The notes beneath the pieces are model-generated. The model was not told the origin of the DNA. It ran no database searches and saw only the letters and a list, made by a program, of their open reading frames with translations. From Desulfarculaceae bacterium (GTDB lineage Bacteria; Desulfobacterota; Desulfarculia; Desulfarculales; Desulfarculaceae): 64,000 nt of DNA. Both the position numbers and the translations under genes were made by a program. Numbering within the stretch: position 1 is the first letter of the stretch; each line of letters starts with the position of its first letter. Below are positions 1 through 64,000 of the stretch, piece by piece. Where the stretch lies: NCBI GenBank assembly GCA_021737145.1, contig JAIPEN010000002.1:186001-250000 (forward strand), given 5' to 3'.

Positions 1-14
1 CCACCGGTCCGTAA

Positions 15-33
15 GCCGCGCCTTCGGCGCGGC
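15..33. other. Perfect GC hairpin at window edge
   Basis: An 8-bp perfect inverted repeat (GCCGCGCC / GGCGCGGC) around a TTC loop. It lies about 80 bp beyond the stop of the minus-strand gene that follows. There is no T-tract on either side, so it is not a convincing intrinsic terminator; it may be an extragenic palindrome. Nothing else is supported in the first 112 bases. Confidence 0.3.
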
Positions 34-112
34 CCGGGCCGGGACACCATGCCCATGGCCGCCGGGGCCGCACCCCCGGTCCCGGCGGCCCCCACCTTTT
101 GGTTCCACCGGA

Positions 113-946
113 TTATTTTTTGGGAAAAACGGCCAGGGCCGCGGGCAGGGAGCGCCGGGGCCAGGGCAGGTCTCCGGCCGTGCTGGGCCGCCCGTAGTGG
201 GCGTAGGAGAAATCGCCGTGGCGTATCTCCAGCTGGGACTCGGCCCCCCCGTCCAGGGTCATGACCTCGCGCAGGCCCAGGCCGCTGGCCTTGAGGGCCT
301 GGGCCAGCTCCCAGAGGGTGTGCCCCCCCTCGGTGACCAGCACCAGGATGCGCCCTTGCTGGTCGCTGGCCAGCGCGGTGCGGCTGGCCACCTTGGGCGA
401 GCGGCGCACCCGCACCTGGCCGAAGCGGTCCAGGAGCATCAGGGACTGGGCCGCCTGGGTGTAGGGGCTGAACTTGGGGTCAAAGGAGGTGTAGCGCAGG
501 TCGATGATGCGGGCCCGGGGCTGGCCCTGGCTCTTGGGGCCGGCCAGGAAAATGCCGTCCTGCTGGGGCACCATGGGGCTCAGGCGGCGGCCGTTGGCCA
601 ACAGATAGCCCAGGTGCCGCCCCTCCGGGGTGTATAGCCCGGCGTTGAACACGGCCAGGGCCTTGGACTCCTCTTGCCACTGCTCGGCGGTGCGGCCCTC
701 CTCGCCCTCGGGAGCGGCCAGAACCTTGAAGTCGTAACGCTGGGGGTCGATGCGCAGGATGGCCATGCCTGGGCCGCCGCTGCGGGCCGGGGCCAGGTCT
801 TGGCTAAGGGTGAACTCCAGGCCCGGGGCCAGGGAGCGCCAGCGCAGCTCCGGCGGCTTGGCCTCCCCGGCGGACCAGGCCGGCCAGGGACAGCACAGCA
901 GGCCGGCCAGCAGGGGAACCAGGGCCATGGAAGTTAAACGGAGCAT
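113..946 (-). CDS. Exported phosphodiester glycosidase (NAGPA/DUF2233-like) family protein
   Basis: A 277-residue protein with an N-terminal hydrophobic signal segment (MLRLTSMALVPLLAG...), so it is probably periplasmic or secreted. The family signature is in the C-terminal third: TLDGGAESQLEI, the LDGG-S element typical of phosphodiester glycosidase/NAGPA domains. Upstream are NAGLY and a Gly-rich stretch also usual for the fold. Relatives hydrolyse phosphodiester-linked sugars or act on exopolysaccharide; the substrate here is unknown. I chose the ATG that begins the signal peptide; a TTG 21 bases upstream is also open. It stands alone, downstream of the chemoreceptor on the same strand with about a 50-base gap. 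Confidence 0.72.
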   Translation of the reverse strand: MLRLTSMALVPLLAGLLCCPWPAWSAGEAKPPELRWRSLAPGLEFTLSQDLAPARSGGPGMAILRIDPQRYDFKVLAAPEGEEGRTAEQWQEESKALAVFNAGLYTPEGRHLGYLLANGRRLSPMVPQQDGIFLAGPKSQGQPRARIIDLRYTSFDPKFSPYTQAAQSLMLLDRFGQVRVRRSPKVASRTALASDQQGRILVLVTEGGHTLWELAQALKASGLGLREVMTLDGGAESQLEIRHGDFSYAHYGRPSTAGDLPWPRRSLPAALAVFPKK

Positions 947-998
947 GGGGAATCTTAGCCCTACCAAAGCAGGTTGACAAGCTCATCATGCGTTTAGC

Positions 999-3122
999 TT
1001 AAAATTCCTCGAAGCCTTTCAACTCGTCGTCGGCAAAGAAGTCCTCGCCCTTGGCCGGCCGGGCTTCGCCGCCCGCCTGGCCCCAGGCCGGGGCGGCCGG
1101 TTTGCGCGGCGGCGCCGGCGGGGGCAAAGCGGCCCCGCGCAGCTTGAACTGGGCCATCTGGGAGCGGAGTTGTTCGGCCACGGCGGCCATGTTTTCCGAG
1201 GCGCTGGCCGCCTCTTCCACCAGGGCCGCGTTTTGCTGCACCGACTGGTCCATCTGGGACACGGCCCGGTTGATCTCGTCGATGCCCTGGGCCTGCTCGC
1301 TGCTGGCCGCGGAGATCTCGGCCATGGTGTCGGCCACTTCCTGCACCTTGGCGATGATCTCCTCCAGCAGGCGGCCGCTCTGGTGAACCAGCTCCTCGCC
1401 CTGATCCACCTTGTTCACGGTGTCGCCGATCAGGGCCTGGATCTCCTTGGCCGCCTGGGCGCTGCGCTGGGCCAGGTTGCGCACCTCGCCGGCCACCACC
1501 GCGAAACCCCGCCCGGCCTCGCCGGCCCGGGCGGCCTCCACCGCCGCGTTGAGGGCCAGCAGGTTGGTCTGGAAGGCGATGTCGTTTACCACCCCGGTGA
1601 TGTCGGCGATCTTGCCGCTGGCCTGGCTCATCTCCCCCATGGCCTTGGTGGTCTCGTCGAGCACCTGGCCGCCCTGGCGGGCCTTTTCCGAGGCCTGGCG
1701 GGCCAACTGGTTGGCCTGGCGGCCGTTGGAGGCGTTCATCTTGACCGCGCTGGTCATCTGCTCCAGGGCGCTGGCCGTCTCCTCGATGGCGCTGGCCTGT
1801 TGCTGGGTGCGCTCGCTCAGGTCCTGGTTGCCCTGGCTTATCTGGGCGGCGCTGGCCGCCACGGTGTGGGAGGCGGCGGCCACCTCGGTGACGGTAACCG
1901 CCAGGATGTCGGTCATCTGCTGGGCGTTGGCCGCCATCTCGCCCAGCTCGTCGCCCCGGGCCAGCAGCTCGGGCGGCATCTGGCCGGTGAGGTCCTTGTC
2001 GGCCGCCTGTTTCAGCTCGCGGTTGGTGGAGCGCACCACCTTGAGCAGATTGATCGAGAACCAGCGCCCCACCCACAAGGAGAACAGCACCGCCGCCAGG
2101 ATGAGGACCGCGAAGATCATTATGGTGGAGGTGATGGCATGCACCGATTGCTGGCCCGAGATGTCGATCAGGTGCTTGGTGCCGCTCTTGATCGCGCGAA
2201 CCGTGGCCTCGAAGGTCTTGGCGCTGGCCGCGTTTACTTGCTCCAGCTTGATCCGGTCGCTGCTGAGCGAGTTGAAGCGCTGGTCGCTGTAGCCCTGGGC
2301 CTCCGCCAGGAACTTCATAAGCTGGCGGGACTCCTCGCGCGCCCGGTGCATGGTCTGGGCCAGGGCCAGGCTTTGGCCGCCCTTGGCTATGAGCTGGTTA
2401 ACCCGCGCGGCCTCCTGGTGCATCTCCTGGTGCAGGCCCTCGGCGGGGCGCAGAATATCCCGCAGCTTGGGGTCTTGGATCGTGATGTTGTAGTACCAGC
2501 GGCCGTAGGTGCAGCGGCGGGGGTCGATTTCGCCCCGGAAGGGAGTGCGGTTTTCCACCGAGTTCTTGAGGCGGTCCAGCCAGAGCAGGTGCTTGAGCAT
2601 CACCCGGTGCAAAAACAGGCCCACCGGCAGGGCGGGCTCGCCCGGCTCGGGCTGGATCATGAACATGTTCTGCTGCTGGTGCAGGGCTAAAAGCTGCTCC
2701 TGCTCCTTTTTGAGCTGTTCCGCCTGGCGGGCGGCCCGCTGCAAGAGCTCCCCCAGGACCTGGGCGGCCTGGTCCTTGCCCACGTCGGCCAGGCCGGACA
2801 CCTCGTGCCTCATGGTTTTGAAAGACTGGTCCATCCCGGCCCAGAGCTTTTCTATCTTGGCGCTGGCCGTTGCCGGGTCCAGTCCCTGGAGGCCGGCCAA
2901 GTACTGGGCCCCCAGCATGCGCAGACGGTGCAGGTCCAGCACCGCCCGGTTGGCCGACTCCAGCAGGGGCATTTCATGGCTGCGCAGGGTAACCGTGGTG
3001 GAACGGACATAGGCGTAGATGAACAGGGACCCCGCCATGCCGCAGGCGCCGATGAGCAGGGTCACCCCCACGAAGACGGTGGCCAGCTTGGCTTTGAGCC
3101 CCATACGGTTGATCCATCCCAT
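999..3122 (-). CDS. Methyl-accepting chemotaxis protein with CZB-type sensor region
   Basis: A 707-residue chemoreceptor. TM1 lies at about residues 12-37 and TM2 at about 330-353, bounding a roughly 290-residue periplasmic region. A HAMP-like segment follows, then a long cytoplasmic helical bundle with the conserved hairpin tip at about 515-550 ([20 protein letters not shown]). The periplasmic part holds a zinc-binding CZB-like signature: H178, C204 in [10 protein letters not shown]231 and H235. The extreme C-terminus, GFEEF, has aromatic residues at -4 and -1 like the CheR/CheB-docking pentapeptide NWETF. It probably signals to CheA/CheW from a metal, redox or oxidant cue. No other che genes are in the window. 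The ATG has GAGG about 8 bases upstream. Confidence 0.93.
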
Positions 3123-3162
3123 GATTCGCCTCGATCTGGCCGGGTGCGGCCCCGGCGGGTGT

Positions 3163-3423
3163 TCAGGCCGGCGGCTGTCCGCCGCTGGCCCCGGACCTGG
3201 TGAATATGATCTTGAGCCGCGCGGCCGCCTCGGGCTCCGAGAAGCAGGCGGTGCAGCCTCCCTCTTGGCCGCAGGCCACGGGGTCCACCGGTTCCAGGTG
3301 CACCTCGAACCCCAGGGCGCGGTACTCCTCCACCGCCTCGCTTAGGCGCGGCTCGTCGGCCATGAACTGCTTCACCCAACCCTGGGCGCTCAGTTGGGCC
3401 TCTCTCCGGGCGGAACAGGACAT
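3163..3423 (-). CDS. Small cysteine-rich protein of unknown function
   Basis: An 86-residue protein. The first half is helical and charged ([13 protein letters not shown]...). The second half has [13 protein letters not shown], a C-x5-C-x2-C cluster that could bind a metal or Fe-S centre. The start is fixed by a strong AAGGAG 5 bases before the ATG; the frame is open further upstream but lacks a better site. It lies about 40 bases upstream of the chemoreceptor on the same strand, so the two may be cotranscribed and the protein might handle the metal or redox cue sensed there (inference). I do not recognise the family. Confidence 0.65.
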
Positions 3424-3554
3424 GGCACTCCTTGGGCGGCTGCCGCGGCGCACAAGGCCACGGCCCGCTTGGACCATCCTAATATAACGTTGCCCGGTGG
3501 TGAAGGTCTAGTTCTTATACGGGGTTGCGGACGCGGGCCGCCAAGGGGGCGGCC

Positions 3555-3734
3555 CTAGTCCAGGCGGATTATCTTCACGCTCTTGCCCACCCATTCAGAT
3601 GGCAGATATATCCGGCCGGAGTTGGAGCTGCGCTTTACCTGCTTTTCGATCATCTCCTGGCCGAACACCTCGAACTTGACGTGACTGCGCGGGATGGAGG
3701 GGGCATTGGGCTTGGTCTTGTCGGTTCGCTGCAT
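3555..3734 (-). CDS. Small AbrB-like / DUF2080-like protein, copy 1
   Basis: A 59-residue protein ending in KRSSNSGRIYLPSEWVGKSVKIIRLD. The NSGR-IYLP-EWVG core resembles the swapped-hairpin AbrB/SpoVT DNA-binding fold and the short DUF2080 family common in archaea. It is a clear paralogue of the protein at 4446-4646: the two share FEVFG-EMIEK-VK, NSGR-YLP-EWVGK-VKIIR and an N-terminus of matching length. That match places the start at this ATG rather than a TTG 36 bases upstream. A TAGCTAC-centred inverted repeat lies upstream, so it may regulate itself. DNA binding is inferred from the fold only. Confidence 0.62.
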   Translation of the reverse strand: MQRTDKTKPNAPSIPRSHVKFEVFGQEMIEKQVKRSSNSGRIYLPSEWVGKSVKIIRLD

Positions 3735-3792
3735 TTTACCATGGCCCGTTATTGGATCCGCCGCTGCCAAAAGCGGCCTTGGATCGCTATTA

Positions 3793-3824
3793 TATAGTTA
3801 TAATATAGCTACAATTTAACTATA
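3793..3824 (-). promoter_or_regulatory. Candidate operator: inverted repeat around a TAGCTAC core
   Basis: TATAGTTA (3793-3800) and TAACTATA (3817-3824) are exact inverted repeats flanking a 16-base AT-rich spacer with TAGCTAC at 3806-3812. This AT-rich block sits just upstream of the first small AbrB-like gene in otherwise GC-rich DNA, where promoter and operator would be expected. The same GTAGCTAC-type core occurs as a perfect palindrome before the paralogous gene (4724-4737). Confidence 0.45.
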
Positions 3825-3875
3825 AACAGGCTCGCCGCGCCTGTCAACCGCCTCGATTGAATGTCAACAATTGGT

Positions 3876-3897
3876 GATATGCTTGATTGAGCATATC
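3876..3897. repeat. Inverted repeat GATATGCT-N6-AGCATATC
   Basis: An exact 8-bp inverted repeat with a 6-base loop in the space between the GNAT gene and the first AbrB-like gene. The right arm contains the decamer TTGAGCATAT, which recurs at 25638-25647 just after a good promoter. It could be a regulator-binding palindrome. It lacks a T-tract, so it is not a terminator. Confidence 0.35.
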
Positions 3898-3930
3898 CAC
3901 GGCCGGCGTGGCCCGGCCGCGGGGCGGGCA

Positions 3931-3971
3931 AAGAAAACCTCCGCCCCGTCCTGGTAAAGACGGGGCGGAGG
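3931..3971 (-). terminator. Rho-independent terminator after the GNAT gene
   Basis: A perfect 13-bp stem (CCTCCGCCCCGTC / GACGGGGCGGAGG) with an 8-base loop. Read on the minus strand, the second arm is followed by TTTTCTTT. It begins about 28 bases past the GNAT stop codon, ending that transcript before the downstream AbrB-like gene. Confidence 0.8.
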
Positions 3972-3998
3972 GGGTCGCTTGGATAGGTTGGGTGGGGT

Positions 3999-4424
3999 CT
4001 ATTTGACCAGGCGCAGGTTGATGAAGTTGCTCCGGTCGAAGCCGAGCTTCTTGAAAAAGGCCAGCATGTCGCCCGAGTCCCAGCGCACGGTGGTGTAGAT
4101 GTTGGCCACGCCGCGCTCGGCCAGGGTGGCGAAGAGCTTCTCGGCCAGGGCCGCGCCCACGCCGGCGCCCATCTCGCCCGGCTCCACTCCCACCAGCTCC
4201 AGCCAGCCGGAGAGGTCGGTGCCGAAATGCCCGATCTTGATCTCGCCCAGGATGAAGCCGGCCAGAGAGCCGTCTTTTTCGGCCACAAAGCCAAGGCGGT
4301 ACTCGTTGTCCACATGCTTGGCCAGCATGTCCATCCAGGGTTGGGGGACTTCATGCCGGGTCACATGGCCTTGGATGCGCTTGACCTCGGCCAGGTCTTC
4401 GGTTTTCATGGCGCGCAGATTCAC
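3999..4424 (-). CDS. GNAT family N-acetyltransferase
   Basis: A 141-residue single-domain acetyltransferase. The acetyl-CoA pyrophosphate-binding loop is VEPGEMGAGVGAAL (about residues 79-92; the R/Q-x-x-G-x-G/A element, here in the form GAGVGA). The usual C-terminal FKKLGF follows near residue 124. The N-terminus (MNLRAMKTEDLAEVKRIQ) is typical for the family. It probably acetylates an amino group of a small molecule or protein; the substrate is unknown. It is flanked by two paralogous AbrB-like small genes. The upstream one ends 21 bases before this start and is probably cotranscribed. A strong terminator follows. Confidence 0.85.
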   Translation of the reverse strand: MNLRAMKTEDLAEVKRIQGHVTRHEVPQPWMDMLAKHVDNEYRLGFVAEKDGSLAGFILGEIKIGHFGTDLSGWLELVGVEPGEMGAGVGAALAEKLFATLAERGVANIYTTVRWDSGDMLAFFKKLGFDRSNFINLRLVK

Positions 4425-4445
4425 GGGTTTTTCCTCGCCTTGCCT

Positions 4446-4646
4446 TTAATCTATGCGGATGATCTTGACGTTTTTGCCCACCCATTCAGGGGGCAGGTAC
4501 ACCCGGCCCGAGTTGCCGCTCTGCTTGACCTCTTTTTCGATCATCTCCTCACCGAAGACTTCGAACTTGGCCTTGTGGCGGCTCTCGGCCACAGCCTCGT
4601 CAGGGCCGGGCTTGGCCTTGGGGTTGCTTTTATCGCTTTGGCTCAT
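4446..4646 (-). CDS. Small AbrB-like / DUF2080-like protein, copy 2
   Basis: A 66-residue protein with a charged N-terminus (MSQSDKSNPKAKPGPDEAV) and a C-terminal core VKQSGNSGRVYLPPEWVGKNVKIIRID. It is paralogous to the protein at 3555-3734. The NSGR-YLP-EW pattern suggests an AbrB-like swapped-hairpin fold; antitoxins and transition-state regulators share this fold. It heads a two-gene unit with the GNAT gene. The perfect palindrome AATGTAGCTACATT lies about 80 bases upstream, which supports autoregulation (inference). An antitoxin role paired with the GNAT protein is possible but unproven. Confidence 0.65.
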   Translation of the reverse strand: MSQSDKSNPKAKPGPDEAVAESRHKAKFEVFGEEMIEKEVKQSGNSGRVYLPPEWVGKNVKIIRID

Positions 4647-4723
4647 TAAGCGGCCCTCAATGTTGGTGAAGGGGACACCAAGCGGGCCCTGAGCCCCCTG
4701 GTTTCACGCCATTTGGTACTTAA

Positions 4724-4737
4724 AATGTAGCTACATT
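4724..4737 (-). promoter_or_regulatory. Perfect 14-bp palindrome AATGTAGCTACATT
   Basis: A self-complementary 14-mer upstream of the second AbrB-like gene, inside an AT-rich patch (TACTTAAAATG...) resembling a promoter. Its GTAGCTAC centre is shared with the 3793-3824 repeat upstream of the paralogous gene, so both sites may bind the same dimeric regulator, possibly the AbrB-like proteins themselves. Confidence 0.5.
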
Positions 4738-4778
4738 GTGACGATAGGCCAGGGTTCCGGGGGTTGTCAAGCAAATAA

Positions 4779-5531
4779 TCAGGCGGTCCAGAAGCGGTGA
4801 GGGTCGAAACGTCTAATTATTTCGAGCTCTTTGGTCGTAGGCTCCGGTGTGGTTTCCACCTGGGGAGCGGTGGTGAGCTCCCAGCCGGTTTGGGCGGCAA
4901 CCTGCTCCAGGCCCACCCCCGGGTGCAGGCTGGCCAGGGTGGCCCGGCCCTGGACAAAGGTGAACACCCCCAGGGAGGTGATGAGCGCGGCCGGACCGCC
5001 CCGGTTCAGGCCCTGGCTCTCGCGCCATCCGGGCCCCTCGCCCCAGCCGGGGGAGGTGATGTAGTCCACCCGGGGCACCAGGCGGCGGAGTTCGTGGTTC
5101 ATGATGATCAGCAGGCGCCCGGCCAGGCAGGCGATGTCCGCCCCGCCCCCGGAGCCGGGCAGGCGCACCTGGCCCTTGGGCGTGTCCACTTGGTGGGTGT
5201 TCACGTTGCCCCACTGATCCACCTGGGCCCCGCCGATGAAGCCCAAATCCACCCGCCCGCCGGACAGCAGGCTCATCACCTCGTCCAGGCCGCAGACCTT
5301 GAGGGCGCGGGACTGGTTGGGGGTGTCGCCCATGGTGATGATGGGTCCCTGGGCCGGCTGGTCGCGCAGCACCCCGTTTTCAAACAGGCCCACCGCGTTC
5401 GGCGCGTGGGTCTCCTTTGCCAGCATGAAGGCCAGCAGGGGCAGGCGCATGCCCACGAAGACCACCTCGCGGTCCTGGATTTGCCGGGCCGCGGCGGAAA
5501 CCATGATCTCGCCAGGGGTGTAAGCGCTCAC
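4779..5531 (-). CDS. CoA-transferase family I, beta subunit
   Basis: A 250-residue protein of the glutaconate/3-oxoacid CoA-transferase beta class. GLFENGVL (about residue 52) holds the Glu in the position used for the acyl-glutamyl-CoA intermediate in this family. FIGGAQVDQWGNVN and LPGSGGGADIA are typical beta-subunit elements. It probably moves CoA between carboxylic acids in fatty or aromatic acid breakdown, or acts like the related IpdAB ring-cleaving hydrolases; the substrate cannot be read from sequence. The start is a GTG overlapping the alpha-subunit stop (GTGA), so translation is coupled. Both subunits are needed for activity. Confidence 0.85.
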   Translation of the reverse strand: MSAYTPGEIMVSAAARQIQDREVVFVGMRLPLLAFMLAKETHAPNAVGLFENGVLRDQPAQGPIITMGDTPNQSRALKVCGLDEVMSLLSGGRVDLGFIGGAQVDQWGNVNTHQVDTPKGQVRLPGSGGGADIACLAGRLLIIMNHELRRLVPRVDYITSPGWGEGPGWRESQGLNRGGPAALITSLGVFTFVQGRATLASLHPGVGLEQVAAQTGWELTTAPQVETTPEPTTKELEIIRRFDPHRFWTA

Positions 5532-6454
5532 CAGCCGTACTCCACCGGGGCCGTGGGCAGGCTGTGCTGGGTCGCCAGGCCGCACAGGCGGTCACTGCCC
5601 AGCTTGGCCAGATAATCCGCCCGCCCGCCGGGGCCGGTGATCCACTCGGCCAGCCACTGTTGGGCCGAGCCCTCGTCGCGGGTGGCGGCGGCATAGTCCA
5701 GATAGAACTGGTTGTCCAAATCGTAATAACCCTGCACCGGGGCCGGATGGGCCCCCCAGGGCACCTCGCACACCGCGTCCACCAGGATGCCCGGCACCAG
5801 GGTGCGGTCCGGGTCGCGGCGGATCACCTCGCTGTCCACCAGCTCCTCGCAGGTGAGCAGGACCCGTTTGGAGGCCATGGCCGCCTGGCGGGTGAAGCCG
5901 GTGGCTCCCCAGCCCTGGCCGTTGCCCTGGGCGTCGGCCCGCTGCACGTGGATCAGGGCCACCTCCGGGTTCAGGGCCTTGATGGCCAACAGCTCCTGGC
6001 CGGAGTGGGGGCAGGTGATCTTCTTGAAGTGGGGGTTGTCTCGCACCATGTCGCTGCCCAGGGGCGAGCGCCCCACGGCCATCGGCAGGCCCCGGGCCCC
6101 GGCCTCCAGGGCCAGGGTGATGGAGAAGTTGCTGTGGTCGATCACCTCCAGGGGGCGGGGGCGGCTTTGCTCCACCGCGCGGCGGAAGTTGTAGCCGATG
6201 CCGGTGGACACGTTGCCCACCCAGGCCGCGACGACCCGCTGGGCCAGGCCGGCGGCGATGATCTGGTCAAAGCTGATGTTGGAGATGGGGGCGATGAGGG
6301 TGAGGGGGCCGATCTTCTGGCGGATGAGCTCGTGGGCCGCGGCATAGGGGATCATGCCCTCCAGGCCGCAGGACAGGGCCACCGCGTCGCCCGGGCGCAC
6401 CAGGCGGGCCACCGCATCGGGCAGATCACATACTTTATCGCTGGGTTTGGCCAT
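5528..6454 (-). CDS. CoA-transferase family I, alpha subunit
   Basis: A 308-residue alpha subunit resembling GctA/IpdA. It has a short N-terminal lead (DAVARLVRPGDAVALSCG), the central VRDNPHFKKITCPHSGQELLAIKALNPEVALIHVQRADAQGN block characteristic of these proteins, and a C-terminal half containing VPGILVDAVCEVPWGAHP. That last element is the EVP-GAHP signature next to the CoA site. It pairs with the beta subunit, whose GTG overlaps this stop codon. The start is an ATG. The pair stands alone, so it may serve a catabolic acyl-CoA route whose other genes lie elsewhere; the enoyl-CoA hydratase at 23 kb is the only other acyl-CoA gene seen. Confidence 0.86.
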   Translation of the reverse strand: MAKPSDKVCDLPDAVARLVRPGDAVALSCGLEGMIPYAAAHELIRQKIGPLTLIAPISNISFDQIIAAGLAQRVVAAWVGNVSTGIGYNFRRAVEQSRPRPLEVIDHSNFSITLALEAGARGLPMAVGRSPLGSDMVRDNPHFKKITCPHSGQELLAIKALNPEVALIHVQRADAQGNGQGWGATGFTRQAAMASKRVLLTCEELVDSEVIRRDPDRTLVPGILVDAVCEVPWGAHPAPVQGYYDLDNQFYLDYAAATRDEGSAQQWLAEWITGPGGRADYLAKLGSDRLCGLATQHSLPTAPVEYGW

Positions 6455-6519
6455 GCGCCCCCTTGCTGATCAGGCAGCTAACATGCATAGCAGATAAGGG
6501 CTCAGCTCCACAAGACGGG

Positions 6520-7227
6520 CTATAGGAACTCCCGGCCCGCGTCCTGGTCTTCGCGCGCCACTTTTTTGAGCAGGGGGGCGGCCTCGTCCATCACCCGCCG
6601 CACCGGGCGGGGCCTGGGGCCGGGCTGGTCCAGGCCCATCTTGGCGGCCTTGAGGGGCCGGAAGCTCAGGGCCTCGGCGCTGAGCATCTTTTCCTTGGCC
6701 GTGAAGTTCACCCCCAGGATCTTGCGGCGCTGAAGCTCCACCGGGTCCAGGGAGCGCAAGTAGGACGAGAGCATCATCAGGTCGTGGTTGGACTCGAAAA
6801 TAAGGATGTCCTGGTTAACCTCCTCCATCAGGTCCAGGGCCTTGAGCCGTTCGGCCTCCAGGGCCTCGGCCTCGTCCACCAGGCCCTGATACAGGCCCTT
6901 GATCAGGCTGGCGTAGCGGGCGCCCCTGGTCAGGCCCCGGATGCGGGCCAGGCCCACGGCCGGGGCGGCCAGGTCGACCCCATGGGGGGAGGGCGGGTCC
7001 AGCCCGGCGATGGCGAAAAACTCCTCCCAGGCCTCCCGCCGGCCCAGGGCCCGCCCCAGCAGGGCGCGGTGACGCTCCCACAGGCTAAGGCCCCCCAGCC
7101 AGGCGCTGGCCGCCTCGGTGACAAGGAGGATCTCCTCCTCCACGATGCGCCGCTCGCGGAAGTAGTTCTGGATGATCTCCTGCTTGACCGCCTGTTGCAG
7201 GGCCTGGATGAATTGTTCGTCCGCCAT
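6520..7227 (-). CDS. Conserved-looking helical protein of unknown function
   Basis: A 235-residue cytoplasmic protein. Residues 1-40 are strongly helical and acidic (QAVKQEIIQNYFRERRIVEEEILLVTEAA). The middle is Leu/Ala rich, with a predicted helical hairpin near LVDEAEALEAERLKALDLMEEVNQDILIFESNHDLMML. The C-terminus is basic and proline-rich (GPRPRPVRRVMDEAAPLLKKV). No signal peptide, membrane segment or catalytic motif is visible and I do not recognise the family. The reading frame runs on upstream, but that part is antisense to nadK; the ATG at 7227 fits the divergent layout with nadK, 75 bases away. Confidence 0.55.
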   Translation of the reverse strand: MADEQFIQALQQAVKQEIIQNYFRERRIVEEEILLVTEAASAWLGGLSLWERHRALLGRALGRREAWEEFFAIAGLDPPSPHGVDLAAPAVGLARIRGLTRGARYASLIKGLYQGLVDEAEALEAERLKALDLMEEVNQDILIFESNHDLMMLSSYLRSLDPVELQRRKILGVNFTAKEKMLSAEALSFRPLKAAKMGLDQPGPRPRPVRRVMDEAAPLLKKVAREDQDAGREFL

Positions 7228-7302
7228 GTTGTGCCGTCCGTTTTGGCCTATTTGCTTGTGGGCGGGGACGCTTTTTGCTAGCTTTCCCTCAAGGAGTAAA
7301 CC

Positions 7303-8157
7303 ATGCCCCACGTTACCATAATCTGCAAGGCCCATACGCCGGCCGCCCGGGAGCAGGCCGAGGGTCTTGGGGCCTGGCTCACCGAGCGCGGCTCCAGCGC
7401 CCTGATCCTGGAGGCCCGGGGGGGCGAGCCCGGCGCGGGCAACGGCCCGGAGAGCCCCTTGCCCCCGGACACCAACCTGGTGGTGGTCTTGGGCGGGGAC
7501 GGCACCATGCTGGGCGCGGTGCGCCAGGTGGTGGCCGCCGGCCTGGAGGCGGTGCCGGTGCTGGGGGTCAATCTGGGGGGCCTGGGTTTCCTCACCGCCC
7601 TGGGGCCCGAGGAGCTGCTGCCGGCCATGGCCAAGGTGCTGGAGGGCCACTACTCGGCGCCGCAGAGGCTTATGCTCGACGCCGAGGTGCGCCGGGGCGG
7701 AGAGTTGATCGAGCGCTTCACCGCGCTCAACGACCTGGTTATCAACAAGGCGGCCCTGGCCCGCATCGTGGAGCTGAACGCCTCGGTGGACGGCCACGGC
7801 CTGACCACCTTCAAGGCCGACGGCCTGATTATCTCCACCCCCACCGGCTCCACGGCCTACAACCTCTCGGCCGGGGGCCCCATCTGCCATCCGGCCCTGA
7901 ACTGCATCGTGGTTAGCCCCATCTGCTCCTTCGCCCTGACCAACCGTCCCCTGTTGCTGGGGCCCCAGATGGTGCTCTCGGTCACCCTGGGCGGGCGGGC
8001 CGGGGACACCACCCTGACCTGCGACGGCCAGGTGGGCCTGATGCTGGAGCCCGGCGACCAGGTCAGCTTCCAGCGCTCGGCCCACAGCGTGCGCCTGGTG
8101 GAATCGCCTTTCCGCGACTACTTCGAGATTCTTCGCACCAAATTACGCTGGGGTTGA
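7303..8157 (+). CDS. nadK: NAD kinase
   Basis: A 284-residue enzyme that makes NADP+ from NAD+ and ATP (or polyphosphate). The GGDGTML motif at residues 64-70 binds the phosphate donor, NLGGLGFLT follows near 90, and DGLIISTPTGSTAYNLSAGGP (about 165-185) is the conserved NAD-binding region. Length is normal for bacterial NadK. AAGGAG sits 7 bases before the ATG. It converges with the histidine kinase gene, whose stop is 11 bases away, and diverges from the 6520-7227 gene. Confidence 0.96.
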   Translation: MPHVTIICKAHTPAAREQAEGLGAWLTERGSSALILEARGGEPGAGNGPESPLPPDTNLVVVLGGDGTMLGAVRQVVAAGLEAVPVLGVNLGGLGFLTALGPEELLPAMAKVLEGHYSAPQRLMLDAEVRRGGELIERFTALNDLVINKAALARIVELNASVDGHGLTTFKADGLIISTPTGSTAYNLSAGGPICHPALNCIVVSPICSFALTNRPLLLGPQMVLSVTLGGRAGDTTLTCDGQVGLMLEPGDQVSFQRSAHSVRLVESPFRDYFEILRTKLRWG

Positions 8158-8167
8158 GCGGCCCTGC

Positions 8168-9202
8168 TCAGGACTCCTGGGGCAGCAGCAGCCGGAAGGT
8201 GGTGCCCTGGCCGGGGGTGCTTTCCACCTGGATGTCGCCATGATGGGCCAGGACGATCTTGCGGGCTATGGCCAGCCCCAGGCCGGTGCCGCCGCTCTTG
8301 GTGGTGAAAAAGGGGAAAAATATCTTTTCCCGCTCCGCGGCCGGGATGCCCACCCCCGCGTCGCGCACCGCGATGACCACCTGATCCTTTTCCCGGTCGG
8401 CCTCCACCACCACCTCGCCCCCCTTGCCGGAGGCGTCCACCGCGTTGTTGACCAGGTTGATCAGCACCTGTTTGAGCCGCCCCGCGTCGCCGGCCAGGGA
8501 CAGGCCCCCGGGCGGCAAGTGGGAGGCCAGGCTCACCCTCTTTTCCTTGGCCGTGGGCCTGGTGAGGGTGAAGACCTCCTGGAGCAGCCCGTCCAGGGCC
8601 AGATTCCGCCGTTGCAGCTCCAGGGGCCGGGAGTAGTCCAGCATCTGGCGCAGCAGGTTTTCCATGTGGCGCACCTGGTCCACGATGATGCGCAGCTGGC
8701 CCCGGTAGGGGTGGGAGGGCTCCAGGTCGCGCTGGATGCGCTGGGCGAAGCCGCCGATGGCGATGAGCGGGGTCTTGAGTTCATGGGCCACCGCCGCGGC
8801 GGCCTGACCCAGCAGGGCCAGGTTTTCGGCCTCTTTGACCCGCCGGGCCTCGCGCCGCTCGCGGTCCACCAAAAAGCCGGTGAGCCCGCCGGTGATGAAG
8901 TAAAGGAGCATCTCGGCCGCGGCCAGGAGCATGTGGTTGCGGCCCACCCCGGCCCCCCACCACAGGTCCAGGTAGTTCAGCGAGACCAGGGCCGCGCAGA
9001 TGAGCCCCCCGGTCAGGCCGAAGAGCAGGCTGGCCATGAACACGGGCAAAAAGAACAAGCGCTGCACCAGGGTGGCGAGGTCCGGGCGGGTGGGGGCCAG
9101 GTAGTGGTTGGCCAGGCTCAGACCGGCCAGCAGGAGCACCACCGGCACCACCTTGATCCAGGTGGGGATGACACTCCAGCGGCGGCGCAGTTCATTTATC
9201 AA
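8168..9202 (-). CDS. Membrane-bound sensor histidine kinase
   Basis: About 344 residues. The N-terminus is highly hydrophobic, with four probable membrane helices in the first 115 residues and almost no periplasmic domain. HisKA follows with the phosphoacceptor His in AVAHELKTPLIAIGGF (about residue 140), then HATPase_c with NLVNNAVDAS (N box), VRDAGVGIP (G1), FFPFFTTKSGGTGLGL (F/G2) and a normal end. This architecture resembles NtrB/ZraS-class kinases that work with sigma-54 response regulators. No regulator is adjacent; the orphan NtrC-type gene at 26175 is one candidate partner. No ATG fits the start: TTG at 9202 follows AGGAG by about 10 bases, and another TTG at 9280 is possible. Confidence 0.88.
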   Translation of the reverse strand: MINELRRRWSVIPTWIKVVPVVLLLAGLSLANHYLAPTRPDLATLVQRLFFLPVFMASLLFGLTGGLICAALVSLNYLDLWWGAGVGRNHMLLAAAEMLLYFITGGLTGFLVDRERREARRVKEAENLALLGQAAAAVAHELKTPLIAIGGFAQRIQRDLEPSHPYRGQLRIIVDQVRHMENLLRQMLDYSRPLELQRRNLALDGLLQEVFTLTRPTAKEKRVSLASHLPPGGLSLAGDAGRLKQVLINLVNNAVDASGKGGEVVVEADREKDQVVIAVRDAGVGIPAAEREKIFFPFFTTKSGGTGLGLAIARKIVLAHHGDIQVESTPGQGTTFRLLLPQES

Positions 9203-9404
9203 GGGTTGGGTTCTCCTAGGGGACTGGAGTGAATCGTGCCGGATTCCTAAAAGAATAACACCGCTGGCCCCGGCAACCAAGCAGCCGGGGAGTTCTTTTT
9301 ACTTGGCGGGCGGGGGCGGGGCGTGCTACCAAATTCAATAACAGTAAAAAACCGCGCCCCCGGCGTGGAGCTATGCATTGCGAGCCCTGCAAGGAGACTC
9401 ATCC

Positions 9405-9833
9405 ATGGTGCGTACACACCGCGTTTTGGCCCTGGCGGCCCTGCTCATGTCCCTGCCCCTGATCATGGCCATGGGTTCCGGGAGCAGCGATGCGCCCACC
9501 CGCATCCCCGAGCCCAAGGTCAACTACCTGGTCTCGCTCACCGATCAGGGCGGCACCACGGTTGAGCTCAGCCACTTCTCCATCGAGGGGGTGGGTTTTG
9601 TTTCCGGCGGAATGGGCCGGGGCGATCTGGCCGTGCCCCTGGACCAGGTCAAGTCGGTGGATATCCGCCAGCTGGAGGGCGATCTCAAGGCCACCCTGTC
9701 CATGGCCGACGGCAAGACGGTGAACGTGGTGGTCAAGGGCGGCCTCATGGCCACCGGCAAGACCGATTTCGGCAACTACCGCATTCCCCTGGACCAGGTC
9801 AGCCACATCGCGGTGAAGGGCATCGCCCGCTAG
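9405..9833 (+). CDS. Exported protein of unknown function
   Basis: A 142-residue protein with a clear signal peptide (MVRTHRVLALAALLMSLPLIMAMGSG). The mature part is a beta-rich domain made of two similar-looking segments (TVELSHFSIEGVGFVSG... and TVNVVVKGGLMATGKTDFG...), each followed by PLDQV, so an internal duplication is possible. PLDQVKSVDI and PLDQVSHIAV are the matching ends. AAGGAG lies 8 bases before the ATG. It converges on and overlaps the rhomboid gene by 4 bases at the stops. No family recognised; probably periplasmic. Confidence 0.68.
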   Translation: MVRTHRVLALAALLMSLPLIMAMGSGSSDAPTRIPEPKVNYLVSLTDQGGTTVELSHFSIEGVGFVSGGMGRGDLAVPLDQVKSVDIRQLEGDLKATLSMADGKTVNVVVKGGLMATGKTDFGNYRIPLDQVSHIAVKGIAR

Positions 9834-10510
9834 GCGGCATCCCTCCAGCCCGGGGGGCGCCGCCGGGGCAAAAACAGGCGCACCAGGATCAAACCGATGA
9901 CAAACCCCCCGATGTGGGCCATCCAGGCCACGCCGGGCCCGCCCCGTCCCAGCACCTGCAGCAGGAACCAGACCCCCAGCACGATCACCGCCGGCACCCG
10001 GATGAGCTGGGCGTAGAAGAAAAACCACAAGAGCACCACCACCTTGGCCCTGGGGTAGAGCAAAAAGTAGGCCCCCAGCACCGCCGCGATGGCCCCCGAG
10101 GCCCCCACCATGGGCAGCTGGGAGCCTGGCGAGGCGACCACGTGGCTCAGGCCGGCCAGCACGCCCCCCAGCAGATAGAACACCCCGAAGCGCAGCGGAC
10201 CCAGGCGGTCCTCGATGTTGTTGCCGAATATCCACAGATAGAGCATGTTGCCGGCCAGGTGCATGAAGCCGCCGTGCAAAAACATGCTGGTGACCAGGGT
10301 GAGGGGCTGGGGCAGCCAGGCCAGGATGCCCGGCACCGGGATCTCGCCGGTCAGCAGCACCGGCACCACGCCGTATTGGTGCAGGAAGATATATTCCGCC
10401 CGGGGCCCCAGGCTCAGCTGGTACAGGTAGACCAGCAGATTCAGCGCGATGATCCCGATGGTTACAAAGGGCACGCCCTGGGTGGGATTTTCGTCCTTGA
10501 GCGGTATCAC
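9830..10510 (-). CDS. Rhomboid family intramembrane serine protease
   Basis: A 226-residue polytopic membrane protein with six or so hydrophobic segments. The catalytic Ser lies in GASGAI, the catalytic His in HIGGFVIG of a later helix, and HGGFMHLAGNMLYLWIFGNNIED is the conserved loop-1/TM2 region. It cleaves single-pass membrane substrates within the bilayer; substrates are unknown. The start is GTG with GGGAG about 8 bases upstream. It is divergent from miaB across about 100 bases that hold an AT-richer patch (GGTATAGTTTTTAGCATAA), where promoters for both are likely. Confidence 0.93.
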   Translation of the reverse strand: MIPLKDENPTQGVPFVTIGIIALNLLVYLYQLSLGPRAEYIFLHQYGVVPVLLTGEIPVPGILAWLPQPLTLVTSMFLHGGFMHLAGNMLYLWIFGNNIEDRLGPLRFGVFYLLGGVLAGLSHVVASPGSQLPMVGASGAIAAVLGAYFLLYPRAKVVVLLWFFFYAQLIRVPAVIVLGVWFLLQVLGRGGPGVAWMAHIGGFVIGLILVRLFLPRRRPPGWRDAA

Positions 10511-10614
10511 GCTGCCATCTCCCTTATGCCGGAGCCGCCCTTGCGCGCCGGGCGGGCCTGGGTATAGTTTTTAGCATAACCTAGGACGTCCGCCGACTGG
10601 ATTGAGGCCCTGCC

Positions 10615-11943
10615 TTGAGCAAAACCGCGCACATCGCCACTTTTGGCTGCCAGATGAACGCCTATGATTCCGAGCGCATGGCCGGACTGCTGGCCAAGAT
10701 GGGCTACGCCCGGGCCCAGGGGCCCGACACCGCCGACCTGATCATCTTGAACACCTGCTCGGTGCGCCAGCGGGCCGAGCAAAAGGTGTATTCCTACGTG
10801 GGTGAGCTCAAGCGGCTCAAGGCGGCCAACCCGGACCTGATCATCGGGGTGGGCGGCTGCGTGGCCCAGCAGGAGGGGGCCAGCCTGCTCAAGCGCCTGC
10901 GCCACCTGGACTTCGTGTTCGGCACCGGGGCCCTGGAGCGCCTGCCCGAGCTGGTGAGCCAGGCCGCCGAGGGCTATCGCATGGCCGACACCGGCCTGGA
11001 TGCGGCGCCCTCGCCGGAGATAATCGTGCCCGCCCGGCCCGGGCTCAAGGCCCTGGTCACGGTGATGACCGGATGCGACAACTTCTGCTCCTACTGCGTG
11101 GTGCCCCATGTGCGCGGCCGGGAGCGCTCCCGCCCGGCCGATCAGGTGCTGGCCGAGGTGAGCGCCCTGTCCCGGGCCGGGGTGCGCGAGGTCACCCTGC
11201 TGGGCCAGAACGTGAACTCCTATCAAGACCCGGACAGCGGCCTGGACTTCGCGGGTCTGCTGGAGCGGGTGAACCAGTTGCCCGAGCTGTGGCGCATCCG
11301 CTTCACCACCAGCCACCCCAAGGACCTGGGCCCCCGGCTCATGGAGGCCCTGGCCGGGCTGGACAAGGTGATGGAGCAGCTCCATCTGCCGGCCCAGTCG
11401 GGCAGCGACCGGGTGTTGCAAGCCATGAACCGGGGCTACACCCGGGCGCAATATCTGGAGCGGGTGGCCGAGCTGAGGGCCTTGTTGCCCGGCCTGGCCC
11501 TGGGCGGGGACATCATCGCGGGCTTTCCCGGGGAAAGCGAAGATGAGTTCAATGAGACCTTGAGCCTGCTGGCCGAGGTCCGTTACGATTTCCTGTACAG
11601 CTTCATGTATTCCGACCGGCCCTTCACCCGGGCGGGACGCCTGTCCGGCAAGTTGAGCGAAGAGGCCAAGCGTGAGCGTCTGGTGCGTTTGCAAGCCCTG
11701 CAGCGCGAGATCGGCCTGGAGGAGCACGGCGCCCAGGTGGGGCGGGTGGTGGAGGTGTTGGTGGAAGGGCCGGCCAAAAAGGGCGAGGGCCTGATGAGCG
11801 GGCGCTGCCGGGCCGGCCGGGCGGTGAACTTTCCCGGCCCCCCGGAGCTGGCCGGGCGCCTGGCGCGGGTGCGCATCACCGAGGGCCGGGAGCATTCGCT
11901 GCTGGGCGAGCTGGAATCGGCGGGAGAGGTAAAAAAGCCATGA
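10615..11943 (+). CDS. miaB: tRNA-2-methylthio-N6-isopentenyladenosine synthase MiaB
   Basis: A 442-residue radical SAM methylthiotransferase that adds the 2-methylthio group to i6A37 of tRNAs reading UNN codons. The N-terminal UPF0004 domain has the auxiliary-cluster Cys in FGCQMN, LNTCSVR and GGCVAQ. The radical SAM triad is in GCDNFCSYCVVPHVRGRE (the CxxxCxxC element with the MiaB-specific VPHVRG-E), and a TRAM domain ends the protein. The start is TTG with GAGG about 8 bases upstream. MiaA, which makes the i6A substrate, is encoded at 50371-51294. The stop overlaps the next gene by ATGA. Confidence 0.96.
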   Translation: MSKTAHIATFGCQMNAYDSERMAGLLAKMGYARAQGPDTADLIILNTCSVRQRAEQKVYSYVGELKRLKAANPDLIIGVGGCVAQQEGASLLKRLRHLDFVFGTGALERLPELVSQAAEGYRMADTGLDAAPSPEIIVPARPGLKALVTVMTGCDNFCSYCVVPHVRGRERSRPADQVLAEVSALSRAGVREVTLLGQNVNSYQDPDSGLDFAGLLERVNQLPELWRIRFTTSHPKDLGPRLMEALAGLDKVMEQLHLPAQSGSDRVLQAMNRGYTRAQYLERVAELRALLPGLALGGDIIAGFPGESEDEFNETLSLLAEVRYDFLYSFMYSDRPFTRAGRLSGKLSEEAKRERLVRLQALQREIGLEEHGAQVGRVVEVLVEGPAKKGEGLMSGRCRAGRAVNFPGPPELAGRLARVRITEGREHSLLGELESAGEVKKP

Positions 11944-12422
11944 TCCCCATGAAAGTGCAAGGACTGACCATCGACCCCGCATCCAACAGCCCCATCCTTA
12001 TCTTGCAGGAGATCACCGGGGAGCGGACCCTGCCCATCTGGATCGGGCTCTTGGAGGCCACGGCAATCGCCAGCGAGCTGGAGAAGGTCTCCTTTTCCCG
12101 GCCCATGACCCACGATCTGACCATGAACCTGCTCAGGCAGCTGGGCTGCTCCATCAGCAAGATCGAGGTGACCCAGCTCAGGGAGAACACCTTCTACGCC
12201 CTGATCCATCTGCAAGGGCCCGAGGGCGCCTCCACCGTGGACTCGCGGCCCTCGGACGCCATCGCCCTGGCCCTTAGGGCCGAGGCGCCCATTTTGGTGG
12301 CCGAGGAGGTGCTCGTCGCGGCGGCGGCCTCGCCGGGCGCCGGCGGCTCCCGGGAGGGCAAGGACTGGAAGGACGTCCTAGAGGGCATGGACCCCGAGGA
12401 CTTCGGCAAATACAAGATGTGA
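11940..12422 (+). CDS. Bifunctional nuclease (BFN/DUF151) family protein
   Basis: A 160-residue protein of the DUF151 family. The core is MIPMKVQGLTIDPASNSPILILQE...RTLPIWIGLLEATAIASELE and DSRPSDAIALALRAEAPILV; the SRPSDAIALALR stretch is diagnostic. Relatives have been reported with DNase and RNase activity, hence the name, but the physiological role is poorly defined. Translation is coupled to miaB (ATGA overlap) and it overlaps the following gene. The C-terminus (KDWKDVLEGMDPEDFGKYKM) resembles that of other delta-proteobacterial members. Confidence 0.88.
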   Translation: MIPMKVQGLTIDPASNSPILILQEITGERTLPIWIGLLEATAIASELEKVSFSRPMTHDLTMNLLRQLGCSISKIEVTQLRENTFYALIHLQGPEGASTVDSRPSDAIALALRAEAPILVAEEVLVAAAASPGAGGSREGKDWKDVLEGMDPEDFGKYKM

Positions 12423-12955
12423 GCAACATGCCTTCTTTATCCAACCGCCAGGCCTATGCCGCGCTCAGCCGCGCCCAACTGGAGGATCTGCTGGAGTTCT
12501 ACGGCCGCCAGGCCCTGGTCCTGGACGGCCTGTGGTTCCTGGGGGCCGAGACCCGCTGGGGACACGGCGCGGCCCTGGAGCTGGACGAGGAGGTCTGGGC
12601 CCGCTACGGAGCCAACGAGGCCAAGCGCCTGCTCAAGGTGCTGGGCCAAGAGCGGGTGGAAAATCTGGAGCAGGTCTGCCGCCTGTTCCTGCTGTCGCCC
12701 CTGTGGGGTATACTGGGCGCCCGGGCCGAGGTGACCCATGGCAAGGCCCGGCTGTGGGTGACCCAGTGCCGGCCCCAGATGGCCCGGGTGCGCAAGGGCC
12801 TGGGCGAGTTCGACTGCAAGCAGGTGGGCATCAACTACTTCCAGGCCTGGCTGCCCGTGTTGCATCCCGGCCTGGACTTCGCCTGCGCCTTTTGCCCCCC
12901 CGACGCCCACCCCGACCAGGAGTGGTGCCGATGGGAGGTCTGGTTCGCCGAGTAG
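12419..12955 (+). CDS. Uncharacterised protein, possibly DUF6125-like
   Basis: A 178-residue cytoplasmic protein. The N-terminal helix (LSRAQLEDLLEFYGRQALVLDGLWFLGAE) leads into WGHGAALELDEEVWARYGANEAKRLLK, and the C-terminal half has conserved-looking Cys residues (TQCRPQMARVRKGLGEFDCKQVG, FACAFCPPD, EWCRW) that could bind metal. The pattern resembles a family of bacterial proteins catalogued as DUF6125, but I am not certain. GTG overlapping the previous stop (ATGTGA) is the likely start; ATG three codons later is the alternative. It is the third gene of the miaB run. Confidence 0.6.
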   Translation: MSNMPSLSNRQAYAALSRAQLEDLLEFYGRQALVLDGLWFLGAETRWGHGAALELDEEVWARYGANEAKRLLKVLGQERVENLEQVCRLFLLSPLWGILGARAEVTHGKARLWVTQCRPQMARVRKGLGEFDCKQVGINYFQAWLPVLHPGLDFACAFCPPDAHPDQEWCRWEVWFAE

Positions 12956-12989
12956 CCGCGCCGGGAAACCGGCATCGCGGAGGGATCTT

Positions 12990-13979
12990 TTGGACAACGG
13001 ACCCACCATCCTGATCGTGGACGACAGCCGGCTGGCCCGGGCGGCCATGGCGGCCAACCTGCGCGCCTCGGGCCATGAGCGCATCATGGAGGCGGGCAGC
13101 GCGGAGCAGGCCCTCGCCCTGCTGAGCGGGGAGGGGCCCGGGGTGGACCTGGTGCTGTTGGACATCGTGCTGCCCGACACCGACGGCATCACCGCCTGCG
13201 CCCGCATCAAACAAGACAAGCGCCTCAGGGGCATCCCGGTGATCATGGTCACCTCCCAGGACGGCCTGGACACCCTGCGGGCCGCCTTCAAGGCCGGGGC
13301 CATGGACTTCATCACCAAGCCCATCAAGGAGGTGGAGCTCACCGCCCGGGTGCGCTCGGCCCTGGCCCTGAAGCTGGAGATGGACCGGCGCAAGGAGCGC
13401 GAAAAAGAGCTGCAAAAGATCACCCGCCAACTGGCCAAGGCCAACCAGGAACTGCGCCTGCTTTCCTCGCGCGACGGCCTCACCGGGGTGGCCAACCGGC
13501 GCTTTTACGAGGAGCAGTTCGACCGGCAGTGGGCCCAGTGCGCCAGGGAGCGGGCTACCTTCAGCCTGTTGATGATCGACATCGACCGCTTTAAGAGCTA
13601 CAACGACCGCTATGGCCATCTGGCCGGCGACGACTGTTTGCAGCAGGTGGCCCAGGCCCTGCAAGACGGCCTCAAGCGGCCGGTGGACCTGCTGGCCCGC
13701 TACGGCGGAGAGGAGTTCGCGGCGGTGCTGCCCTACACCGACGCCGAGGGGGCCCTGGTGGTGGCCGAGGAGCTGCGGGCGGCGGTGCAGATATTGAACC
13801 TGGAGCACAAAGGGAGCCCGGCCGGGGTGGTGACGGTCAGCCTGGGCGTGGCCACCTGCCTGCCCACCCCGGAGCTGGACCGCAATCAGATCGCCGCCGC
13901 CGCGGACCAGGCCCTGTATGAGGCCAAGGAGCAGGGCCGCAACCGCGTGAGCGTGGGCCAAGTAAACCTGGCCGCCTGA
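12990..13979 (+). CDS. Response regulator with GGDEF diguanylate cyclase output
   Basis: A 329-residue PleD-like protein. The receiver domain (1-125) has the acidic pair VDDS and phosphoacceptor D58 in LVLLDIVLPDTDG. A coiled-coil linker of about 40 residues follows, then a GGDEF domain with active-site RYGGEEF. RPVD ends five residues before that motif and matches the RxxD inhibitory I-site, so the enzyme should be feedback-inhibited by c-di-GMP. It makes c-di-GMP from GTP when phosphorylated. The start is TTG after GGAGGG. The cognate kinase is not adjacent. Confidence 0.93.
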   Translation: MDNGPTILIVDDSRLARAAMAANLRASGHERIMEAGSAEQALALLSGEGPGVDLVLLDIVLPDTDGITACARIKQDKRLRGIPVIMVTSQDGLDTLRAAFKAGAMDFITKPIKEVELTARVRSALALKLEMDRRKEREKELQKITRQLAKANQELRLLSSRDGLTGVANRRFYEEQFDRQWAQCARERATFSLLMIDIDRFKSYNDRYGHLAGDDCLQQVAQALQDGLKRPVDLLARYGGEEFAAVLPYTDAEGALVVAEELRAAVQILNLEHKGSPAGVVTVSLGVATCLPTPELDRNQIAAAADQALYEAKEQGRNRVSVGQVNLAA

Positions 13980-14004
13980 GGGGCGGCCGGACCGGGAGAG
14001 ACTC

Positions 14005-14664
14005 ATGATCGACCTGCACACCCACACCCTGTTCAGCGACGGCGAGCTGCTGCCCTCGGAGCTGGCCCAGCGGGCCGCGGTGCTGGGCCTGGAGGGCCTG
14101 GCCTTCACCGACCACGCGGACATGAGCAACCTGGTCACAGCCCTGCCCGCCCTGCTCAGGGCGGCCCAGGAGCTGGACGCGCACCACGCCATGCGCATCA
14201 TCGCCGGGGTGGAGCTGACCCATCTGCCCCCGGCGCTCATCGCGCCCTATGCCGGCAAGGCCCGCGCCCTGGGGGCCCAGATCGTGGTGGTGCACGGCGA
14301 GAGCCCGGTGGAGCCGGTGGCCCAGGGCACCAACCGGGCGGCCATCGAGGCGGGGGTGGACATCCTGGCCCACCCGGGGCTCATCACCCCCGAGGAGTGC
14401 GCCCTGGCCGCGGAAAAGGGCGTGCTGCTGGAGATCAGCGCCCGGGGCGGGCACAGCCTGGGCAACGGACGGGTGGCCCGCTTGGGCCTGGCCGCCGGAG
14501 CCGGGCTGGTGATAAACACCGATGCCCACGCCCCCCGCGACCTCATCGATCACGCCTTTGCCGCCAGCGTGGGCCTCAACGCCGGGCTGGAGCCGGAGCA
14601 GGTGGAGCAGTGCTTTGCCAATGCGCGGCGTCTCCTGGACCGGGCCCAGGGAGTGGCGGTCTGA
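14005..14664 (+). CDS. PHP-domain phosphoesterase, histidinol-phosphatase type
   Basis: A 219-residue PHP protein. MIDLHTHTLFSDGELLPSEL carries the first metal ligands (HTHT), AFTDHAD the second, and VELTHLP, VVHGES, DILAHPGLI and NTDAHAP the later His/Asp/Glu ligands of the trinuclear site. It probably hydrolyses a small phosphomonoester; histidinol phosphate is one option, but PHP substrates vary. GGGAG lies before the ATG. It lies between the diguanylate cyclase and the YkgJ gene, all on one strand with short gaps, so one transcript is likely. Confidence 0.85.
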   Translation: MIDLHTHTLFSDGELLPSELAQRAAVLGLEGLAFTDHADMSNLVTALPALLRAAQELDAHHAMRIIAGVELTHLPPALIAPYAGKARALGAQIVVVHGESPVEPVAQGTNRAAIEAGVDILAHPGLITPEECALAAEKGVLLEISARGGHSLGNGRVARLGLAAGAGLVINTDAHAPRDLIDHAFAASVGLNAGLEPEQVEQCFANARRLLDRAQGVAV

Positions 14665-14676
14665 TTCCGGGTCCCC

Positions 14677-15531
14677 ATGTATGACCACCCCGAATTGAGC
14701 GAGCGCCTGAGCGCGGCCGCGGCCCAGGGGACGGCGTCCCTGCTGGAGGCCTGCGCCCTGGAGCTGAGCGCCCGGCGGGGCCTGGATCACCAAGGCGCGG
14801 CCAAGGCGGTGGCGGGCGACGCGGAGCTGGCCCGTCTGATCGCGGCCGATGCCCCGCCCGGGGAGCTGGCCGCCCGCCTGAGCGCCCTGGCCGGGGCGGG
14901 CCGCTGCCTGGGCTGCGGCTCCTGCTGCCGGGTGTCCAGCCCCACCCTCTACGCCGAGGACCTGCCCAGGCTGCGCCGGGCCGGATTGGGCTGGGAAGAG
15001 CTCTACACCCTGCGGGCCGGCGAAAAGGTATTTTCGGCCCGGTTGGGCCGCTTCCAGGTTTTGGACGATGAGCTGATCAAGCTGCGCGAAAGGGGAGGGG
15101 CCTGCGTGCGCCTCACGCCCCGGGGCTGCGGCATGTATGAGCAGCGGCCCTTGCAGTGCCGTTGGCTGGAGTGCTGGTCCGGGCGCCACGCCGGGCAGCT
15201 GACGGACCGCCCCCGTCTGGGCCGCCCTGATTTATTGGCCAGCGACGAGACCGCCCTGGCCCTGGCCGGGGAGTACGAGGCCAAGGTGCCGGCCGAGGAG
15301 CTGCACGCCGCCCTGGCCGGCGCGGCGGCGGGAGACGCCCAAGCCACGGACAAGGCCCTGGCCCTCCTGGAGCTGGATCACCGTTTGCGAGCGGGCATCA
15401 GCGCCAAATACGGCCATGCCCCGGAGTCCCTGCCCCTTATCCTGGGGCGTCCCGCCGTGGAGATCGCGGCCAATTACGGCCTGGAGCTGACCCTGCAAGA
15501 CGGCCGTCCGGCCCTCCGAAAGAAACACTAG
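14677..15531 (+). CDS. YkgJ family cysteine cluster protein
   Basis: A 284-residue protein with the zinc/iron-chelating cysteine cluster: CLGCGSCCRVSSPTLYAEDLPRL (about residues 75-97) and, further on, GGACVRLTPRGCGMYEQRPLQCRWLECW. This CxxCxxCC plus distal Cys pattern defines the YkgJ/FliB-like family, thought to bind a metal cluster; some relatives are protein methylases. There is an extra helical N-terminal region of about 70 residues and a C-terminal region with no recognisable domain. The ATG starts 12 bases after the PHP stop. It converges with the thermonuclease gene. Confidence 0.82.
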   Translation: MYDHPELSERLSAAAAQGTASLLEACALELSARRGLDHQGAAKAVAGDAELARLIAADAPPGELAARLSALAGAGRCLGCGSCCRVSSPTLYAEDLPRLRRAGLGWEELYTLRAGEKVFSARLGRFQVLDDELIKLRERGGACVRLTPRGCGMYEQRPLQCRWLECWSGRHAGQLTDRPRLGRPDLLASDETALALAGEYEAKVPAEELHAALAGAAAGDAQATDKALALLELDHRLRAGISAKYGHAPESLPLILGRPAVEIAANYGLELTLQDGRPALRKKH

Positions 15532-15591
15532 TCGACAGCCTCCCCGGCAAACCCGGCCGCCGGCGGGCCAGGCGTCTGGCAAAGCCGGAGC

Positions 15592-16116
15592 CTAGGGCCC
15601 GCCTTTGGCCCACAGCCCCCGCTTGGCCTTGCGGGCCTCTTTTTCGGCCAACAAAAAATCCGCCTTGTGGCGGAACTCGAAGCGCTGGTACACCCTGGCC
15701 CAGCCCTGGGCGATTAGCTCCTGGTTGAGCAGACGTCCGTCGGGCAGATACACGAAGGCCAGCAGCCGCCCATAGCGGTCGCGGGGCGCGCTCTGGGGGC
15801 GGCCGTCCACCAGCACGACCGCGTCCCCCTCCTTGACCAGCCCGAGCATGCCCTGGCGGGAGGCCTTGCCGGCCTCGGCCTCCTGCTCCGGGGTGCGGTG
15901 GCGCTTTTTGGCCCGCCGGGCCAGGCCCTTGCTGTAGCCGCTCTCCGGCGCGTCCACCCCGATGAGGCGCACCAGCTCCCTGCGCCCCTTGATCCGCACG
16001 GTGATGGTGTCGCCGTCGTTGACATGGACCACCTCGGCCTGGCGGGCGCCGGCCCAGGCGGCGCAAGTCAGGGCAAGGGTAAGCAACAGGGCGAGTGCGA
16101 GGCGGGCCGGGCGCAT
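15592..16116 (-). CDS. Secreted thermonuclease (SNase) family protein
   Basis: A 174-residue protein with a signal peptide (MRPARLALALLLTLALTCAAWA) and a staphylococcal-nuclease-like domain. VVHVNDGDTITVRIKGRRELVRLIGVDAPES holds the first catalytic Arg and the Ca2+-binding Asp. DRYGRLLAFVYLPDGRLLNQELIAQGWARV is the second conserved block. It probably degrades extracellular or periplasmic nucleic acid. The start is 2 bases beyond the stop of the upstream PhnP-like gene, so the two form an operon. Confidence 0.92.
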   Translation of the reverse strand: MRPARLALALLLTLALTCAAWAGARQAEVVHVNDGDTITVRIKGRRELVRLIGVDAPESGYSKGLARRAKKRHRTPEQEAEAGKASRQGMLGLVKEGDAVVLVDGRPQSAPRDRYGRLLAFVYLPDGRLLNQELIAQGWARVYQRFEFRHKADFLLAEKEARKAKRGLWAKGGP

Positions 16117-16118
16117 GG

Positions 16119-17057
16119 TCAGCCTCCCGCGGGCAGGGGCACCCGCAGGCCGTCAAAGGCCACGGTTACGGGCATGGTCAGGCCGTGCTCGGGCAGGGCC
16201 CGCTCCACCAGGGCCTGCCAGGCGGCGTGATCCCGGGGGATGGCGTAGGGCTCGCCGTCCGCCCCGCGCAGGGGCTCGGCTGGGGCGTATTTCTTGAGCA
16301 TGGCATTGGCCGGGTCGTCGCCGGGTATGTGGTCCTGGCAGGACAGATGGGCCAAGTACACCCGCCCCGGCTGCCAGCGCAATAGCTGGGGCAGGGCCCG
16401 TTGCAGGCTCAAATGGTTGGCCCGGTTCACCGCCGGTTCGTGCACAAAGTGGCACTGGCACACCAGCAGATCCAGGCCCGCGAAGGCGTCCGGCTCCAGG
16501 GGGGCGGTCATGTCGCTGGTGTAGCCCAGGCCATAGGGGCCCTCCGGGGTGGCCAGCTCGAAGCGGTAGCCCAGCGAGCCCTTGGGAATGGGGCCGTGGT
16601 CGGTCTTGACCGGCGTGCAGCCCAGGTTAGGGCCAAAGGGAGCGCCGCTCAATGCCGCGCCCGGCAGGGCCAGGCGCTTTTCCAGCAGGCTGCCCAGCAG
16701 ATAACCAAAGCGCGCCTCTATTTGCTCCCAGGCCTCGGCGCTGGCGTAGACCGGGATGGGTTCCCAGGCATCGGGCGGCACATTGCGGCGATAGCAGAGC
16801 AGCTCGTCCAGGCCCAGGTAGTGGTCGCCGTGCTCGTGGGTGATGAGCACCGCGTCGGGCCGGGGCAGGTCTTCCCGCATGAGCTGGGCCCTGAGGTCCG
16901 GGCCGGGGTCGATGAGCACCCGGGCCGGCCCCTCCAGCCACAGGCTGGTGCGGGTGCGGTATTGGCCGATGGATCGCAGATGGCGGCAGGTGGCGCAGGG
17001 GCACTGGTGCTCGGGCAGGCCCCAGGCCCCGCCGGTGCCCAGAAAGATCAGCTCCAT
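16119..17057 (-). CDS. PhnP-like MBL-fold metal-dependent hydrolase
   Basis: A 312-residue metallo-beta-lactamase-fold protein. MELIFLGTGGAWGLPEHQCPCATC resembles the PhnP N-terminus with its zinc-binding Cys. LIDPGPDLRAQLMRE and THEHGDHYLGLDELLCY carry the HxHxDH metal ligands, and LLVCQCHFVHEP and YLAHLSCQDH the later ones. PhnP acts as a cyclic phosphodiesterase in phosphonate breakdown; other relatives mature cofactors. No phosphonate genes are nearby, so function is open. GGGAG precedes the ATG. The first gene of a two-gene unit with the thermonuclease. Confidence 0.87.
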   Translation of the reverse strand: MELIFLGTGGAWGLPEHQCPCATCRHLRSIGQYRTRTSLWLEGPARVLIDPGPDLRAQLMREDLPRPDAVLITHEHGDHYLGLDELLCYRRNVPPDAWEPIPVYASAEAWEQIEARFGYLLGSLLEKRLALPGAALSGAPFGPNLGCTPVKTDHGPIPKGSLGYRFELATPEGPYGLGYTSDMTAPLEPDAFAGLDLLVCQCHFVHEPAVNRANHLSLQRALPQLLRWQPGRVYLAHLSCQDHIPGDDPANAMLKKYAPAEPLRGADGEPYAIPRDHAAWQALVERALPEHGLTMPVTVAFDGLRVPLPAGG

Positions 17058-17130
17058 GCTATACTCCCTTGCACGGGGCGCGTCCCCGGCGAGCCAACTT
17101 TAGCCCCCATATTTCATGAGGGCTGCGCAT

Positions 17131-17354
17131 CCGGCTTCGCCAGCCGGCGTGCCGCCGGACCCATGGCGGGTCGAGCAGGTCGGTGCCTTGGCTGAACATC
17201 GTTACTCCCGCAGTGCCCCTTTGGTGGCCCAAGCCTTGGGCCCGGCATACGGTGTTGCTGGCTGCGCTCGGGCCTTGACGTAGGCTTTGCTACGCCTGCG
17301 GCCCTCGCTTGCCTGCCGCCTAGTCTGCCGGCGGCTGGCTGTGCCGGCGATGGG
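17131..17354. repeat. Dispersed intergenic palindromic repeat, copy A (longest)
   Basis: A GC-rich intergenic block with many internal palindromes. Its last ~110 bases (17241-17349) align with blocks at 30005-30113 and 41496-41620: CCGGCATACGGTGTTGC, then GCTC, then CCTTGACGTA, TACGCC, CTTGCCTGCCGCCT, GTCTGCCGGCGG and GGCTGTGCCGG. No coding potential is apparent on either strand. It fills most of the 423-base gap between the divergent PhnP-like gene and the small gene at 17481; the rest (17350-17480) is AT-richer and probably holds that gene's promoter. Confidence 0.6.
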
Positions 17355-17480
17355 TGCAAATTGTACACTGATAATAAACCCATTATTTACAAAACGACGC
17401 CTTTAAAAGGTTTCGTTGCCTGATGCCACCCAGCCCCCATGAAAAATGGAGGCTAGCATTCCGCGAAAGGCGAGAAAAGC

Positions 17481-17681
17481 ATGCCCAACGAGCCTTCTCC
17501 CAAACGCCCCGCCCCCTTGCGGGTCTCGGCCACCGTGGTGGTGGACGCGGCCACCCTGGAGCGGGCCCGGGCCAAGGCCGCCCAGCACGAGATCAGCTTT
17601 TCCAAGTATCTGGAAAGGGCGGTGCGCCTCTACGGCAAGGTGCTGGACAAGAAGGTCAGCGTGGTCCCCCGGCCGCTCTAG
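17481..17681 (+). CDS. Small ribbon-helix-helix-like protein
   Basis: A 66-residue protein: a proline-rich N-terminus, a short beta segment (LRVSATVVVDAATLERARAKAA) and a helical part (HEISFSKYLERAVRLYGKVLD). The strand-helix-helix order with VS/FSKYLERAVRLY resembles CopG/Arc-type DNA-binding antitoxins or regulators. No toxin partner is next to it. It stands alone, converging with ubiE with a 4-base overlap of the stops. The ribosome-binding site is weak, so its reality rests on the coherent fold-like pattern. Confidence 0.5.
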   Translation: MPNEPSPKRPAPLRVSATVVVDAATLERARAKAAQHEISFSKYLERAVRLYGKVLDKKVSVVPRPL

Positions 17682-18388
17682 CCCAAGGGCCGCTCGGCCA
17701 CGTGCAGCCAAGCCACGCCCCGGGTCAGGGGGTGGCTGCGCGCCCCGACCAAACCCGCCTGTTTCATCTCATCGCGAAACTCAGAGGGCGTGGGGAACTC
17801 CCGGATGGTCTCGGCCAGATAGCGGTAGCTCTCCTCGTCGCCGGAGATGAGCCCCCCCACCTTGGGCAGCAGATGCATGAGGTAGCGGGTGTAGATGCGC
17901 CGCACCCAGGGCCCCTGGGGCGTGGTGAACTCCAACACGTAAACCCGGCCCCCGGGCCGTAGCACCCGGCGCATCTCGGCCAGGGCCGCGCCCCGGCGGG
18001 GTATGTTGCGGATGCCGAAGGCGATGCTCACCGCCGCGAAGGTCTCGCCGGCAAAGGGCAGGGCCGTTCCGTCGCCGGCCAGCAGGCGCACCCGCGCCCC
18101 GCTCTTGGCGATCTTTTTCTTGGCCGGCCCCAGCATGGCCGGCACCAGGTCCAGGCCAACCACCAGGGGACGCGTGGGCAGATCGGCCTCGGCCAGGGCC
18201 AGGTCGCCGGTGCCGGTGGCCACGTCCAGCACCTTGTCGCCCGGCTGCAGGCGCATGGCCAGGGCGGTAAAGCGCCGCCAGTGCAAATCCTGTCCCGCGC
18301 TCAAGACGTGATTAAGCAGGTCGTAGACCGGCACCACCTGGTTGAAGATGCGCCGCACCTGCCCGATCTGGGTGGCCTCGTCCCTCAC
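17678..18388 (-). CDS. ubiE: Demethylmenaquinone/ubiquinone methyltransferase
   Basis: A 236-residue class I SAM methyltransferase of the UbiE/MenG family. FNQVVPVYDLLNHVLSAGQDLHWRR is the family-specific N-terminus. VLDVATGTGDLAL binds SAM. FAAVSIAFGIRNIPRRGAALAEMRRVLRPGGRVYVLEF contains the conserved FGIRN and RVLRPGG elements. It methylates the quinone ring in the last steps of menaquinone (in anaerobes) or ubiquinone synthesis. The start is a GTG overlapping the TGA of the upstream gene (GTGA), so it is coupled to that gene. Convergent with the small RHH-like gene. Confidence 0.94.
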   Translation of the reverse strand: MRDEATQIGQVRRIFNQVVPVYDLLNHVLSAGQDLHWRRFTALAMRLQPGDKVLDVATGTGDLALAEADLPTRPLVVGLDLVPAMLGPAKKKIAKSGARVRLLAGDGTALPFAGETFAAVSIAFGIRNIPRRGAALAEMRRVLRPGGRVYVLEFTTPQGPWVRRIYTRYLMHLLPKVGGLISGDEESYRYLAETIREFPTPSEFRDEMKQAGLVGARSHPLTRGVAWLHVAERPLG

Positions 18389-20133
18389 GGGCCCACCACC
18401 AGCCCGGCCACGAAGCGCGGGTCGATCTCGGCCGAGGGCTTCAGGCCGCCCAGTTCCTGTTCCAGCCGGGTCAGCAGGCCGCGCAGGGCCCGTCCGGCCA
18501 GGGCGGCCTGGGCCGGGTCGGGCAGGGCCTGGAGCGAGTCGGCCAGTTCGGCCTCCAGCTCCCCGGCCAGGCCCTTTTGCAAGGCAACCACGGCCTCGTT
18601 CAGGCGCTCGGCCGGGATGGGGGCCAGGCCGTCCAGGTCCATCTCGCGCCGGGCCAGCCAGGTGCCGATGACATGGCTCAGCTTTATCTCGGTGGGGTCG
18701 GCCGGGTGCGCCGCCTCCTCGATGAGGCTCTTGATCTCCTCGGGCTCGATGCCCATCAGCTCCAGGAGCAGCACCCCCCAGAACTCGGCCTGGTCCAGGG
18801 CGTCGCCCGCCGCCTCCACATCGGCCAGGCCCAAAAAGGCGCGGTACTCCCGCCCCTGGTCCAGGGTGGGGTCGTAGCAGCGGGGGCGGGAATAGAGCAG
18901 CCCGGCCAGCCAGCGGTCCAAGGGCGGCTCCAGCAGGTGCAGACCGGTGGGCGTCTTGCTCAGCCAGCCCTCGCTGGTCAGCTCCCAGGCCCGCTTGTTC
19001 AGGCGGCGGATGGCCATGGCGCCCTGGCGGGCCAGGGCGGCCAGGCCCAAACGGGCCACGATCTCCCCGGCCTTGGCCTCGTCGCCCTGGCTGAGCACCC
19101 CCAGTCCCAGGTTGACCAGGCCCAGGCTCTCCTTGGCCGCGCGGGCCACCTCCTCGGGCGAGGCCGGGTCGGCCTCCAGGGCGGCCACCCCGCAGGAGGC
19201 GATGTAGGCCACCTCGGAGCGGAACATGTCCGTCGCCTCGCCGCCCAGCCCGCCGGCCACCACGGGCAAGAACTCGCTTTCGGGCAAGAGCCCGGCCATG
19301 CGGTCGGCCCGGGGCGCTCCGGGCTGCTTGGCCCCGGCCGCCTTGGGTTGCAGCTTGTCCCAGTCCGCCTCGCCGGGGGCGGGCTCGGCCCACAGCTCCA
19401 GGGCCTCCAGCCGGGAGGGGAAGCCGTGGTCGGCCATGCGTCCGTTGCGCCAGCGGGTGGCGTACTCGTCCAGCTCGGTGAGCCCCTCCCAGAGCACCGC
19501 CTCCAAGACGTTGGCATAGGTCTCCGGGGCCTCGCTCTTTATCAGCACCAAAATCTGGGCCACGAAACCCTTGGTCTTGGGGTTGATGAACTCGATGAAG
19601 TACAGCCCGTCCAGGGTGAACTCGGGCAGATCGTCGGGCGGCTCCTGCTGTTCCTGGCTGGGCAAGAACTTAACCACCTTGATCCAGGAGTTGAGCAGCA
19701 GGGCCAGCACCTCCATGTCGGCCGCGGCCAGCCAGCGCTTGAGGCGCTCGGTGCCCGCGTCCATGATCAGAGGCAGCCACACCTGGTAGCGGGCCGGATC
19801 GAAGCTCTCGCGCCACCAGCCGGTGAGGTCCAGCAAATAGGCGAGCTGCTCGTCGTCGCACAGCTCGATGAGCGCCCCCGCGTCGCCGGGCCCCACTTCC
19901 AGCACCGTGGAGGCGAACTCGTCCACCGGCAGGGCCTGGGTGAGGGCCGCGCTGTCCTGGGCCAGGATGATGAGCTTTTCGCGCTCCAGGCCCCGGGTGT
20001 TGAGCACCGCGCGCAGGCGTTCCTCTTCGCTCAGGCCGTGCCACAGGGCCTCGGCCTGGCGGGGGTCGCGCTTTTCAATATCCAGGATCTCGCCCGGTTT
20101 GGCGATCAGGTCGCTTTTGCTGATTTCGTTCAT
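18385..20133 (-). CDS. Large uncharacterised protein, DUF6178-like
   Basis: A 582-residue soluble protein. The N-terminus starts with a helical segment and ILDIEKRDPRQAEALWHGLSEEERLRAVL. The middle has PDDLPEFTLDGLYFIEF...NPKTKGFVAQIL and RNGRMADHGFPSRLEALELWAEP; the C-terminal half is helical with RCYDPTLDQGREYRAFLGLADVEAA. This R-N-GR-D-GFPS-EA pattern resembles the DUF6178 family known from delta-proteobacteria. No catalytic motif is visible. It sits between a radical SAM gene (6-base gap) and ubiE (GTGA overlap), so an operon role in cofactor or quinone metabolism is possible but unproven. Confidence 0.7.
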   Translation of the reverse strand: MNEISKSDLIAKPGEILDIEKRDPRQAEALWHGLSEEERLRAVLNTRGLEREKLIILAQDSAALTQALPVDEFASTVLEVGPGDAGALIELCDDEQLAYLLDLTGWWRESFDPARYQVWLPLIMDAGTERLKRWLAAADMEVLALLLNSWIKVVKFLPSQEQQEPPDDLPEFTLDGLYFIEFINPKTKGFVAQILVLIKSEAPETYANVLEAVLWEGLTELDEYATRWRNGRMADHGFPSRLEALELWAEPAPGEADWDKLQPKAAGAKQPGAPRADRMAGLLPESEFLPVVAGGLGGEATDMFRSEVAYIASCGVAALEADPASPEEVARAAKESLGLVNLGLGVLSQGDEAKAGEIVARLGLAALARQGAMAIRRLNKRAWELTSEGWLSKTPTGLHLLEPPLDRWLAGLLYSRPRCYDPTLDQGREYRAFLGLADVEAAGDALDQAEFWGVLLLELMGIEPEEIKSLIEEAAHPADPTEIKLSHVIGTWLARREMDLDGLAPIPAERLNEAVVALQKGLAGELEAELADSLQALPDPAQAALAGRALRGLLTRLEQELGGLKPSAEIDPRFVAGLVVGP

Positions 20134-20139
20134 GAGACC

Positions 20140-21876
20140 TCAGCCGCAGGCGCCGCAGCGGCGGCAGGTTTCAGGTTCGCAGGGCGGGCTCTGGGCTTCT
20201 CGGCTGGCCCGCCGAGCCTCGGCCCAAAGATAGTCCCGGCTCACCCGGTGGTCAACAATCTCCCAGGGAAAGACCTCGTCTTGGGGCCGCTCCCTATGGG
20301 CGTAAAAATCTGGGTCCACGCCCGACTGGCCATAGGCCCGCTCCAGGGACTCGCCTTGGGCCAAGAGCTCCAGCAGCGGGGTCAGGCGGCGGTCGCCCCG
20401 GGCCAGCACCGCCTGCAAGCGGGCGAACTTGGGCACGTCGCTGGTCACCTTTAGGTTGGCTCCGGGCGACAGGGCCTTTTTGATGCGCTTCATGCGCGCC
20501 GCGATCAGCTTGAGCGGGGCCATGGCCTCCCACTGGAAGGGGGTCCAGGGCTTGGGCACGAAGGCGCTGAGGCTGGCGGTCACCCGGCCCAGATGCCCCT
20601 TGGCCCGCGAAAAGCTCACCACCTGGGAGCGCACCCGCCCCACCAGGGCGATGAGCTCGTCGATGTCGTCATCCGTCTCGCCGGGCAGGCCCACCATGAA
20701 GTACAGGCGCAGATTGGGAACCCCGGCGGAGATCAGGGTCTCCACCGCCGTGGCCAGCTCGGCCTCGTTCAGGTGCTTGTTGATCACCCGGCGCAGGCGC
20801 TCGGAGCCCGCCTCGGGGGCCAGGGCCACGGTCTGGTGGCGGGAGGCGGCCAGGGCCCCGGCCAGGCCCGGGGTGAGACGGTCGGCCCTGAGGCTCGACA
20901 CCGAGAGCGAGCCGCCCTCGGCCACGATGCCCCGGGCCAGCTCCTCCACGCCCTCGATGTCGCTCACCGCGGCCGAGACCAGGCCCAGCTTGCCGCCCTC
21001 GGCGGCCACGGCCAGGGCGGCCTGGCTGAAATCCGGCCCAGCGCCCAAGCGGGGCGGGCGGTACACGTGGCCCGCCGCGCAGAAGCGGCAGCCATGGCCG
21101 CAGCCCCGCCCCACCTCCATGAGGGTCATGTCCCCGAACTCCACCCCGGGCGCGGAGATGACGCTCCGGGCCAGGCCCGAGGCCGGCCCCTGGTACTTGG
21201 GCGCCGCGATGCGCTTCGGCAGGCCCGGCAAAGGCGTGATCCCGGCCAGGGCGCCGTCGGGGTTGTAGGCGACTTCGTAGAGCGACGGGGCGTAGAAGCC
21301 GGTCACCTCACGATTCAGCCAGGCCAGGGTCTCGGAGCGGCCGCCGCCGGGCAGGCGCTCCAGGGCCTCCAGAAACGGCTCCAGCACCACCTCGGCCTCG
21401 CCCAGAAGAAAGGCGTCCACCACCTCGGCCAGGGGCTCCGGGTTGAGCATGGCCGCCACCCCGCCCGCGATGACCAGCGGCCCCCGGCGGTGCGCCGCCC
21501 GGGTGCCCAGGCCGGCGTGGTCGAGCATCTTCACCAGGTTGGGCGCGTCGTTTTCAAAGCACAGGCTGGCCAGCACCAGGTCAAAGGAACCCACCGGCCG
21601 GGAGGATTCCAGGGTCAACAGCGGGGCCCCGGTCTTGGCGTAGAGCGGCTCCTCGGCCCGGCCGGGCAAAAAAGCCCGCTCGCACAAGGCGTCGGGCCGC
21701 GCGTTGACGATGCGGTAGACCGTGTGCAGGCCCAAATTGGCCATGGCCACCTGGTAGGTGTTGGGGAAGATCAGGGCCACGTTGAGCCGGCCGCCGGGCT
21801 CGGAACACACCGATCCCCTCTCCTTTGCCAGGAGACGTTGATGATGCTCCACCAGGGGCCAGTTGGATGCGGCCAA
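20140..21876 (-). CDS. B12-binding-type radical SAM protein (TIGR03960-like)
   Basis: A 578-residue protein. The N-terminal half (about 30-180) looks like a cobalamin-binding-type Rossmann domain (NVALIFPNTYQVAMANLGLHTVY, FDLVLASLCFENDAPNLVKML). The radical SAM core follows, with C259, C263 and C266 in GRGCGHGCRFCAAGHVYRPP. The C-terminus carries a second Cys group (CEPETCRRCGACG) that could bind a further cluster. In many bacteria the equivalent protein is linked to a DUF2344 protein; that domain is not seen here. The likely start is TTG. First gene of the unit with the DUF6178-like gene and ubiE; divergent from the gene at 22016. Confidence 0.83.
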   Translation of the reverse strand: MAASNWPLVEHHQRLLAKERGSVCSEPGGRLNVALIFPNTYQVAMANLGLHTVYRIVNARPDALCERAFLPGRAEEPLYAKTGAPLLTLESSRPVGSFDLVLASLCFENDAPNLVKMLDHAGLGTRAAHRRGPLVIAGGVAAMLNPEPLAEVVDAFLLGEAEVVLEPFLEALERLPGGGRSETLAWLNREVTGFYAPSLYEVAYNPDGALAGITPLPGLPKRIAAPKYQGPASGLARSVISAPGVEFGDMTLMEVGRGCGHGCRFCAAGHVYRPPRLGAGPDFSQAALAVAAEGGKLGLVSAAVSDIEGVEELARGIVAEGGSLSVSSLRADRLTPGLAGALAASRHQTVALAPEAGSERLRRVINKHLNEAELATAVETLISAGVPNLRLYFMVGLPGETDDDIDELIALVGRVRSQVVSFSRAKGHLGRVTASLSAFVPKPWTPFQWEAMAPLKLIAARMKRIKKALSPGANLKVTSDVPKFARLQAVLARGDRRLTPLLELLAQGESLERAYGQSGVDPDFYAHRERPQDEVFPWEIVDHRVSRDYLWAEARRASREAQSPPCEPETCRRCGACG

Positions 21877-22015
21877 GCTACGAATATCCTTTATTTACGC
21901 CGTGGAATTGGGGACAGCTCAATATAGCACAATCCCGCGCCCTTGACCCCGCTCCCCCGGCGTGTCAGGCTTGATGGCAATCGCGCATGAGGCGCGCCTA
22001 TTGCCAGGAGAACCC

Positions 22016-22480
22016 ATGGACGACCTGAAAAAGCTGGAGTTCCTCAAGGCCTTGGCCGAGGCGGGCGACAGCGCCAACATGTGGACCGCCGGCGAGGCGG
22101 TTGGCCTGGAGCACAACGCCATCGAGAACCTGGGCGTGGAGCTGATGAACCAGGGCTACCTGGAGATGGCCAGCCTCAGCGGGGGCGTGCGCCTTACCGA
22201 CAAGGGCAGCGAGGAGCTGGCCGGCGCGGACGGAGCCGAAAAGGCCCCGGACCTGGAGCAGATGCTCCAGCGCATCGTTGATGCCGGGCTGGACCTGGGG
22301 CCTGGCGCCAACGCCAACCTCACCGCCGACATCGCCACCCTCAGGGCCGCCCTGAAACGCAGCCATCCCCTGGCCCCGGTGGTCAAGGCCTGCATGGCGG
22401 CCATAGACGCGGCCCTGCAAATGGCGGGTGCGCCGGGGGAGAAGCTTCGCCCCCAACTGGCCGCGCTCAAACCGCAATAA
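22016..22480 (+). CDS. Winged-helix-like protein of unknown function
   Basis: A 154-residue protein. Residues 1-70 look like a winged helix: EFLKALAEAGDSANMWTAGEAVGLEHNAIENLGVELMNQGYLEMASLSGGVRLTDKGSEEL, with the final LTDKG wing as in MarR/ArsR-type domains. Residues 75-154 are helical, with no known domain. It may be a regulator or an adaptor. The start ATG follows CCAGGAG by about 7 bases; an in-frame start 54 bases upstream lacks such a site. It stands alone and faces a terminator that serves the opposite gene. Confidence 0.68.
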   Translation: MDDLKKLEFLKALAEAGDSANMWTAGEAVGLEHNAIENLGVELMNQGYLEMASLSGGVRLTDKGSEELAGADGAEKAPDLEQMLQRIVDAGLDLGPGANANLTADIATLRAALKRSHPLAPVVKACMAAIDAALQMAGAPGEKLRPQLAALKPQ

Positions 22481-22511
22481 AAAAACGGGGACGGGCGCCG
22501 GCCCGTCCCCG
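22481..22511 (-). terminator. Rho-independent terminator of the selenoprotein gene
   Basis: An 11-bp perfect stem (CGGGGACGGGC / GCCCGTCCCCG) with a 4-base loop. On the minus strand the stem is followed by TTTTTTATT. It lies 20 bases beyond the HesB-like gene's stop. On the plus strand there is no T-tract after the stem, so it serves the minus-strand gene. Confidence 0.85.
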
Positions 22512-22530
22512 CCAATGATTGCTTTCGAGT

Positions 22531-22863
22531 CTAGCTGCAGCCTCCGTCGCATCCAGAGGTGGAACAGCTCGCGCCGCTGCCCAGGGGGTTTTCCGCGTTC
22601 ACGGAGAAGCCCTGCTGCCAGCCGTTGTCCACGAAGTCCACCGTGACCTTCCCGCTGGTCTGGGAAAGTTCCTTGTCAATGAGATAGGTCAGGCCGTCCA
22701 CCTCATACTTGTCGTCGTTGTCCTTTGGTTCGTCCAGAACCAAGCGCAGGGAGGGACCGCCTCAGCCGCCGGACTGCAAGAAGACCCGCAGCGGTTGGTC
22801 CAACCCCTTTTCCTTCATAAAGCTCTGAATGGCCTCGCTGGCCGTGGGGGTTACTTCGACCAT
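22531..22863 (-). CDS. HesB/IscA-like selenoprotein (Sec at position 34)
   Basis: A 110-residue HesB/IscA-like protein read through an in-frame TGA at 22764-22762. It starts at ATG 22863 (AAAGGA upstream). The translation is MVEVTPTASEAIQSFMKEKG, then ...LRVFLQSGG-U-GGPSLRLVLDEP..., ending in SCSTSGCDGGCS. IscA-type proteins have Cys in the SGGCGG position and a C-terminal C-x-C-type motif; here Sec (U34) replaces the first Cys. A SECIS-like hairpin follows the UGA at 22725-22743. IscA-type proteins carry Fe-S clusters or iron; this Sec-containing branch occurs in delta-proteobacteria, with no firmly known role. Gene finders that treat UGA as stop would report only residues 41-110 or so. It ends at its own terminator and looks monocistronic. 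Confidence 0.88.
22725..22743 (-). promoter_or_regulatory. Bacterial SECIS-like hairpin
   Basis: On the coding (minus) strand, TTGGTTC-TGGAC-GAACCAA forms a 7-bp stem with a 5-base loop containing GG. It starts 19 bases after the UGA codon, inside the coding region, which is the spacing expected for a SelB-binding bSECIS element. One further pairing is possible past a single bulged A. Confidence 0.75.
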
Positions 22864-23046
22864 GATAAATCCTTTCTGCCCTGCTATCTGGGACCTTATC
22901 TTTACTGCTGACATAGAATATGGCAACTAAACTTGGCCTGTGCAAGTGGCGAAAGCAATTTTCGGAAAAATTCCTAAACACAAAAGGAAGGTCATAACCG
23001 CTGTTTTGGCGGGAAATGGCGCGGGGGAAGGAGGCGGAACGGCCAG

Positions 23047-23103
23047 ATATTAATTATAAATTATAATGACAAATAAAATTTAATAAATACTAATAAATAA
23101 ACA
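23047..23103. other. AT-only-like island in GC-rich DNA
   Basis: About 57 bases that are nearly all A/T (ATATTAATTATAAATTATAATG... and AATAAATACTAATAAATAAAC), between the enoyl-CoA hydratase stop and the promoter region of the selenoprotein gene. No ORF, no clear hairpin with T-tract. The 279-base gap 22864-23142 otherwise holds only a weak AT-rich stretch just upstream of the selenoprotein start. It could be a promoter UP element, a nucleoid-protein binding site or a rho-independent end for the hydratase transcript. Confidence 0.4.
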
Positions 23104-23142
23104 GTTCGGCCTATCTGCCGGCCGGTTGGGCCAAAAAACGGA

Positions 23143-23919
23143 TCAATCCTTCCAGATCGGCTTGCGCTTTTCGATAAAGGCGTTGCGGCCCTCGATGGAG
23201 TCGGTGGTCTCGCTGAGCAGCACCACCATGTTCCGAAGATAGGATATGGCCTTGGTGTATTCCAGATCGCCGATGTGATTGAAGGCCTCCAGGCCCAGGC
23301 TCATGATGGAGCGGCTCAGGCCCTTGAGCTGGTTGGCCAGGGCCAGGGTCTCGTCCAAGAGCTCGTCGCGGCTGGTGACCTTGTTTATCATGCCGATGCG
23401 CAGGGCCTCGCGGGCGTCGATCTGCTCGCCGGTGCAGATAAGCTCCAGGCCCTTTTTGCGGCCCACGGTGCGGAAGAGGATGGCCATGACCATCATGGGC
23501 CACACCCCCACCTTGATCTCCGGCACCCCGAACACCGAGTCGTAGGTGGCGATGGAGATGTGGGGCAGCATGGCCAGGCCGCAGCCCCCGGCCAGGGCAT
23601 AGCCCTGGATCATGGCGATGGAGGGGGTGGTGATGCGGTTGAACACCAGGCACAGGTCCGCGTAGCCCTGCAGATTGTCCTTGCCGGCCAAAACCGACTC
23701 GGCCCCGAAGTCGCCCAGGTCGCCGCCCGCGCAAAAGGCCTTGCCGCCCTCGCCGCTGATCACGATGACCTTGACCCCGGGGTCCTGGTCAGCCTTATCC
23801 ACCGCCTTGGCCAGCTCGCGCATGTTGGCGAAGTCCAGGCGGTTCATCTTCTCGGGCTGGTTGATGGAGACCCAGGCGATCTGGTCTTCCACCCGGTAGG
23901 TGATGGGCTGGCCGGCCAT
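23143..23919 (-). CDS. Enoyl-CoA hydratase/isomerase family protein
   Basis: A 258-residue crotonase-fold enzyme. The oxyanion-hole segments are GEGGKAFCAGGDLGDFG (about residues 56-72) and ALAGGCGLAMLPHISIA (about 108-124). VFGVPEIKVGVWPMMVM carries a Glu at the usual catalytic position. It hydrates or isomerises an acyl-CoA, or catalyses another crotonase reaction; substrate unknown. The start is the ATG 6 bases after GAGGGAG. It is a single gene, followed by an AT-rich stretch. It might act with the CoA-transferase pair at 4.8-6.5 kb, but they are far apart. Confidence 0.9.
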   Translation of the reverse strand: MAGQPITYRVEDQIAWVSINQPEKMNRLDFANMRELAKAVDKADQDPGVKVIVISGEGGKAFCAGGDLGDFGAESVLAGKDNLQGYADLCLVFNRITTPSIAMIQGYALAGGCGLAMLPHISIATYDSVFGVPEIKVGVWPMMVMAILFRTVGRKKGLELICTGEQIDAREALRIGMINKVTSRDELLDETLALANQLKGLSRSIMSLGLEAFNHIGDLEYTKAISYLRNMVVLLSETTDSIEGRNAFIEKRKPIWKD

Positions 23920-24030
23920 GTTGCACTCCCTCTCTTGGCTGGGTTGCCCGGAGCGGCGCGCCCCGGTCTCACTGGGCAAATTATACTGGGGCCGGGCGGG
24001 CAGATCAAAAGCGCGGCCAGGCCGGGGGCA

Positions 24031-24058
24031 AAAAAAGGCTCACCCCGAGGGGTGAGCC
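24031..24058 (-). terminator. Rho-independent terminator after tRNA-Pro
   Basis: A perfect 10-bp stem (GGCTCACCCC / GGGGTGAGCC) with a very short turn. On the minus strand it is followed by a run of seven T. It lies 17 bases beyond the 3' end of tRNA-Pro and ends that transcript. Confidence 0.88.
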
Positions 24059-24074
24059 ACGCCGTTCAAAGCTA

Positions 24075-24151
24075 TGGTCGGGACGACTGGATTTGAACCA
24101 GCGACCCCTGCGTCCCGAACGCAGTGCTCTACCAAACTGAGCCACGTCCCG
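24075..24151 (-). tRNA. tRNA-Pro (anticodon CGG)
   Basis: A complete cloverleaf of 77 bases including an encoded CCA. Acceptor CGGGACG pairs with CGTCCCG; the D arm has GGCTCAGTTTGGTAGAGC; the anticodon arm is CTGCG-TTCGGGA-CGCAG with anticodon CGG (codon CCG, Pro); the T arm has CTGG-TTCAAAT-CCAG. CCG is a frequent proline codon in this GC-rich DNA. No integrase or attachment repeat is seen beside it. Confidence 0.95.
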
Positions 24152-24199
24152 ACTGGGAATAGATATTTACCGCAGGGTCGGGCCCTTGTCCACCTATAT

Positions 24200-24817
24200 T
24201 CACCCGGCCAGGGCAGCTATCTCCGGCGAGGCCTCTCCCACCGCGTCCAGGAAGTTCAGCAGGATGCGCATGGTGGCCCCCCAGATCATGTCCCCGTCCT
24301 GATACAGGGCCACCTGGCGAAGCGGCATTCCCTCCCACATCATGTCCACGGTTTCATAGGAAGCCCGGTCCAGCATGCGGGCCAGGGGGACGATTACCAG
24401 GTGATCCACCTCCACCGGGTTGGGCGCGAAACGGGCGGCGGGGTCCACCAGGCCCAAGAAGGGCGTGACCAAAAAGCCGGTGATGGTCACCACCTGATCC
24501 AGGCGGGTGATAAGCTCCACCTGCTCCGGGGGCACCCCCACCTCCTCGTGGGTCTCGCGGAGCGCGGTGGCCCTGGAGTTCTGGTCCTCGGGGTCGCGCA
24601 TGCCGCCGGGAAAGGAGACCTGTCCGGCGTGGGAGGGCAGGTGCTCGGTGCGCTTGGTGAAGATCACCTGCACCCGGTCCCCGTCGTCCCACAGGGGCAT
24701 GAGCACCGCGGCCGGGCGAACCTCTTCCAGGCGCTCCCGGGCCGGCTGGTGCTTTTCCAGGGCCGCGCACAGGGCCCGGCCCACGGCCATCTGCCTTGGG
24801 GTGAATTTATTTGCCAT
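24200..24817 (-). CDS. CoA pyrophosphatase, NudL-like Nudix hydrolase
   Basis: A 205-residue Nudix enzyme. LPSHAGQVSFPGG is the upstream UPF0035 motif of CoA/acyl-CoA pyrophosphatases. The Nudix box is GGMRDPEDQNSRATALRETHEEVGV (about 72-96), with the REX2EE metal ligands in RETHEEVG. It probably splits CoA to 3',5'-ADP and phosphopantetheine. The ATG follows AAGG. It lies upstream of tRNA-Pro on the same strand with a ~48-base gap. Confidence 0.9.
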   Translation of the reverse strand: MANKFTPRQMAVGRALCAALEKHQPARERLEEVRPAAVLMPLWDDGDRVQVIFTKRTEHLPSHAGQVSFPGGMRDPEDQNSRATALRETHEEVGVPPEQVELITRLDQVVTITGFLVTPFLGLVDPAARFAPNPVEVDHLVIVPLARMLDRASYETVDMMWEGMPLRQVALYQDGDMIWGATMRILLNFLDAVGEASPEIAALAG

Positions 24818-24955
24818 AGACCTTCATAAATACCTGACTGGAGAGCCCGGGGAAAGCCCCCCCGGCCAAAAACCGCTCGGCCAACGGCTTGACCGGGCCC
24901 GGAACGGGTGGCAACATGGCCAGATGCAACTTTCCCTTCAAACGAGGCAAGAGCC

Positions 24956-25588
24956 ATGAAGCGACTCCCAGCCTGGTTGCCCCTGTTGGCGGCCCTGGTC
25001 CTGCTGTTGGGCCTGGGCGCGGCCTGCGGCACCGCCCCCAAGGTGCCGCCCTCGGGATTCCTGAGCGATTACGAAGCCCTCAAGCCGGACCCCGACGTGG
25101 ACGGCCTGTACTGGTGGGCCCGCAAGGGGGTGGACTGGGCCAATTACCGCGCCCTGCTCATCGACCCGGTGGAGGTGCGGGTGAGCAAGTCCTCCTTCAA
25201 GGATGCCCTGGAGCCCGGCGAGGCCAAGGTGATGGCCAAAAAGCTTCGCGACGTGACGGTCAGGGCCCTGATGGGCAACTACCCCCTGGCCAGGCACGCG
25301 GCCCCCGGGGTGCTGCGCCTCAAGGCGGCCCTGGTGCATCTAAAGCCGGTGCAGCCGGCGGTGAACGTGGTCTCCTCGGCCCTGCTCATGGTGCCGGTGG
25401 ACGTGGGCGAGGCGGCGGTGGAGGTGCAGTTCACCGACAGCGTCAGCGGCCGCATCCAGGGCGAGCTGGTCATCAGCAACCAGGGCAGCATCGCCCAGGT
25501 CACCAAGGTCTGGACCCGCTGGGCCCAGGTGGACGACGCCTTTGTGCAGTGGGCCCTATTGCTGCGCGAGGCCATGCGCCAAAAATAA
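24956..25588 (+). CDS. DUF3313-like lipoprotein
   Basis: A 210-residue putative lipoprotein. The signal peptide is MKRLPAWLPLLAALVLLLGLG, with a lipobox-like LGAAC; the Cys at about residue 24 would be lipidated. The mature part has SGFLSDYEALKPDP, WARKGVDWANYRALLIDPVEVRV and a C-terminal beta-rich segment that fits DUF3313. This family lies in the periplasm or outer membrane, with unknown role. The start at the signal peptide Met is preferred over an in-frame ATG 48 bases upstream. A single gene, divergent from the Nudix gene. Confidence 0.8.
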   Translation: MKRLPAWLPLLAALVLLLGLGAACGTAPKVPPSGFLSDYEALKPDPDVDGLYWWARKGVDWANYRALLIDPVEVRVSKSSFKDALEPGEAKVMAKKLRDVTVRALMGNYPLARHAAPGVLRLKAALVHLKPVQPAVNVVSSALLMVPVDVGEAAVEVQFTDSVSGRIQGELVISNQGSIAQVTKVWTRWAQVDDAFVQWALLLREAMRQK

Positions 25589-25609
25589 AAAAACCCGACT
25601 CGCCCGCTC

Positions 25610-25649
25610 TTGACATCCTTGGATCCGTGGTTACCATTTGAGCATATGC
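25610..25649 (+). promoter_or_regulatory. Sigma-70-type promoter with adjacent GCATATGC palindrome
   Basis: TTGACA (25610-25615) and TACCAT (25632-25637) with a 16-base spacer are a good -35/-10 pair. Directly downstream is TTGAGCATATGCACA, with an exact GCATATGC palindrome at 25642-25649, at or near the expected start point. A regulator bound there could block transcription of the NifX-like gene 66 bases further on. The decamer TTGAGCATAT also occurs at 3887-3896. Confidence 0.6.
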
Positions 25650-25715
25650 ACATAACTTGCCCGGCGGCGGCACCCGCCGCCTGGCGAAACGCTTAGACCA
25701 CGGAGTAGCCATATC

Positions 25716-26111
25716 ATGATTATCGCAGTTCCCACCGAGGGTTCCGGCGGCCTGGACGCCAAGGTTTCGGACCACTTCGGCCATAGCCCGGCCTTTGCCC
25801 TGGTGCCGGTGAATGACAACCAACTGGGCGAGCCTCAGTTCATCGCCAACGGCGATCACGGCGACGAAGGCTGCATGGGCCCGGTGAACCGCCTCAAGGC
25901 GGCCGGGGCCGACGCGGTGGCGGTGGGCGGCCTGGGCGCGCGTCCCCTGTCCGGCCTGCAAGATGTGGGCATCGCGGTCTACCACCACCAAGGCGCGGCC
26001 AGCGTGGGCGACGCGGTGCGCCTGGTGCTGGAAGGCAAGGCCCAGCGTTTCGCCCCGGCCCAGGCCTGCAAGGGCCACGGCAACTGTGGCGGCGAAGGCC
26101 ACGCTCACTAA
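25716..26111 (+). CDS. NifX/NifB-type iron-molybdenum cofactor-binding domain protein
   Basis: A 131-residue protein of the dinitrogenase FeMo-cofactor/MTH1175 family. MIIAVPTEGSGGLDAKVSDHFGHSPAFALVPV is the typical N-terminus (DAKVSDHFGH). VAVGGLGARPLSGLQDVGIAVY and the end, with scattered Cys/His (KGHGNCGGEGHAH), could bind a metal cluster. In anaerobes without other nif genes such proteins are common and often sit with MinD/Mrp-type ATPases; none is adjacent here. It has its own promoter and terminator. Role unknown, probably Fe-S or Mo cluster handling. Confidence 0.88.
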   Translation: MIIAVPTEGSGGLDAKVSDHFGHSPAFALVPVNDNQLGEPQFIANGDHGDEGCMGPVNRLKAAGADAVAVGGLGARPLSGLQDVGIAVYHHQGAASVGDAVRLVLEGKAQRFAPAQACKGHGNCGGEGHAH

Positions 26112-26134
26112 CCGCCTTTTAGCCGATACCAACC

Positions 26135-26163
26135 GGGCGCTCCATCAGGGGCGCCCTTTTTTT
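26135..26163 (+). terminator. Rho-independent terminator of the NifX-like gene
   Basis: A 6-bp GC stem (GGGCGC / GCGCCC) with a 10-base loop, then a run of seven T. It lies 23 bases after the stop and before the convergent regulator gene. Confidence 0.85.
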
Positions 26164-26174
26164 GTGGGCGCGTT

Positions 26175-27542
<1,368 letters not shown>

Positions 27543-27570
27543 AGGTGGTCCGGATTGCCAAAAGGGGGAA

Positions 27571-27606
27571 GTAACGCTGGCCGGGGCCAGCTTGTTACGT
27601 TTTTTA
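27571..27606 (+). promoter_or_regulatory. Hairpin with T-tract upstream of pncB
   Basis: GTAAC-GCTGGCC and GGCCAGC-TT-GTTAC form a long interrupted stem, followed on the plus strand by GTTTTTTAC. It lies between the regulator gene and pncB, which run in opposite directions. It could be a leader terminator, a terminator of antisense RNA, or a regulator-binding inverted repeat; sequence alone does not decide. Confidence 0.4.
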
Positions 27607-27727
27607 CATGCGCCCGGTCGCGGTGTCAACCCAGGGGCGGGGCGTGCCTTGGCATTGACAGTAGGGGCCCCAGCTAATAGGTTTGGGCAAAAGCATCAAA
27701 CCAGATATCGGCAGGAATGCGGCACTC

Positions 27728-29074
27728 ATGAGCGAAACCTTCCAGGCTCTGCACACCGACTTCTACCAGTTGACCATGGCCGCGGCCTACCACCGCCAGG
27801 GAATGAACCAGACGGCCACCTTCAGCCTTTTTGCCCATGGCCTGCCCGCCCAGCGGGGCTATATCCTGACCGCCGGGCTGGCCGACGCCCTGGACTATCT
27901 GGAGCGCTTCCGCTTCACCCCGGAGGAGATAGACTATCTCGCCTCCCTGGAGCGTTTCACGCCCGAGTTCTTGGGTTTCCTGGCCGGGCTGAGCTTCAGC
28001 GGCGAGGCCTGGGCCCTGCCCGAGGGCACCGCCTGCTTTGCCGGCGAGCCCCTCATCGAGATCACCGCCCCGCTCATCGAGGCCCAGTTGGTGGAGACCC
28101 GCCTGATCCAGATCCTCAACCTGCACTCCACCCTGGCCAGCAAGGCGGCCCGTTGCGTGCAGGCGGCCCAGGGCCGCACCTGCGTGGACTTCGCCCTGCG
28201 CCGCACCCAGGGGCGCGAGGCCGGCTGGGCCGCGGCCCGCTCCTCGTCCATCGCCGGGTTCGCGGGCACCAGCAACGTGGAGGCCTCCTGGAAGCTGGGC
28301 ACCGTGCCGGTGGGCACCATGGCCCACGCCTTTGTGGAGGCCTTTGGCGACGAGCTGACCGCCTTCCGGGCCTTTGCCGACACCTTCCCCAAGGGTACGG
28401 TGCTGTTGGTGGACACCTACGACAGCGTGGAGGGCCTGCACCGCGCGGTGCAGGTGGCCGCCGAGCTGAAGGCCGGGGGCAGCCGCCTGCTGGGGGTGCG
28501 CCTGGACTCGGGCGACCTGGTGGGCATGAGCCGCCAGGCCCGCCAGGTGCTGGACCAGGCCGGACTGGAAGAGGCCTGGGTGGTGGTTTCGGGCAGCCTG
28601 GACGAGACCCGCATCCATGAGCTGGTGAGCCAGGGGGCCGAGGTGGACACCTTCGGGGTGGGCACCAAGATGGGCTCTTCGGCCGATGCGCCCTACCTTG
28701 ATCTGGCCTACAAGCTGGTCAGCTACGACGGCCGGCCCACGGTAAAGCTCTCCACCGGCAAGGAGACCTGGGCCTCGCCCAAGCAGCTCTGGCGCCACTT
28801 CGGCCCCGACGGCCTGATGACCCACGATGTGCTGGGCCTGCGCGGCGAGGACCAGCCCGGCCTGCCGCTGCTCATGCCGGTGATGGCCCAGGGCCGCCGG
28901 CTGGAGCCCGAGCCCGGTTGGCGGGCGGCCCAAGAGCGCTTCCGCGAGCAGGCCGCCGCCCTGCCCGAGGCCTGCCTGCGCCTGGCCGGCCCGGCCCCCC
29001 TGGAGTACAACCCCAGCGACGAGCTGCGGCGGGTGCAGGAAAAGGCCCGCCAGGCCGCCCTGAACAAGCGCTAG
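27728..29074 (+). CDS. pncB: Nicotinate phosphoribosyltransferase
   Basis: A 448-residue enzyme that makes nicotinate mononucleotide from nicotinate and PRPP in NAD salvage. LHTDFYQLTMAAAYHRQGM is the typical N-terminus. The central FAGTSNVEASWKLGTVPVGTMAHAFVEAF and RLDSGDLVGMSRQARQVLDQAG are the substrate and PRPP-binding regions, and GVGTKMG follows. Length matches the family. The start is the ATG at 27728; a TTG 45 bases upstream is open but less likely. NAD kinase (7303-8157) is the other NAD enzyme in the window. Single gene, possibly with the next one. Confidence 0.93.
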   Translation: MSETFQALHTDFYQLTMAAAYHRQGMNQTATFSLFAHGLPAQRGYILTAGLADALDYLERFRFTPEEIDYLASLERFTPEFLGFLAGLSFSGEAWALPEGTACFAGEPLIEITAPLIEAQLVETRLIQILNLHSTLASKAARCVQAAQGRTCVDFALRRTQGREAGWAAARSSSIAGFAGTSNVEASWKLGTVPVGTMAHAFVEAFGDELTAFRAFADTFPKGTVLLVDTYDSVEGLHRAVQVAAELKAGGSRLLGVRLDSGDLVGMSRQARQVLDQAGLEEAWVVVSGSLDETRIHELVSQGAEVDTFGVGTKMGSSADAPYLDLAYKLVSYDGRPTVKLSTGKETWASPKQLWRHFGPDGLMTHDVLGLRGEDQPGLPLLMPVMAQGRRLEPEPGWRAAQERFREQAAALPEACLRLAGPAPLEYNPSDELRRVQEKARQAALNKR

Positions 29075-29167
29075 ACTCTCCCTGCAAGGCCCTTCCTACC
29101 GCCCCGCGAGGTTTGCTACCCTTTAATCAGGGGGCCATAACCGCGCCGACCGGCAAGGAGGGCTGCC

Positions 29168-29986
29168 ATGAGCATCATCACCATATCCGGAGAAATGGGT
29201 TCCTTGCGCGACGAGCTGGCCGATGAGGTCTGCCGTCTGGGAAGTCTGGAGTGCGTGGACCGCCGCACCCTCATGGAGGCGGTGGCCGGGCTGGTGGATC
29301 TGTCCCGCGACGAGCACCAGCTCTTGGCCGAGCAGGGTCCGGCCCTGCTGGACCTGAACAACCGCCGCAGACGGGTGTTCGCCAGCTTCCTTGAATCGGT
29401 GGTCCTGCAATACGCCCAAAAGGGCGACGCCGTGCTGGTTGGGCGCGGGGCCAACCTGCTCTTGCGCCTGGTGCCGGGGGTGCTCAGGGTGCGCACCGTG
29501 GCTCCCCTGGAACTCCGGGCCCAGCGCCTGGCCCGGGTGGAGGGCCTGGAGCTGGACCGGGCCCGCCAACTGGCCACGGTGGTGGACCAGCAGCGCCGGG
29601 CCTACATCGCCCACGTATTCGGGGCGGACTGGGCCTCGCCCTTGAGCTACGACCTGGTGCTCAACATGGGGCGGCTGTCCCTGGAGCAGGCGGCCAACAC
29701 CGTTCTGGGCCTGGCCGCCCACGCCGAGTTCGAGCTCACCGCCGAGTGCCAGCGCCTTTTGGGCGACATGGTGCTGGCCTCGCGGGTCAGGCGCCAGCTG
29801 GTGGCCGAGATGGATCTGCACGCCCTGGAGGTGACCAGCGAAGAGGGGCAGGTGTCCCTGGGCGGCTACGTGGCCGACGCCGCCGCGGCCCGCCAGGCCC
29901 TGCGCCTGGCCGGCGAGGTGGACGGGGTCAAGGAGGTGGCCTCCAAGCTGGAGGTGTCGCCCACCATGAGCCGCTTCCTGCCTTAG
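29168..29986 (+). CDS. Cytidylate-kinase-like protein fused to a BON domain
   Basis: A 272-residue two-domain protein. Residues 1-195 resemble the cytidylate kinase-like family: an N-terminal SIITISGEMGS, the VLVGRGANLLLRLVPGVLRVRTVAPLE block and YDLVLNMGRLSLEQA. The P-loop is degenerate: SGEMGSLRDELAD lacks the usual Lys of GxGxxGK[ST], so ATP use is doubtful. Residues 200-272 look like a BON domain (GDMVLASRVRRQLVAEMDLHALEVTSEEGQVSLGG...), which elsewhere binds phospholipid or sits in periplasmic proteins. No signal peptide is visible. GAAGG before the ATG is only weakly Shine-Dalgarno-like. Function unknown. Confidence 0.75.
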   Translation: MSIITISGEMGSLRDELADEVCRLGSLECVDRRTLMEAVAGLVDLSRDEHQLLAEQGPALLDLNNRRRRVFASFLESVVLQYAQKGDAVLVGRGANLLLRLVPGVLRVRTVAPLELRAQRLARVEGLELDRARQLATVVDQQRRAYIAHVFGADWASPLSYDLVLNMGRLSLEQAANTVLGLAAHAEFELTAECQRLLGDMVLASRVRRQLVAEMDLHALEVTSEEGQVSLGGYVADAAAARQALRLAGEVDGVKEVASKLEVSPTMSRFLP

Positions 29987-30004
29987 ATCGCCGGCCTCGC
30001 CAGC

Positions 30005-30113
30005 CACCGGCATGCGGTGTTGCGAACCTCGCTCGTCTCCTCGGCGTATTGACCTATACGCCAGCGGGATTCGCTGGTTCGCGCCTTGTCTGCCGGCGGT
30101 TGGCTGCGCCGGT
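30005..30113. repeat. Dispersed intergenic repeat, copy B
   Basis: Between convergent stops at 29986 and 30148. It aligns with copies A and C: CCGGCATGCGGTGTTGCG, GCTC, TATTGACCTATACGCC, GCGCCTTGTCTGCCGGCGG and TTGGCTGCGCCGGT. Short internal palindromes (AGCGGGATTCGCTGG) suggest a folded RNA or cruciform. No T-tract terminator is seen in this gap. Confidence 0.6.
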
Positions 30114-30147
30114 CTTGCGGCGCGGCATTTCTCCCAGCCGAAATCGA

Positions 30148-33100
30148 CTATTCAGCGGTTTTTTGGGGCTCGGCCTTGGGCTGGCTCGGCCGGGCGGGCG
30201 CGGGCTTTTGGGTCTCGCCGCCGGACAGGTCGAAGTCCCGGGTGAAGACCAGATCCACCCCGTTGTCCCGGGTGTTGCCCACCGTGCTCTCCACCGAGAA
30301 GTAGCGCGACAAGCGATACTCCAGGCCCACGTTCTGGCCGCCGTAAGGCCCTAGGTTCTGGCGGTAGCGCAGGTACAGGTCCTCGCTCAGATATTTGCCC
30401 GCCTCCAGGGAGGGCCCGGCCGACAGGGTGTTGTGCACCGTGACCACGTCTGGCGAAAGGTCCGGCCCGAAGATGCGGCTCATCTCCCTTTGGCCCACCT
30501 GCCCCAGCAGGGCCAGGGCCTGGGCCGAAAGCTCCTGGCTCTGGCCCTTGTTCAGCTCGGCCGCCGGGCGTCCGAAGATTATGGTGCTAAGGATGTCGGC
30601 CTGGCTCATGGGGGGCAGCGAGCTCAGGTTGATGGTGGGGTCCAGGGCGGTGCCGGCCACGCTGACGAACACGGTGATGTAGCCCATGGACAGGCGGGCC
30701 TCGGCGTTCAGGGCGGGGTCGGGCTGGGTCTTGCCCAGGAAGTCGGCCTTGCCCTCCAGCACCTCGAAGCGCTTGCCCACAATGATCACCAGGCCCTTTT
30801 GGATTGTCACCGCGCCATTGAAAATAAGAGGCTTGCCCGGCTCCTTGGTCAGATGCAGCCCGCCGCTGGCGTCCAGCCAGCCATCGTCCAGGCTCACCCG
30901 GGTGGGCTTGCCCAGATCGGCCCGGAGGTCCACCTTGAGCCCGTCCAGTTGGGGCGGCAGCTTGAAGCGGCGGTCCTTTTTCTCCAGGAGCGGAGGCTTC
31001 TGCCCGGGCCGGAGGATCACCACGTCGGCCATGCCCGCCGGTTCGGCCAGGCCGTAGCGCACCACGATATCGCTAATCCCCACCCGTCCGGTGAGCACCG
31101 GGTTGGTGAAGTCCCCGCCCAGCTTCACCGAGGAGGTGACGTCCACCTGGCCCACCGTGCCCAGCAGCACCAGCAGGTCCTGGCTGCTCAAGCTAAGGTC
31201 CAGGGCCCCGGGGCCGCCCAGGGGCAGGCGCAGCGACCCGGTGAGCTCAAGCTCGCCCTCGCTGTAGGCCGAGGCCTTCTTGATGTCCACCCGGCCGCCC
31301 TCCAGGCCCAGGTCCAGCTCGATGCGTTCCACGATTTGGCCGCTGGAGGCGACGATGAACCTGCCGTTGTTCAGGGAAAAGCTGCCGCTCATGTGGGGGC
31401 GGTGGATGGTGCCGTCCACGTTCAGCTCCAGGCTGGCCTTGCCCCGGAACTGCTGTAGGCCGGGCAGGAAAGGCGCGGCCAGGGCCAGGGGCAGGTCGTG
31501 GGCCGAGGCCTTGAGGCGGATGCCCTCGCTGTTGGGCTCCCACACCGGGGGCCGCAGGCTCAGGGTGAGCCCGGCCCGGCCCTCCAGCTCCATCACCTCC
31601 TGGCTGCCGTAATAGGCCCGTCCGGCAATGTGGAAGCGCTCGTTCTGATAATTGCCCCTGAACTCCACCCGGCTGGTCTCCATGCCCGGCCACTCCAGGC
31701 CGCGCACCCGGCCCTCCATCTCCAAACGGGGCTGGCTGAGCAGGCCCTGCACCTTGGCCAGCCCCTCCAGGCGGGCCTTGGGGGCCAGGCCGGCCTGCTG
31801 GCCCAGGACGTGGGAGAGCAGGATGTCCTTCAGCTTGGCCTTGGCCGACACCTCGCCGCTGATCGGGGCGAAGTCGCCTTCAAAGCTCAGGCTCTCCTGG
31901 CCTTGGGTCAGCTCCAGGCCCCGCACCTTGATCTGCTCCCGGCCCAGGCGCAGCCAGGCCAGGCCCTTTTGGGACCAGCGCCCCAGGCCGCCGCGCTCGA
32001 TCCAGGCCTCGCTGAGGTGGGCCTTCAGGGGCAGGGCGAGCAGGTCGCGGCTCTCCAGGCGCAGGGCCAGGCCGGTCTCGGGGCCCTCGGCCTGCACCAC
32101 CAGGCTGCTCCGCTGGGGCCCAAACTCGGCCCGCGCGGCCAGGTTGTCCAAAAATATCTCGCCGGAGATGACCCCGGCCGCGGCCAGGGTGGCGTTGCCC
32201 TGGGGGCGGGGGCCCAGTTGCTTCAGGTTCGCATTCACCATCACCGAGCGGGCCAGCACGTTGCGGCTGAACAGGCGCTGGGCGTTCAGGCGCACCCGGA
32301 GGTCCGGATTCTTCCAGGGGCCGCTGATGCGCCCCCGGGCCTCCAGGCTGCCGCTGAGCACCACCGGCGGGAGGATCTTGGCCCGGCTCAAGGCCTGGTT
32401 GAGCCCGCTCATGTCCGGGGTGCTCAGGTTGAAGCGCAGGTTCAGGGCCTGGTCCGACACCTCGCCCCGGGCCTCCAGGCCGGCCAGGGGAGACTCCAGC
32501 TTGAGCCGCTCCACCCGCCAGGCCTCCCCGGCGTGGGCCCCGGCCGCCTCCAGGTTGCTCAGGTCCAGGCCCTCCGAGGCCTGGGACTCGTCCAGCTTCA
32601 CCTCCCAGGCCAGGTCTTTCCAGGCGCCCCGGGCCGAGACCCGCCCGTTCAGCGAGGCGGTGGCCAGCCAGGCGGGAAGCTCGCCTTGCAGGGCGGCCGG
32701 GGGCTTGAGCCCCTGGAAGGCCAGGTCGCCTTGCAGGCTCAAAGGCTGGTTTTGGGCGGGCAACACCAGGCGGCCCTGCCCGGACAGCTTGCCCCAGGGC
32801 GCGCTCAGGGCCAGGCTCTTTATCTCCACCGCCCCTTGGGCCAGCAGGGCCTCCAGCTTGAGCGGCCCGGCGCCGACGCCCTGATACGCGGCCTTGCTCA
32901 GCTCCAGGCTCACCTGGGGACGGCTGCCCTCCAGGCCGGGCCAGCCCTGGCTGGTCAGGCGCCAGGAACCCTCCAGGGTGGCCGCTGCCGGCACCCCCCA
33001 GGCGGTCAGGCTGATTTGCTTGAGCTGGCCGCTCAGCTTCAGGGCTCCGCTCTCCGGGGCCAGGCCGCCCGCGAAGCTCACCGCCTGCTGGCCCTGGGTC

Positions 33101-33945
33101 AGCCCGCCGCTCACCTGTAGCTGTTGCCAGGGACCCTTGGCCTCGAGCTCCAGGGACAGGGGCTCCCGGGGCGGGGAGGGCAGGGGCCAGGCAAAGGGCA
33201 GGGCCTTGGGATCGGTCAGGGTGGCCTTCAATTTGGCGGTCAGGCGGTAGGGCTCCTTTAGCTCCACCGCGCCCTGGAGCCCGGCCCGGCTCTCGCCCTT
33301 GACGACTTGCAGCTCATCCACCCGCAGGCGCTTGTTGTCCAGCCGGGCCTTGAGCTTCAGGCCCAGGGGCTGGGCCAGCCCCTCCAGGGACACCCGGGCC
33401 TGGGCCACCGATGCCTTGGCCCTCAGGCCCCGCTGGTCCAGATACAGGCTGCCCCCCAGCTCCAGGCCCTCCACCCGGCGAACGGGGCCCAGCAGGCCCA
33501 GGGGCGCGTTCAGCTCTCCGCCGGTGATGCTCAGCCGGTCCAGGCTCACGCGCAGGCCCAGGCCCCCGCCCTCGCCGGCCGGCAGGCTCCAGGGCAGGTT
33601 CACCCGGGGGCGCACCGCGCTCAGGGAGCTTATCTTGAGCCGCCCGCCCAGCAGGGCCAGGAGGTTGTAGGAGATGTCCAGGCGCTCCACGGCCAGCAGG
33701 GTCTGGTCCTGGCGGGTCAGGGACACCTGGCGGGCGCTCACATTGAACAGCAGGTTGCCTTCCAGGCCGGCCAGCTCCAGGCGGGCCCCGGTGGCATCGA
33801 GCACCTCGCTCTGGATGCGCTCCACCAGCCATCCCCTGAAGGCGTCGCTGCGGCTCAGGCCCCAGGCGCCCAGGCCCGCGCCCAGCACCAGGGCGGCGAA
33901 CAGGCCCAGCACCAGCCACAGGGCGATTATGGATTTCCTGGCCAT
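30148..33945 (-). CDS. tamB: Translocation/assembly module protein TamB (DUF490)
   Basis: A 1265-residue protein with one N-terminal membrane helix (about residues 5-28), then a very long repetitive beta-rich region of the AsmA/VPS13-like type, and a C-terminal TamB domain with ADVVILRPGQ..., DLVFTRDFD and NPVLTGRVGI segments. It spans the periplasm as a lipid-handling groove bridging inner and outer membrane, supporting outer-membrane protein or phospholipid transport with TamA. The start overlaps the tamA stop by one base (TGATG), giving a coupled tamA-tamB operon. The TamB end is followed by repeat B, not a visible terminator. Confidence 0.94.
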   Translation of the reverse strand: MARKSIIALWLVLGLFAALVLGAGLGAWGLSRSDAFRGWLVERIQSEVLDATGARLELAGLEGNLLFNVSARQVSLTRQDQTLLAVERLDISYNLLALLGGRLKISSLSAVRPRVNLPWSLPAGEGGGLGLRVSLDRLSITGGELNAPLGLLGPVRRVEGLELGGSLYLDQRGLRAKASVAQARVSLEGLAQPLGLKLKARLDNKRLRVDELQVVKGESRAGLQGAVELKEPYRLTAKLKATLTDPKALPFAWPLPSPPREPLSLELEAKGPWQQLQVSGGLTQGQQAVSFAGGLAPESGALKLSGQLKQISLTAWGVPAAATLEGSWRLTSQGWPGLEGSRPQVSLELSKAAYQGVGAGPLKLEALLAQGAVEIKSLALSAPWGKLSGQGRLVLPAQNQPLSLQGDLAFQGLKPPAALQGELPAWLATASLNGRVSARGAWKDLAWEVKLDESQASEGLDLSNLEAAGAHAGEAWRVERLKLESPLAGLEARGEVSDQALNLRFNLSTPDMSGLNQALSRAKILPPVVLSGSLEARGRISGPWKNPDLRVRLNAQRLFSRNVLARSVMVNANLKQLGPRPQGNATLAAAGVISGEIFLDNLAARAEFGPQRSSLVVQAEGPETGLALRLESRDLLALPLKAHLSEAWIERGGLGRWSQKGLAWLRLGREQIKVRGLELTQGQESLSFEGDFAPISGEVSAKAKLKDILLSHVLGQQAGLAPKARLEGLAKVQGLLSQPRLEMEGRVRGLEWPGMETSRVEFRGNYQNERFHIAGRAYYGSQEVMELEGRAGLTLSLRPPVWEPNSEGIRLKASAHDLPLALAAPFLPGLQQFRGKASLELNVDGTIHRPHMSGSFSLNNGRFIVASSGQIVERIELDLGLEGGRVDIKKASAYSEGELELTGSLRLPLGGPGALDLSLSSQDLLVLLGTVGQVDVTSSVKLGGDFTNPVLTGRVGISDIVVRYGLAEPAGMADVVILRPGQKPPLLEKKDRRFKLPPQLDGLKVDLRADLGKPTRVSLDDGWLDASGGLHLTKEPGKPLIFNGAVTIQKGLVIIVGKRFEVLEGKADFLGKTQPDPALNAEARLSMGYITVFVSVAGTALDPTINLSSLPPMSQADILSTIIFGRPAAELNKGQSQELSAQALALLGQVGQREMSRIFGPDLSPDVVTVHNTLSAGPSLEAGKYLSEDLYLRYRQNLGPYGGQNVGLEYRLSRYFSVESTVGNTRDNGVDLVFTRDFDLSGGETQKPAPARPSQPKAEPQKTAE

Positions 33946-35813
33946 CAGAAAGCCTGCCCTACGCTGAGGTAGGCCTCGTAGCGGTCAAAGGGTTCATTGG
34001 CCGGCGGGTTGAGCTGGTAGCCGATGTCCACCCGGAGAGGGCCCACCGGGGTGTTGTAGCGCAGGCCCACCCCGGTGGTGTAGCGCAGGCTGCCGAAGCT
34101 GTCCTCCACCCGCTCCCAGGCGTTGCCCACGTCCATGAACACCACCCCGCCCAGCTCCTTGTACACCGGGAAGCGCACCTCCACGCTGCCCAGGGCCATG
34201 GACTCGCCGCCCAGGGGCCGTCCCTGGGAGTCCAGGGGGCCCAGGCGCTGGTAGGGATAGCCGCGCACCGAGTCCGAGCCGCCGGGGAAAAAGCGCCGGA
34301 TAATGGGCACCGTCTCGGTGCCGGGCAGGGCCCAGGCCATGCCGCCGGCCGCCCGCATGGCCAGGTACCAGCGCTCCCAGGGCAGGGGCAACACGTGCCT
34401 CAGGTCGGCCTCGGCCCTTATGAAGCCCAGGTCCGAGCCCAGCAGCGTCATGGCGGTCTCCACCTCCAGGCGGCCGTAGGTGCCCTTGGTGGCGTCCAGC
34501 AGGGAGTCGCGGCTGTCGTAGATGATGCCCAGGGGCACCGAGGAGATGAAAAAGGTCTGGTTCTCAAAGGAGGGGTCCGGCACCTGGGTCTTGAGCTCGC
34601 GCATCCGGTCCTGCTCCACGTTGTAGCCCAGGAACCAGGACCAGTCGTTGTTTATCACGTACTCCAACGCCGGGTTGATGAACAGGCGGTTGTTGATAAA
34701 GGCCTCGGTGTCGCGCTGCTCGATGCCGCCGCGCATCACCAGGGTGGAGCGCCGGTTGAAGATATAGGGTTTTTTCAGGGTGCCCACCAGGCCGGTGTAG
34801 ATGGCGCTCAGCTTGCCTTCCAGGGAGAGGGTCTCGTCCCAGCCCAGGATGTTGCGGTTGATCTGCTGGATGCGCACCCTTAACAGGTCCTCGGTTCCCC
34901 AGCCCACCCCCAGTTGGATGCTGTGGGGGTCGCGCTCGCGCACATCGATGACGATGGGCACCATGTTGCCCTTGGCCTCGCTGTACAGGGGACGCAGGGT
35001 GGCGGAGGAGAAAAAGCCGGTGCTGAGAAGGGCCCGCTGGGTCTCTTCCATGGCTTTGTAGGAATAGGGTTGGCCCCGGGTGTAGGTGGCCTCCTCCAGG
35101 ATGAACTTGCGGCCGATGCTCTTGTTGCCCCTGACCAGGCTGTCGCCGAACAAATAGCGGGGGCCGGGGGTCAGCTTGAGCAGGATCACTGCCCGCTGCT
35201 TTTCCGGGTACACCCGCACCTGGCCCAAAACCTGGTTGGCCGGGCGGGCCTGGTTGGCGAAGTAGCGGTCTATGTCCCGCTTGGTCTCCTCGTACTTGTC
35301 CAGGACGAAGCGGTCGCCCGGCTGGAGGCGCAGCAGCTCGCGCACATCCTCTTCCCACAGGCGGCGGGTGTCATCGTCCTCCCAGACCAGCTCGGTTTTC
35401 TCCACCAGGGTGGGCTCGCCCTGCCGGGCCACGAAGGTCAGGTGCACCGCCTTGTTGGATTCCTGGCGGCGCTCTTTTACAGTCACCTCGGCCGAGAAGT
35501 AGCCCTGCTCCTTGAAAAGCTGCTGCAAGCGGCGGATGTCGCGCTCCGCGGTGAGGCGCTGGTAGGGTTCGCCCATCTTGAGGGCCAGGCCCGGCGGCGG
35601 CTTGCTCTCGATGACCTCCTCGGCCTCGCCGGGCTTGATGGCCGTGAAGCCCTGGAACCTCACCGAGGCCACGCGCCAGGGCGAGGAGGGGCCCTGGCTC
35701 TGGAGGCCGTAGCTGTCCAGAGGGTCGCGCTCCTTTTCGGGCTGGGCCAGGGCCGGCGCGCAGGCCAGCACCAGGGCCAAAGCCAAAATGGCCATGGCGA
35801 GTAACCTACTCAT
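33945..35813 (-). CDS. tamA: TamA/Omp85-family outer membrane protein
   Basis: A 622-residue outer-membrane beta-barrel with a signal peptide (MSRLLAMAILALALVLACAPALA), POTRA domains up to about residue 250 (WRVASVRFQGFTAIKPGEAEEVI, GYFSAEVTVKERRQ, RGNKSIGRKFILEEATY...), and a C-terminal 16-strand barrel. GGSDSVRGYPYQRLGPLD is the conserved Omp85 loop-6 (VRGY/F) motif. It works with TamB to insert or deliver outer membrane components. The start is the ATG at 35813; the frame runs on upstream but that part is antisense to the next gene and lacks signal-peptide logic. Confidence 0.93.
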   Translation of the reverse strand: MSRLLAMAILALALVLACAPALAQPEKERDPLDSYGLQSQGPSSPWRVASVRFQGFTAIKPGEAEEVIESKPPPGLALKMGEPYQRLTAERDIRRLQQLFKEQGYFSAEVTVKERRQESNKAVHLTFVARQGEPTLVEKTELVWEDDDTRRLWEEDVRELLRLQPGDRFVLDKYEETKRDIDRYFANQARPANQVLGQVRVYPEKQRAVILLKLTPGPRYLFGDSLVRGNKSIGRKFILEEATYTRGQPYSYKAMEETQRALLSTGFFSSATLRPLYSEAKGNMVPIVIDVRERDPHSIQLGVGWGTEDLLRVRIQQINRNILGWDETLSLEGKLSAIYTGLVGTLKKPYIFNRRSTLVMRGGIEQRDTEAFINNRLFINPALEYVINNDWSWFLGYNVEQDRMRELKTQVPDPSFENQTFFISSVPLGIIYDSRDSLLDATKGTYGRLEVETAMTLLGSDLGFIRAEADLRHVLPLPWERWYLAMRAAGGMAWALPGTETVPIIRRFFPGGSDSVRGYPYQRLGPLDSQGRPLGGESMALGSVEVRFPVYKELGGVVFMDVGNAWERVEDSFGSLRYTTGVGLRYNTPVGPLRVDIGYQLNPPANEPFDRYEAYLSVGQAF

Positions 35814-35936
35814 GACCTTTGATGATATGCTATCAATGCCGGGGCAACAAGCAGAGCCGCCAAAATACACCCCATTACGTGGGTATAACCTCTCTCGGCC
35901 CAACCGGAGGCGGCCCGGCAAGCAGCGCGGTGGAGC

Positions 35937-37559
35937 ATGAAGCAGAACCAAACCGATCCCCAGGTGCTGGCCGCCCTGGCCCGGCCGGATTTTTATCCCC
36001 ACCCAGCCGGCGCAGTGGAGCACCTTCAGACCCACATCAGCCATATCTTCCTGGCCGGCGATTTCGCTTACAAGCTCAAGAAGCCGGTGGATCTGGGCTT
36101 TCTGGACTTCACCGGCCTGGAGGGCCGACGCACGATGTGCCAGCGCGAGCTGCTGCTCAACCGCCGCCTGGCCCCGTCGGTGTACCTGGAGGTGCTGGCC
36201 GTGGCCCAGGGGCCGGACGGCCTGGCCCTGGCCCCCCTGGAGGCGGACGGCGAGGCGCGGGAATACCTGCTCAAGATGCGCCGCCTGGACCAGGAGCGCA
36301 TGATGGACCGCCTGCTGGAACAGGGGAAGGTGGGCCCGGATGAGGTGCGGGCCCTGGCCAGGCTGCTGGCCGCCTTCTACGATCGGGCCGAGCGCGGCCC
36401 GGAGGTGGATTTCGCCGGAAGGCCGGAGCAGGTGCGCCTCAACGTGGAGGAGAACTTCCGCCAGGCCCATGACTATCAGGGCATCAGCGTGTCGCCCGCC
36501 CGCTGGGAGGCCATCCGGGACTACAGCCTGGGTTTCATGCGCGAGCACTGGGAGCTGTTCAACCGGCGGGTGGCCGGAGGGCACATCGTGGACGGCCACG
36601 GCGACCTGCACTCGGGCAACATAAACCTGCCCGCCGGGGCCGAGCCGGTGGTGTTCGACTGCATCGAGTTCAACGAGCGCTTCCGCCACCAGGACGCGGC
36701 CTGCGACCTGGCCTTCTTGGCCATGGACCTGGATCACCACGGCCGCCCGGACTTGCGCGCCGCGCTGGTGGAGGAATACCTGGCGGTCAGCGGCGATAAG
36801 GGCCTCGAGGAGGTGTTGGACTTCTACCTATGCTACCGGGCCATGGTGCGGGCCAAGGTCTACGGCTTCATGCACGAGGACCCCGGCCTGGAGCTGGCCG
36901 AGCGCTTCCGCGACCTGGACCGGGCCCGCGCCTACTTCCGCCAGGCCGCCGGCTATGCCGGGGGCGAGCCGCCTTATTTCCTGGTGTGCTTCATGGGCAT
37001 GATGGGCACGGGCAAGAGCTATCTGGCCCGCCGCCTGGCCGAGGCCACCGGCTGGGCCCGCCTGAGCAGCGACGTGGTGCGCAAGCAGCGGGCGGGCCTG
37101 CGCCCCAGCCAGGCCAGCCGCGACGCTTGGGGCCAGGGCCTCTACGGATCCGAGGCCACCGAGGACACCTACGCGGCCCTTTGGCGCCGGGCAGCCTCCC
37201 GTCTGGCCATGGGCGACAGCGTCATCGTGGACGCCTCCTTTAGGCAAGACGCCCGGCGGGAGCGGTTTTTGGCCCTGGCCCAGGAGCAGGGGGCCGAGGC
37301 CCTGTTGGTGGAAGTGTATGCTTCCCGGGAAGTGGTGCGCCGGCGCCTGGCCCGTCGCGAGGCCAAGGGGGGCTCGGCCAGCGACGGCCGCCGAGAGCTG
37401 ATGGCCGCCCAGGCCGCGTCCTGGGAAAAGGCCTCGCCCGGGGTGGCCGCCCGCCTCCTGCGGGTGGACGGCGGCCTGGAGGGCGAAGTCAAGCTGGCCC
37501 GGGTGCTGGAGCGCCTGGAGGCCATGGGCCGCGCGGGCGGCAAGGAGCGAGGAGCATGA
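35937..37559 (+). CDS. Fused aminoglycoside-phosphotransferase-like and AAA/zeta-type kinase
   Basis: A 540-residue two-domain protein. The N-terminal half (about 1-335) is an APH/choline-kinase-like fold with HGDLHSGNI as the catalytic loop and VVFDCIEFNERF as the metal-binding segment. The C-terminal half has Walker A FMGMMGTGKSYLARRLAE (about residue 360) and a zeta-toxin/gluconate-kinase-like P-loop domain (DASFRQDARRERFLALAQ, SREVVRRRLARR). This pair is found in a conserved bacterial family of unknown substrate. The start ATG has GGAG close by. The stop overlaps the adenine deaminase gene by 4 bases. Confidence 0.87.
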   Translation: MKQNQTDPQVLAALARPDFYPHPAGAVEHLQTHISHIFLAGDFAYKLKKPVDLGFLDFTGLEGRRTMCQRELLLNRRLAPSVYLEVLAVAQGPDGLALAPLEADGEAREYLLKMRRLDQERMMDRLLEQGKVGPDEVRALARLLAAFYDRAERGPEVDFAGRPEQVRLNVEENFRQAHDYQGISVSPARWEAIRDYSLGFMREHWELFNRRVAGGHIVDGHGDLHSGNINLPAGAEPVVFDCIEFNERFRHQDAACDLAFLAMDLDHHGRPDLRAALVEEYLAVSGDKGLEEVLDFYLCYRAMVRAKVYGFMHEDPGLELAERFRDLDRARAYFRQAAGYAGGEPPYFLVCFMGMMGTGKSYLARRLAEATGWARLSSDVVRKQRAGLRPSQASRDAWGQGLYGSEATEDTYAALWRRAASRLAMGDSVIVDASFRQDARRERFLALAQEQGAEALLVEVYASREVVRRRLARREAKGGSASDGRRELMAAQAASWEKASPGVAARLLRVDGGLEGEVKLARVLERLEAMGRAGGKERGA

Positions 37560-39280
37560 GCAAGAGCTGGACTGCCCTCCAGCAGGAGCGTTTGGCCGCG
37601 GCCCGGGGCGATATCCCGGCCGAGCTGGTGTTCAGCGGCGGCAAGGTGGTCAATGTGTTCACCGGCAAGCTGGAGCACGCCTCGGTGGCGGTGCACAAGG
37701 GCGTGGTGGTGGGCCTGGGCGACTACACCGGCCGCCGGGAGATCAAGCTCGAGGGCGCCTATTTGGCCCCGGCCTTTATCGAGGGCCACATCCACGTGGA
37801 GTCGTCGCTTTTGGCCCCGGCCGGGCTGGCCCGGCTCATGGCGCCCCATGGCACCACGGCCCTGGTGGGCGACCCCCACGAGATCGGCAACGTCATGGGC
37901 CTTCCCGGCGTGGAGGCCATGCTCGCGGCCAGCCGGAGCCTGCCCCTGACCTTTTATTTCACCGCGCCCTCCTGCGTGCCGGCCACGGGCATGGAGGACT
38001 CCGGGGCCGACCTGGAGGCCAAGGACCTGGTGCGCCTGGCCCGCCATCCCCGGGTCATCGGCCTTTCGGAGATGATGAACTTTCCCGGCGCGGCGGGCGG
38101 CGACCCGGCCACCCTGGCCAAGCTGCACGCCTTCCGCAACCGGCCCCGCGACGGCCACGCGCCCCTGCTCGGCGGCAAGATGCTGGCTGCCTATCTCACC
38201 TCCGGGCCGGAGAGCGAGCACGAGGCCACCCTGCTCAGCGAGGGGGCTGAAAAGCTGGCCCGGGGCATGTGGCTGATGATCCGCCAGGGCACCAGCGCCA
38301 AGAACCTGGCCACCCTGCTGCCCCTGGTCAACCGGGTCAGCGAGCGGCGCTGTATGCTGGTCAGCGACGACGTGGAGGCCGACACCCTGGCCGCGCGGGG
38401 GCACCTGGACCATCTGCTCAGGCTGGCCGTGGCCCAGGGCCTGGACCCCATGACCGCCCTGCGCCTGGTCACCCTGAACCCGGCGCGGCGCTTCGGCCTG
38501 GCCCGGCGCGGGGGCATCGCGCCCGGCTGGCGGGCCGATTTGGTGGTGCTGGAGGACTTGAAGGAGTTCCCGGTGCGCGCCACCTGGCACGGCGGCCGCC
38601 TGGTGGCCTCGGAAGGCCGATGCCTGCACCCCTGCGGGGCCGCCTTCCCGGACGGAGCCCGCCAGACCATGCGGGTGGCCCCCCTGGGCGAGGACGCCTT
38701 CCAGGTCCGGGCCATCGGCTCCAAGGTCAGGGTCATCGGGGTGACTCCGGGCCAGATCGTCACCCAGAGCCTGGTGGAGGACACCCCGCAAAAGGGCGGA
38801 CGGCTGGCCGCCGATCCGGGCCGCGACCTGGCCCGTCTGGCGGTTATCGAGCGCCACCACGCCTCCGGCCGGGTGGGGCTGGGCCTGGTCAAGGGCCTGG
38901 GCCTGACCCAGGGGGCCCTGGCCAGCACCGTGGCCCACGACTCGCACAACCTCATGGTGGTGGGCGCGGACGACCGGTCCATGCTCACCGCCGCCCGCCG
39001 CCTGGTGGAGCTGGGGGGCGGCTGGTGCGTGGCCCGGGGCTCCAAGATATTGGCCGAGCTGCCCCTGCCCATCGCCGGGCTGATGAGCGACGCGCCTTTG
39101 GACTCGGTGCTGGGCGGCCTGGCGGAGCTGGAGCGGGCCGCCGCCTCGGTGTGCGCCCTGCCCAGCCCCTTCATGGCGGTTTCCTTTTTGGCCCTGCCGG
39201 TGATCCCCCACCTGAAGATCAGCGACCGGGGGCTCATCGACGTGGATGCCTTCGCCCCGGTGGAGCTGTTCCTGGACTAG
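37556..39280 (+). CDS. ade: Adenine deaminase
   Basis: A 574-residue enzyme converting adenine to hypoxanthine and ammonia. AFIEGHIHVESSLLAPAGLARL carries the HxH metal ligands; the HEIGNVMG, SEMMNFPGA and later SDDVEADTLAARGHLDHLLR elements fit the Ade amidohydrolase family. The C-terminal domain ends in SDRGLIDVDAFAPVELF. Length is normal for Ade. It overlaps the preceding kinase gene by ATGA, so it is coupled to it; purine salvage is its probable setting. Confidence 0.93.
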   Translation: MSKSWTALQQERLAAARGDIPAELVFSGGKVVNVFTGKLEHASVAVHKGVVVGLGDYTGRREIKLEGAYLAPAFIEGHIHVESSLLAPAGLARLMAPHGTTALVGDPHEIGNVMGLPGVEAMLAASRSLPLTFYFTAPSCVPATGMEDSGADLEAKDLVRLARHPRVIGLSEMMNFPGAAGGDPATLAKLHAFRNRPRDGHAPLLGGKMLAAYLTSGPESEHEATLLSEGAEKLARGMWLMIRQGTSAKNLATLLPLVNRVSERRCMLVSDDVEADTLAARGHLDHLLRLAVAQGLDPMTALRLVTLNPARRFGLARRGGIAPGWRADLVVLEDLKEFPVRATWHGGRLVASEGRCLHPCGAAFPDGARQTMRVAPLGEDAFQVRAIGSKVRVIGVTPGQIVTQSLVEDTPQKGGRLAADPGRDLARLAVIERHHASGRVGLGLVKGLGLTQGALASTVAHDSHNLMVVGADDRSMLTAARRLVELGGGWCVARGSKILAELPLPIAGLMSDAPLDSVLGGLAELERAAASVCALPSPFMAVSFLALPVIPHLKISDRGLIDVDAFAPVELFLD

Positions 39281-39392
39281 CGGCGGGCCCGCGCTCCTCC
39301 TGCCGGAGTAAGACCCGGTTTAACCAGGTCATCCAGGGGTTTGCAAGGGTGGGGCCTCGATGTTAAGCTGGCCGCTAACAAAGGAGCGGCCC

Positions 39393-40775
39393 TTGGCGCG
39401 CAAAAAAGAGCAAGACTGGTTCGAGCAGACCGACCGCAACATCCTGGCCTGGTTGTGGAAAAGCGACCATCCCTGGGCCGGATGGCGGCATCGTCTGCTG
39501 GGTCCGTTCAAGGTGACCTACCTGGCTCTGCGCAATTCATACCTGGACCGCCTGCCTTTTCAGGCCAACGCCCTGACCTTCATCACCCTGCTGGGCCTGG
39601 TGCCCGCCCTGGCCATCAGCTTTTCCCTGGCCAAGGGCCTGGGGTTCGCCGACGCCCTGAACAATCTGCTGATCAACGAGTACACCGCCAGCCAGGCCAA
39701 GGTGCTCACCTACATCATCACCTACGTGCAGCAGACCAAGGTGGGCACCCTGGGCATGGTGGGCCTGGCCCTTTTGGTGGCCACCCTGGTGCTAACTCTG
39801 TCCAGCGTGGAAGAGACCTTCAACCGCATCTGGGAGGCGCCCCACGGCCGCAACTGGCTGCGCAAGTTCACCGACTACCTCTCGGTGCTGGTCATCTGCC
39901 CCCTGCTGGTGCTGGCCTCCACCGGCCTTTGGGCCGGGCTCTCTTCCCATTCGGTGGTGCAGTGGGCCCTGGAGATGGCCTACGTGGGCCCCTTGGCCCA
40001 GTTCGCCCTCAAGCTGGGGCCCCTGGTGCTCCTGGTGGCCGCCTTCATCTTCTTGTACCTCTTTCTGCCCAACACCCGGGTGCCTTTTTCCTCGGCCCTG
40101 GTGGCCGGGGTGGTGGCCGCCCTGCTGTGGTGGATCGTGCAGAGCATCTACATCAAGTTCCAGTTGGGCGTGGCCCGCTACAACGCCATCTACGGCGGCT
40201 TCGCTTCATTGCCCCTGTTCATGGTCTGGCTGCAGGTCAGCTGGCAGGTGCTGCTGTTCGGGGCGGAGCTGGCCCATGCCCACAATTTGGTCAAGCGGGG
40301 CACCCAGCCCAAGGCCATAGCCACCCAGCTCAACCCGGCCCAGCGGGAGGCCCTGGCCCTGGGGGTGATGCAAAAGGTGGCTCAGAGCTTCGCCGCCGGC
40401 GAAGACCCCTGGTCGGTGACCCGCCTGGCCGAGGTGCTCCGGGTGCCCAAGGGCGAGGTGTGGAGCGTGGTGGATGACATGGAGTCGGCCGGGCTGGTGG
40501 CCGAGCTCAACCTGGAGGACCACGTGATACCGGGCCGGGCCCTGGAGCGCATTTTGGTGTGCCACGTTCTGGCCGCGGTGCGCGGCTCGCTGGATCAGGG
40601 CCGCGAGGGCTCCCAGCGGGAAGACCCGGCCCTGGTGGAGCTGGTGGGCAAGGTGCTGGCCGCGGAAGAAAAGGCCCTGGGCAACATGCGCCTGGTGGAT
40701 TTGGCCGAGATTAAGCCCGGCGGCGAGGCCGCCTCCTGCGCCACCGGGCAACCCCATTCCCAGGAGACGGCATGA
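39393..40775 (+). CDS. YihY/BrkB-family inner membrane protein with winged-helix tail
   Basis: A 460-residue protein. About six membrane helices occupy residues 50-300 (AISFSLAKGLGFADALN, LVATLVLTLSSVEETFNRIWE, LLVLASTGLWAGLS, VAGVVAALLWWIVQSIYIKFQ), with FNRIW and NAIYGGFASLPLFMVWLQVSW as family hallmarks. The C-terminus (RLAEVLRVPKGEVWSVVDDMESAGLVAEL) looks like a winged helix, also seen in some delta-proteobacterial YihY proteins. Function unknown. The TTG start follows AAGGAG by 6 bases; the ATG 33 bases upstream lacks such a site. Its stop overlaps the methyltransferase start. Confidence 0.87.
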   Translation: MARKKEQDWFEQTDRNILAWLWKSDHPWAGWRHRLLGPFKVTYLALRNSYLDRLPFQANALTFITLLGLVPALAISFSLAKGLGFADALNNLLINEYTASQAKVLTYIITYVQQTKVGTLGMVGLALLVATLVLTLSSVEETFNRIWEAPHGRNWLRKFTDYLSVLVICPLLVLASTGLWAGLSSHSVVQWALEMAYVGPLAQFALKLGPLVLLVAAFIFLYLFLPNTRVPFSSALVAGVVAALLWWIVQSIYIKFQLGVARYNAIYGGFASLPLFMVWLQVSWQVLLFGAELAHAHNLVKRGTQPKAIATQLNPAQREALALGVMQKVAQSFAAGEDPWSVTRLAEVLRVPKGEVWSVVDDMESAGLVAELNLEDHVIPGRALERILVCHVLAAVRGSLDQGREGSQREDPALVELVGKVLAAEEKALGNMRLVDLAEIKPGGEAASCATGQPHSQETA

Positions 40776-41488
40776 GCACTCCCCTGACGCCCGAAGGAGC
40801 GGCGCCCGGCAGTCCGGGTGCCCTGGAACGGGTCAGCGACCGTTTTGAGCTCAAGTGGAACGAGGTGCTGGTGGGAGCATCCCGCCTGTGGCTGCCCGAG
40901 CTGGCCGAGCCCACCGCCTACATCGAGCAGCGCATGGCCATCATGCCCGACGGCAAGGCCGATCTGCCCTATTGGACCAAGCTGTGGCCGGCGGCCATGG
41001 TCATGGCCCAGTTCGCCCTGCGCCTGACCAAGGGAAAGGACCCCCTGCTGGAGCTGGGGTCCGGCCTGGGCCTGCCCGGCCTGGTGGCCGCAGCCGGAGG
41101 ACGGCCGGTGGTGCTCAGCGACCTGGACCCCGACGCCCTGGAGTTCGCCCGGGCGGCGGCGGAAAAAAGCGGCCTGGGCGACCTGGTTTCGGTGCGCCGC
41201 CTGGACTGGGAAGACCCGCCCGAGGACCTGGGGAGCTTCGGAACCGTGCTGGGGGCCGAGGTGCTCTATCACCCCCCGCTCTATCCCCGCCTGGTGGAGC
41301 TGCTGGGCGAGCTGCTCACCCCCGGCGGCACCGCCTTTATAAGCCACGAGGCGCGGCCCTTTGCCATAAGCTTCTTCGACCTGGCCGGGGCCCGCTTCAG
41401 CGTGCGCCGCACCACCAGCCGCCTGGGCAAGGGCGAGGACGCCACCACGGTGTATCTCTACGCCCTGACCGCCCGCCAGGCCGCCTAA
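40772..41488 (+). CDS. Class I SAM-dependent methyltransferase (METTL16/FAM86-like group)
   Basis: A 238-residue methyltransferase. PLLELGSGLGLPGLVAAAGGRPVVLSDLDPDALEFARAAAEKSG is the SAM-binding Rossmann segment; VLGAEVLYHPPLYPRLVELLGELLTPGG follows the usual order. The upstream LPYWTKLWPAAMVMAQF (WTKLWPAA) is typical of lysine/histidine or small-molecule methyltransferases of the Methyltransf_16 type. The target is unknown. Coupled to the YihY gene by ATGA. It converges on merR with repeat C between them. Confidence 0.82.
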   Translation: MSTPLTPEGAAPGSPGALERVSDRFELKWNEVLVGASRLWLPELAEPTAYIEQRMAIMPDGKADLPYWTKLWPAAMVMAQFALRLTKGKDPLLELGSGLGLPGLVAAAGGRPVVLSDLDPDALEFARAAAEKSGLGDLVSVRRLDWEDPPEDLGSFGTVLGAEVLYHPPLYPRLVELLGELLTPGGTAFISHEARPFAISFFDLAGARFSVRRTTSRLGKGEDATTVYLYALTARQAA

Positions 41489-41495
41489 AGAAAAA

Positions 41496-41620
41496 GCCGG
41501 CTGCGCCAGGAGGCGTAATACCGCGTTGCCTGCGCCGCTCCAGCCTTGACGTAGCTCCACCACGCCTCCAGCCGTTGCTTGCCGGCGCCTTGTCTTGCAC
41601 CACCTGGCTGTGCCGGTGGC
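41496..41620. repeat. Dispersed intergenic repeat, copy C
   Basis: Immediately after the methyltransferase stop, between convergent genes. The ends form an imperfect inverted repeat: CCGGCTGCGCCAGG (41497-41510) against CCTGGCTGTGCCGG (41603-41616). The interior matches copies A and B: ACCGCGTTGCCTGCGCCGCTCCAGCCTTGACGTAG, CACGCCTC, GTTGCTTGCCGGCGCCTTGTCTTGC. The whole unit could fold into a long stem. Confidence 0.6.
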
Positions 41621-41652
41621 CGCCTTTATAAGGAAAATTCAGCTAAGCCGGA

Positions 41653-41973
41653 TCAATCGAGCATCTTCAGGATGTCGCTAAGCTCGTCCCGTAGCTGATC
41701 CACCATGCCCTCCCGCTCGGACTGGGCCTCGCCGGACAGCTCGTCCAGGCGCCTCTTGGCCCCGGCGATGGTGTAGCCCTCCTCGTGCAGCAGGGTCTTG
41801 ATGATCAGCAGGGTCTCCAGGTCGGAAGGATGGAACAGGCGTTGCCCGCTGGCCGCGCGCACCGGCTTGAGCTGGGGAAAGCAGCTCTCCCAGTAGCGCA
41901 GCACATGGGTGTGGGTGCCCAGCAGCCGGGCCACCTCGCCGATGCGTAGATAAGGCTTGTCAGGTATTTCCAA
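41653..41973 (-). CDS. MerR-family transcriptional regulator
   Basis: A roughly 106-residue one-component regulator. YLRIGEVARLLGTHTHVLRYWESCFPQLKPVRAASGQRLFHPSDLETLLIIKTLLHEEGYTI is a complete MerR winged helix-turn-helix, and the C-terminus is a short coiled coil with no effector domain, like HspR- or CarA-type proteins. It is the last gene of the pheST operon, an arrangement frequent in delta-proteobacteria, where it usually follows ihfA; ihfA is absent here. No ATG is present: TTG at 41973, 9 bases after GGGGAG, is the best start; TTG at 41994 is also open. Confidence 0.85.
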   Translation of the reverse strand: MEIPDKPYLRIGEVARLLGTHTHVLRYWESCFPQLKPVRAASGQRLFHPSDLETLLIIKTLLHEEGYTIAGAKRRLDELSGEAQSEREGMVDQLRDELSDILKMLD

Positions 41974-42020
41974 GGTCACCGTCTCCCCTTGCAACTACGG
42001 TGACTATAGCATGAAGCGGG

Positions 42021-44441
42021 CTAGGCGCGCAGGGTGGCCTGGAACTTGTCCAGCAGACGCTCCACCAGGGCCTGGTAGCCCGGAGTGACCTCCTCGTAGG
42101 TGAGGGTGCGCTCGTCGGACTGGTAGGTCAGGCGCAGGCCCAGGGACTTCTGGTCCTTGGCCAGGGGCTTGCCCCGGTACACGTCGAAGACCTCCACCGA
42201 GACCAGCCAGGGGTCGTCGCCCGAGCGGGCCGCGTCCATCACCTCGCCGGCGCGCACCGCCTCGTCCAACACCAGGGCCACGTCGCGCACCACCTCGGGG
42301 TAGCGGGGCAGGTGTCTGAACTCCTTGAGGCGCACCGCCATCTCGGTGATCAGGTCGAAGTCCAGGTCCAGGACATAGGTGGGGCGGTCCAGGTCGAAGG
42401 CCTTGGCCGCGCGCTTGTTCAACAGGCCCAGCTCGCCCAGGGGGCGGCCCTCCAGGGTCAGGCGGCACCACTCGGCCGGGTCCAGATAGGGCGGCGGATC
42501 GTCGGCCAGCTCGAATCCCAAGCCGGGCAGGTCCAGGGCCGCGGCCAGGTATTCGGCCACGCCCTTGATGTGGCTCAGGCTCACCACCACCTCGCCGTCC
42601 CACCAGGAGGCCGGGGCCATGAGCCCGGCCAGCACCGCGGCCAGGCGGAAAGGCTCTTGGGGCAGCTCCTCGCCGGGGCGGTCCATGAACACCCGGCCCA
42701 CCTCGAACAGGCCCACGTCGGGCACCCGGTGGGCCAGGTTGCGCGCCGCGGCGCTCAGCAGACCGGGCAGCAGGCTGGTGCGGAGCTCGGAGAGCTCCTC
42801 GCTCAGGGGGTTCATCAGCTTGACTATGGAGCGGCGGGGGTCGTCCGGGGCCAGGCCCAGCTGGTCCGCCGCCTTGGGATGGGCAAAGGAGTAGCAGATG
42901 GCCTCGTCCAAGCCCTGGGCGGTCATGGCGTCGCGGGCCAGGGCCCGGGCCCGCTGGGGCCAGGGCCGGGGCGCGGCCCCGATCTCGGCCTTGGGCAGGC
43001 GGTGCGGGAAGTTGTTGTAGCCCACCACCCGGGCCACCTCTTCGGTGAGGTCCACCGGGCGCTCCAGGTCGGTGCGCGCCGCGGGCGGCTCGGCGATGAT
43101 GGTGTCCTCGTCCGGCCCGTCGCTCACCGCGATGCCCAGGCTCTTCAGGGGGGCCACCACCTCGTCCTTGCCCAGGGGCAGGCCCAGGAAGGCGGCGGTG
43201 CGGCTGACGCTCAGGGGGATGCGGGGCGCCTGGTAGGCAACCGGATAGGCGTCGATGATCCCGGCCGCCACCTGGCCGCCGGCCAGCTCGTCCATGAGCC
43301 GGGCCGCGCGGTTGCCCGCCCGGGCGCAGCCGGCCAGGTCGATGCCCCGCTCGAAGCGGTAGCTGGCCTCGGTGCTCAGCCCCAGATGCTTGGAGGTGCG
43401 CCGGATGGTCAGGGGGTCGAAGAAGGCGCTCTCGATGAGCACGTCGGTGGTGTCGTCGGTGACCTCGCTGTTGAGGCCGCCCATGACCCCGGCCAGACCC
43501 ACCGCCCGGTCGTCGTCGCAGATAAGCAGGTCGCTGCCGGTGAGGGTGCGCTCCTGGCCGTCCAGGGTGATGAACTTCTCGCCCTCGGCCGCCATCTTCA
43601 CCACGATCTTGTGGCCGGCCACCTGGCCGAAATCAAAGGCGTGCAAGGGCTGGCCCAGCTCCACCAGCACGTAGTTGGTCACGTCCACCACGTTGCTGAT
43701 GGGCCGGATGCCGCAGGCCATGAGCCGGTCGCGCATCCACAGGGGCGAAGGCCCGATCTTCACGCCCTTGATCAGGCGCCCGGTGTAGCGGGGGCAGGCC
43801 TTCGCGTCGTGCACCTCGATCACCGCCTGGCCCTCGATGCCCGGCTGGTGCTCCGCCGGGTCGCACTGGGGCAGCCGGAGGGGCTGGTTCAGCAGGGCGG
43901 CCACGTCGCGGGCCACGCCCAACACGCTCAGGGCGTCGCCCCGGTTGGGGGTGATGGAAATCTCCAGGACCTGGGTCTCCAGGTTCAAAAGATCGACCAG
44001 CTCCCGGCCCACCTCGGCCTCCGGGTCCAGCACCATCAGGCCGCTGTGATCCTCGCTCAGGCCCAGGTCGCGCTCCGAGCAGAGCATGCCGCAGGACTCG
44101 ACTCCCCGGATCTTGACCTTGGTTAGCTCCTGCCCGTCCTCGCCCAGCACCGCGCCCACCTGGGCCAGGGGGGTGAGCATGCCCACCTCCAGGTTCGGGG
44201 CTCCGCAGACCAGGGTCTCGCGGCGTCCCTGGCCGCAGTCCACCTCGGCCAGGCGCAGGCGGTCGGCGTTGGGATGGGGCTCGATGGCCAGAACCTTGGC
44301 GGAGATGACCTTCTTGAGCCCGCTAAATCGGTCGATCACCCCGTCCACTTCCAGACCGGAGTTGGTCAACAGATCGGCCAGGTCCTGGGCCGAAAGGTCA
44401 AAATCCACGAAGTCCCGCAGCCAATTGAGCGGTACGAGCAT
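42021..44441 (-). CDS. pheT: Phenylalanyl-tRNA synthetase beta subunit
   Basis: An 806-residue subunit of the alpha2-beta2 PheRS. The N-terminal tRNA-binding domain (KKVISAKVLAIEPHPNADRLRLAEVDCGQG) and B3/B4 editing region (ISITPNRGDALSVLGVARDVAALL) come first, then B5, the catalytic-like core (FERGIDLAGCARAGNRAARLMDEL) and the C-terminal FDX-ACB domain (RHLPRYPEVVRDVALVLDEAV...) that binds the tRNA anticodon. Length is normal. It begins 9 bases after the pheS stop. Confidence 0.97.
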   Translation of the reverse strand: MLVPLNWLRDFVDFDLSAQDLADLLTNSGLEVDGVIDRFSGLKKVISAKVLAIEPHPNADRLRLAEVDCGQGRRETLVCGAPNLEVGMLTPLAQVGAVLGEDGQELTKVKIRGVESCGMLCSERDLGLSEDHSGLMVLDPEAEVGRELVDLLNLETQVLEISITPNRGDALSVLGVARDVAALLNQPLRLPQCDPAEHQPGIEGQAVIEVHDAKACPRYTGRLIKGVKIGPSPLWMRDRLMACGIRPISNVVDVTNYVLVELGQPLHAFDFGQVAGHKIVVKMAAEGEKFITLDGQERTLTGSDLLICDDDRAVGLAGVMGGLNSEVTDDTTDVLIESAFFDPLTIRRTSKHLGLSTEASYRFERGIDLAGCARAGNRAARLMDELAGGQVAAGIIDAYPVAYQAPRIPLSVSRTAAFLGLPLGKDEVVAPLKSLGIAVSDGPDEDTIIAEPPAARTDLERPVDLTEEVARVVGYNNFPHRLPKAEIGAAPRPWPQRARALARDAMTAQGLDEAICYSFAHPKAADQLGLAPDDPRRSIVKLMNPLSEELSELRTSLLPGLLSAAARNLAHRVPDVGLFEVGRVFMDRPGEELPQEPFRLAAVLAGLMAPASWWDGEVVVSLSHIKGVAEYLAAALDLPGLGFELADDPPPYLDPAEWCRLTLEGRPLGELGLLNKRAAKAFDLDRPTYVLDLDFDLITEMAVRLKEFRHLPRYPEVVRDVALVLDEAVRAGEVMDAARSGDDPWLVSVEVFDVYRGKPLAKDQKSLGLRLTYQSDERTLTYEEVTPGYQALVERLLDKFQATLRA

Positions 44442-44450
44442 GAACAGCTC

Positions 44451-45464
44451 CTAAAACTGGCGAATGAAACGAAGGTCGTTGTCGTAGAACATCCGGAGGT
44501 CGTCGATGCCCCAGCGAAGCATGGCGATGCGCTCGATGCCCATGCCAAAGGCGAAGCCGGTCACCTTGTCGGGATCGTAGCCCACGTTTTTGAACACGTT
44601 GGGGTCCACCATGCCCGAGCCCAGGATCTCCAGCCAGCCGGTGTGACTGCACACCCGGCAGCCGTCGCCCTTGCAAACCACGCAGCCGATGTCCACCTCG
44701 GCGCTGGGCTCGGTGAAGGGGAAGAAGCTGGGCCTGAAACGCACCGGCACCTCGGGTCCGAAGATCTGGTGCACGAAGTTGATCAACACCCCTTTGTACT
44801 CGGCGAAGGTGATGTCCTCGCCCACCATCAGCCCCTCCACCTGGTGGAACATGGGGGTGTGGGTGGCGTCGGAGTCGCGCCGGAAAGCCTTGCCCGGACA
44901 CACGATCCTCAGCGGCGGCTTTTCTTTTTCCATGGTGCGGATCTGGGCCGAGGAGGTATGGGTGCGCAGCACCACCTGGTCGGAGATGTAGAAGGTGTCC
45001 TGCATGTCCCGGGCCGGGTGGTCCGGGGGCATGTTCAGGGCTTCGAAGCAATACCAGTCCAGCTCCACCTCCGGGGTCTCCACCACCTGGAATCCCATGC
45101 GGTTGAAGACCTCCAGGATGAGGCGCTCGGTCTGGGTGATGGGGTGCAGCCGCCCCCGGCGGGGCCGGATGCCCGGCAGGGTGGGGTCCACCCCCCGGCG
45201 CGAGGCCGTGCCCCGGCCGGCGCTGCTCAGGCGCTCGGACGCCTGGCTCAGGGCCTGCTCCAACTCCTTCTTCACCTGATTGGCCAGTTGGCCAAAGGCG
45301 GGGCGTTCTTCCGGGGGCAGGGTGCCGGTTTTGCGCAGCAGTCCGGTGAGCAGGCCCTTGCGCCCCAGATAGCGGGTGCTCAGTTGCTCCAGGGCGTCCT
45401 CGCTCTGGGCGTCGGACACCTCGGCCAGGGCCTGGTTCTTTAGGTCGATCAGCTCCTGCTGCAT
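44451..45464 (-). CDS. pheS: Phenylalanyl-tRNA synthetase alpha subunit
   Basis: A 337-residue class II synthetase subunit. The N-terminal coiled coil leads to the catalytic core: HPITQTERLILEVFNRMGFQVVETPEVELDWYCFEALNMPPDHPARDMQDTFYI holds motif 1 and the conserved HPAR-MQDTFY; FRRDSDATHTPMFHQVEGLMV is motif 2; GFAFGMGIERIAMLRWGIDDLR is motif 3. It charges tRNA-Phe with PheT. It follows rplT by 13 bases. Confidence 0.97.
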   Translation of the reverse strand: MQQELIDLKNQALAEVSDAQSEDALEQLSTRYLGRKGLLTGLLRKTGTLPPEERPAFGQLANQVKKELEQALSQASERLSSAGRGTASRRGVDPTLPGIRPRRGRLHPITQTERLILEVFNRMGFQVVETPEVELDWYCFEALNMPPDHPARDMQDTFYISDQVVLRTHTSSAQIRTMEKEKPPLRIVCPGKAFRRDSDATHTPMFHQVEGLMVGEDITFAEYKGVLINFVHQIFGPEVPVRFRPSFFPFTEPSAEVDIGCVVCKGDGCRVCSHTGWLEILGSGMVDPNVFKNVGYDPDKVTGFAFGMGIERIAMLRWGIDDLRMFYDNDLRFIRQF

Positions 45465-45477
45465 GGGCCAGCCGCCT

Positions 45478-45831
45478 TTAGGCCGGCTGCTTGGCCAGGC
45501 CGGCCACCGCCGCGAAGCCCTGCGGGTCGCTCACGGCCAGCTCGGCCAGGATCTTGCGGTCCAGGGCCACCGAGGACTTGTTGAGCCCGTCGATGAGGCG
45601 GCTGTAGCTCAGGCCCTGCTCGCGGGCCGCGGCGTTGATGCGCACGATCCACAGCTTGCGGAACTCGCGCTTTTTGGCCTTGCGGTCGCGATAGGCGAAG
45701 GCCATGGCGCGTTCCACGGTTTCGCTGGCGGTCCGCAGCAGCTTGCGGCGGCCGCCCACATAGCCCTTGGCTTGCTTGAGCACCTTGTTGCGGCGGCGCC
45801 GGGCCTTGAATCCGCGTCTTACTCGAGGCAT
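45478..45831 (-). CDS. rplT: 50S ribosomal protein L20
   Basis: A 117-residue basic protein ([57 protein letters not shown]). Normal length for L20, which nucleates early 50S assembly and in enterobacteria represses rpmI-rplT by binding the mRNA. The intergenic space to rpmI is 27 bases; I could not identify an L20-binding fold by eye. Confidence 0.97.
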
Positions 45832-45858
45832 GGTCTCTTATCTCCCGCGCGTGCCTGC

Positions 45859-46056
45859 CTACAGGTTGGGCAGCAGGCGCTTGATTCCCTTTTCATTGGT
45901 CTTGTCCACCAGGCCGCCTTGGCGGAGGCCGCGCTTACGCTTGGTGGTCTTCTTGGTCAAAATATGGCTGGCGTAAGCCTTGTTGCGCTTGATGCGCCCA
46001 CCACCGGTGGCCTTGAACCGTTTGGCCGCGGCGCGGTTGGTTTTGATCTTGGGCAT
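45859..46056 (-). CDS. rpmI: 50S ribosomal protein L35
   Basis: A 65-residue basic protein: [33 protein letters not shown]..., the typical L35 sequence. It lies between infC (35 bases upstream) and rplT in the standard infC-rpmI-rplT order. The start is ATG with GGAG about 8 bases upstream. Confidence 0.96.
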
Positions 46057-46091
46057 GGTCCGATTCTCCGTTTCGTGTATCCGGCCCGGCC

Positions 46092-46613
46092 TCAGTTGGC
46101 CGAGCGCGGTGAGATGAACACGTGCATGAAGCGGCCCTCCATGCGGGGTTCGCCGTCGGGCTGGCCGATGTCGGTCAGGTCCTCCAGCACCCGCCTCAGC
46201 AGTTGCACCCCCAGCTCGGGATAAGCTATCTCCCGGCCCCGGAACTGCACCGTGATCTTGACCCGGTTGCGCTCCTCCAAAAAACGCCGCGCGTTGCGCA
46301 TCTTGAACCCAAAATCGTGATCCTCGATCTTGGGCCGCAGCTTGACCTCCTTGACCTGGGTCAGGCTCTGGCGTTTTTTGGCTTCCTGGGCCTTTTTGGC
46401 CTGCTGATACTTGTACTTGCCGTAGTCCATCACCCGGCAGACCGGGGGGTCGGCGTTGGGCGCCACCTCCACCAGGTCCATACCGGCCTCGGACGCGATC
46501 CTCATGGCCTCGTCAGTCTCCACCACCCCCACTTGGTTTCCCTCGGCGTCCACCAGACGCACCATGGGGGAGCGAATTGCGGTATTCACCCGCACGCGTT
46601 CTTGCTTGGCTAT
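46092..46613 (-). CDS. infC: Translation initiation factor IF-3 (AUA start)
   Basis: A 173-residue IF-3. The first normal start codon in frame is GTG at 46595, but family alignment needs the six residues before it: [25 protein letters not shown] matches the usual IAK-Q-RVN-IR...VRLID-G. The codon there is ATA at 46613-46611, preceded by AAGGACC and AGGAGGAG, a good ribosome-binding site. IF-3 genes commonly use rare start codons such as AUU, so that the factor inhibits its own translation; AUA fits this logic. The N-domain ends near 80, then [16 protein letters not shown] and the C-domain. Downstream of thrS by 55 bases. Confidence 0.92.
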
Positions 46614-46668
46614 GGTCCTTCTCCTCCTCTTCTCACAAATCCATGGCCCGCCCCGGGGCCCTCCGGGC

Positions 46669-48576
<1,908 letters not shown>

Positions 48577-48620
48577 GTCTTGGGCCAAAACAAACAAAAC
48601 TCCCTTCACCTGGCGCAAGA

Positions 48621-48652
48621 GCCCCGCCCGGCTCCAAGCCGGCTGGCGGGGC
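48621..48652 (-). promoter_or_regulatory. Strong leader hairpin between tRNA-Val and thrS
   Basis: GCCCCGCC (48621-48628) pairs with GGCGGGGC (48645-48652), with an inner CCGGC / GCCGG stem around a 5-base loop. It has no proper T-tract after it, so readthrough into thrS is possible. It may end or process the tRNA-Val transcript or shape the thrS leader. No T-box features (specifier loop, T-box bulge) could be found. Confidence 0.5.
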
Positions 48653-48671
48653 CTGCGGTCCAGGCCGGGTC

Positions 48672-48746
48672 TGGTAGGCACGCCGGGATTTGAACCCGGG
48701 ACCTCTACCGTGTCAGGGTAGCGCTCTCCCCCTGAGCTACGTGCCT
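48672..48746 (-). tRNA. tRNA-Val (anticodon GAC)
   Basis: A 75-base cloverleaf with encoded CCA. Acceptor AGGCACG pairs with CGTGCCT; D arm AGCTCAGGGGGAGAGCGC; anticodon arm CTACC-CTGACAC-GGTAG with anticodon GAC (codon GTC, Val); T arm CCGGG-TTCAAAT-CCCGG. It lies upstream of thrS on the same strand, perhaps cotranscribed. Confidence 0.95.
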
Positions 48747-48837
48747 GAAATTGAAACCTTCTTCTACCAGCCGCACCCTGCACTGTCAAGCGGGTTCGCG
48801 GTCAGGAGCCCCCTGTTTAACCGCTTGGAGGCGCGCT

Positions 48838-50361
48838 TTACTGTCCCTGCTCCCACGGGAAGGTCACCTTGCCCGAACCAGAGCCCTGTCCGGTCCCGGA
48901 TGGGGCGTTTTGCTCCATTTTTTGGTCCGAGGGCGCGGCCGGCTGGGCCGGCTTGCTCTCCTGCGCGGGCTTGGCCGCGGGCTGGGCTGCGGGCTGGGCC
49001 GCTGGCTTGGCCTTGGGCTGCTCCCAGGGGAACTTCTGGTCCGAGGGCGCACCCGGTTGGGCCGGCTGGCTCTCCTGCTGCTGCTGCGGTTGCCCCTGCT
49101 TTTGGGCCGGAGCCTGGCCTTTTTGCTGCTCCCAGGGGAAGGGCTCGTCGCCGGTCTTGGGCTTGGCGGCCGGGGCGCCCTGGCCGGGGGCAGGCCTCAA
49201 CATCGGGGTTCCGGGCTGGCGGGGGATTATCACCACCTCCATGGCCTTTTTGCTCTGCTCCACCACGTTGACCAGGAAGTCCCCGTATTGCTTGACCATT
49301 AGCTGGTCAGCCAAAGAGGAGGCCGGCCCCTTGAGGGTCAGGGTGAAGGTGGCCCTGCCCGCTCCGGCCGAAACCCGCTGCAACGATTCCACCAGGTCGT
49401 CCATGCCCAGCATGGTCTTTTCCAGGCGCATTAGCTGGCCCAGGGAGCGCACTCCGCTCACCTTGAGGGTCAGCTTGCGGCTGACCGGGGTGGCTTCGGC
49501 CAGCCGGGCCGAGAGCTTGGCCATGAGGTTGCGCACCGAGAACTCCACCTGGGCCAGCAGTTTGGAATACTCCTCCGCCGCCGGGGTGGTGTGGTAGTTG
49601 GGCCCCTCGGTCTCCTCGATGGCCATCACCTGGCCCGAGCGGGTGTCGATGGCCAAAAGCTGCACCAAGGGCGGCGGTATCACCATCTTGGGGGTGACCA
49701 GGGGATAGGTGCGGATGCTGCCCAGGAGCACCACCTGGGCCCCGGCCTGACGGGCGAACTCCAGGGCCTGGGCCTCGGAGAGCACCGGCTGATGCATGTC
49801 CGGGGTGAGCAGGGCCTTTAGGGGCTGGGGATTGACGATGCGGATGCCCATGCTCTTGATCACCTTGGTCAGGGGAGCCGGGGAGTCGGGCGCGCCGGGC
49901 AGGCCGGACCACCAGTACACCGGCGGACGTCCCGGCGCGGTCTCCTCGCTCACCATCACCAGCACGGTTCCCATGTGGGAGGTGGGCAGCTTCAGGGCGG
50001 CGCGGATAAGGGCGTGGGTGAGGGCGCGCTGGTCGATGGTGACCGACACCAGGGCCAGGAAGAATTCGCCCGAAGGAGCCGAGGCCACCAGGGTGTAGTT
50101 GTTGATGTAGCGCTTGGCGTCGGCCAGCACTTCCTGATTCAGCACCGCCAGGTTGCCCCGCAGGGTGGCCGGGTCCAGGGAGCTGGCCGCCGCCTGGGCC
50201 ACCGCCCGGAACTGGGCGTCGGTCACGGCCGCTTCCTTGGCCGCCGCCTCGTTGCCCCCCAGGGGAGCCCGACCCAGCACCAGGAAGGTGTCGGCCCCGG
50301 CCGGCGCGGCGGCCAGCAGCAGGGCCATGATCAGCAGCGTGGTCAAAAGCGTCTTCATCAT
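48838..50361 (-). CDS. Exported FlgT-like protein with three FPWEQ repeats
   Basis: A 507-residue protein with signal peptide MMKTLLTTLLIMALLLAAAPAGA. Residues 25-125 resemble FlgT/LPP20-type N-domains (AAAKEAAVTDAQFRAVAQAA, ADAKRYINNYTLVASAPSGEFFLALVSVTID); the middle has QVVLLGSIRTYPL as in FlgT middle domains. A region of alpha/beta fold follows (to about 395). The last ~110 residues are Pro/Gln/Ala-rich low complexity with three copies of FPWEQ, the last almost terminal (VTFPWEQGQ). Function unknown; FlgT stabilises flagellar H/T rings but there are no flagellar genes here. AAGGGA precedes the ATG. It follows miaA by 9 bases, so it may be cotranscribed. Confidence 0.72.
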   Translation of the reverse strand: MMKTLLTTLLIMALLLAAAPAGADTFLVLGRAPLGGNEAAAKEAAVTDAQFRAVAQAAASSLDPATLRGNLAVLNQEVLADAKRYINNYTLVASAPSGEFFLALVSVTIDQRALTHALIRAALKLPTSHMGTVLVMVSEETAPGRPPVYWWSGLPGAPDSPAPLTKVIKSMGIRIVNPQPLKALLTPDMHQPVLSEAQALEFARQAGAQVVLLGSIRTYPLVTPKMVIPPPLVQLLAIDTRSGQVMAIEETEGPNYHTTPAAEEYSKLLAQVEFSVRNLMAKLSARLAEATPVSRKLTLKVSGVRSLGQLMRLEKTMLGMDDLVESLQRVSAGAGRATFTLTLKGPASSLADQLMVKQYGDFLVNVVEQSKKAMEVVIIPRQPGTPMLRPAPGQGAPAAKPKTGDEPFPWEQQKGQAPAQKQGQPQQQQESQPAQPGAPSDQKFPWEQPKAKPAAQPAAQPAAKPAQESKPAQPAAPSDQKMEQNAPSGTGQGSGSGKVTFPWEQGQ

Positions 50362-50370
50362 CCGTTCCCT

Positions 50371-51294
50371 TCAAGACCAGAAGCCGGCCACCCGCCGGCT
50401 AACGCCCTCATGGTCGTCAGCATGATGCCAGTGCAGGCCCTCCACCCCGCGAAACCAGGTTAGCTGGCGCTTGGCGTAGGCCTTGGTTGCCTTAATCATA
50501 TCAAACAGCGCGTCATCCGGCTGCATGCGTCCGCTCAGAGCGGCCCGGGCCTGGCGGTAGCCCAGGCTGGCCAGGCCCGGCGACTCGGGCGGCGTCCCCG
50601 TTTTGATCAGCCCCGCCACCTCCTCCAGCAGCCCTCCGTCCCACATGGCCCGGGCCCGCAATTCGATGCGCTGGTTCAGCTCTTCGCGGAGGCGCTCCAG
50701 GCCGATGATCAGGTGTTGGTAGCGGGGCTGGTCCTTTTGGTGGCGCTTTAGTTGCTCGCTAAAGGGCCGGCCGGTCTGCAAACACACCTCCAGGGCCCTG
50801 AGCACCCGCTGGCGGTCATTGGGGTGCAGCCGGGCGGCGGCTGCCGGGTCCTTGGCCGCCAGGCGTTGGTGCATGGCCTCCGGGCCCTCGGCCTCCCACT
50901 GAACGCCAAGCTCCTGGCGCAGGGCCGGGTCCACCGGCGGGGCCGGGACCAGGCCCCAGAGCAGGGCCTTGATGTACAGGCCGGTGCCTCCCACCACCAG
51001 GGCCTTTTTGCCCCGGGCGTGGATTTCGGCGATGGCCTCCCCGGCCATCTCCGCGTAGCGCGCGGCCGAAAAGCCCTCGGCCGGATCGGCCACATCGATG
51101 AGATGGTGGGGCGCCTGGGCCCGCTCCTGGGCGGTGGGTTTGGCCGAGCCGATGTCCAGGCCCCGGTACACCTGCACGCTGTCCGCGCCCACGATCTCGG
51201 CATCGTGCTCCCGGGCCAGGCGCAGGGAAAGGGCGGTCTTGCCCGCCGCGGTGGGCCCGGCCAGCACCACCAGGGCCGGTGAGTCAGGAGCCAT
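50371..51294 (-). CDS. miaA: tRNA dimethylallyltransferase
   Basis: A 307-residue enzyme that adds the dimethylallyl group to A37 of tRNAs reading UNN codons. LAGPTAAGKTALSLRLA is the P-loop; DSVQVYRGLDIGSAKPT and PHHLIDVADPAEGFSAARYAEMA are diagnostic; VGGTGLYIKALLWGL follows. The product is the substrate for MiaB (10615-11943). It overlaps mutL by 11 bases in the usual mutL-miaA order, so they are cotranscribed. Confidence 0.96.
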   Translation of the reverse strand: MAPDSPALVVLAGPTAAGKTALSLRLAREHDAEIVGADSVQVYRGLDIGSAKPTAQERAQAPHHLIDVADPAEGFSAARYAEMAGEAIAEIHARGKKALVVGGTGLYIKALLWGLVPAPPVDPALRQELGVQWEAEGPEAMHQRLAAKDPAAAARLHPNDRQRVLRALEVCLQTGRPFSEQLKRHQKDQPRYQHLIIGLERLREELNQRIELRARAMWDGGLLEEVAGLIKTGTPPESPGLASLGYRQARAALSGRMQPDDALFDMIKATKAYAKRQLTWFRGVEGLHWHHADDHEGVSRRVAGFWS

Positions 51295-53077
51295 CGCCGC
51301 TCCGGCGGAACTGGCGGTCCAGCTCGTGGCGGGTGAGCATAAGCATCACCGGCCGGCCGTGGGGGCAGGTCAGGGGAGCGGGCAGGGCGCAGATCTGGTC
51401 CACCAGCTCCTCCAGCTCGCGGGGCTTGAGCCGCTGGCCCTGGCGCACCGAGCCGTGGCAGGCCAGGGAGCGGAGCGCGGTCTCCACGAACTCCGGGGTC
51501 TCCACCTCCAGGCCGCTGGCGCTCATTTGGCTGAGCAGGTCGCGCACCGCCGGGCGGGGGTCGCCGCCGGCCAAATGGGGCGGCACCGCCCGGATGGCCC
51601 AGGTGGCCCCGCCGAATGGCTCCAGCTCCAGGCCCAGGCGGGACCACTGGTCCGCCTGCTCCGAGGCCCAGGCCGCCTCGCCCGGGCTCAGCTCCATGGT
51701 CAGGGGCGACAAGAGTCCCTGGCGGGGCAGCTCGCCCCGGGCCAGGCCCGCCTTGAGCCGTTCGTAGGTCAGGCGCTCGTGGGCCGCGTGCTGGTCGATG
51801 AGCACCAGGCCCTGGGGCGAGGAGCAGAGCACGTACAGGCCGTGCAGCTGGCCGATGACCGTGAGCTCCTCGGCCTTGGTGTAGAGCGGTTGCAGGCGTT
51901 TGGTGCCGCCTCCGGGCAGGGAGAGGCCCTCCTGGGACGCTCGGTCGAGCCCGTCCGGGCGGGAGGAGGGCGCGGGCGGCGGCGGGGAGGCCGGACCCCG
52001 CCCCGGGGCGGCATAGGGCCGGGGAGGCGCGTTCTGGGCCACGCCGGGCCGGGCGCTGGGCTTTACCCCGCGTCCCTTGCTCAGCCCCCGCCTGAGGGCC
52101 CGGGCCAGGGCGTCGTGCACCTCCTGGGACCGGGTGAAGCGCACCTCGGTCTTGGCCGGGTGCACGTTCACGTCCACCAGCTCCGGGTCCAGGGTGAGGT
52201 GCAGCACCACCACCGGGCGGCGGTTGTCGGGCATGAGCCCCCGGTAGGCCTGGTTCACCGCGTGCAGAAGCACCTTGTCGCGCACGAAGCGGCCGTTGAC
52301 AAAGGTGTAGACCTGGTCCGCGGCCGAGCGGCTCAACGAGGGCAGCCCGGCCAGGCCCTCCAGGCCCAGGGGATCCTCGTCCTCTTCCAGGCGCACCATG
52401 GCCTCGGCCGAGGCGCGGCCCAGCAGGGAGGCGGCCCGCACGGCCAAATCCTGCCCGCCGGGCAGGTCGTGCGTCACCTGGTTGCCCACCTTGTAGCGGA
52501 AGGCCACCTCGGGCCGGGCCAGGGCCAGGCGCACCAGGGCCCCGGCCAGGTGCCCGCTCTCGGTGGCCTGGCTTTTTAAAAACTTGCGCCGCGCCGGGGT
52601 GTTGAAAAACAGGTCCTTGACCTCCACCAGGGTGCCCACCGGGCAGCCCACCTGCTCCACCGCCTTGATGGTCCCGCTTTCCACCCTGGCCTGGCTGCCC
52701 GCCTCGTCGCCCGCGCGGCGCGAGCGCAGGAGCATACGGCTCACCGCCGCGATGGAGGGCAGGGCCTCGCCCCTAAAGCCCAGGGAGCCCACATGGGTCA
52801 GCTCCTCGGCGCTGGACACCTTGCTGGTGGCGTGGCGCTCCAGGGCCATCAAGAGGTCGTCCGGCCCCATGCCCGCCCCGTCGTCCACCACCCTTATGAG
52901 CTTGCGCCCTCCGGCGGCCACCTCCACCGCGATGCGCCCCGCGCCCGCGTCCAGGGCGTTTTCCACCAGCTCCTTGAGCACGCTGGCCGGGCGTTCCACC
53001 ACCTCGCCGGCGGCGATCTGGTTGGCCACCTCCTCGGGCAGCAGACGAACGGGCTGGGGGGAATCAAACGGTTGCAT
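51284..53077 (-). CDS. mutL: DNA mismatch repair protein MutL
   Basis: A 597-residue MutL. The GHKL ATPase domain has IAAGEVVERPASVLKELVENALDAGAG, DDGAGM and RGEAL. A proline-rich linker lies at about 335-400. The C-terminal domain has DQHAAHERLTYE, the DQHA(X)2E(X)4E endonuclease motif, as well as ACHGSVRQGQ and CPHGRP, the other conserved C-terminal nuclease elements. So this is the endonuclease-type MutL (as in organisms without MutH), nicking DNA after mismatch recognition by MutS. It is upstream of miaA with an 11-base overlap. Confidence 0.95.
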   Translation of the reverse strand: MQPFDSPQPVRLLPEEVANQIAAGEVVERPASVLKELVENALDAGAGRIAVEVAAGGRKLIRVVDDGAGMGPDDLLMALERHATSKVSSAEELTHVGSLGFRGEALPSIAAVSRMLLRSRRAGDEAGSQARVESGTIKAVEQVGCPVGTLVEVKDLFFNTPARRKFLKSQATESGHLAGALVRLALARPEVAFRYKVGNQVTHDLPGGQDLAVRAASLLGRASAEAMVRLEEDEDPLGLEGLAGLPSLSRSAADQVYTFVNGRFVRDKVLLHAVNQAYRGLMPDNRRPVVVLHLTLDPELVDVNVHPAKTEVRFTRSQEVHDALARALRRGLSKGRGVKPSARPGVAQNAPPRPYAAPGRGPASPPPPAPSSRPDGLDRASQEGLSLPGGGTKRLQPLYTKAEELTVIGQLHGLYVLCSSPQGLVLIDQHAAHERLTYERLKAGLARGELPRQGLLSPLTMELSPGEAAWASEQADQWSRLGLELEPFGGATWAIRAVPPHLAGGDPRPAVRDLLSQMSASGLEVETPEFVETALRSLACHGSVRQGQRLKPRELEELVDQICALPAPLTCPHGRPVMLMLTRHELDRQFRRSGDGS

Positions 53078-53268
53078 AGTCTAGAAGATATAGCACAGGC
53101 CCGCCGGGCCTGACCACTGCGGGCGCTTGTGTCGCGGAGATGGCTGGTGTAAGCTGGCCGGGCCGGGGATGGGCCCCACAGGTTTATCTTCGTGCCGGGC
53201 CCCCGCTGGGAACTATGGAGTGCCTTCTTCCTTCCGGCGGGGTGACCCGGCGGGAACAGGAGCCGACC

Positions 53269-53451
53269 ATGAGCCCCAAAAAAGAATTGCCCCTGGACCG
53301 CCTGACTCCCCGCCAGGAGTCCCTGCTCAAGGCCTCCAAGGAGATAATCGTCAAGTTTATCGAGAGCGGCCGCATGTCCGTGTCCGCCTTTGAAGAGGCC
53401 TTTCCCCAGGTCTACAACACCCTCAAGGACACCCTGAAAAAAGACAAGTAA
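53269..53451 (+). CDS. Small conserved-looking protein of unknown function
   Basis: A 60-residue acidic/basic helical protein (LTPRQESLLKASKEIIVKFIESGRMSVSAFEEAFPQVYNTLKDTLKK). The start is ATG with AGGAG 6 bases before it; the frame is open further upstream but without a start that fits. Similar short proteins seem familiar from delta-proteobacteria; the role is unknown. It faces truA with repeat D between them. Confidence 0.6.
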   Translation: MSPKKELPLDRLTPRQESLLKASKEIIVKFIESGRMSVSAFEEAFPQVYNTLKDTLKKDK

Positions 53452-53455
53452 CCGC

Positions 53456-53514
53456 GGCCGGCTTTGCCAGGCGCGGCTCCGGGCCGTTGCGGGCCGCGCT
53501 CCAGCGAGGCGCCA
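53456..53514. repeat. Degenerate/short copy of the intergenic repeat, copy D
   Basis: A GC-rich stretch between convergent genes. CCGTTGCGGGCCGCGCTCCAG (53484-53504) resembles GCGTTGCCTGCGCCGCTCCAG of copy C, and GCCGGCTTTGCCAGGCG resembles the start of copies A and C. The rest of the unit is missing, so this is a tentative member. Confidence 0.4.
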
Positions 53515-53524
53515 GGAAACGCGC

Positions 53525-54373
53525 CTACGCGGGCTCCCGCGTATAGAAGACTTGCGCCAGATAGAGCCCCTGGGGCGGGGCCTTGGGCCCGGAGTAGAGG
53601 CGCTGGCCCGCCAGGGCCATCTCGGCCAGGGCCGCGGGCCTTAGCTCGCCGCGCCCCACCTGCGCCAAGGAGCCGGCCAAATTGCGCACGCTGTGGCGCA
53701 AAAAGCCGCTGGCCGTGAGTCTGAGCTCCACCAGACCGTCATCCAGTTGGTTCAGCTCGGCGCGGTAAATGCGGCGCTTGGTGGTCAGCCCCGGATCGGA
53801 CCCGGCGGTGGAAAAGGCGGCCAAATCCACCTCCCCGGCCAGCTCCTCCAGGGCCGCGCCCATGGCCGCCAGGTCGAGCCCGGCCTTGAGGGGCCAGCAG
53901 TGGGGCTCCAAAAACAGGGCGGCCTCGGCTTTGGGCCAAAAATAATAGTGGTAGGTCTTGCCTCGGGCGTTGTAGCGGGCGTGAAACTCCTGTTCCACCG
54001 GCCCCAGGGCGCGGGGCCAGATGCCGCCGGGCAGCAGGGCGCGCAGGCCCCGGAGCATCTCGGGCGCGGCCAGACGGCTATGGGTGGAAAAGCTGGCCAC
54101 CTGTCCCCAGGCGTTCACCCCGGCGTCGGTGCGGCCCGAGGCCTCCACCCGTACGGGCTCGTCGCACAGCCGGGACAGGGCCGCCTCCACCGCGCCCTGC
54201 ACCGTGGCCTCGCCGGGCTGCACCTGCCAGCCCGCGAACCCCGCCCCCCGATAGGCCAGGGCCAGGGCCAGGCGCCGGGTGTCGCCCTCGGGCTCCTGCC
54301 GCGCAAAAGGCACGTCCAGGGCCGGGAAACGGCCGGCCAGCCGCTCCCAGAGCCCGGGGATAGCGTCGCCCAC
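53525..54373 (-). CDS. truA: tRNA pseudouridine(38-40) synthase TruA
   Basis: A 282-residue pseudouridine synthase. LALALAYRGAGFAGWQVQP is the typical TruA start, VEASGRTDAGVNAWGQVASF holds the catalytic Asp (D83 here), and YHYYFW and SGFLRHSVRNLAGSLAQVGRGEL complete the pattern. It modifies the anticodon arm positions 38-40. GTG is the start; the first ~32 residues are an extension relative to most TruA proteins. It follows argC by 8 bases. Confidence 0.93.
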   Translation of the reverse strand: MGDAIPGLWERLAGRFPALDVPFARQEPEGDTRRLALALAYRGAGFAGWQVQPGEATVQGAVEAALSRLCDEPVRVEASGRTDAGVNAWGQVASFSTHSRLAAPEMLRGLRALLPGGIWPRALGPVEQEFHARYNARGKTYHYYFWPKAEAALFLEPHCWPLKAGLDLAAMGAALEELAGEVDLAAFSTAGSDPGLTTKRRIYRAELNQLDDGLVELRLTASGFLRHSVRNLAGSLAQVGRGELRPAALAEMALAGQRLYSGPKAPPQGLYLAQVFYTREPA

Positions 54374-54381
54374 GGCCGCGC

Positions 54382-55419
54382 CTAGGGGGTGAGGGCCAGC
54401 TCGGTCAGACCGGCGGTCTCGGCCAGGCCCAGCATGAGGTTGGCGTTCTGCATGGCCTGGCCGCTGGCCCCCTTGGTCAGGTTGTCCAGGGCCGAGAAGA
54501 GCTTGATCAGCCCGGAGCGCGGGTCCACGGCCACGCCCAGCTGCACCCGGTTGGTGCCCCGCACCTCCTTGCAGGCGGGCAGCCGCCCCGGGGGCAGAGG
54601 CCGTATGAAAGGCTCGCCGTCATAGGCCTGCCGCCAGCACTCCCGCACGGCGTCCGCGTCCGCGCCTCCGGCCGGCTTGGCGTAGATGGTGGAGAGGATG
54701 CCCCGGTCCATGGGCAGCAGATGCGGAGTGAAGGTGAGCCTCACCTCCTGCCCGGCGGCCACGGAAAGCTCCTGCTCCATCTCCGGGGTGTGCCGGTGCC
54801 CGTCCACCGCGTAGGCCTTGAAGTTTTCGTGCACCTCGCCGTGGATCAGGTTCAGCTTGGCCGAGCGTCCCGCGCCCGAAACGCCCGAGGCGCTGTCGGC
54901 GATGAGCCCCTCCGGCTCCACCAGCCCGGCCCTGAGCAGGGGCGCCAGGGCCACCAGCACGCTGGTCACGTAGCAGCCGGGGTTGGCCACCAGCCGGGCG
55001 GGGGGGATCAGGTCCCGGTAAAACTCGGGCAGGCCGTAGACCGCCTCGGAAAGCAGCTGGGGCGCGGTGTGGGGGGCGTACCACTGCTCGTACACCGCCT
55101 GGTCCCTGAGCCGGAAGTCGGCCGAGAGGTCCACCACCTTGGCCCCCGCCTCCAACAGGCCCGGAGCGGCGGCCATGGCCGCCTTGTGGGGCACGGCCAA
55201 AAACACCAGCTCAGCCCCGTCGGCCAGGGCGGCCGGGTCGTGGTCCACGAAGCTCAGGTCCCCCATGCCCTCCAGGGCGCCGAAGACCGTGTCCACCGCC
55301 TGGTCCTTGAACCGGGCCGAGCTAACCGCGCTCAGCTCCAGGCCGGGGTGCCCGGCGATCAGACGCATTAGTTCCACTCCGGTGTAGCCGGAGCCTCCCA
55401 TGATGGCGACCGGGATCAT
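54382..55419 (-). CDS. argC: N-acetyl-gamma-glutamyl-phosphate reductase
   Basis: A 345-residue NADPH-dependent enzyme of arginine synthesis that reduces N-acetylglutamyl phosphate to the semialdehyde. VAIMGGSGYTGVELMRL is the nucleotide-binding start, VANPGCYVTSVLVALAPL carries the catalytic Cys (C149), and HTPEMEQEL with the conserved His follows. Length is normal. It is downstream of rpsI across a terminator, with truA after it. Confidence 0.96.
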   Translation of the reverse strand: MIPVAIMGGSGYTGVELMRLIAGHPGLELSAVSSARFKDQAVDTVFGALEGMGDLSFVDHDPAALADGAELVFLAVPHKAAMAAAPGLLEAGAKVVDLSADFRLRDQAVYEQWYAPHTAPQLLSEAVYGLPEFYRDLIPPARLVANPGCYVTSVLVALAPLLRAGLVEPEGLIADSASGVSGAGRSAKLNLIHGEVHENFKAYAVDGHRHTPEMEQELSVAAGQEVRLTFTPHLLPMDRGILSTIYAKPAGGADADAVRECWRQAYDGEPFIRPLPPGRLPACKEVRGTNRVQLGVAVDPRSGLIKLFSALDNLTKGASGQAMQNANLMLGLAETAGLTELALTP

Positions 55420-55433
55420 GAAGCTCTTCTCCC

Positions 55434-55468
55434 AAAAAAAGAGGGGAAGGCCCGCTTGGACCTTCCCC
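55434..55468 (-). terminator. Rho-independent terminator after rpsI
   Basis: An 8-bp stem (GGGGAAGG / CCTTCCCC) with a 10-base loop; on the minus strand it is followed by CTC and a run of seven T. It starts 23 bases past the rpsI stop and separates the ribosomal operon from argC-truA. Confidence 0.85.
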
Positions 55469-55491
55469 AGTATAGCGAGCTTGAAGCGCTT

Positions 55492-55887
55492 TTAACGCTT
55501 GGAGTACTGGAAGCGGGCGCGGGCGCCGGGCTGGCCGTACTTCTTGCGCTCCTTCTTGCGGGCGTCGCGGGTGAGGAAGCCGGCCTTCTTGAGCTGCCTG
55601 TGCAGCTCGGGGTTCAGCTCGGCCAGGGCCTTGGCGATGCCGTGGCGCAGGGCGCCGGCCTGGCCGGTGTGGCCTCCGCCGCGCACCGTGGCCAGCACGT
55701 CCAGCTTGTCCAGGTTGTCGGTCATGGCCAGGGGCTGGCGGATCATCTGGAGCAGGGAGGGGCGAGTGAAGTACTCGTCGGCCACCTTGCGGTTAACCAG
55801 AATCTGGCCGCTGCCACCGGGGACCAGCCAACAACGGGCCACCGCGGTTTTGCGCTTGCCGGTGGAGTAGATGCGAGTGTCGGACAT
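55492..55887 (-). CDS. rpsI: 30S ribosomal protein S9
   Basis: A 131-residue S9: [30 protein letters not shown] at the N-terminus and the [16 protein letters not shown] tail whose final basic residues reach the ribosomal P site. It lies after rplM by 19 bases; GGAG precedes the ATG. Confidence 0.97.
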
Positions 55888-55906
55888 ATCTAAATGACTC
55901 CTCCGC

Positions 55907-56338
55907 CTAGCTCAGGCTCAGCGTCTGGGGCTGCTGGGCCTGATGAGGATGCTCGGGGCCCACGTAGACCTTCAGCTTCTTGAGCATCTGGCGGCCCAGG
56001 CGGTTTTTGGGCAGCATGCCCTTCACCGCGGCGATCAGCACGCGCTCAGGGTGGGTGTCCAGCATGCGCCGGGCGTTTATCGAGGTAATGCCGCCGGGAT
56101 AGCCGCTATGACGATGGTACATTTTCTGTTCCATCTTGCGGCCGGTGAGCGCCACCTTCTCCGCGTTGACCACCACGATGAAATCGCCGGTGTCCACGTG
56201 CGGGGTGAAGATGGCCTTATGCTTGCCTCTGAGCCGCCGGGCCACTTCACTGGCCAGCCGGCCCAGGACCTGGTCGGTGGCGTCCACCACGTACCAGTCC
56301 CGGCTGATGTCTTCCTTCTTGGCTACAAAGCTCTTCAT
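55907..56338 (-). CDS. rplM: 50S ribosomal protein L13
   Basis: A 143-residue L13: [75 protein letters not shown]-type and [24 protein letters not shown]. The C-terminus is extended with [12 protein letters not shown]. The start is the ATG matching other L13; an in-frame start 108 bases upstream is in the leader. A hairpin (56372-56388) in that leader may have a regulatory role. Confidence 0.95.
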
Positions 56339-56371
56339 GACCTTAAGCCTAACTTGTAATCTCGGGCGGAT

Positions 56372-56388
56372 AGGGCGCAATTCGCCCT
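56372..56388 (-). promoter_or_regulatory. Leader hairpin upstream of rplM
   Basis: AGGGCG (56372-56377) and CGCCCT (56383-56388) with loop CAATT form a 6-bp stem about 35 bases before the rplM start. L13 represses its own operon through its leader in several bacteria; this stem is a candidate. Weak evidence. Confidence 0.35.
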
Positions 56389-56473
56389 CGCTTGTCGAAG
56401 CTGTATTTATAGGGGTTGGACCCGGTTCTGTCAAGGGCTGGCCCAAATAAAGCCGCTTGCCCTTTTGTGGGGT

Positions 56474-58675
56474 CTAAGAGCCTCCCACGTTGAGCAATTC
56501 TCCGAAGCCGCCCAAGGAAATGACGATAAAGAAGCCGCGTTGGTTGATGTCGTCCACATAGAAGGCCTTGAAGCCCCAGCACTGGGCGTCGTAGCCGATT
56601 TCGTACTGGGCCTCGAACTGCGCCCCGGTGTCGAAGTCGTGGCGGTTGACAAAGCCCACGTACCAGTCCTGCGTGATGGCCAGCTTGATCCAGGCGTTGA
56701 GCTGCTTCACCCCGGTGTTGTCGTAGCGCCAGTCGGCGGTGATGCTGTCGCCGCGGCGGTCCTCCACCCGGGCCAGGAAGTTCACCTTGGTGAAGGTGTT
56801 GTCGTAGAGGTTCCAGGAGGTGGTGTTTTCGAAGTAGATCCTGTCGGTGGGCAGGAACTGCAGGGTGCCCGACACCTCGCCCCAATACTGCCCGCTGTTG
56901 TCCTCGCGGTAGGTGTTCACGTCAAAGGACTGATACACGTTGAAGCGCAGGAACTCGCGGTAGGACGGGGTGATCTCGCCGGTGTCGGGGTCGGCGGCCA
57001 TCATCTTGTAGGTCAGGGCGTTCTCGAAGCCGTAGCTGACCACGTTGATGCGGTCCTTGCCGAACTGGGCCAGGTCGGGGATGTCGTCCTCTTCCAGGCT
57101 GGGCCGGTAGTTATAGTTCATGGTGGGCCGGAAAGAGTGCTTGATCTTGAAAGGATCTTCCGCCGAGCCGAAGTCGAACACCCGGTAGAGGTAGGTGCTG
57201 GCCTTGGCGCTGAACTCGTAGACCTGGTTGGCGCCCGCTTCCTTGGGATCGGTCGCCGCGTTGTCGCTGTCCACCGAATAGAAGCGCTGGCGCCAGGTGA
57301 AGCTCGGCTCCAACTCCAGGTAGTCGTCGAAGTTCAGGGGCAGGCTCACCGCCGGGCTTACATCGGAAATAAAGCCGGTGCTGCCCTCTTCGCGGTAGTT
57401 GTAGGTGAACGACGAGCCCATGGCGAAGTACACGCCGGTGTTGCCCAGCTGCTGGGTGGTGGCGTCGAAGCTGAAGGTGGGCAGGGACTGCAAGGTGGTG
57501 TCCTGGTTGCCCGTGGTGTCGTCGTAATAGATGAGCCCGGCGTTGAAGCTGGCCGTGGACCAGTAGCGGGTCAGGTTTACGGTGTTGGTGCGGGTCAGGG
57601 AGGTGTTGGGGTCCAGGTTGCGCCCGAACCACTCGGCCAGGCGGCGGTCGGAGGCGTTGAAGCCGCTGTAGCCGAAGGTGAACTCCCGGAGGTAGTCCTG
57701 GTCGCTCACCAAGTCGATGTTGGCTTTCAACTCCATGGTGTCGTTGAACAACTGCTGGTCGGCCATGCCTCGGAACCAGTAGCGCGAACCATAGGGCTTG
57801 GCGTTTTTGCCCTCTTTGTAGAGATCCTCGCCCATGGCGTCGTTGGGCATGTAGTCCAACATGAACATGCCCTTGGAAAGATCGGTAAGGGCGTAGCGGT
57901 ATTCCACCCCCAGGTCAAGCCCGCGCTTGCTGTAGTAGTTCAGGGTGAGGGTGGCGTCCATGTCCTCGCCCAGGGTCTGGTAATAGGGGATGCTGAAGAT
58001 GAAGCCGTCGCGCTGGCTCTGGCCCATCTGGGGGGCCAGCAGGCCCGACTGGCGCTTGAACTTGGCCGGGAACATCAGATAGGGAGACCACAGAATCGGG
58101 AAGCCCTTCACCCGGAAGGCGGCGTCGTGGGCGGTGCCGTAGCCCTCAACGGTCACGGCCATGTCGCTGGCGGTCACCTGCCAGGCCGGATCGGCCCCGT
58201 CGCAGGAGGTGAAGGCGCCATTTTTGACGGTGTAGGTCTCCTTGCCGGTCTTGGCTATCTCGGCGCCGGAGATGTAGTAGTTGTTGGTCTTTATGAAGAT
58301 GCGGCCGTTATAGATCTTGCCGGTGCTGTTGTTGAGGTCCACCACCATGCTCTTGCCGGTGATTTCCTGGGCCGCGGTGAGCAGGCGCACCCGCCCCTGA
58401 GCCTCGGCAACCAGGGTGTTGGCGTCCAGGCTTATCTTGTCGGCCATTAGGCGGGTTTTGCCCCGCAGGATCTCCACCTCGCCCTCGGCGGCATAGGTGG
58501 CGGTCTTTTCGTTATACATGACCCGATCGGCGCGGATATCCACCGGTCCCTGGGCATCCACCCGCATCAGGGTTCCCTGAGCGTGGACCCCTCCGGGCAG
58601 GACAAAAAGACCGGCCAGGCCAGCCAGTAGGATCAGAATAAGAGTGTGCCGTGATAGACGCCTGATTGCGAGCAC
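56474..58675 (-). CDS. lptD: LPS-assembly protein LptD
   Basis: A 733-residue outer-membrane protein with a signal peptide (HTLILILLAGLAGLFVLPGGVHAQ), an N-terminal OstA/LptA-like domain (DIRADRVMYNEKTATYAAEGEVEILRG...) and a beta-barrel (FPILWSPYLMFPAKFKRQSGLLAPQ, YDAQCWGFKAFYV). With LptE it inserts LPS in the outer leaflet. Only two Cys are present: about 158 in the N-domain (TSCDGADPAW) and about 699 near the C-terminus, placed for the interdomain disulfide essential in LptD. The start is GTG 5 bases after GGAGG; TTG 15 bases upstream is open. Confidence 0.94.
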   Translation of the reverse strand: MLAIRRLSRHTLILILLAGLAGLFVLPGGVHAQGTLMRVDAQGPVDIRADRVMYNEKTATYAAEGEVEILRGKTRLMADKISLDANTLVAEAQGRVRLLTAAQEITGKSMVVDLNNSTGKIYNGRIFIKTNNYYISGAEIAKTGKETYTVKNGAFTSCDGADPAWQVTASDMAVTVEGYGTAHDAAFRVKGFPILWSPYLMFPAKFKRQSGLLAPQMGQSQRDGFIFSIPYYQTLGEDMDATLTLNYYSKRGLDLGVEYRYALTDLSKGMFMLDYMPNDAMGEDLYKEGKNAKPYGSRYWFRGMADQQLFNDTMELKANIDLVSDQDYLREFTFGYSGFNASDRRLAEWFGRNLDPNTSLTRTNTVNLTRYWSTASFNAGLIYYDDTTGNQDTTLQSLPTFSFDATTQQLGNTGVYFAMGSSFTYNYREEGSTGFISDVSPAVSLPLNFDDYLELEPSFTWRQRFYSVDSDNAATDPKEAGANQVYEFSAKASTYLYRVFDFGSAEDPFKIKHSFRPTMNYNYRPSLEEDDIPDLAQFGKDRINVVSYGFENALTYKMMAADPDTGEITPSYREFLRFNVYQSFDVNTYREDNSGQYWGEVSGTLQFLPTDRIYFENTTSWNLYDNTFTKVNFLARVEDRRGDSITADWRYDNTGVKQLNAWIKLAITQDWYVGFVNRHDFDTGAQFEAQYEIGYDAQCWGFKAFYVDDINQRGFFIVISLGGFGELLNVGGS

Positions 58676-58743
58676 TTCCACCTCCAACAAGGCGTGTGGC
58701 GGGTTAACACTTTTGCTGGCCGCACCCTAGCAGATGCGGCAAT

Positions 58744-60045
58744 TTAAGGCAAGTCGCTTGTACCGCCGGACAAAAGGGTGCGGGCTTCGCCCACGGTGAA
58801 CAGACTGCCGGTGACCAAAACCGCCCCGCCGGGGCCGGCCAGGGCCTTGGCGCGCTCCATGGCCTTGCCCAGATCCGGCTCTATTTCTCCGGGCGGGGCA
58901 TCGGGGGGAGCCTGGTCCACCAGCACTTGGGGATCGGCCGCCCGGCTGTACACCGGCCGGGAATAGACCACCCGGTCGGCGGCGGGAAGCAGCAGCCCCA
59001 GCAGGGTGCCGATCTCCTTGTCGGCCATGACCCCCACCACCATTACCAAGGGCTTGCGCCCGGCCCGCATGGACTCCAGGCTGGCCAGGAGGGCCTTGGC
59101 CGCGGCCGGGTTGTGGGCCCCGTCCAGCCACAGGTCGGGCTGGTCGGGCTGGGTGGGCCAGCGTTCCAGGCGCCCCGGCCAGCGCACCTGGGTGAGCCCC
59201 CGGGCCAGATGGCCCGCGTTCAGGGGCAGGCCGGCCTCGGCCAGGGCCTCGGCCACGCCCAGGGCCAGGCAGGCGTTCACCGGCTGATGGGCCCCCACCA
59301 GATTGGTGGTCACCTGGCTGAGCCGCCAGAGCCGCCCCTTGAGGTCGAAGCGTTGGTTTCCCCGCCGCCGGAAGCTGAGCTCGCGGCCCCGGCGATACAC
59401 CGGGGCCCGGAGTTGGGCGGCGGTTTGCTCCACCAGTCGCCGGGCGCTGGGCTGCATAACCCCGTGGATCAGGGGCACCTTCTTCTTGATGATGCCCGCT
59501 TTTTCAAAGGCGATGTTTTTCAGGCCCTTGCCCAAATAGTCCTCGTGCTCCAGGCTCAGGTTGGTGATCACCGTGACCAGGGGCTCGCAGATGTTGGTGG
59601 CGTCCAGGCGGCCGCCCAGGCCGGTCTCCATGATGGCCAACTCCACGCCTTCCCGCGAGAAGTGCTCAAAGGCCATGGCCGTGACGAACTCGAAGTAGGT
59701 GGGCGGTTCGCGCTGGTCCACCACCTCCCACACCGCCTTGCAAAGCTCAACCACCTTGCGCTGGGAGATCTCCTTGCCGCCCACCCGGAAGCGCTCGGTG
59801 AAACGCTCCAGATGGGGCGAGGTGTAAAAGCCGGTCTTGACCCCGGCCTCCATGAGGGCCGCTTCCAGCATGGCCCCCACGCTGCCCTTGCCGTTGGTGC
59901 CGGCCAGGTGCACGCAGGGCAGGCCGCGATGGGGGGCGCCCAGGCCCTCGAGGAGGTTGCGGGTGGAGCTGAGGCCCAGCTTTATGCCGAACTTCTGAAG
60001 TTCGTAGAGCTTGGCCACGGCGCGCTGATAGGAACTGGGGGGCAT
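58744..60045 (-). CDS. folC: Bifunctional folylpolyglutamate/dihydrofolate synthase
   Basis: A 433-residue Mur-ligase-fold enzyme that adds glutamate to dihydropteroate and folates. HLAGTNGKGSVGAMLEAALMEAG is the P-loop; FEFVTAMAFEHFSREGVELAIMETGLGGRLDATN is the catalytic-domain signature; TSPHLERFTERFRVGGKEIS is typical of FolC. The C-terminal domain has WLDGAHNPAAAKALLASL. The ATG lies 12 bases after the helicase stop, so they are probably in one transcript. Downstream comes lptD. Confidence 0.95.
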   Translation of the reverse strand: MPPSSYQRAVAKLYELQKFGIKLGLSSTRNLLEGLGAPHRGLPCVHLAGTNGKGSVGAMLEAALMEAGVKTGFYTSPHLERFTERFRVGGKEISQRKVVELCKAVWEVVDQREPPTYFEFVTAMAFEHFSREGVELAIMETGLGGRLDATNICEPLVTVITNLSLEHEDYLGKGLKNIAFEKAGIIKKKVPLIHGVMQPSARRLVEQTAAQLRAPVYRRGRELSFRRRGNQRFDLKGRLWRLSQVTTNLVGAHQPVNACLALGVAEALAEAGLPLNAGHLARGLTQVRWPGRLERWPTQPDQPDLWLDGAHNPAAAKALLASLESMRAGRKPLVMVVGVMADKEIGTLLGLLLPAADRVVYSRPVYSRAADPQVLVDQAPPDAPPGEIEPDLGKAMERAKALAGPGGAVLVTGSLFTVGEARTLLSGGTSDLP

Positions 60046-60057
60046 GGATCCGAACCT

Positions 60058-62199
60058 CTAAATCTTGGACAGGTTGGCGAATTCGAGCAGAAGTATCTTC
60101 AGACCGTGGCGCTGAAAATGCACCAGAATTTTTTTGCTGCCCTGGTAGCCCATCACCCGGCCGTCGCCAAAGGTGGCGTGGCTGACCTGGCTGCCCACCG
60201 GAAAGGGCCGGTCCTGGCGTTTGCTGCCCCGGCTGGCCGGGGTGCCGGGCCCGGCCTCGGGCACCGCGAACACCGCCTCGGGCGGCTGCTCCAGGAGCCC
60301 GCCGGGCAGCTCGGCGATAAAGCGGCTCAGCTCGTTGGACACCACCCCGCGCCCCCGCTGGTACGACTCCTTGGGAGCCAGGATGGTCAGCTCGCCGGCG
60401 GCCCGGGTGCAGGCCACATACATCAGGCGGCGCTCCTCCTCCAGGGACTCGGGGTCGGTGAGGGCGGGCAGGGGCGGCAGGCGGCCGTCGGTGGCCCAGA
60501 GGATGAACACATGGGGCCACTCCAGGCCCTTGGCCGAGTGGACGGTGCTCAGGGTGATGCGCCCGCCGCCCCGCTCCTCGGCATAGGTGTCCGGCGGCTC
60601 CAGCACCACCTCGGCCATGAACTCGGCCAGGGAGTCGAAGCCCCGGACCAGGCCGGGCAGCTCCTCCAGGTCCCGCAGGCGCCGGGGGTAGTCCTCGTAG
60701 GCCTCGCGGCACACCGGCTCGAAATAGTCGGCCACCGCCTCCACCATGTTCAGGGGGGTGGCCGCCGGGTCCGAGAGCTCGCTCATCAGCTCCACCAGCT
60801 CGCGGAACTGATTGCCGCCCATGCCCGGGGCCGAGGCCAGACGGCCCAGGTATTGCTCGGGCTCGGCCCCGTCCACCAGATGGCGGATGGCCGCCTGGGC
60901 CTTTTTGGGCCCTATGCCCGGCTGGAGCATCAGGAGCCGCTGCCAGGAAAGAAAGTCGTTGGGATTGGCGATGACCCTGAGATGGCTCAGGGCGTCCTTG
61001 ATGTGGCTGGCCTCCAAAAAGCGGAAGCCGCCCACCTTGACGAAGGGCACCCGGCTGGAGGTGAGTTCCAGCTCCAGCTCGTAGGAGTCGCGCGAGGCCC
61101 GGAACAAGACCGCGATCTCCTCGGGCTTGGTCCCGGCCGCGGTGAGCTTGGCGATGCGCCCGGCCACCATGCGGGCCTGGCCCCGGTCGTCGCGGGGCCG
61201 GCGCAGGCTGGGGCGCTTGCCGCCCAGGCGCTCGGTGTAGAGCTTCTTGTCATAGCGCCGCCAGGCCTGGGAGATCACCTCGTTGGACAGGTCCAGGATG
61301 GCCTGGGTGGAGCGGTAGTTCTGCTCCAGCTTGATCACCTTGGTGCCGGGAAACTCTTCGGGGAACTCGAAGATGTTGTCCAGCCGCGCCCCCCGGAAGC
61401 GGTAGATGCTCTGGGCGTCGTCGCCCACCACCATCACGTTGTCGTGCTCGCTGGCCAACAGCTTGAGCAAGCGGGCCTGCACCGCGTTGGTGTCCTGATA
61501 CTCGTCCACCAGCAGGTGTTTCCAGTGGTTGGAAAAGCGCTGCCGCAGGTCGTCGTGCTCGCTCAGGAGTTTTTCGGCCAAAAATAGCAGGTCGTCGTAG
61601 TCCACCAGGTGCTGGGTGCGCTTGGCCTGGGTGTAGCCCTCGGCCGCCTGGGTGATCTCGCCGAGGTAGCCCAGCAGATGCCCGGCCCACTGCTCCACCG
61701 CGTCATCCAGGCTCAGCTCCAGGTTGCGCGACTTGCCGATGACCTCGTGGATGGAGCGGGCCCGGGGAAAGTGCTTGTCGCCCCGGGTCTTGAGGCCCAG
61801 CTCGTCCACCACCCCCTTGACCAGCTGCTCGGAGTCGCCCCGGTCGATGACCGTGAAGCTCCGGTCCAGGCCGATGCGGGGGCCATGGGCCCGCAGGATG
61901 CGGTGGCACAGGGAATGGAAGGTGCCGCCCTCCACCCGGGCGCAGTCCTGGTTCAGGGCGCGGGCCCGGGAGAGCATCTCGGCCGCGGCGCGGCGGGTGA
62001 AGGTCATTAGCAAAATGCGCCCCGGCTCCACCCCCTGCTCCACCAGATAGGCCACCCGGTGCACCAGGGTGCGGGTCTTGCCCGAACCGGCCCCGGCGAT
62101 CACCAGCACCGGGCCGCCCTTTTGGCCGGCGGCCAGGCGTTGGGCCGGGTTCAACCCCTCCAGGGCGGGGGAGAACAGATCGTCGCGAGTGCGCCTCAC
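60058..62199 (-). CDS. UvrD/PcrA-type ATP-dependent DNA helicase
   Basis: A 713-residue superfamily 1A helicase. Motif I is AGAGSGKT (residues 35-42), motif Ia TFTRRAAAEML, motif II VDEYQDTN, motif III GDDAQSIYRFRGA, motif IV LEQNYRSTQAIL and motif VI RRLMYVACTRA; STVHSAKGLEW is motif V. The C-terminus has a Tudor-like end (VGSQVSHATFGDGRVMGYQGSKKILVHFQRHGLKILL), typical of PcrA/UvrD. 3'-5' unwinding in repair. The GTG start overlaps the cobA-hemD stop (GTGA). Confidence 0.92.
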   Translation of the reverse strand: MRRTRDDLFSPALEGLNPAQRLAAGQKGGPVLVIAGAGSGKTRTLVHRVAYLVEQGVEPGRILLMTFTRRAAAEMLSRARALNQDCARVEGGTFHSLCHRILRAHGPRIGLDRSFTVIDRGDSEQLVKGVVDELGLKTRGDKHFPRARSIHEVIGKSRNLELSLDDAVEQWAGHLLGYLGEITQAAEGYTQAKRTQHLVDYDDLLFLAEKLLSEHDDLRQRFSNHWKHLLVDEYQDTNAVQARLLKLLASEHDNVMVVGDDAQSIYRFRGARLDNIFEFPEEFPGTKVIKLEQNYRSTQAILDLSNEVISQAWRRYDKKLYTERLGGKRPSLRRPRDDRGQARMVAGRIAKLTAAGTKPEEIAVLFRASRDSYELELELTSSRVPFVKVGGFRFLEASHIKDALSHLRVIANPNDFLSWQRLLMLQPGIGPKKAQAAIRHLVDGAEPEQYLGRLASAPGMGGNQFRELVELMSELSDPAATPLNMVEAVADYFEPVCREAYEDYPRRLRDLEELPGLVRGFDSLAEFMAEVVLEPPDTYAEERGGGRITLSTVHSAKGLEWPHVFILWATDGRLPPLPALTDPESLEEERRLMYVACTRAAGELTILAPKESYQRGRGVVSNELSRFIAELPGGLLEQPPEAVFAVPEAGPGTPASRGSKRQDRPFPVGSQVSHATFGDGRVMGYQGSKKILVHFQRHGLKILLLEFANLSKI

Positions 62200-63722
62200 G
62201 AGGCGAAGTGGGCGGTAAGGGCCGAGACCAGGGCCTCGATGGTGAAGGATTCGGGCTGCACCGCCACCTCCAGGCCATAGCCCCGGGCGGTGTCCCCGGT
62301 GATGGGCCCGATGGCCGCCACGGTCAACTGGCCGCTCTGGCTGAGGCGGGCCAGCTCGGCTTGGCCCTCCTTGTCCAGCATGGCCATGAGGTTGCTGACC
62401 GTGCTGGAGGCGGTGAAGGTGATCACGTCCAGGCCCTGGTTCAGGGCCTCGGCCAAGAGCTCGGGCGAGCCCTCGGGCGACACGGTGCGGTAGGCGGGCA
62501 CCACCTGCACCAGGTTGCCCCATTGGGCGATGGTTTCGGGCAGCACCTCGCGGGCCTCGGCCGCGCGGGGGATGAGCACCCGCTGGCCGGTGAGCCCCTG
62601 GGCCTGCAGGGCCTCGATGAGCCCCTCGGCCTGGAAGGTGCGCGCGGTCATGTCGGCCACCAGGCCGTGCGCCTTGAGCCCGGCGGCGGTGGCCGGTCCG
62701 ATGGCGGCCAGCTTGCAGCCGGACAGGGCCCGGGCGTCGCGGCCGGACTTGAGCAGGGCCTCGAAAAAGGCCTCCACCCCGTTGGGGCTGGTGAAGATCA
62801 CCCAGTGGAAGTCGTCCAGGATCTCAATGGCCGTATTCAGGGGCTCGGGGTCATCGGGCGGGCGGAAGGTGATGGTGGGCACCTCGATGACCCGGGCGCC
62901 CAGGGCCTTGAGGCCCTCGCTGAGCCGGGAGGCCTGCTTGCGGGCCCGGGTGACCAATACGCTCTTGCCGAACAGGGGCAGCTTCTCGAACCAGGCCAGC
63001 TCCTGGCGCAGGGCGGCCACCTGCCCCACGATGGTGATGGCCGGGGCCTTGAGCCCGGCCGAGCGCACCTTGCCGGCCAGGTCGGCCAATGTGCCGCTCA
63101 CCGTCTCTTGCTGGGGAGTGGTGCCCCAGCGGACGGCCGCCGCCGGGGTGGCCGGGTCGCGGCCGGCCTTCATGAGGCTGTCGCAGATGTGGGGCAAATT
63201 CTTCACCCCCATCAAAAACACCACCGTGCCGATCTGGGACAAAGCCTGCCAGTTGATGGTGGAGCCGGGCTTGGTGGGGTCCTCGTGGCCGGTCACGAAA
63301 GCCACCTCGGTGGTGGCGCGGCGGTCGGTGACCGGGATGCCGGCATAGGCCGGGGCCGCGATGGCGCTGGTAACGCCGGGCACCACCTCGAAGGCGTGGC
63401 CCCGGGCGGCCAGGGCGCTGGCCTCCTCGCCGCCGCGGCCGAACACGAAGGGGTCGCCGCCCTTGAGCCGGGCCACGATCTTGCCCTGGGCGGCCAGGTC
63501 CACCAGAAGCTGGTTGATCTGATCCTGGGTCTTGGTGTGGTCGCCGCCCTTTTTGCCCACGTAGATGCGCTCGGCCTCGGGCGGGGCCAGCTCCAGAAAC
63601 TCGGGGTTGGCCAAATAGTCGTAGACCACCACCTGGCAGGCGGCCAGCACCTCGGCCCCCTTCAAGGTGAGCAGGCCGGGGTCGCCCGGCCCCGCGCCGA
63701 TCAGATAGATCTTGCCGCTCAC
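62196..63722 (-). CDS. cobA-hemD: Fused uroporphyrinogen-III C-methyltransferase / uroporphyrinogen-III synthase
   Basis: A 508-residue fusion. Residues 1-245 are CobA/SUMT (IYLIGAGPGDPGLLTLKGAEVLAACQVVVYD, KGGDPFVFGRGGEEASAL, and MGVKNLPHICDSLMKAG), which methylates uroporphyrinogen III to precorrin-2 using SAM. Residues about 255-508 are HemD (GKSVLVTRARKQASRLSEGLKALGARVIEVPTI, ITFTASSTVSNLMAML), which closes hydroxymethylbilane to uroporphyrinogen III. The fusion leads to sirohaem, cobalamin and haem d1/haem. The start overlaps the hemC stop (ATGA), so the synthetic order hemC, hemD, cobA is coupled. Confidence 0.95.
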   Translation of the reverse strand: MSGKIYLIGAGPGDPGLLTLKGAEVLAACQVVVYDYLANPEFLELAPPEAERIYVGKKGGDHTKTQDQINQLLVDLAAQGKIVARLKGGDPFVFGRGGEEASALAARGHAFEVVPGVTSAIAAPAYAGIPVTDRRATTEVAFVTGHEDPTKPGSTINWQALSQIGTVVFLMGVKNLPHICDSLMKAGRDPATPAAAVRWGTTPQQETVSGTLADLAGKVRSAGLKAPAITIVGQVAALRQELAWFEKLPLFGKSVLVTRARKQASRLSEGLKALGARVIEVPTITFRPPDDPEPLNTAIEILDDFHWVIFTSPNGVEAFFEALLKSGRDARALSGCKLAAIGPATAAGLKAHGLVADMTARTFQAEGLIEALQAQGLTGQRVLIPRAAEAREVLPETIAQWGNLVQVVPAYRTVSPEGSPELLAEALNQGLDVITFTASSTVSNLMAMLDKEGQAELARLSQSGQLTVAAIGPITGDTARGYGLEVAVQPESFTIEALVSALTAHFAS

Positions 63723-64000
63723 AGGGGAGCCTCCCCGTAGACCTCGGCCAAGATCTCGCGTCCGCCGCCGTCCAGGATTTCCTGGGCCACTTGGGCGCCC
63801 ATGGCCGCGGCCTCGGCCGGCGGGGCCAGGCCGCCGCCGGTGACCAGGCGCTCGCCCCTGAGGTCGGCCACCAGGCCGCTGAACTTGACGATATTGTTTT
63901 CCACCACCGCGTGCCCGGCGATGGGCACCTGGCAGCCGCCTTCCAGCCGGGCCAAAAAGGCCCGCTCCGCGTCCACGGCGGCGGCGGTGTCCGGGTGGTT
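63719..64000 (-). CDS. hemC: Porphobilinogen deaminase, 3' part only
   Basis: The C-terminal ~93 residues of HemC, running off the window end. NHPDTAAAVDAERAFLARLEGGCQVPIAGHA carries the Cys (GGCQVP) that holds the dipyrromethane cofactor. It polymerises four porphobilinogens to hydroxymethylbilane, the substrate of the next gene's HemD domain. The stop overlaps the cobA-hemD start by ATGA. Confidence 0.93.
   Translation of the reverse strand, partial: NHPDTAAAVDAERAFLARLEGGCQVPIAGHAVVENNIVKFSGLVADLRGERLVTGGGLAPPAEAAAMGAQVAQEILDGGGREILAEVYGEAPL

Follow-up and report, generated by a model that had tools for sequence, protein, structure and literature searches.

A predicted IscA/HesB-family selenoprotein with a conserved bacterial SECIS in a Desulfarculaceae genome

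HesB-like selenoproteins are an established family. A list published in 2006 contains, in the part of it available to us, 11 such proteins, several of them deltaproteobacterial (PMC1794560); the motif given for them in the accessible portion of a second source is UxGP (PMC13188914); and the available text of a third cites the identification of an archaeal member by mutagenesis and 75Se labelling, and describes a Methanococcus mutant, disrupted in its HesB-like selenoprotein, in which nitrogen fixation was not impaired (PMC11097638). The gene described here is, on sequence grounds, a further member of this family. An earlier note on the same DNA was right that HesB-like proteins containing selenocysteine (Sec) had been recorded in deltaproteobacteria, but it implied too much novelty, since such proteins were tabulated in 2006, as seen in the part of PMC1794560 cited above, and an NCBIfam model exists for them.

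The gene occupies positions 22531..22863, minus strand, of the window (the whole stretch of DNA analysed, 64,000 nucleotides), which belongs to a genome of 4.03 Mb in 29 contigs. Its ATG lies at 22863-22861, an in-frame TGA at 22764-22762 is codon 34, and the stop TAG is at 22533-22531; reading through the single TGA gives MVEVTP...LQSGG-U-GGPSLRLVLDEPKDNDD...CSTSGCDGGCS, 110 residues. The earlier note had placed all of this correctly, including the claim that both flanks of the TGA form one protein, and direct reading and a sequence scan likewise bear out the Shine-Dalgarno-like AAAGGA (22870..22875, minus strand), 6 nt ahead of the ATG, and the terminator past the stop, a 13-bp intrinsic-terminator-like stem followed by a T run (22484..22513, minus strand). 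The 5′ neighbor, 279 bp away on the same strand, encodes an enoyl-CoA hydratase, and the 3′ neighbor is a convergent predicted gene lacking a Pfam match; no informative operon partner was found among these neighbors, and the gene seems to be a stand-alone unit. A promoter scan over 22440-23140 found no sigma-70-like promoter. The gap 5′ of the gene contains a very A+T-rich stretch of 60 bp (23041-23100).

Comparison of the read-through protein with IscA/HesB families, as the earlier note had suggested, gave matches over the cut-offs to NCBIfam NF038090 (IscA_HesB_Se; 119.3 bits, cut-off 85, covering profile positions 1-100 of 101) and to Pfam PF01521 (31 bits, cut-off 26.3, by hmmscan). A search of the window genome with PF01521 gave no hit, which we attribute to the prefilter of that search (0 candidates). 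The score against TIGR01911 (HesB_rel_seleno), 41.0 bits, is under the cut-off of 66.35, and we therefore assign the protein to the group modelled by NF038090, although its UGGP fits the UxGP motif of the literature HesB-like selenoproteins that TIGR01911 represents; the score against the IscA equivalog model, 43.2, is far under that model's cut-off of 150.6. The motif at the Sec/Cys site, GGUGGP, fits the family pattern GG[U/C]xGP, the closest named relatives are Desulfarculaceae, Desulfarculus, and unclassified deltaproteobacterial records, and with its near full-length match the protein looks like a typical NF038090 member, from which we saw no notable difference.

NF038090 matches were found in 220 of 395 genomes sampled from the phylum, and exceeded the cut-off in 167 of the 395. 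From the loci that were fetched, a subset of all matches, we collected 180 distinct homologues; all continue past the site, where 136 have UGA and 44 a Cys codon, so that the TGA of the window gene indeed falls at the family Cys position, as the earlier note had claimed. To judge from this column and from an ungapped alignment with the sequences of 1s98 and 1r94, which sets residue 34 against C35 of E. coli IscA (TSGCSG), the UGA at 22762..22764 (minus strand) has been retained as the counterpart of a Cys codon. Frame cutting was such that frames with an internal TAA or TAG could not enter the set of 180; the genome profile search, which reads through stops and counts them, found many matches with one TGA and, among the matches listed, none with TAA or TAG (each showing TGA or no stop), and all 34 rows of a further genome search show the same, 17 having one TGA and 17 lacking any stop, with no TAA or TAG. 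Substitutions 3′ of the UGA, relative to 6 close relatives, lie mainly at third codon positions. These observations, together with the conserved SECIS described below, argue against a truncated or dead gene in which the UGA is an ordinary stop or an inactivating mutation; such a reading can point to the listing under table 11, where the longest piece of the frame is 70 residues and lies past the stop, but we consider it extremely improbable.

On a tree of 118 proteins the site changes between Sec and Cys at least 18 times, 10 of these changes being forced by well-supported branches. Six other Sec genes in the collection (L029, L030, L032, L118, L131, and L134) are apparently terminated by a second UGA, and in these a single mRNA would appear to be read in two ways at UGA.

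Beginning 19 bases past the UGA, where the earlier note had placed a 7-bp hairpin with a GG-containing loop, the window gene can form a stem of 7 bp closed by the 5-nt loop UGGAC (22725..22743, minus strand), and this hairpin is found in both the minimum-energy and the centroid structures. The bacterial SECIS rules given in the available portion of PMC13188914 are a loop of 3-9 nt with a G in the first two bases, a stem of 4-16 bp, and a spacing of 16-37 nt; the window hairpin lies within all of them (5-nt loop, G in the first two bases, 7 bp, spacing 25 nt). The same portion gives an energy of -7.5 kcal/mol or lower (PMC13188914); the 19-nt hairpin by itself folds at -7.1 kcal/mol and the 53-nt stretch at -13.4. 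Compared with shuffled sequences, the folding energy is not unusual (z +1.38 and +0.24). Random synonymous recodings of the window gene reach at least 5 bp in 11% and at least 7 bp in 1.2% of cases, so that one sequence taken alone is weak evidence for a SECIS.

The family provides stronger evidence: i) 135 of the 136 UGA genes have an in-register stem of 4 bp or more, versus 1 of the 44 Cys genes, with a loop that is mostly UGGAY, and by this comparison the hairpin is more than chance (the one UGA gene without it, L146, was scored with an 8-bp candidate in another register); ii) on 135 distinct 60-mers, stem pairs 1 to 5 are kept in 133-135 and the sixth in 106, while the seventh is kept in just 49, so that a 7-bp stem such as that of the window gene is not general in the family; iii) double-sided compensatory cells number 40, whereas 500 shuffles average 8.6 and never exceed 16, and sliding the 3′ arm gives 0-16, pair 3 being C-G in 101 and T-A in 33, and pair 2 T-A in 129 and C-G in 5; iv) among the 87 UGA genes (of 136) whose alignment needs no shift, the codons under the hairpin are frozen, with GCT for Ala42 in 64 of 66 and CTG for Leu43 in 86 of 87, compared with retention of the commonest codon in 28-72% at 28 conserved residues outside it; and v) on the tree of 118, stem and Sec are concordant in 8.9 of 10 independent pairs and discordant in no pair (sign test, median p 0.004). 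A further covariation, of Ala/Val with Glu codons in 83 UGA genes (64:0 versus 1:18, Fisher p 2.5e-17), was rejected as a per-sequence count that comes down to 2 changes on the tree, and its p value is not used. Given the compensatory changes and the near absence of the stem from Cys homologues, the hairpin is, on comparative evidence, a genuine bacterial SECIS, as the earlier note had called it.

The only Cys gene with a stem (L160, 5 bp, loop UAGAU) comes from genome G206, where selB does not exceed the cut-off. It likely preserves a fossil SECIS of a change from Sec to Cys, for which the accessible part of PMC1794560 offers a parallel in Desulfitobacterium HesB.

The earlier note had proposed, as a check on its reading, a search for selA, selB, selC, and selD, and all four are present in the window genome: selA at 611 bits, selB at 402, selD at 375, and a tRNA-Sec (selC) with anticodon UCA at 73.2. 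Of the two findings that would have counted against that reading, a genome lacking selB or selC and homologues that always end at the UGA, neither was made. A second of the 11 tRNA-Sec matches (47.1, cut-off 47) is better fitted by the general tRNA model, and matches 3 to 11 are all under the cut-off. The selD gene (L059:1501-2427, minus strand) carries an in-frame UGA of its own, within AAGUAAKIGP, and its product, selenophosphate synthetase, is likely itself a selenoprotein. Across the sample, selB exceeds the cut-off in 53 of the 56 Sec-form genomes that were tested, in 3 of 5 that have the Cys form only, and in 10 of 10 sampled genomes without an NF038090 match; selB is thus no predictor of the gene, and the Sec form rarely occurs without selB. 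The three Sec-form genomes in which selB is not over the cut-off (G009, G033, and G275) have assemblies split into about 40, 290, and 740 contigs.

The complete set of Sec genes also bears on the idea that the UGA is read as some other residue without SelB, through a changed code or leaky termination. An open frame, and nothing further, would fit such decoding; a SECIS that accompanies UGA and not Cys codons would not, and we give this idea a vanishingly small chance. Pseudogene and altered-code readings of the window UGA are accordingly both rejected, on the homologue column, the SECIS, and the Sec machinery, and the UGA is almost certainly decoded as Sec. The gene would be transcribed as an apparently single-gene unit; SelB and the Sec-tRNA (UCA) would decode UGA34, aided by the hairpin at +19 to +37; and read-through would yield the 110-residue protein, where termination at the UGA would leave a fragment of 33 residues.

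What would such a protein do? An AlphaFold2 model built with 66 family sequences has a mean pLDDT of 82.5, with residues 96-110 under 50, and its best PDB matches are IscA (1r94, Foldseek E 3.1e-8), SufA, and other IscA-like proteins, so the window protein is, by prediction, IscA-like in fold. It thus has in common with the A-type carriers IscA, SufA, and ErpA both the fold and the position of the reactive residue, Cys35 of IscA, which we take to be a ligand residue. Classical A-type carriers have three cysteines arranged as C...CxC; where IscA, SufA, and ErpA have Cys35 and a CxC tail, the window protein has Sec and the tail C100-x4-C105-x3-C109 (22537..22566, minus strand), and since it lacks CxC we call it A-type-carrier-like and not IscA. 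Across 66 aligned sequences C105 never varies, and C100 and C109 are each at least 90% conserved; CxC occurs in the tail of 65 of the 136 UGA members and 20 of the 44 Cys members, and UGA members have 1 to 4 tail cysteines, 115 of the 136 having 3.

We favor, with a probability of roughly 0.88 for the explanation as a whole, a Sec-decoded IscA/HesB-family protein acting as a variant A-type carrier. Sec34 and the flexible tail with Cys100, Cys105, and Cys109 would bind Fe or an Fe-S cluster, which may then be handed on to anaerobic Fe-S enzymes, and the selenolate might serve as a more easily oxidised or a more labile ligand. The carrier role for Fe or an Fe-S cluster, considered separately, is a good deal less secure; it is a role we judge probable. 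Against the explanation as a whole stand the tail without CxC, the lack of an informative operon partner, and the unimpaired Methanococcus mutant. Its serious rival is selenol/thiol redox chemistry, or the handling of sulfur or selenium, on the IscA fold, with Sec34 cycling with a tail cysteine or binding a metal or metalloid. The cysteines of the tail and its missing CxC would suit such a role; DsrR, an IscA-fold protein, is within the ten best PDB matches of the model; and a redox function is presumed for many uncharacterised selenoproteins, according to the accessible portion of PMC13188914. Yet Sec occupies the very column of IscA Cys35, and 11 of 43 Cys paralogues adjoin genes of the Hdr type, a group rich in Fe-S domains; we therefore hold a redox or sulfur-handling role to be possible but rather unlikely.

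Neighborhoods were scored for Hdr adjacency by phmmer with six seeds, taking the longest same-strand ORF ending no more than 260 nt upstream. Of the 178 genes whose upstream sequence is long enough, 16 have an Hdr/Mvh-like gene as their same-strand upstream neighbor. These are 5 of the 135 Sec genes, three of them in one family and one of them (L214) with a neighbor that is a short piece and may be only ferredoxin-like, versus 11 of 43 Cys genes, of which six are from the genus of the window and two from one genome. The upstream genes of the Cys paralogues are HdrB/C-like, MvhD-like, and HdrA-like (loci L168, at G000:C16:46926-57225, L169, L170, L184, L154, L157, L158, L162, and L173). The second copy in the window genome is such a case: a Cys form (G000:C16:51926) that follows an HdrC/B-type gene of 442 aa at a distance of 81 nt. 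The sole background figure for Hdr adjacency is the 34 CCG-domain matches in the window genome. A neighborhood shared across the phylum was looked for and rejected: even the commonest neighbor cluster occurs at just 12 of 85 loci, and several of these are from close relatives.

Tandem HesB/IscA pairs, defined as HesB copies no more than 700 nt apart on one strand, were found at 23 of the fetched loci (L018, L019, L020, L027, L040, L044, L045, L046, L048, L063, L064, L153, L155, L156, L163, L165, and L175-L181), and all 23 combine a Sec gene with a Cys gene; the fetched loci contain no tandem of the Sec-Sec or Cys-Cys type. The Sec copy comes first except in L040, L044, L045, and L175. The tandems cluster in four family codes (14 in f41, nine of which are one genus, 4 in f1, 4 in f16, and 1 in f33), so that the number of independent cases is far below 23. 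Neither tandem Sec-Cys HesB pairs nor Hdr-linked HesB genes were the subject of a title or abstract among those listed in literature searches, and we do not claim that they are unpublished.

HdrB-like subunits have unusual clusters. It is conceivable, though we think it distinctly unlikely, that the family works through Sec and Cys partners maintained as pairs, either as a mixed dimer or as Se-replete and Se-poor versions, and that these would be dedicated cluster carriers for Hdr-type Fe-S enzymes, HdrB-like subunits included; in the window genome the general form would then be the Sec gene described here, with the Cys paralogue at C16:51926 as the dedicated one. The analysis confirms an easily missed gene and supplies clean comparative evidence for its SECIS, and the Sec-Cys tandems and Hdr-linked Cys paralogues suggest candidate partners of HesB-like selenoproteins.
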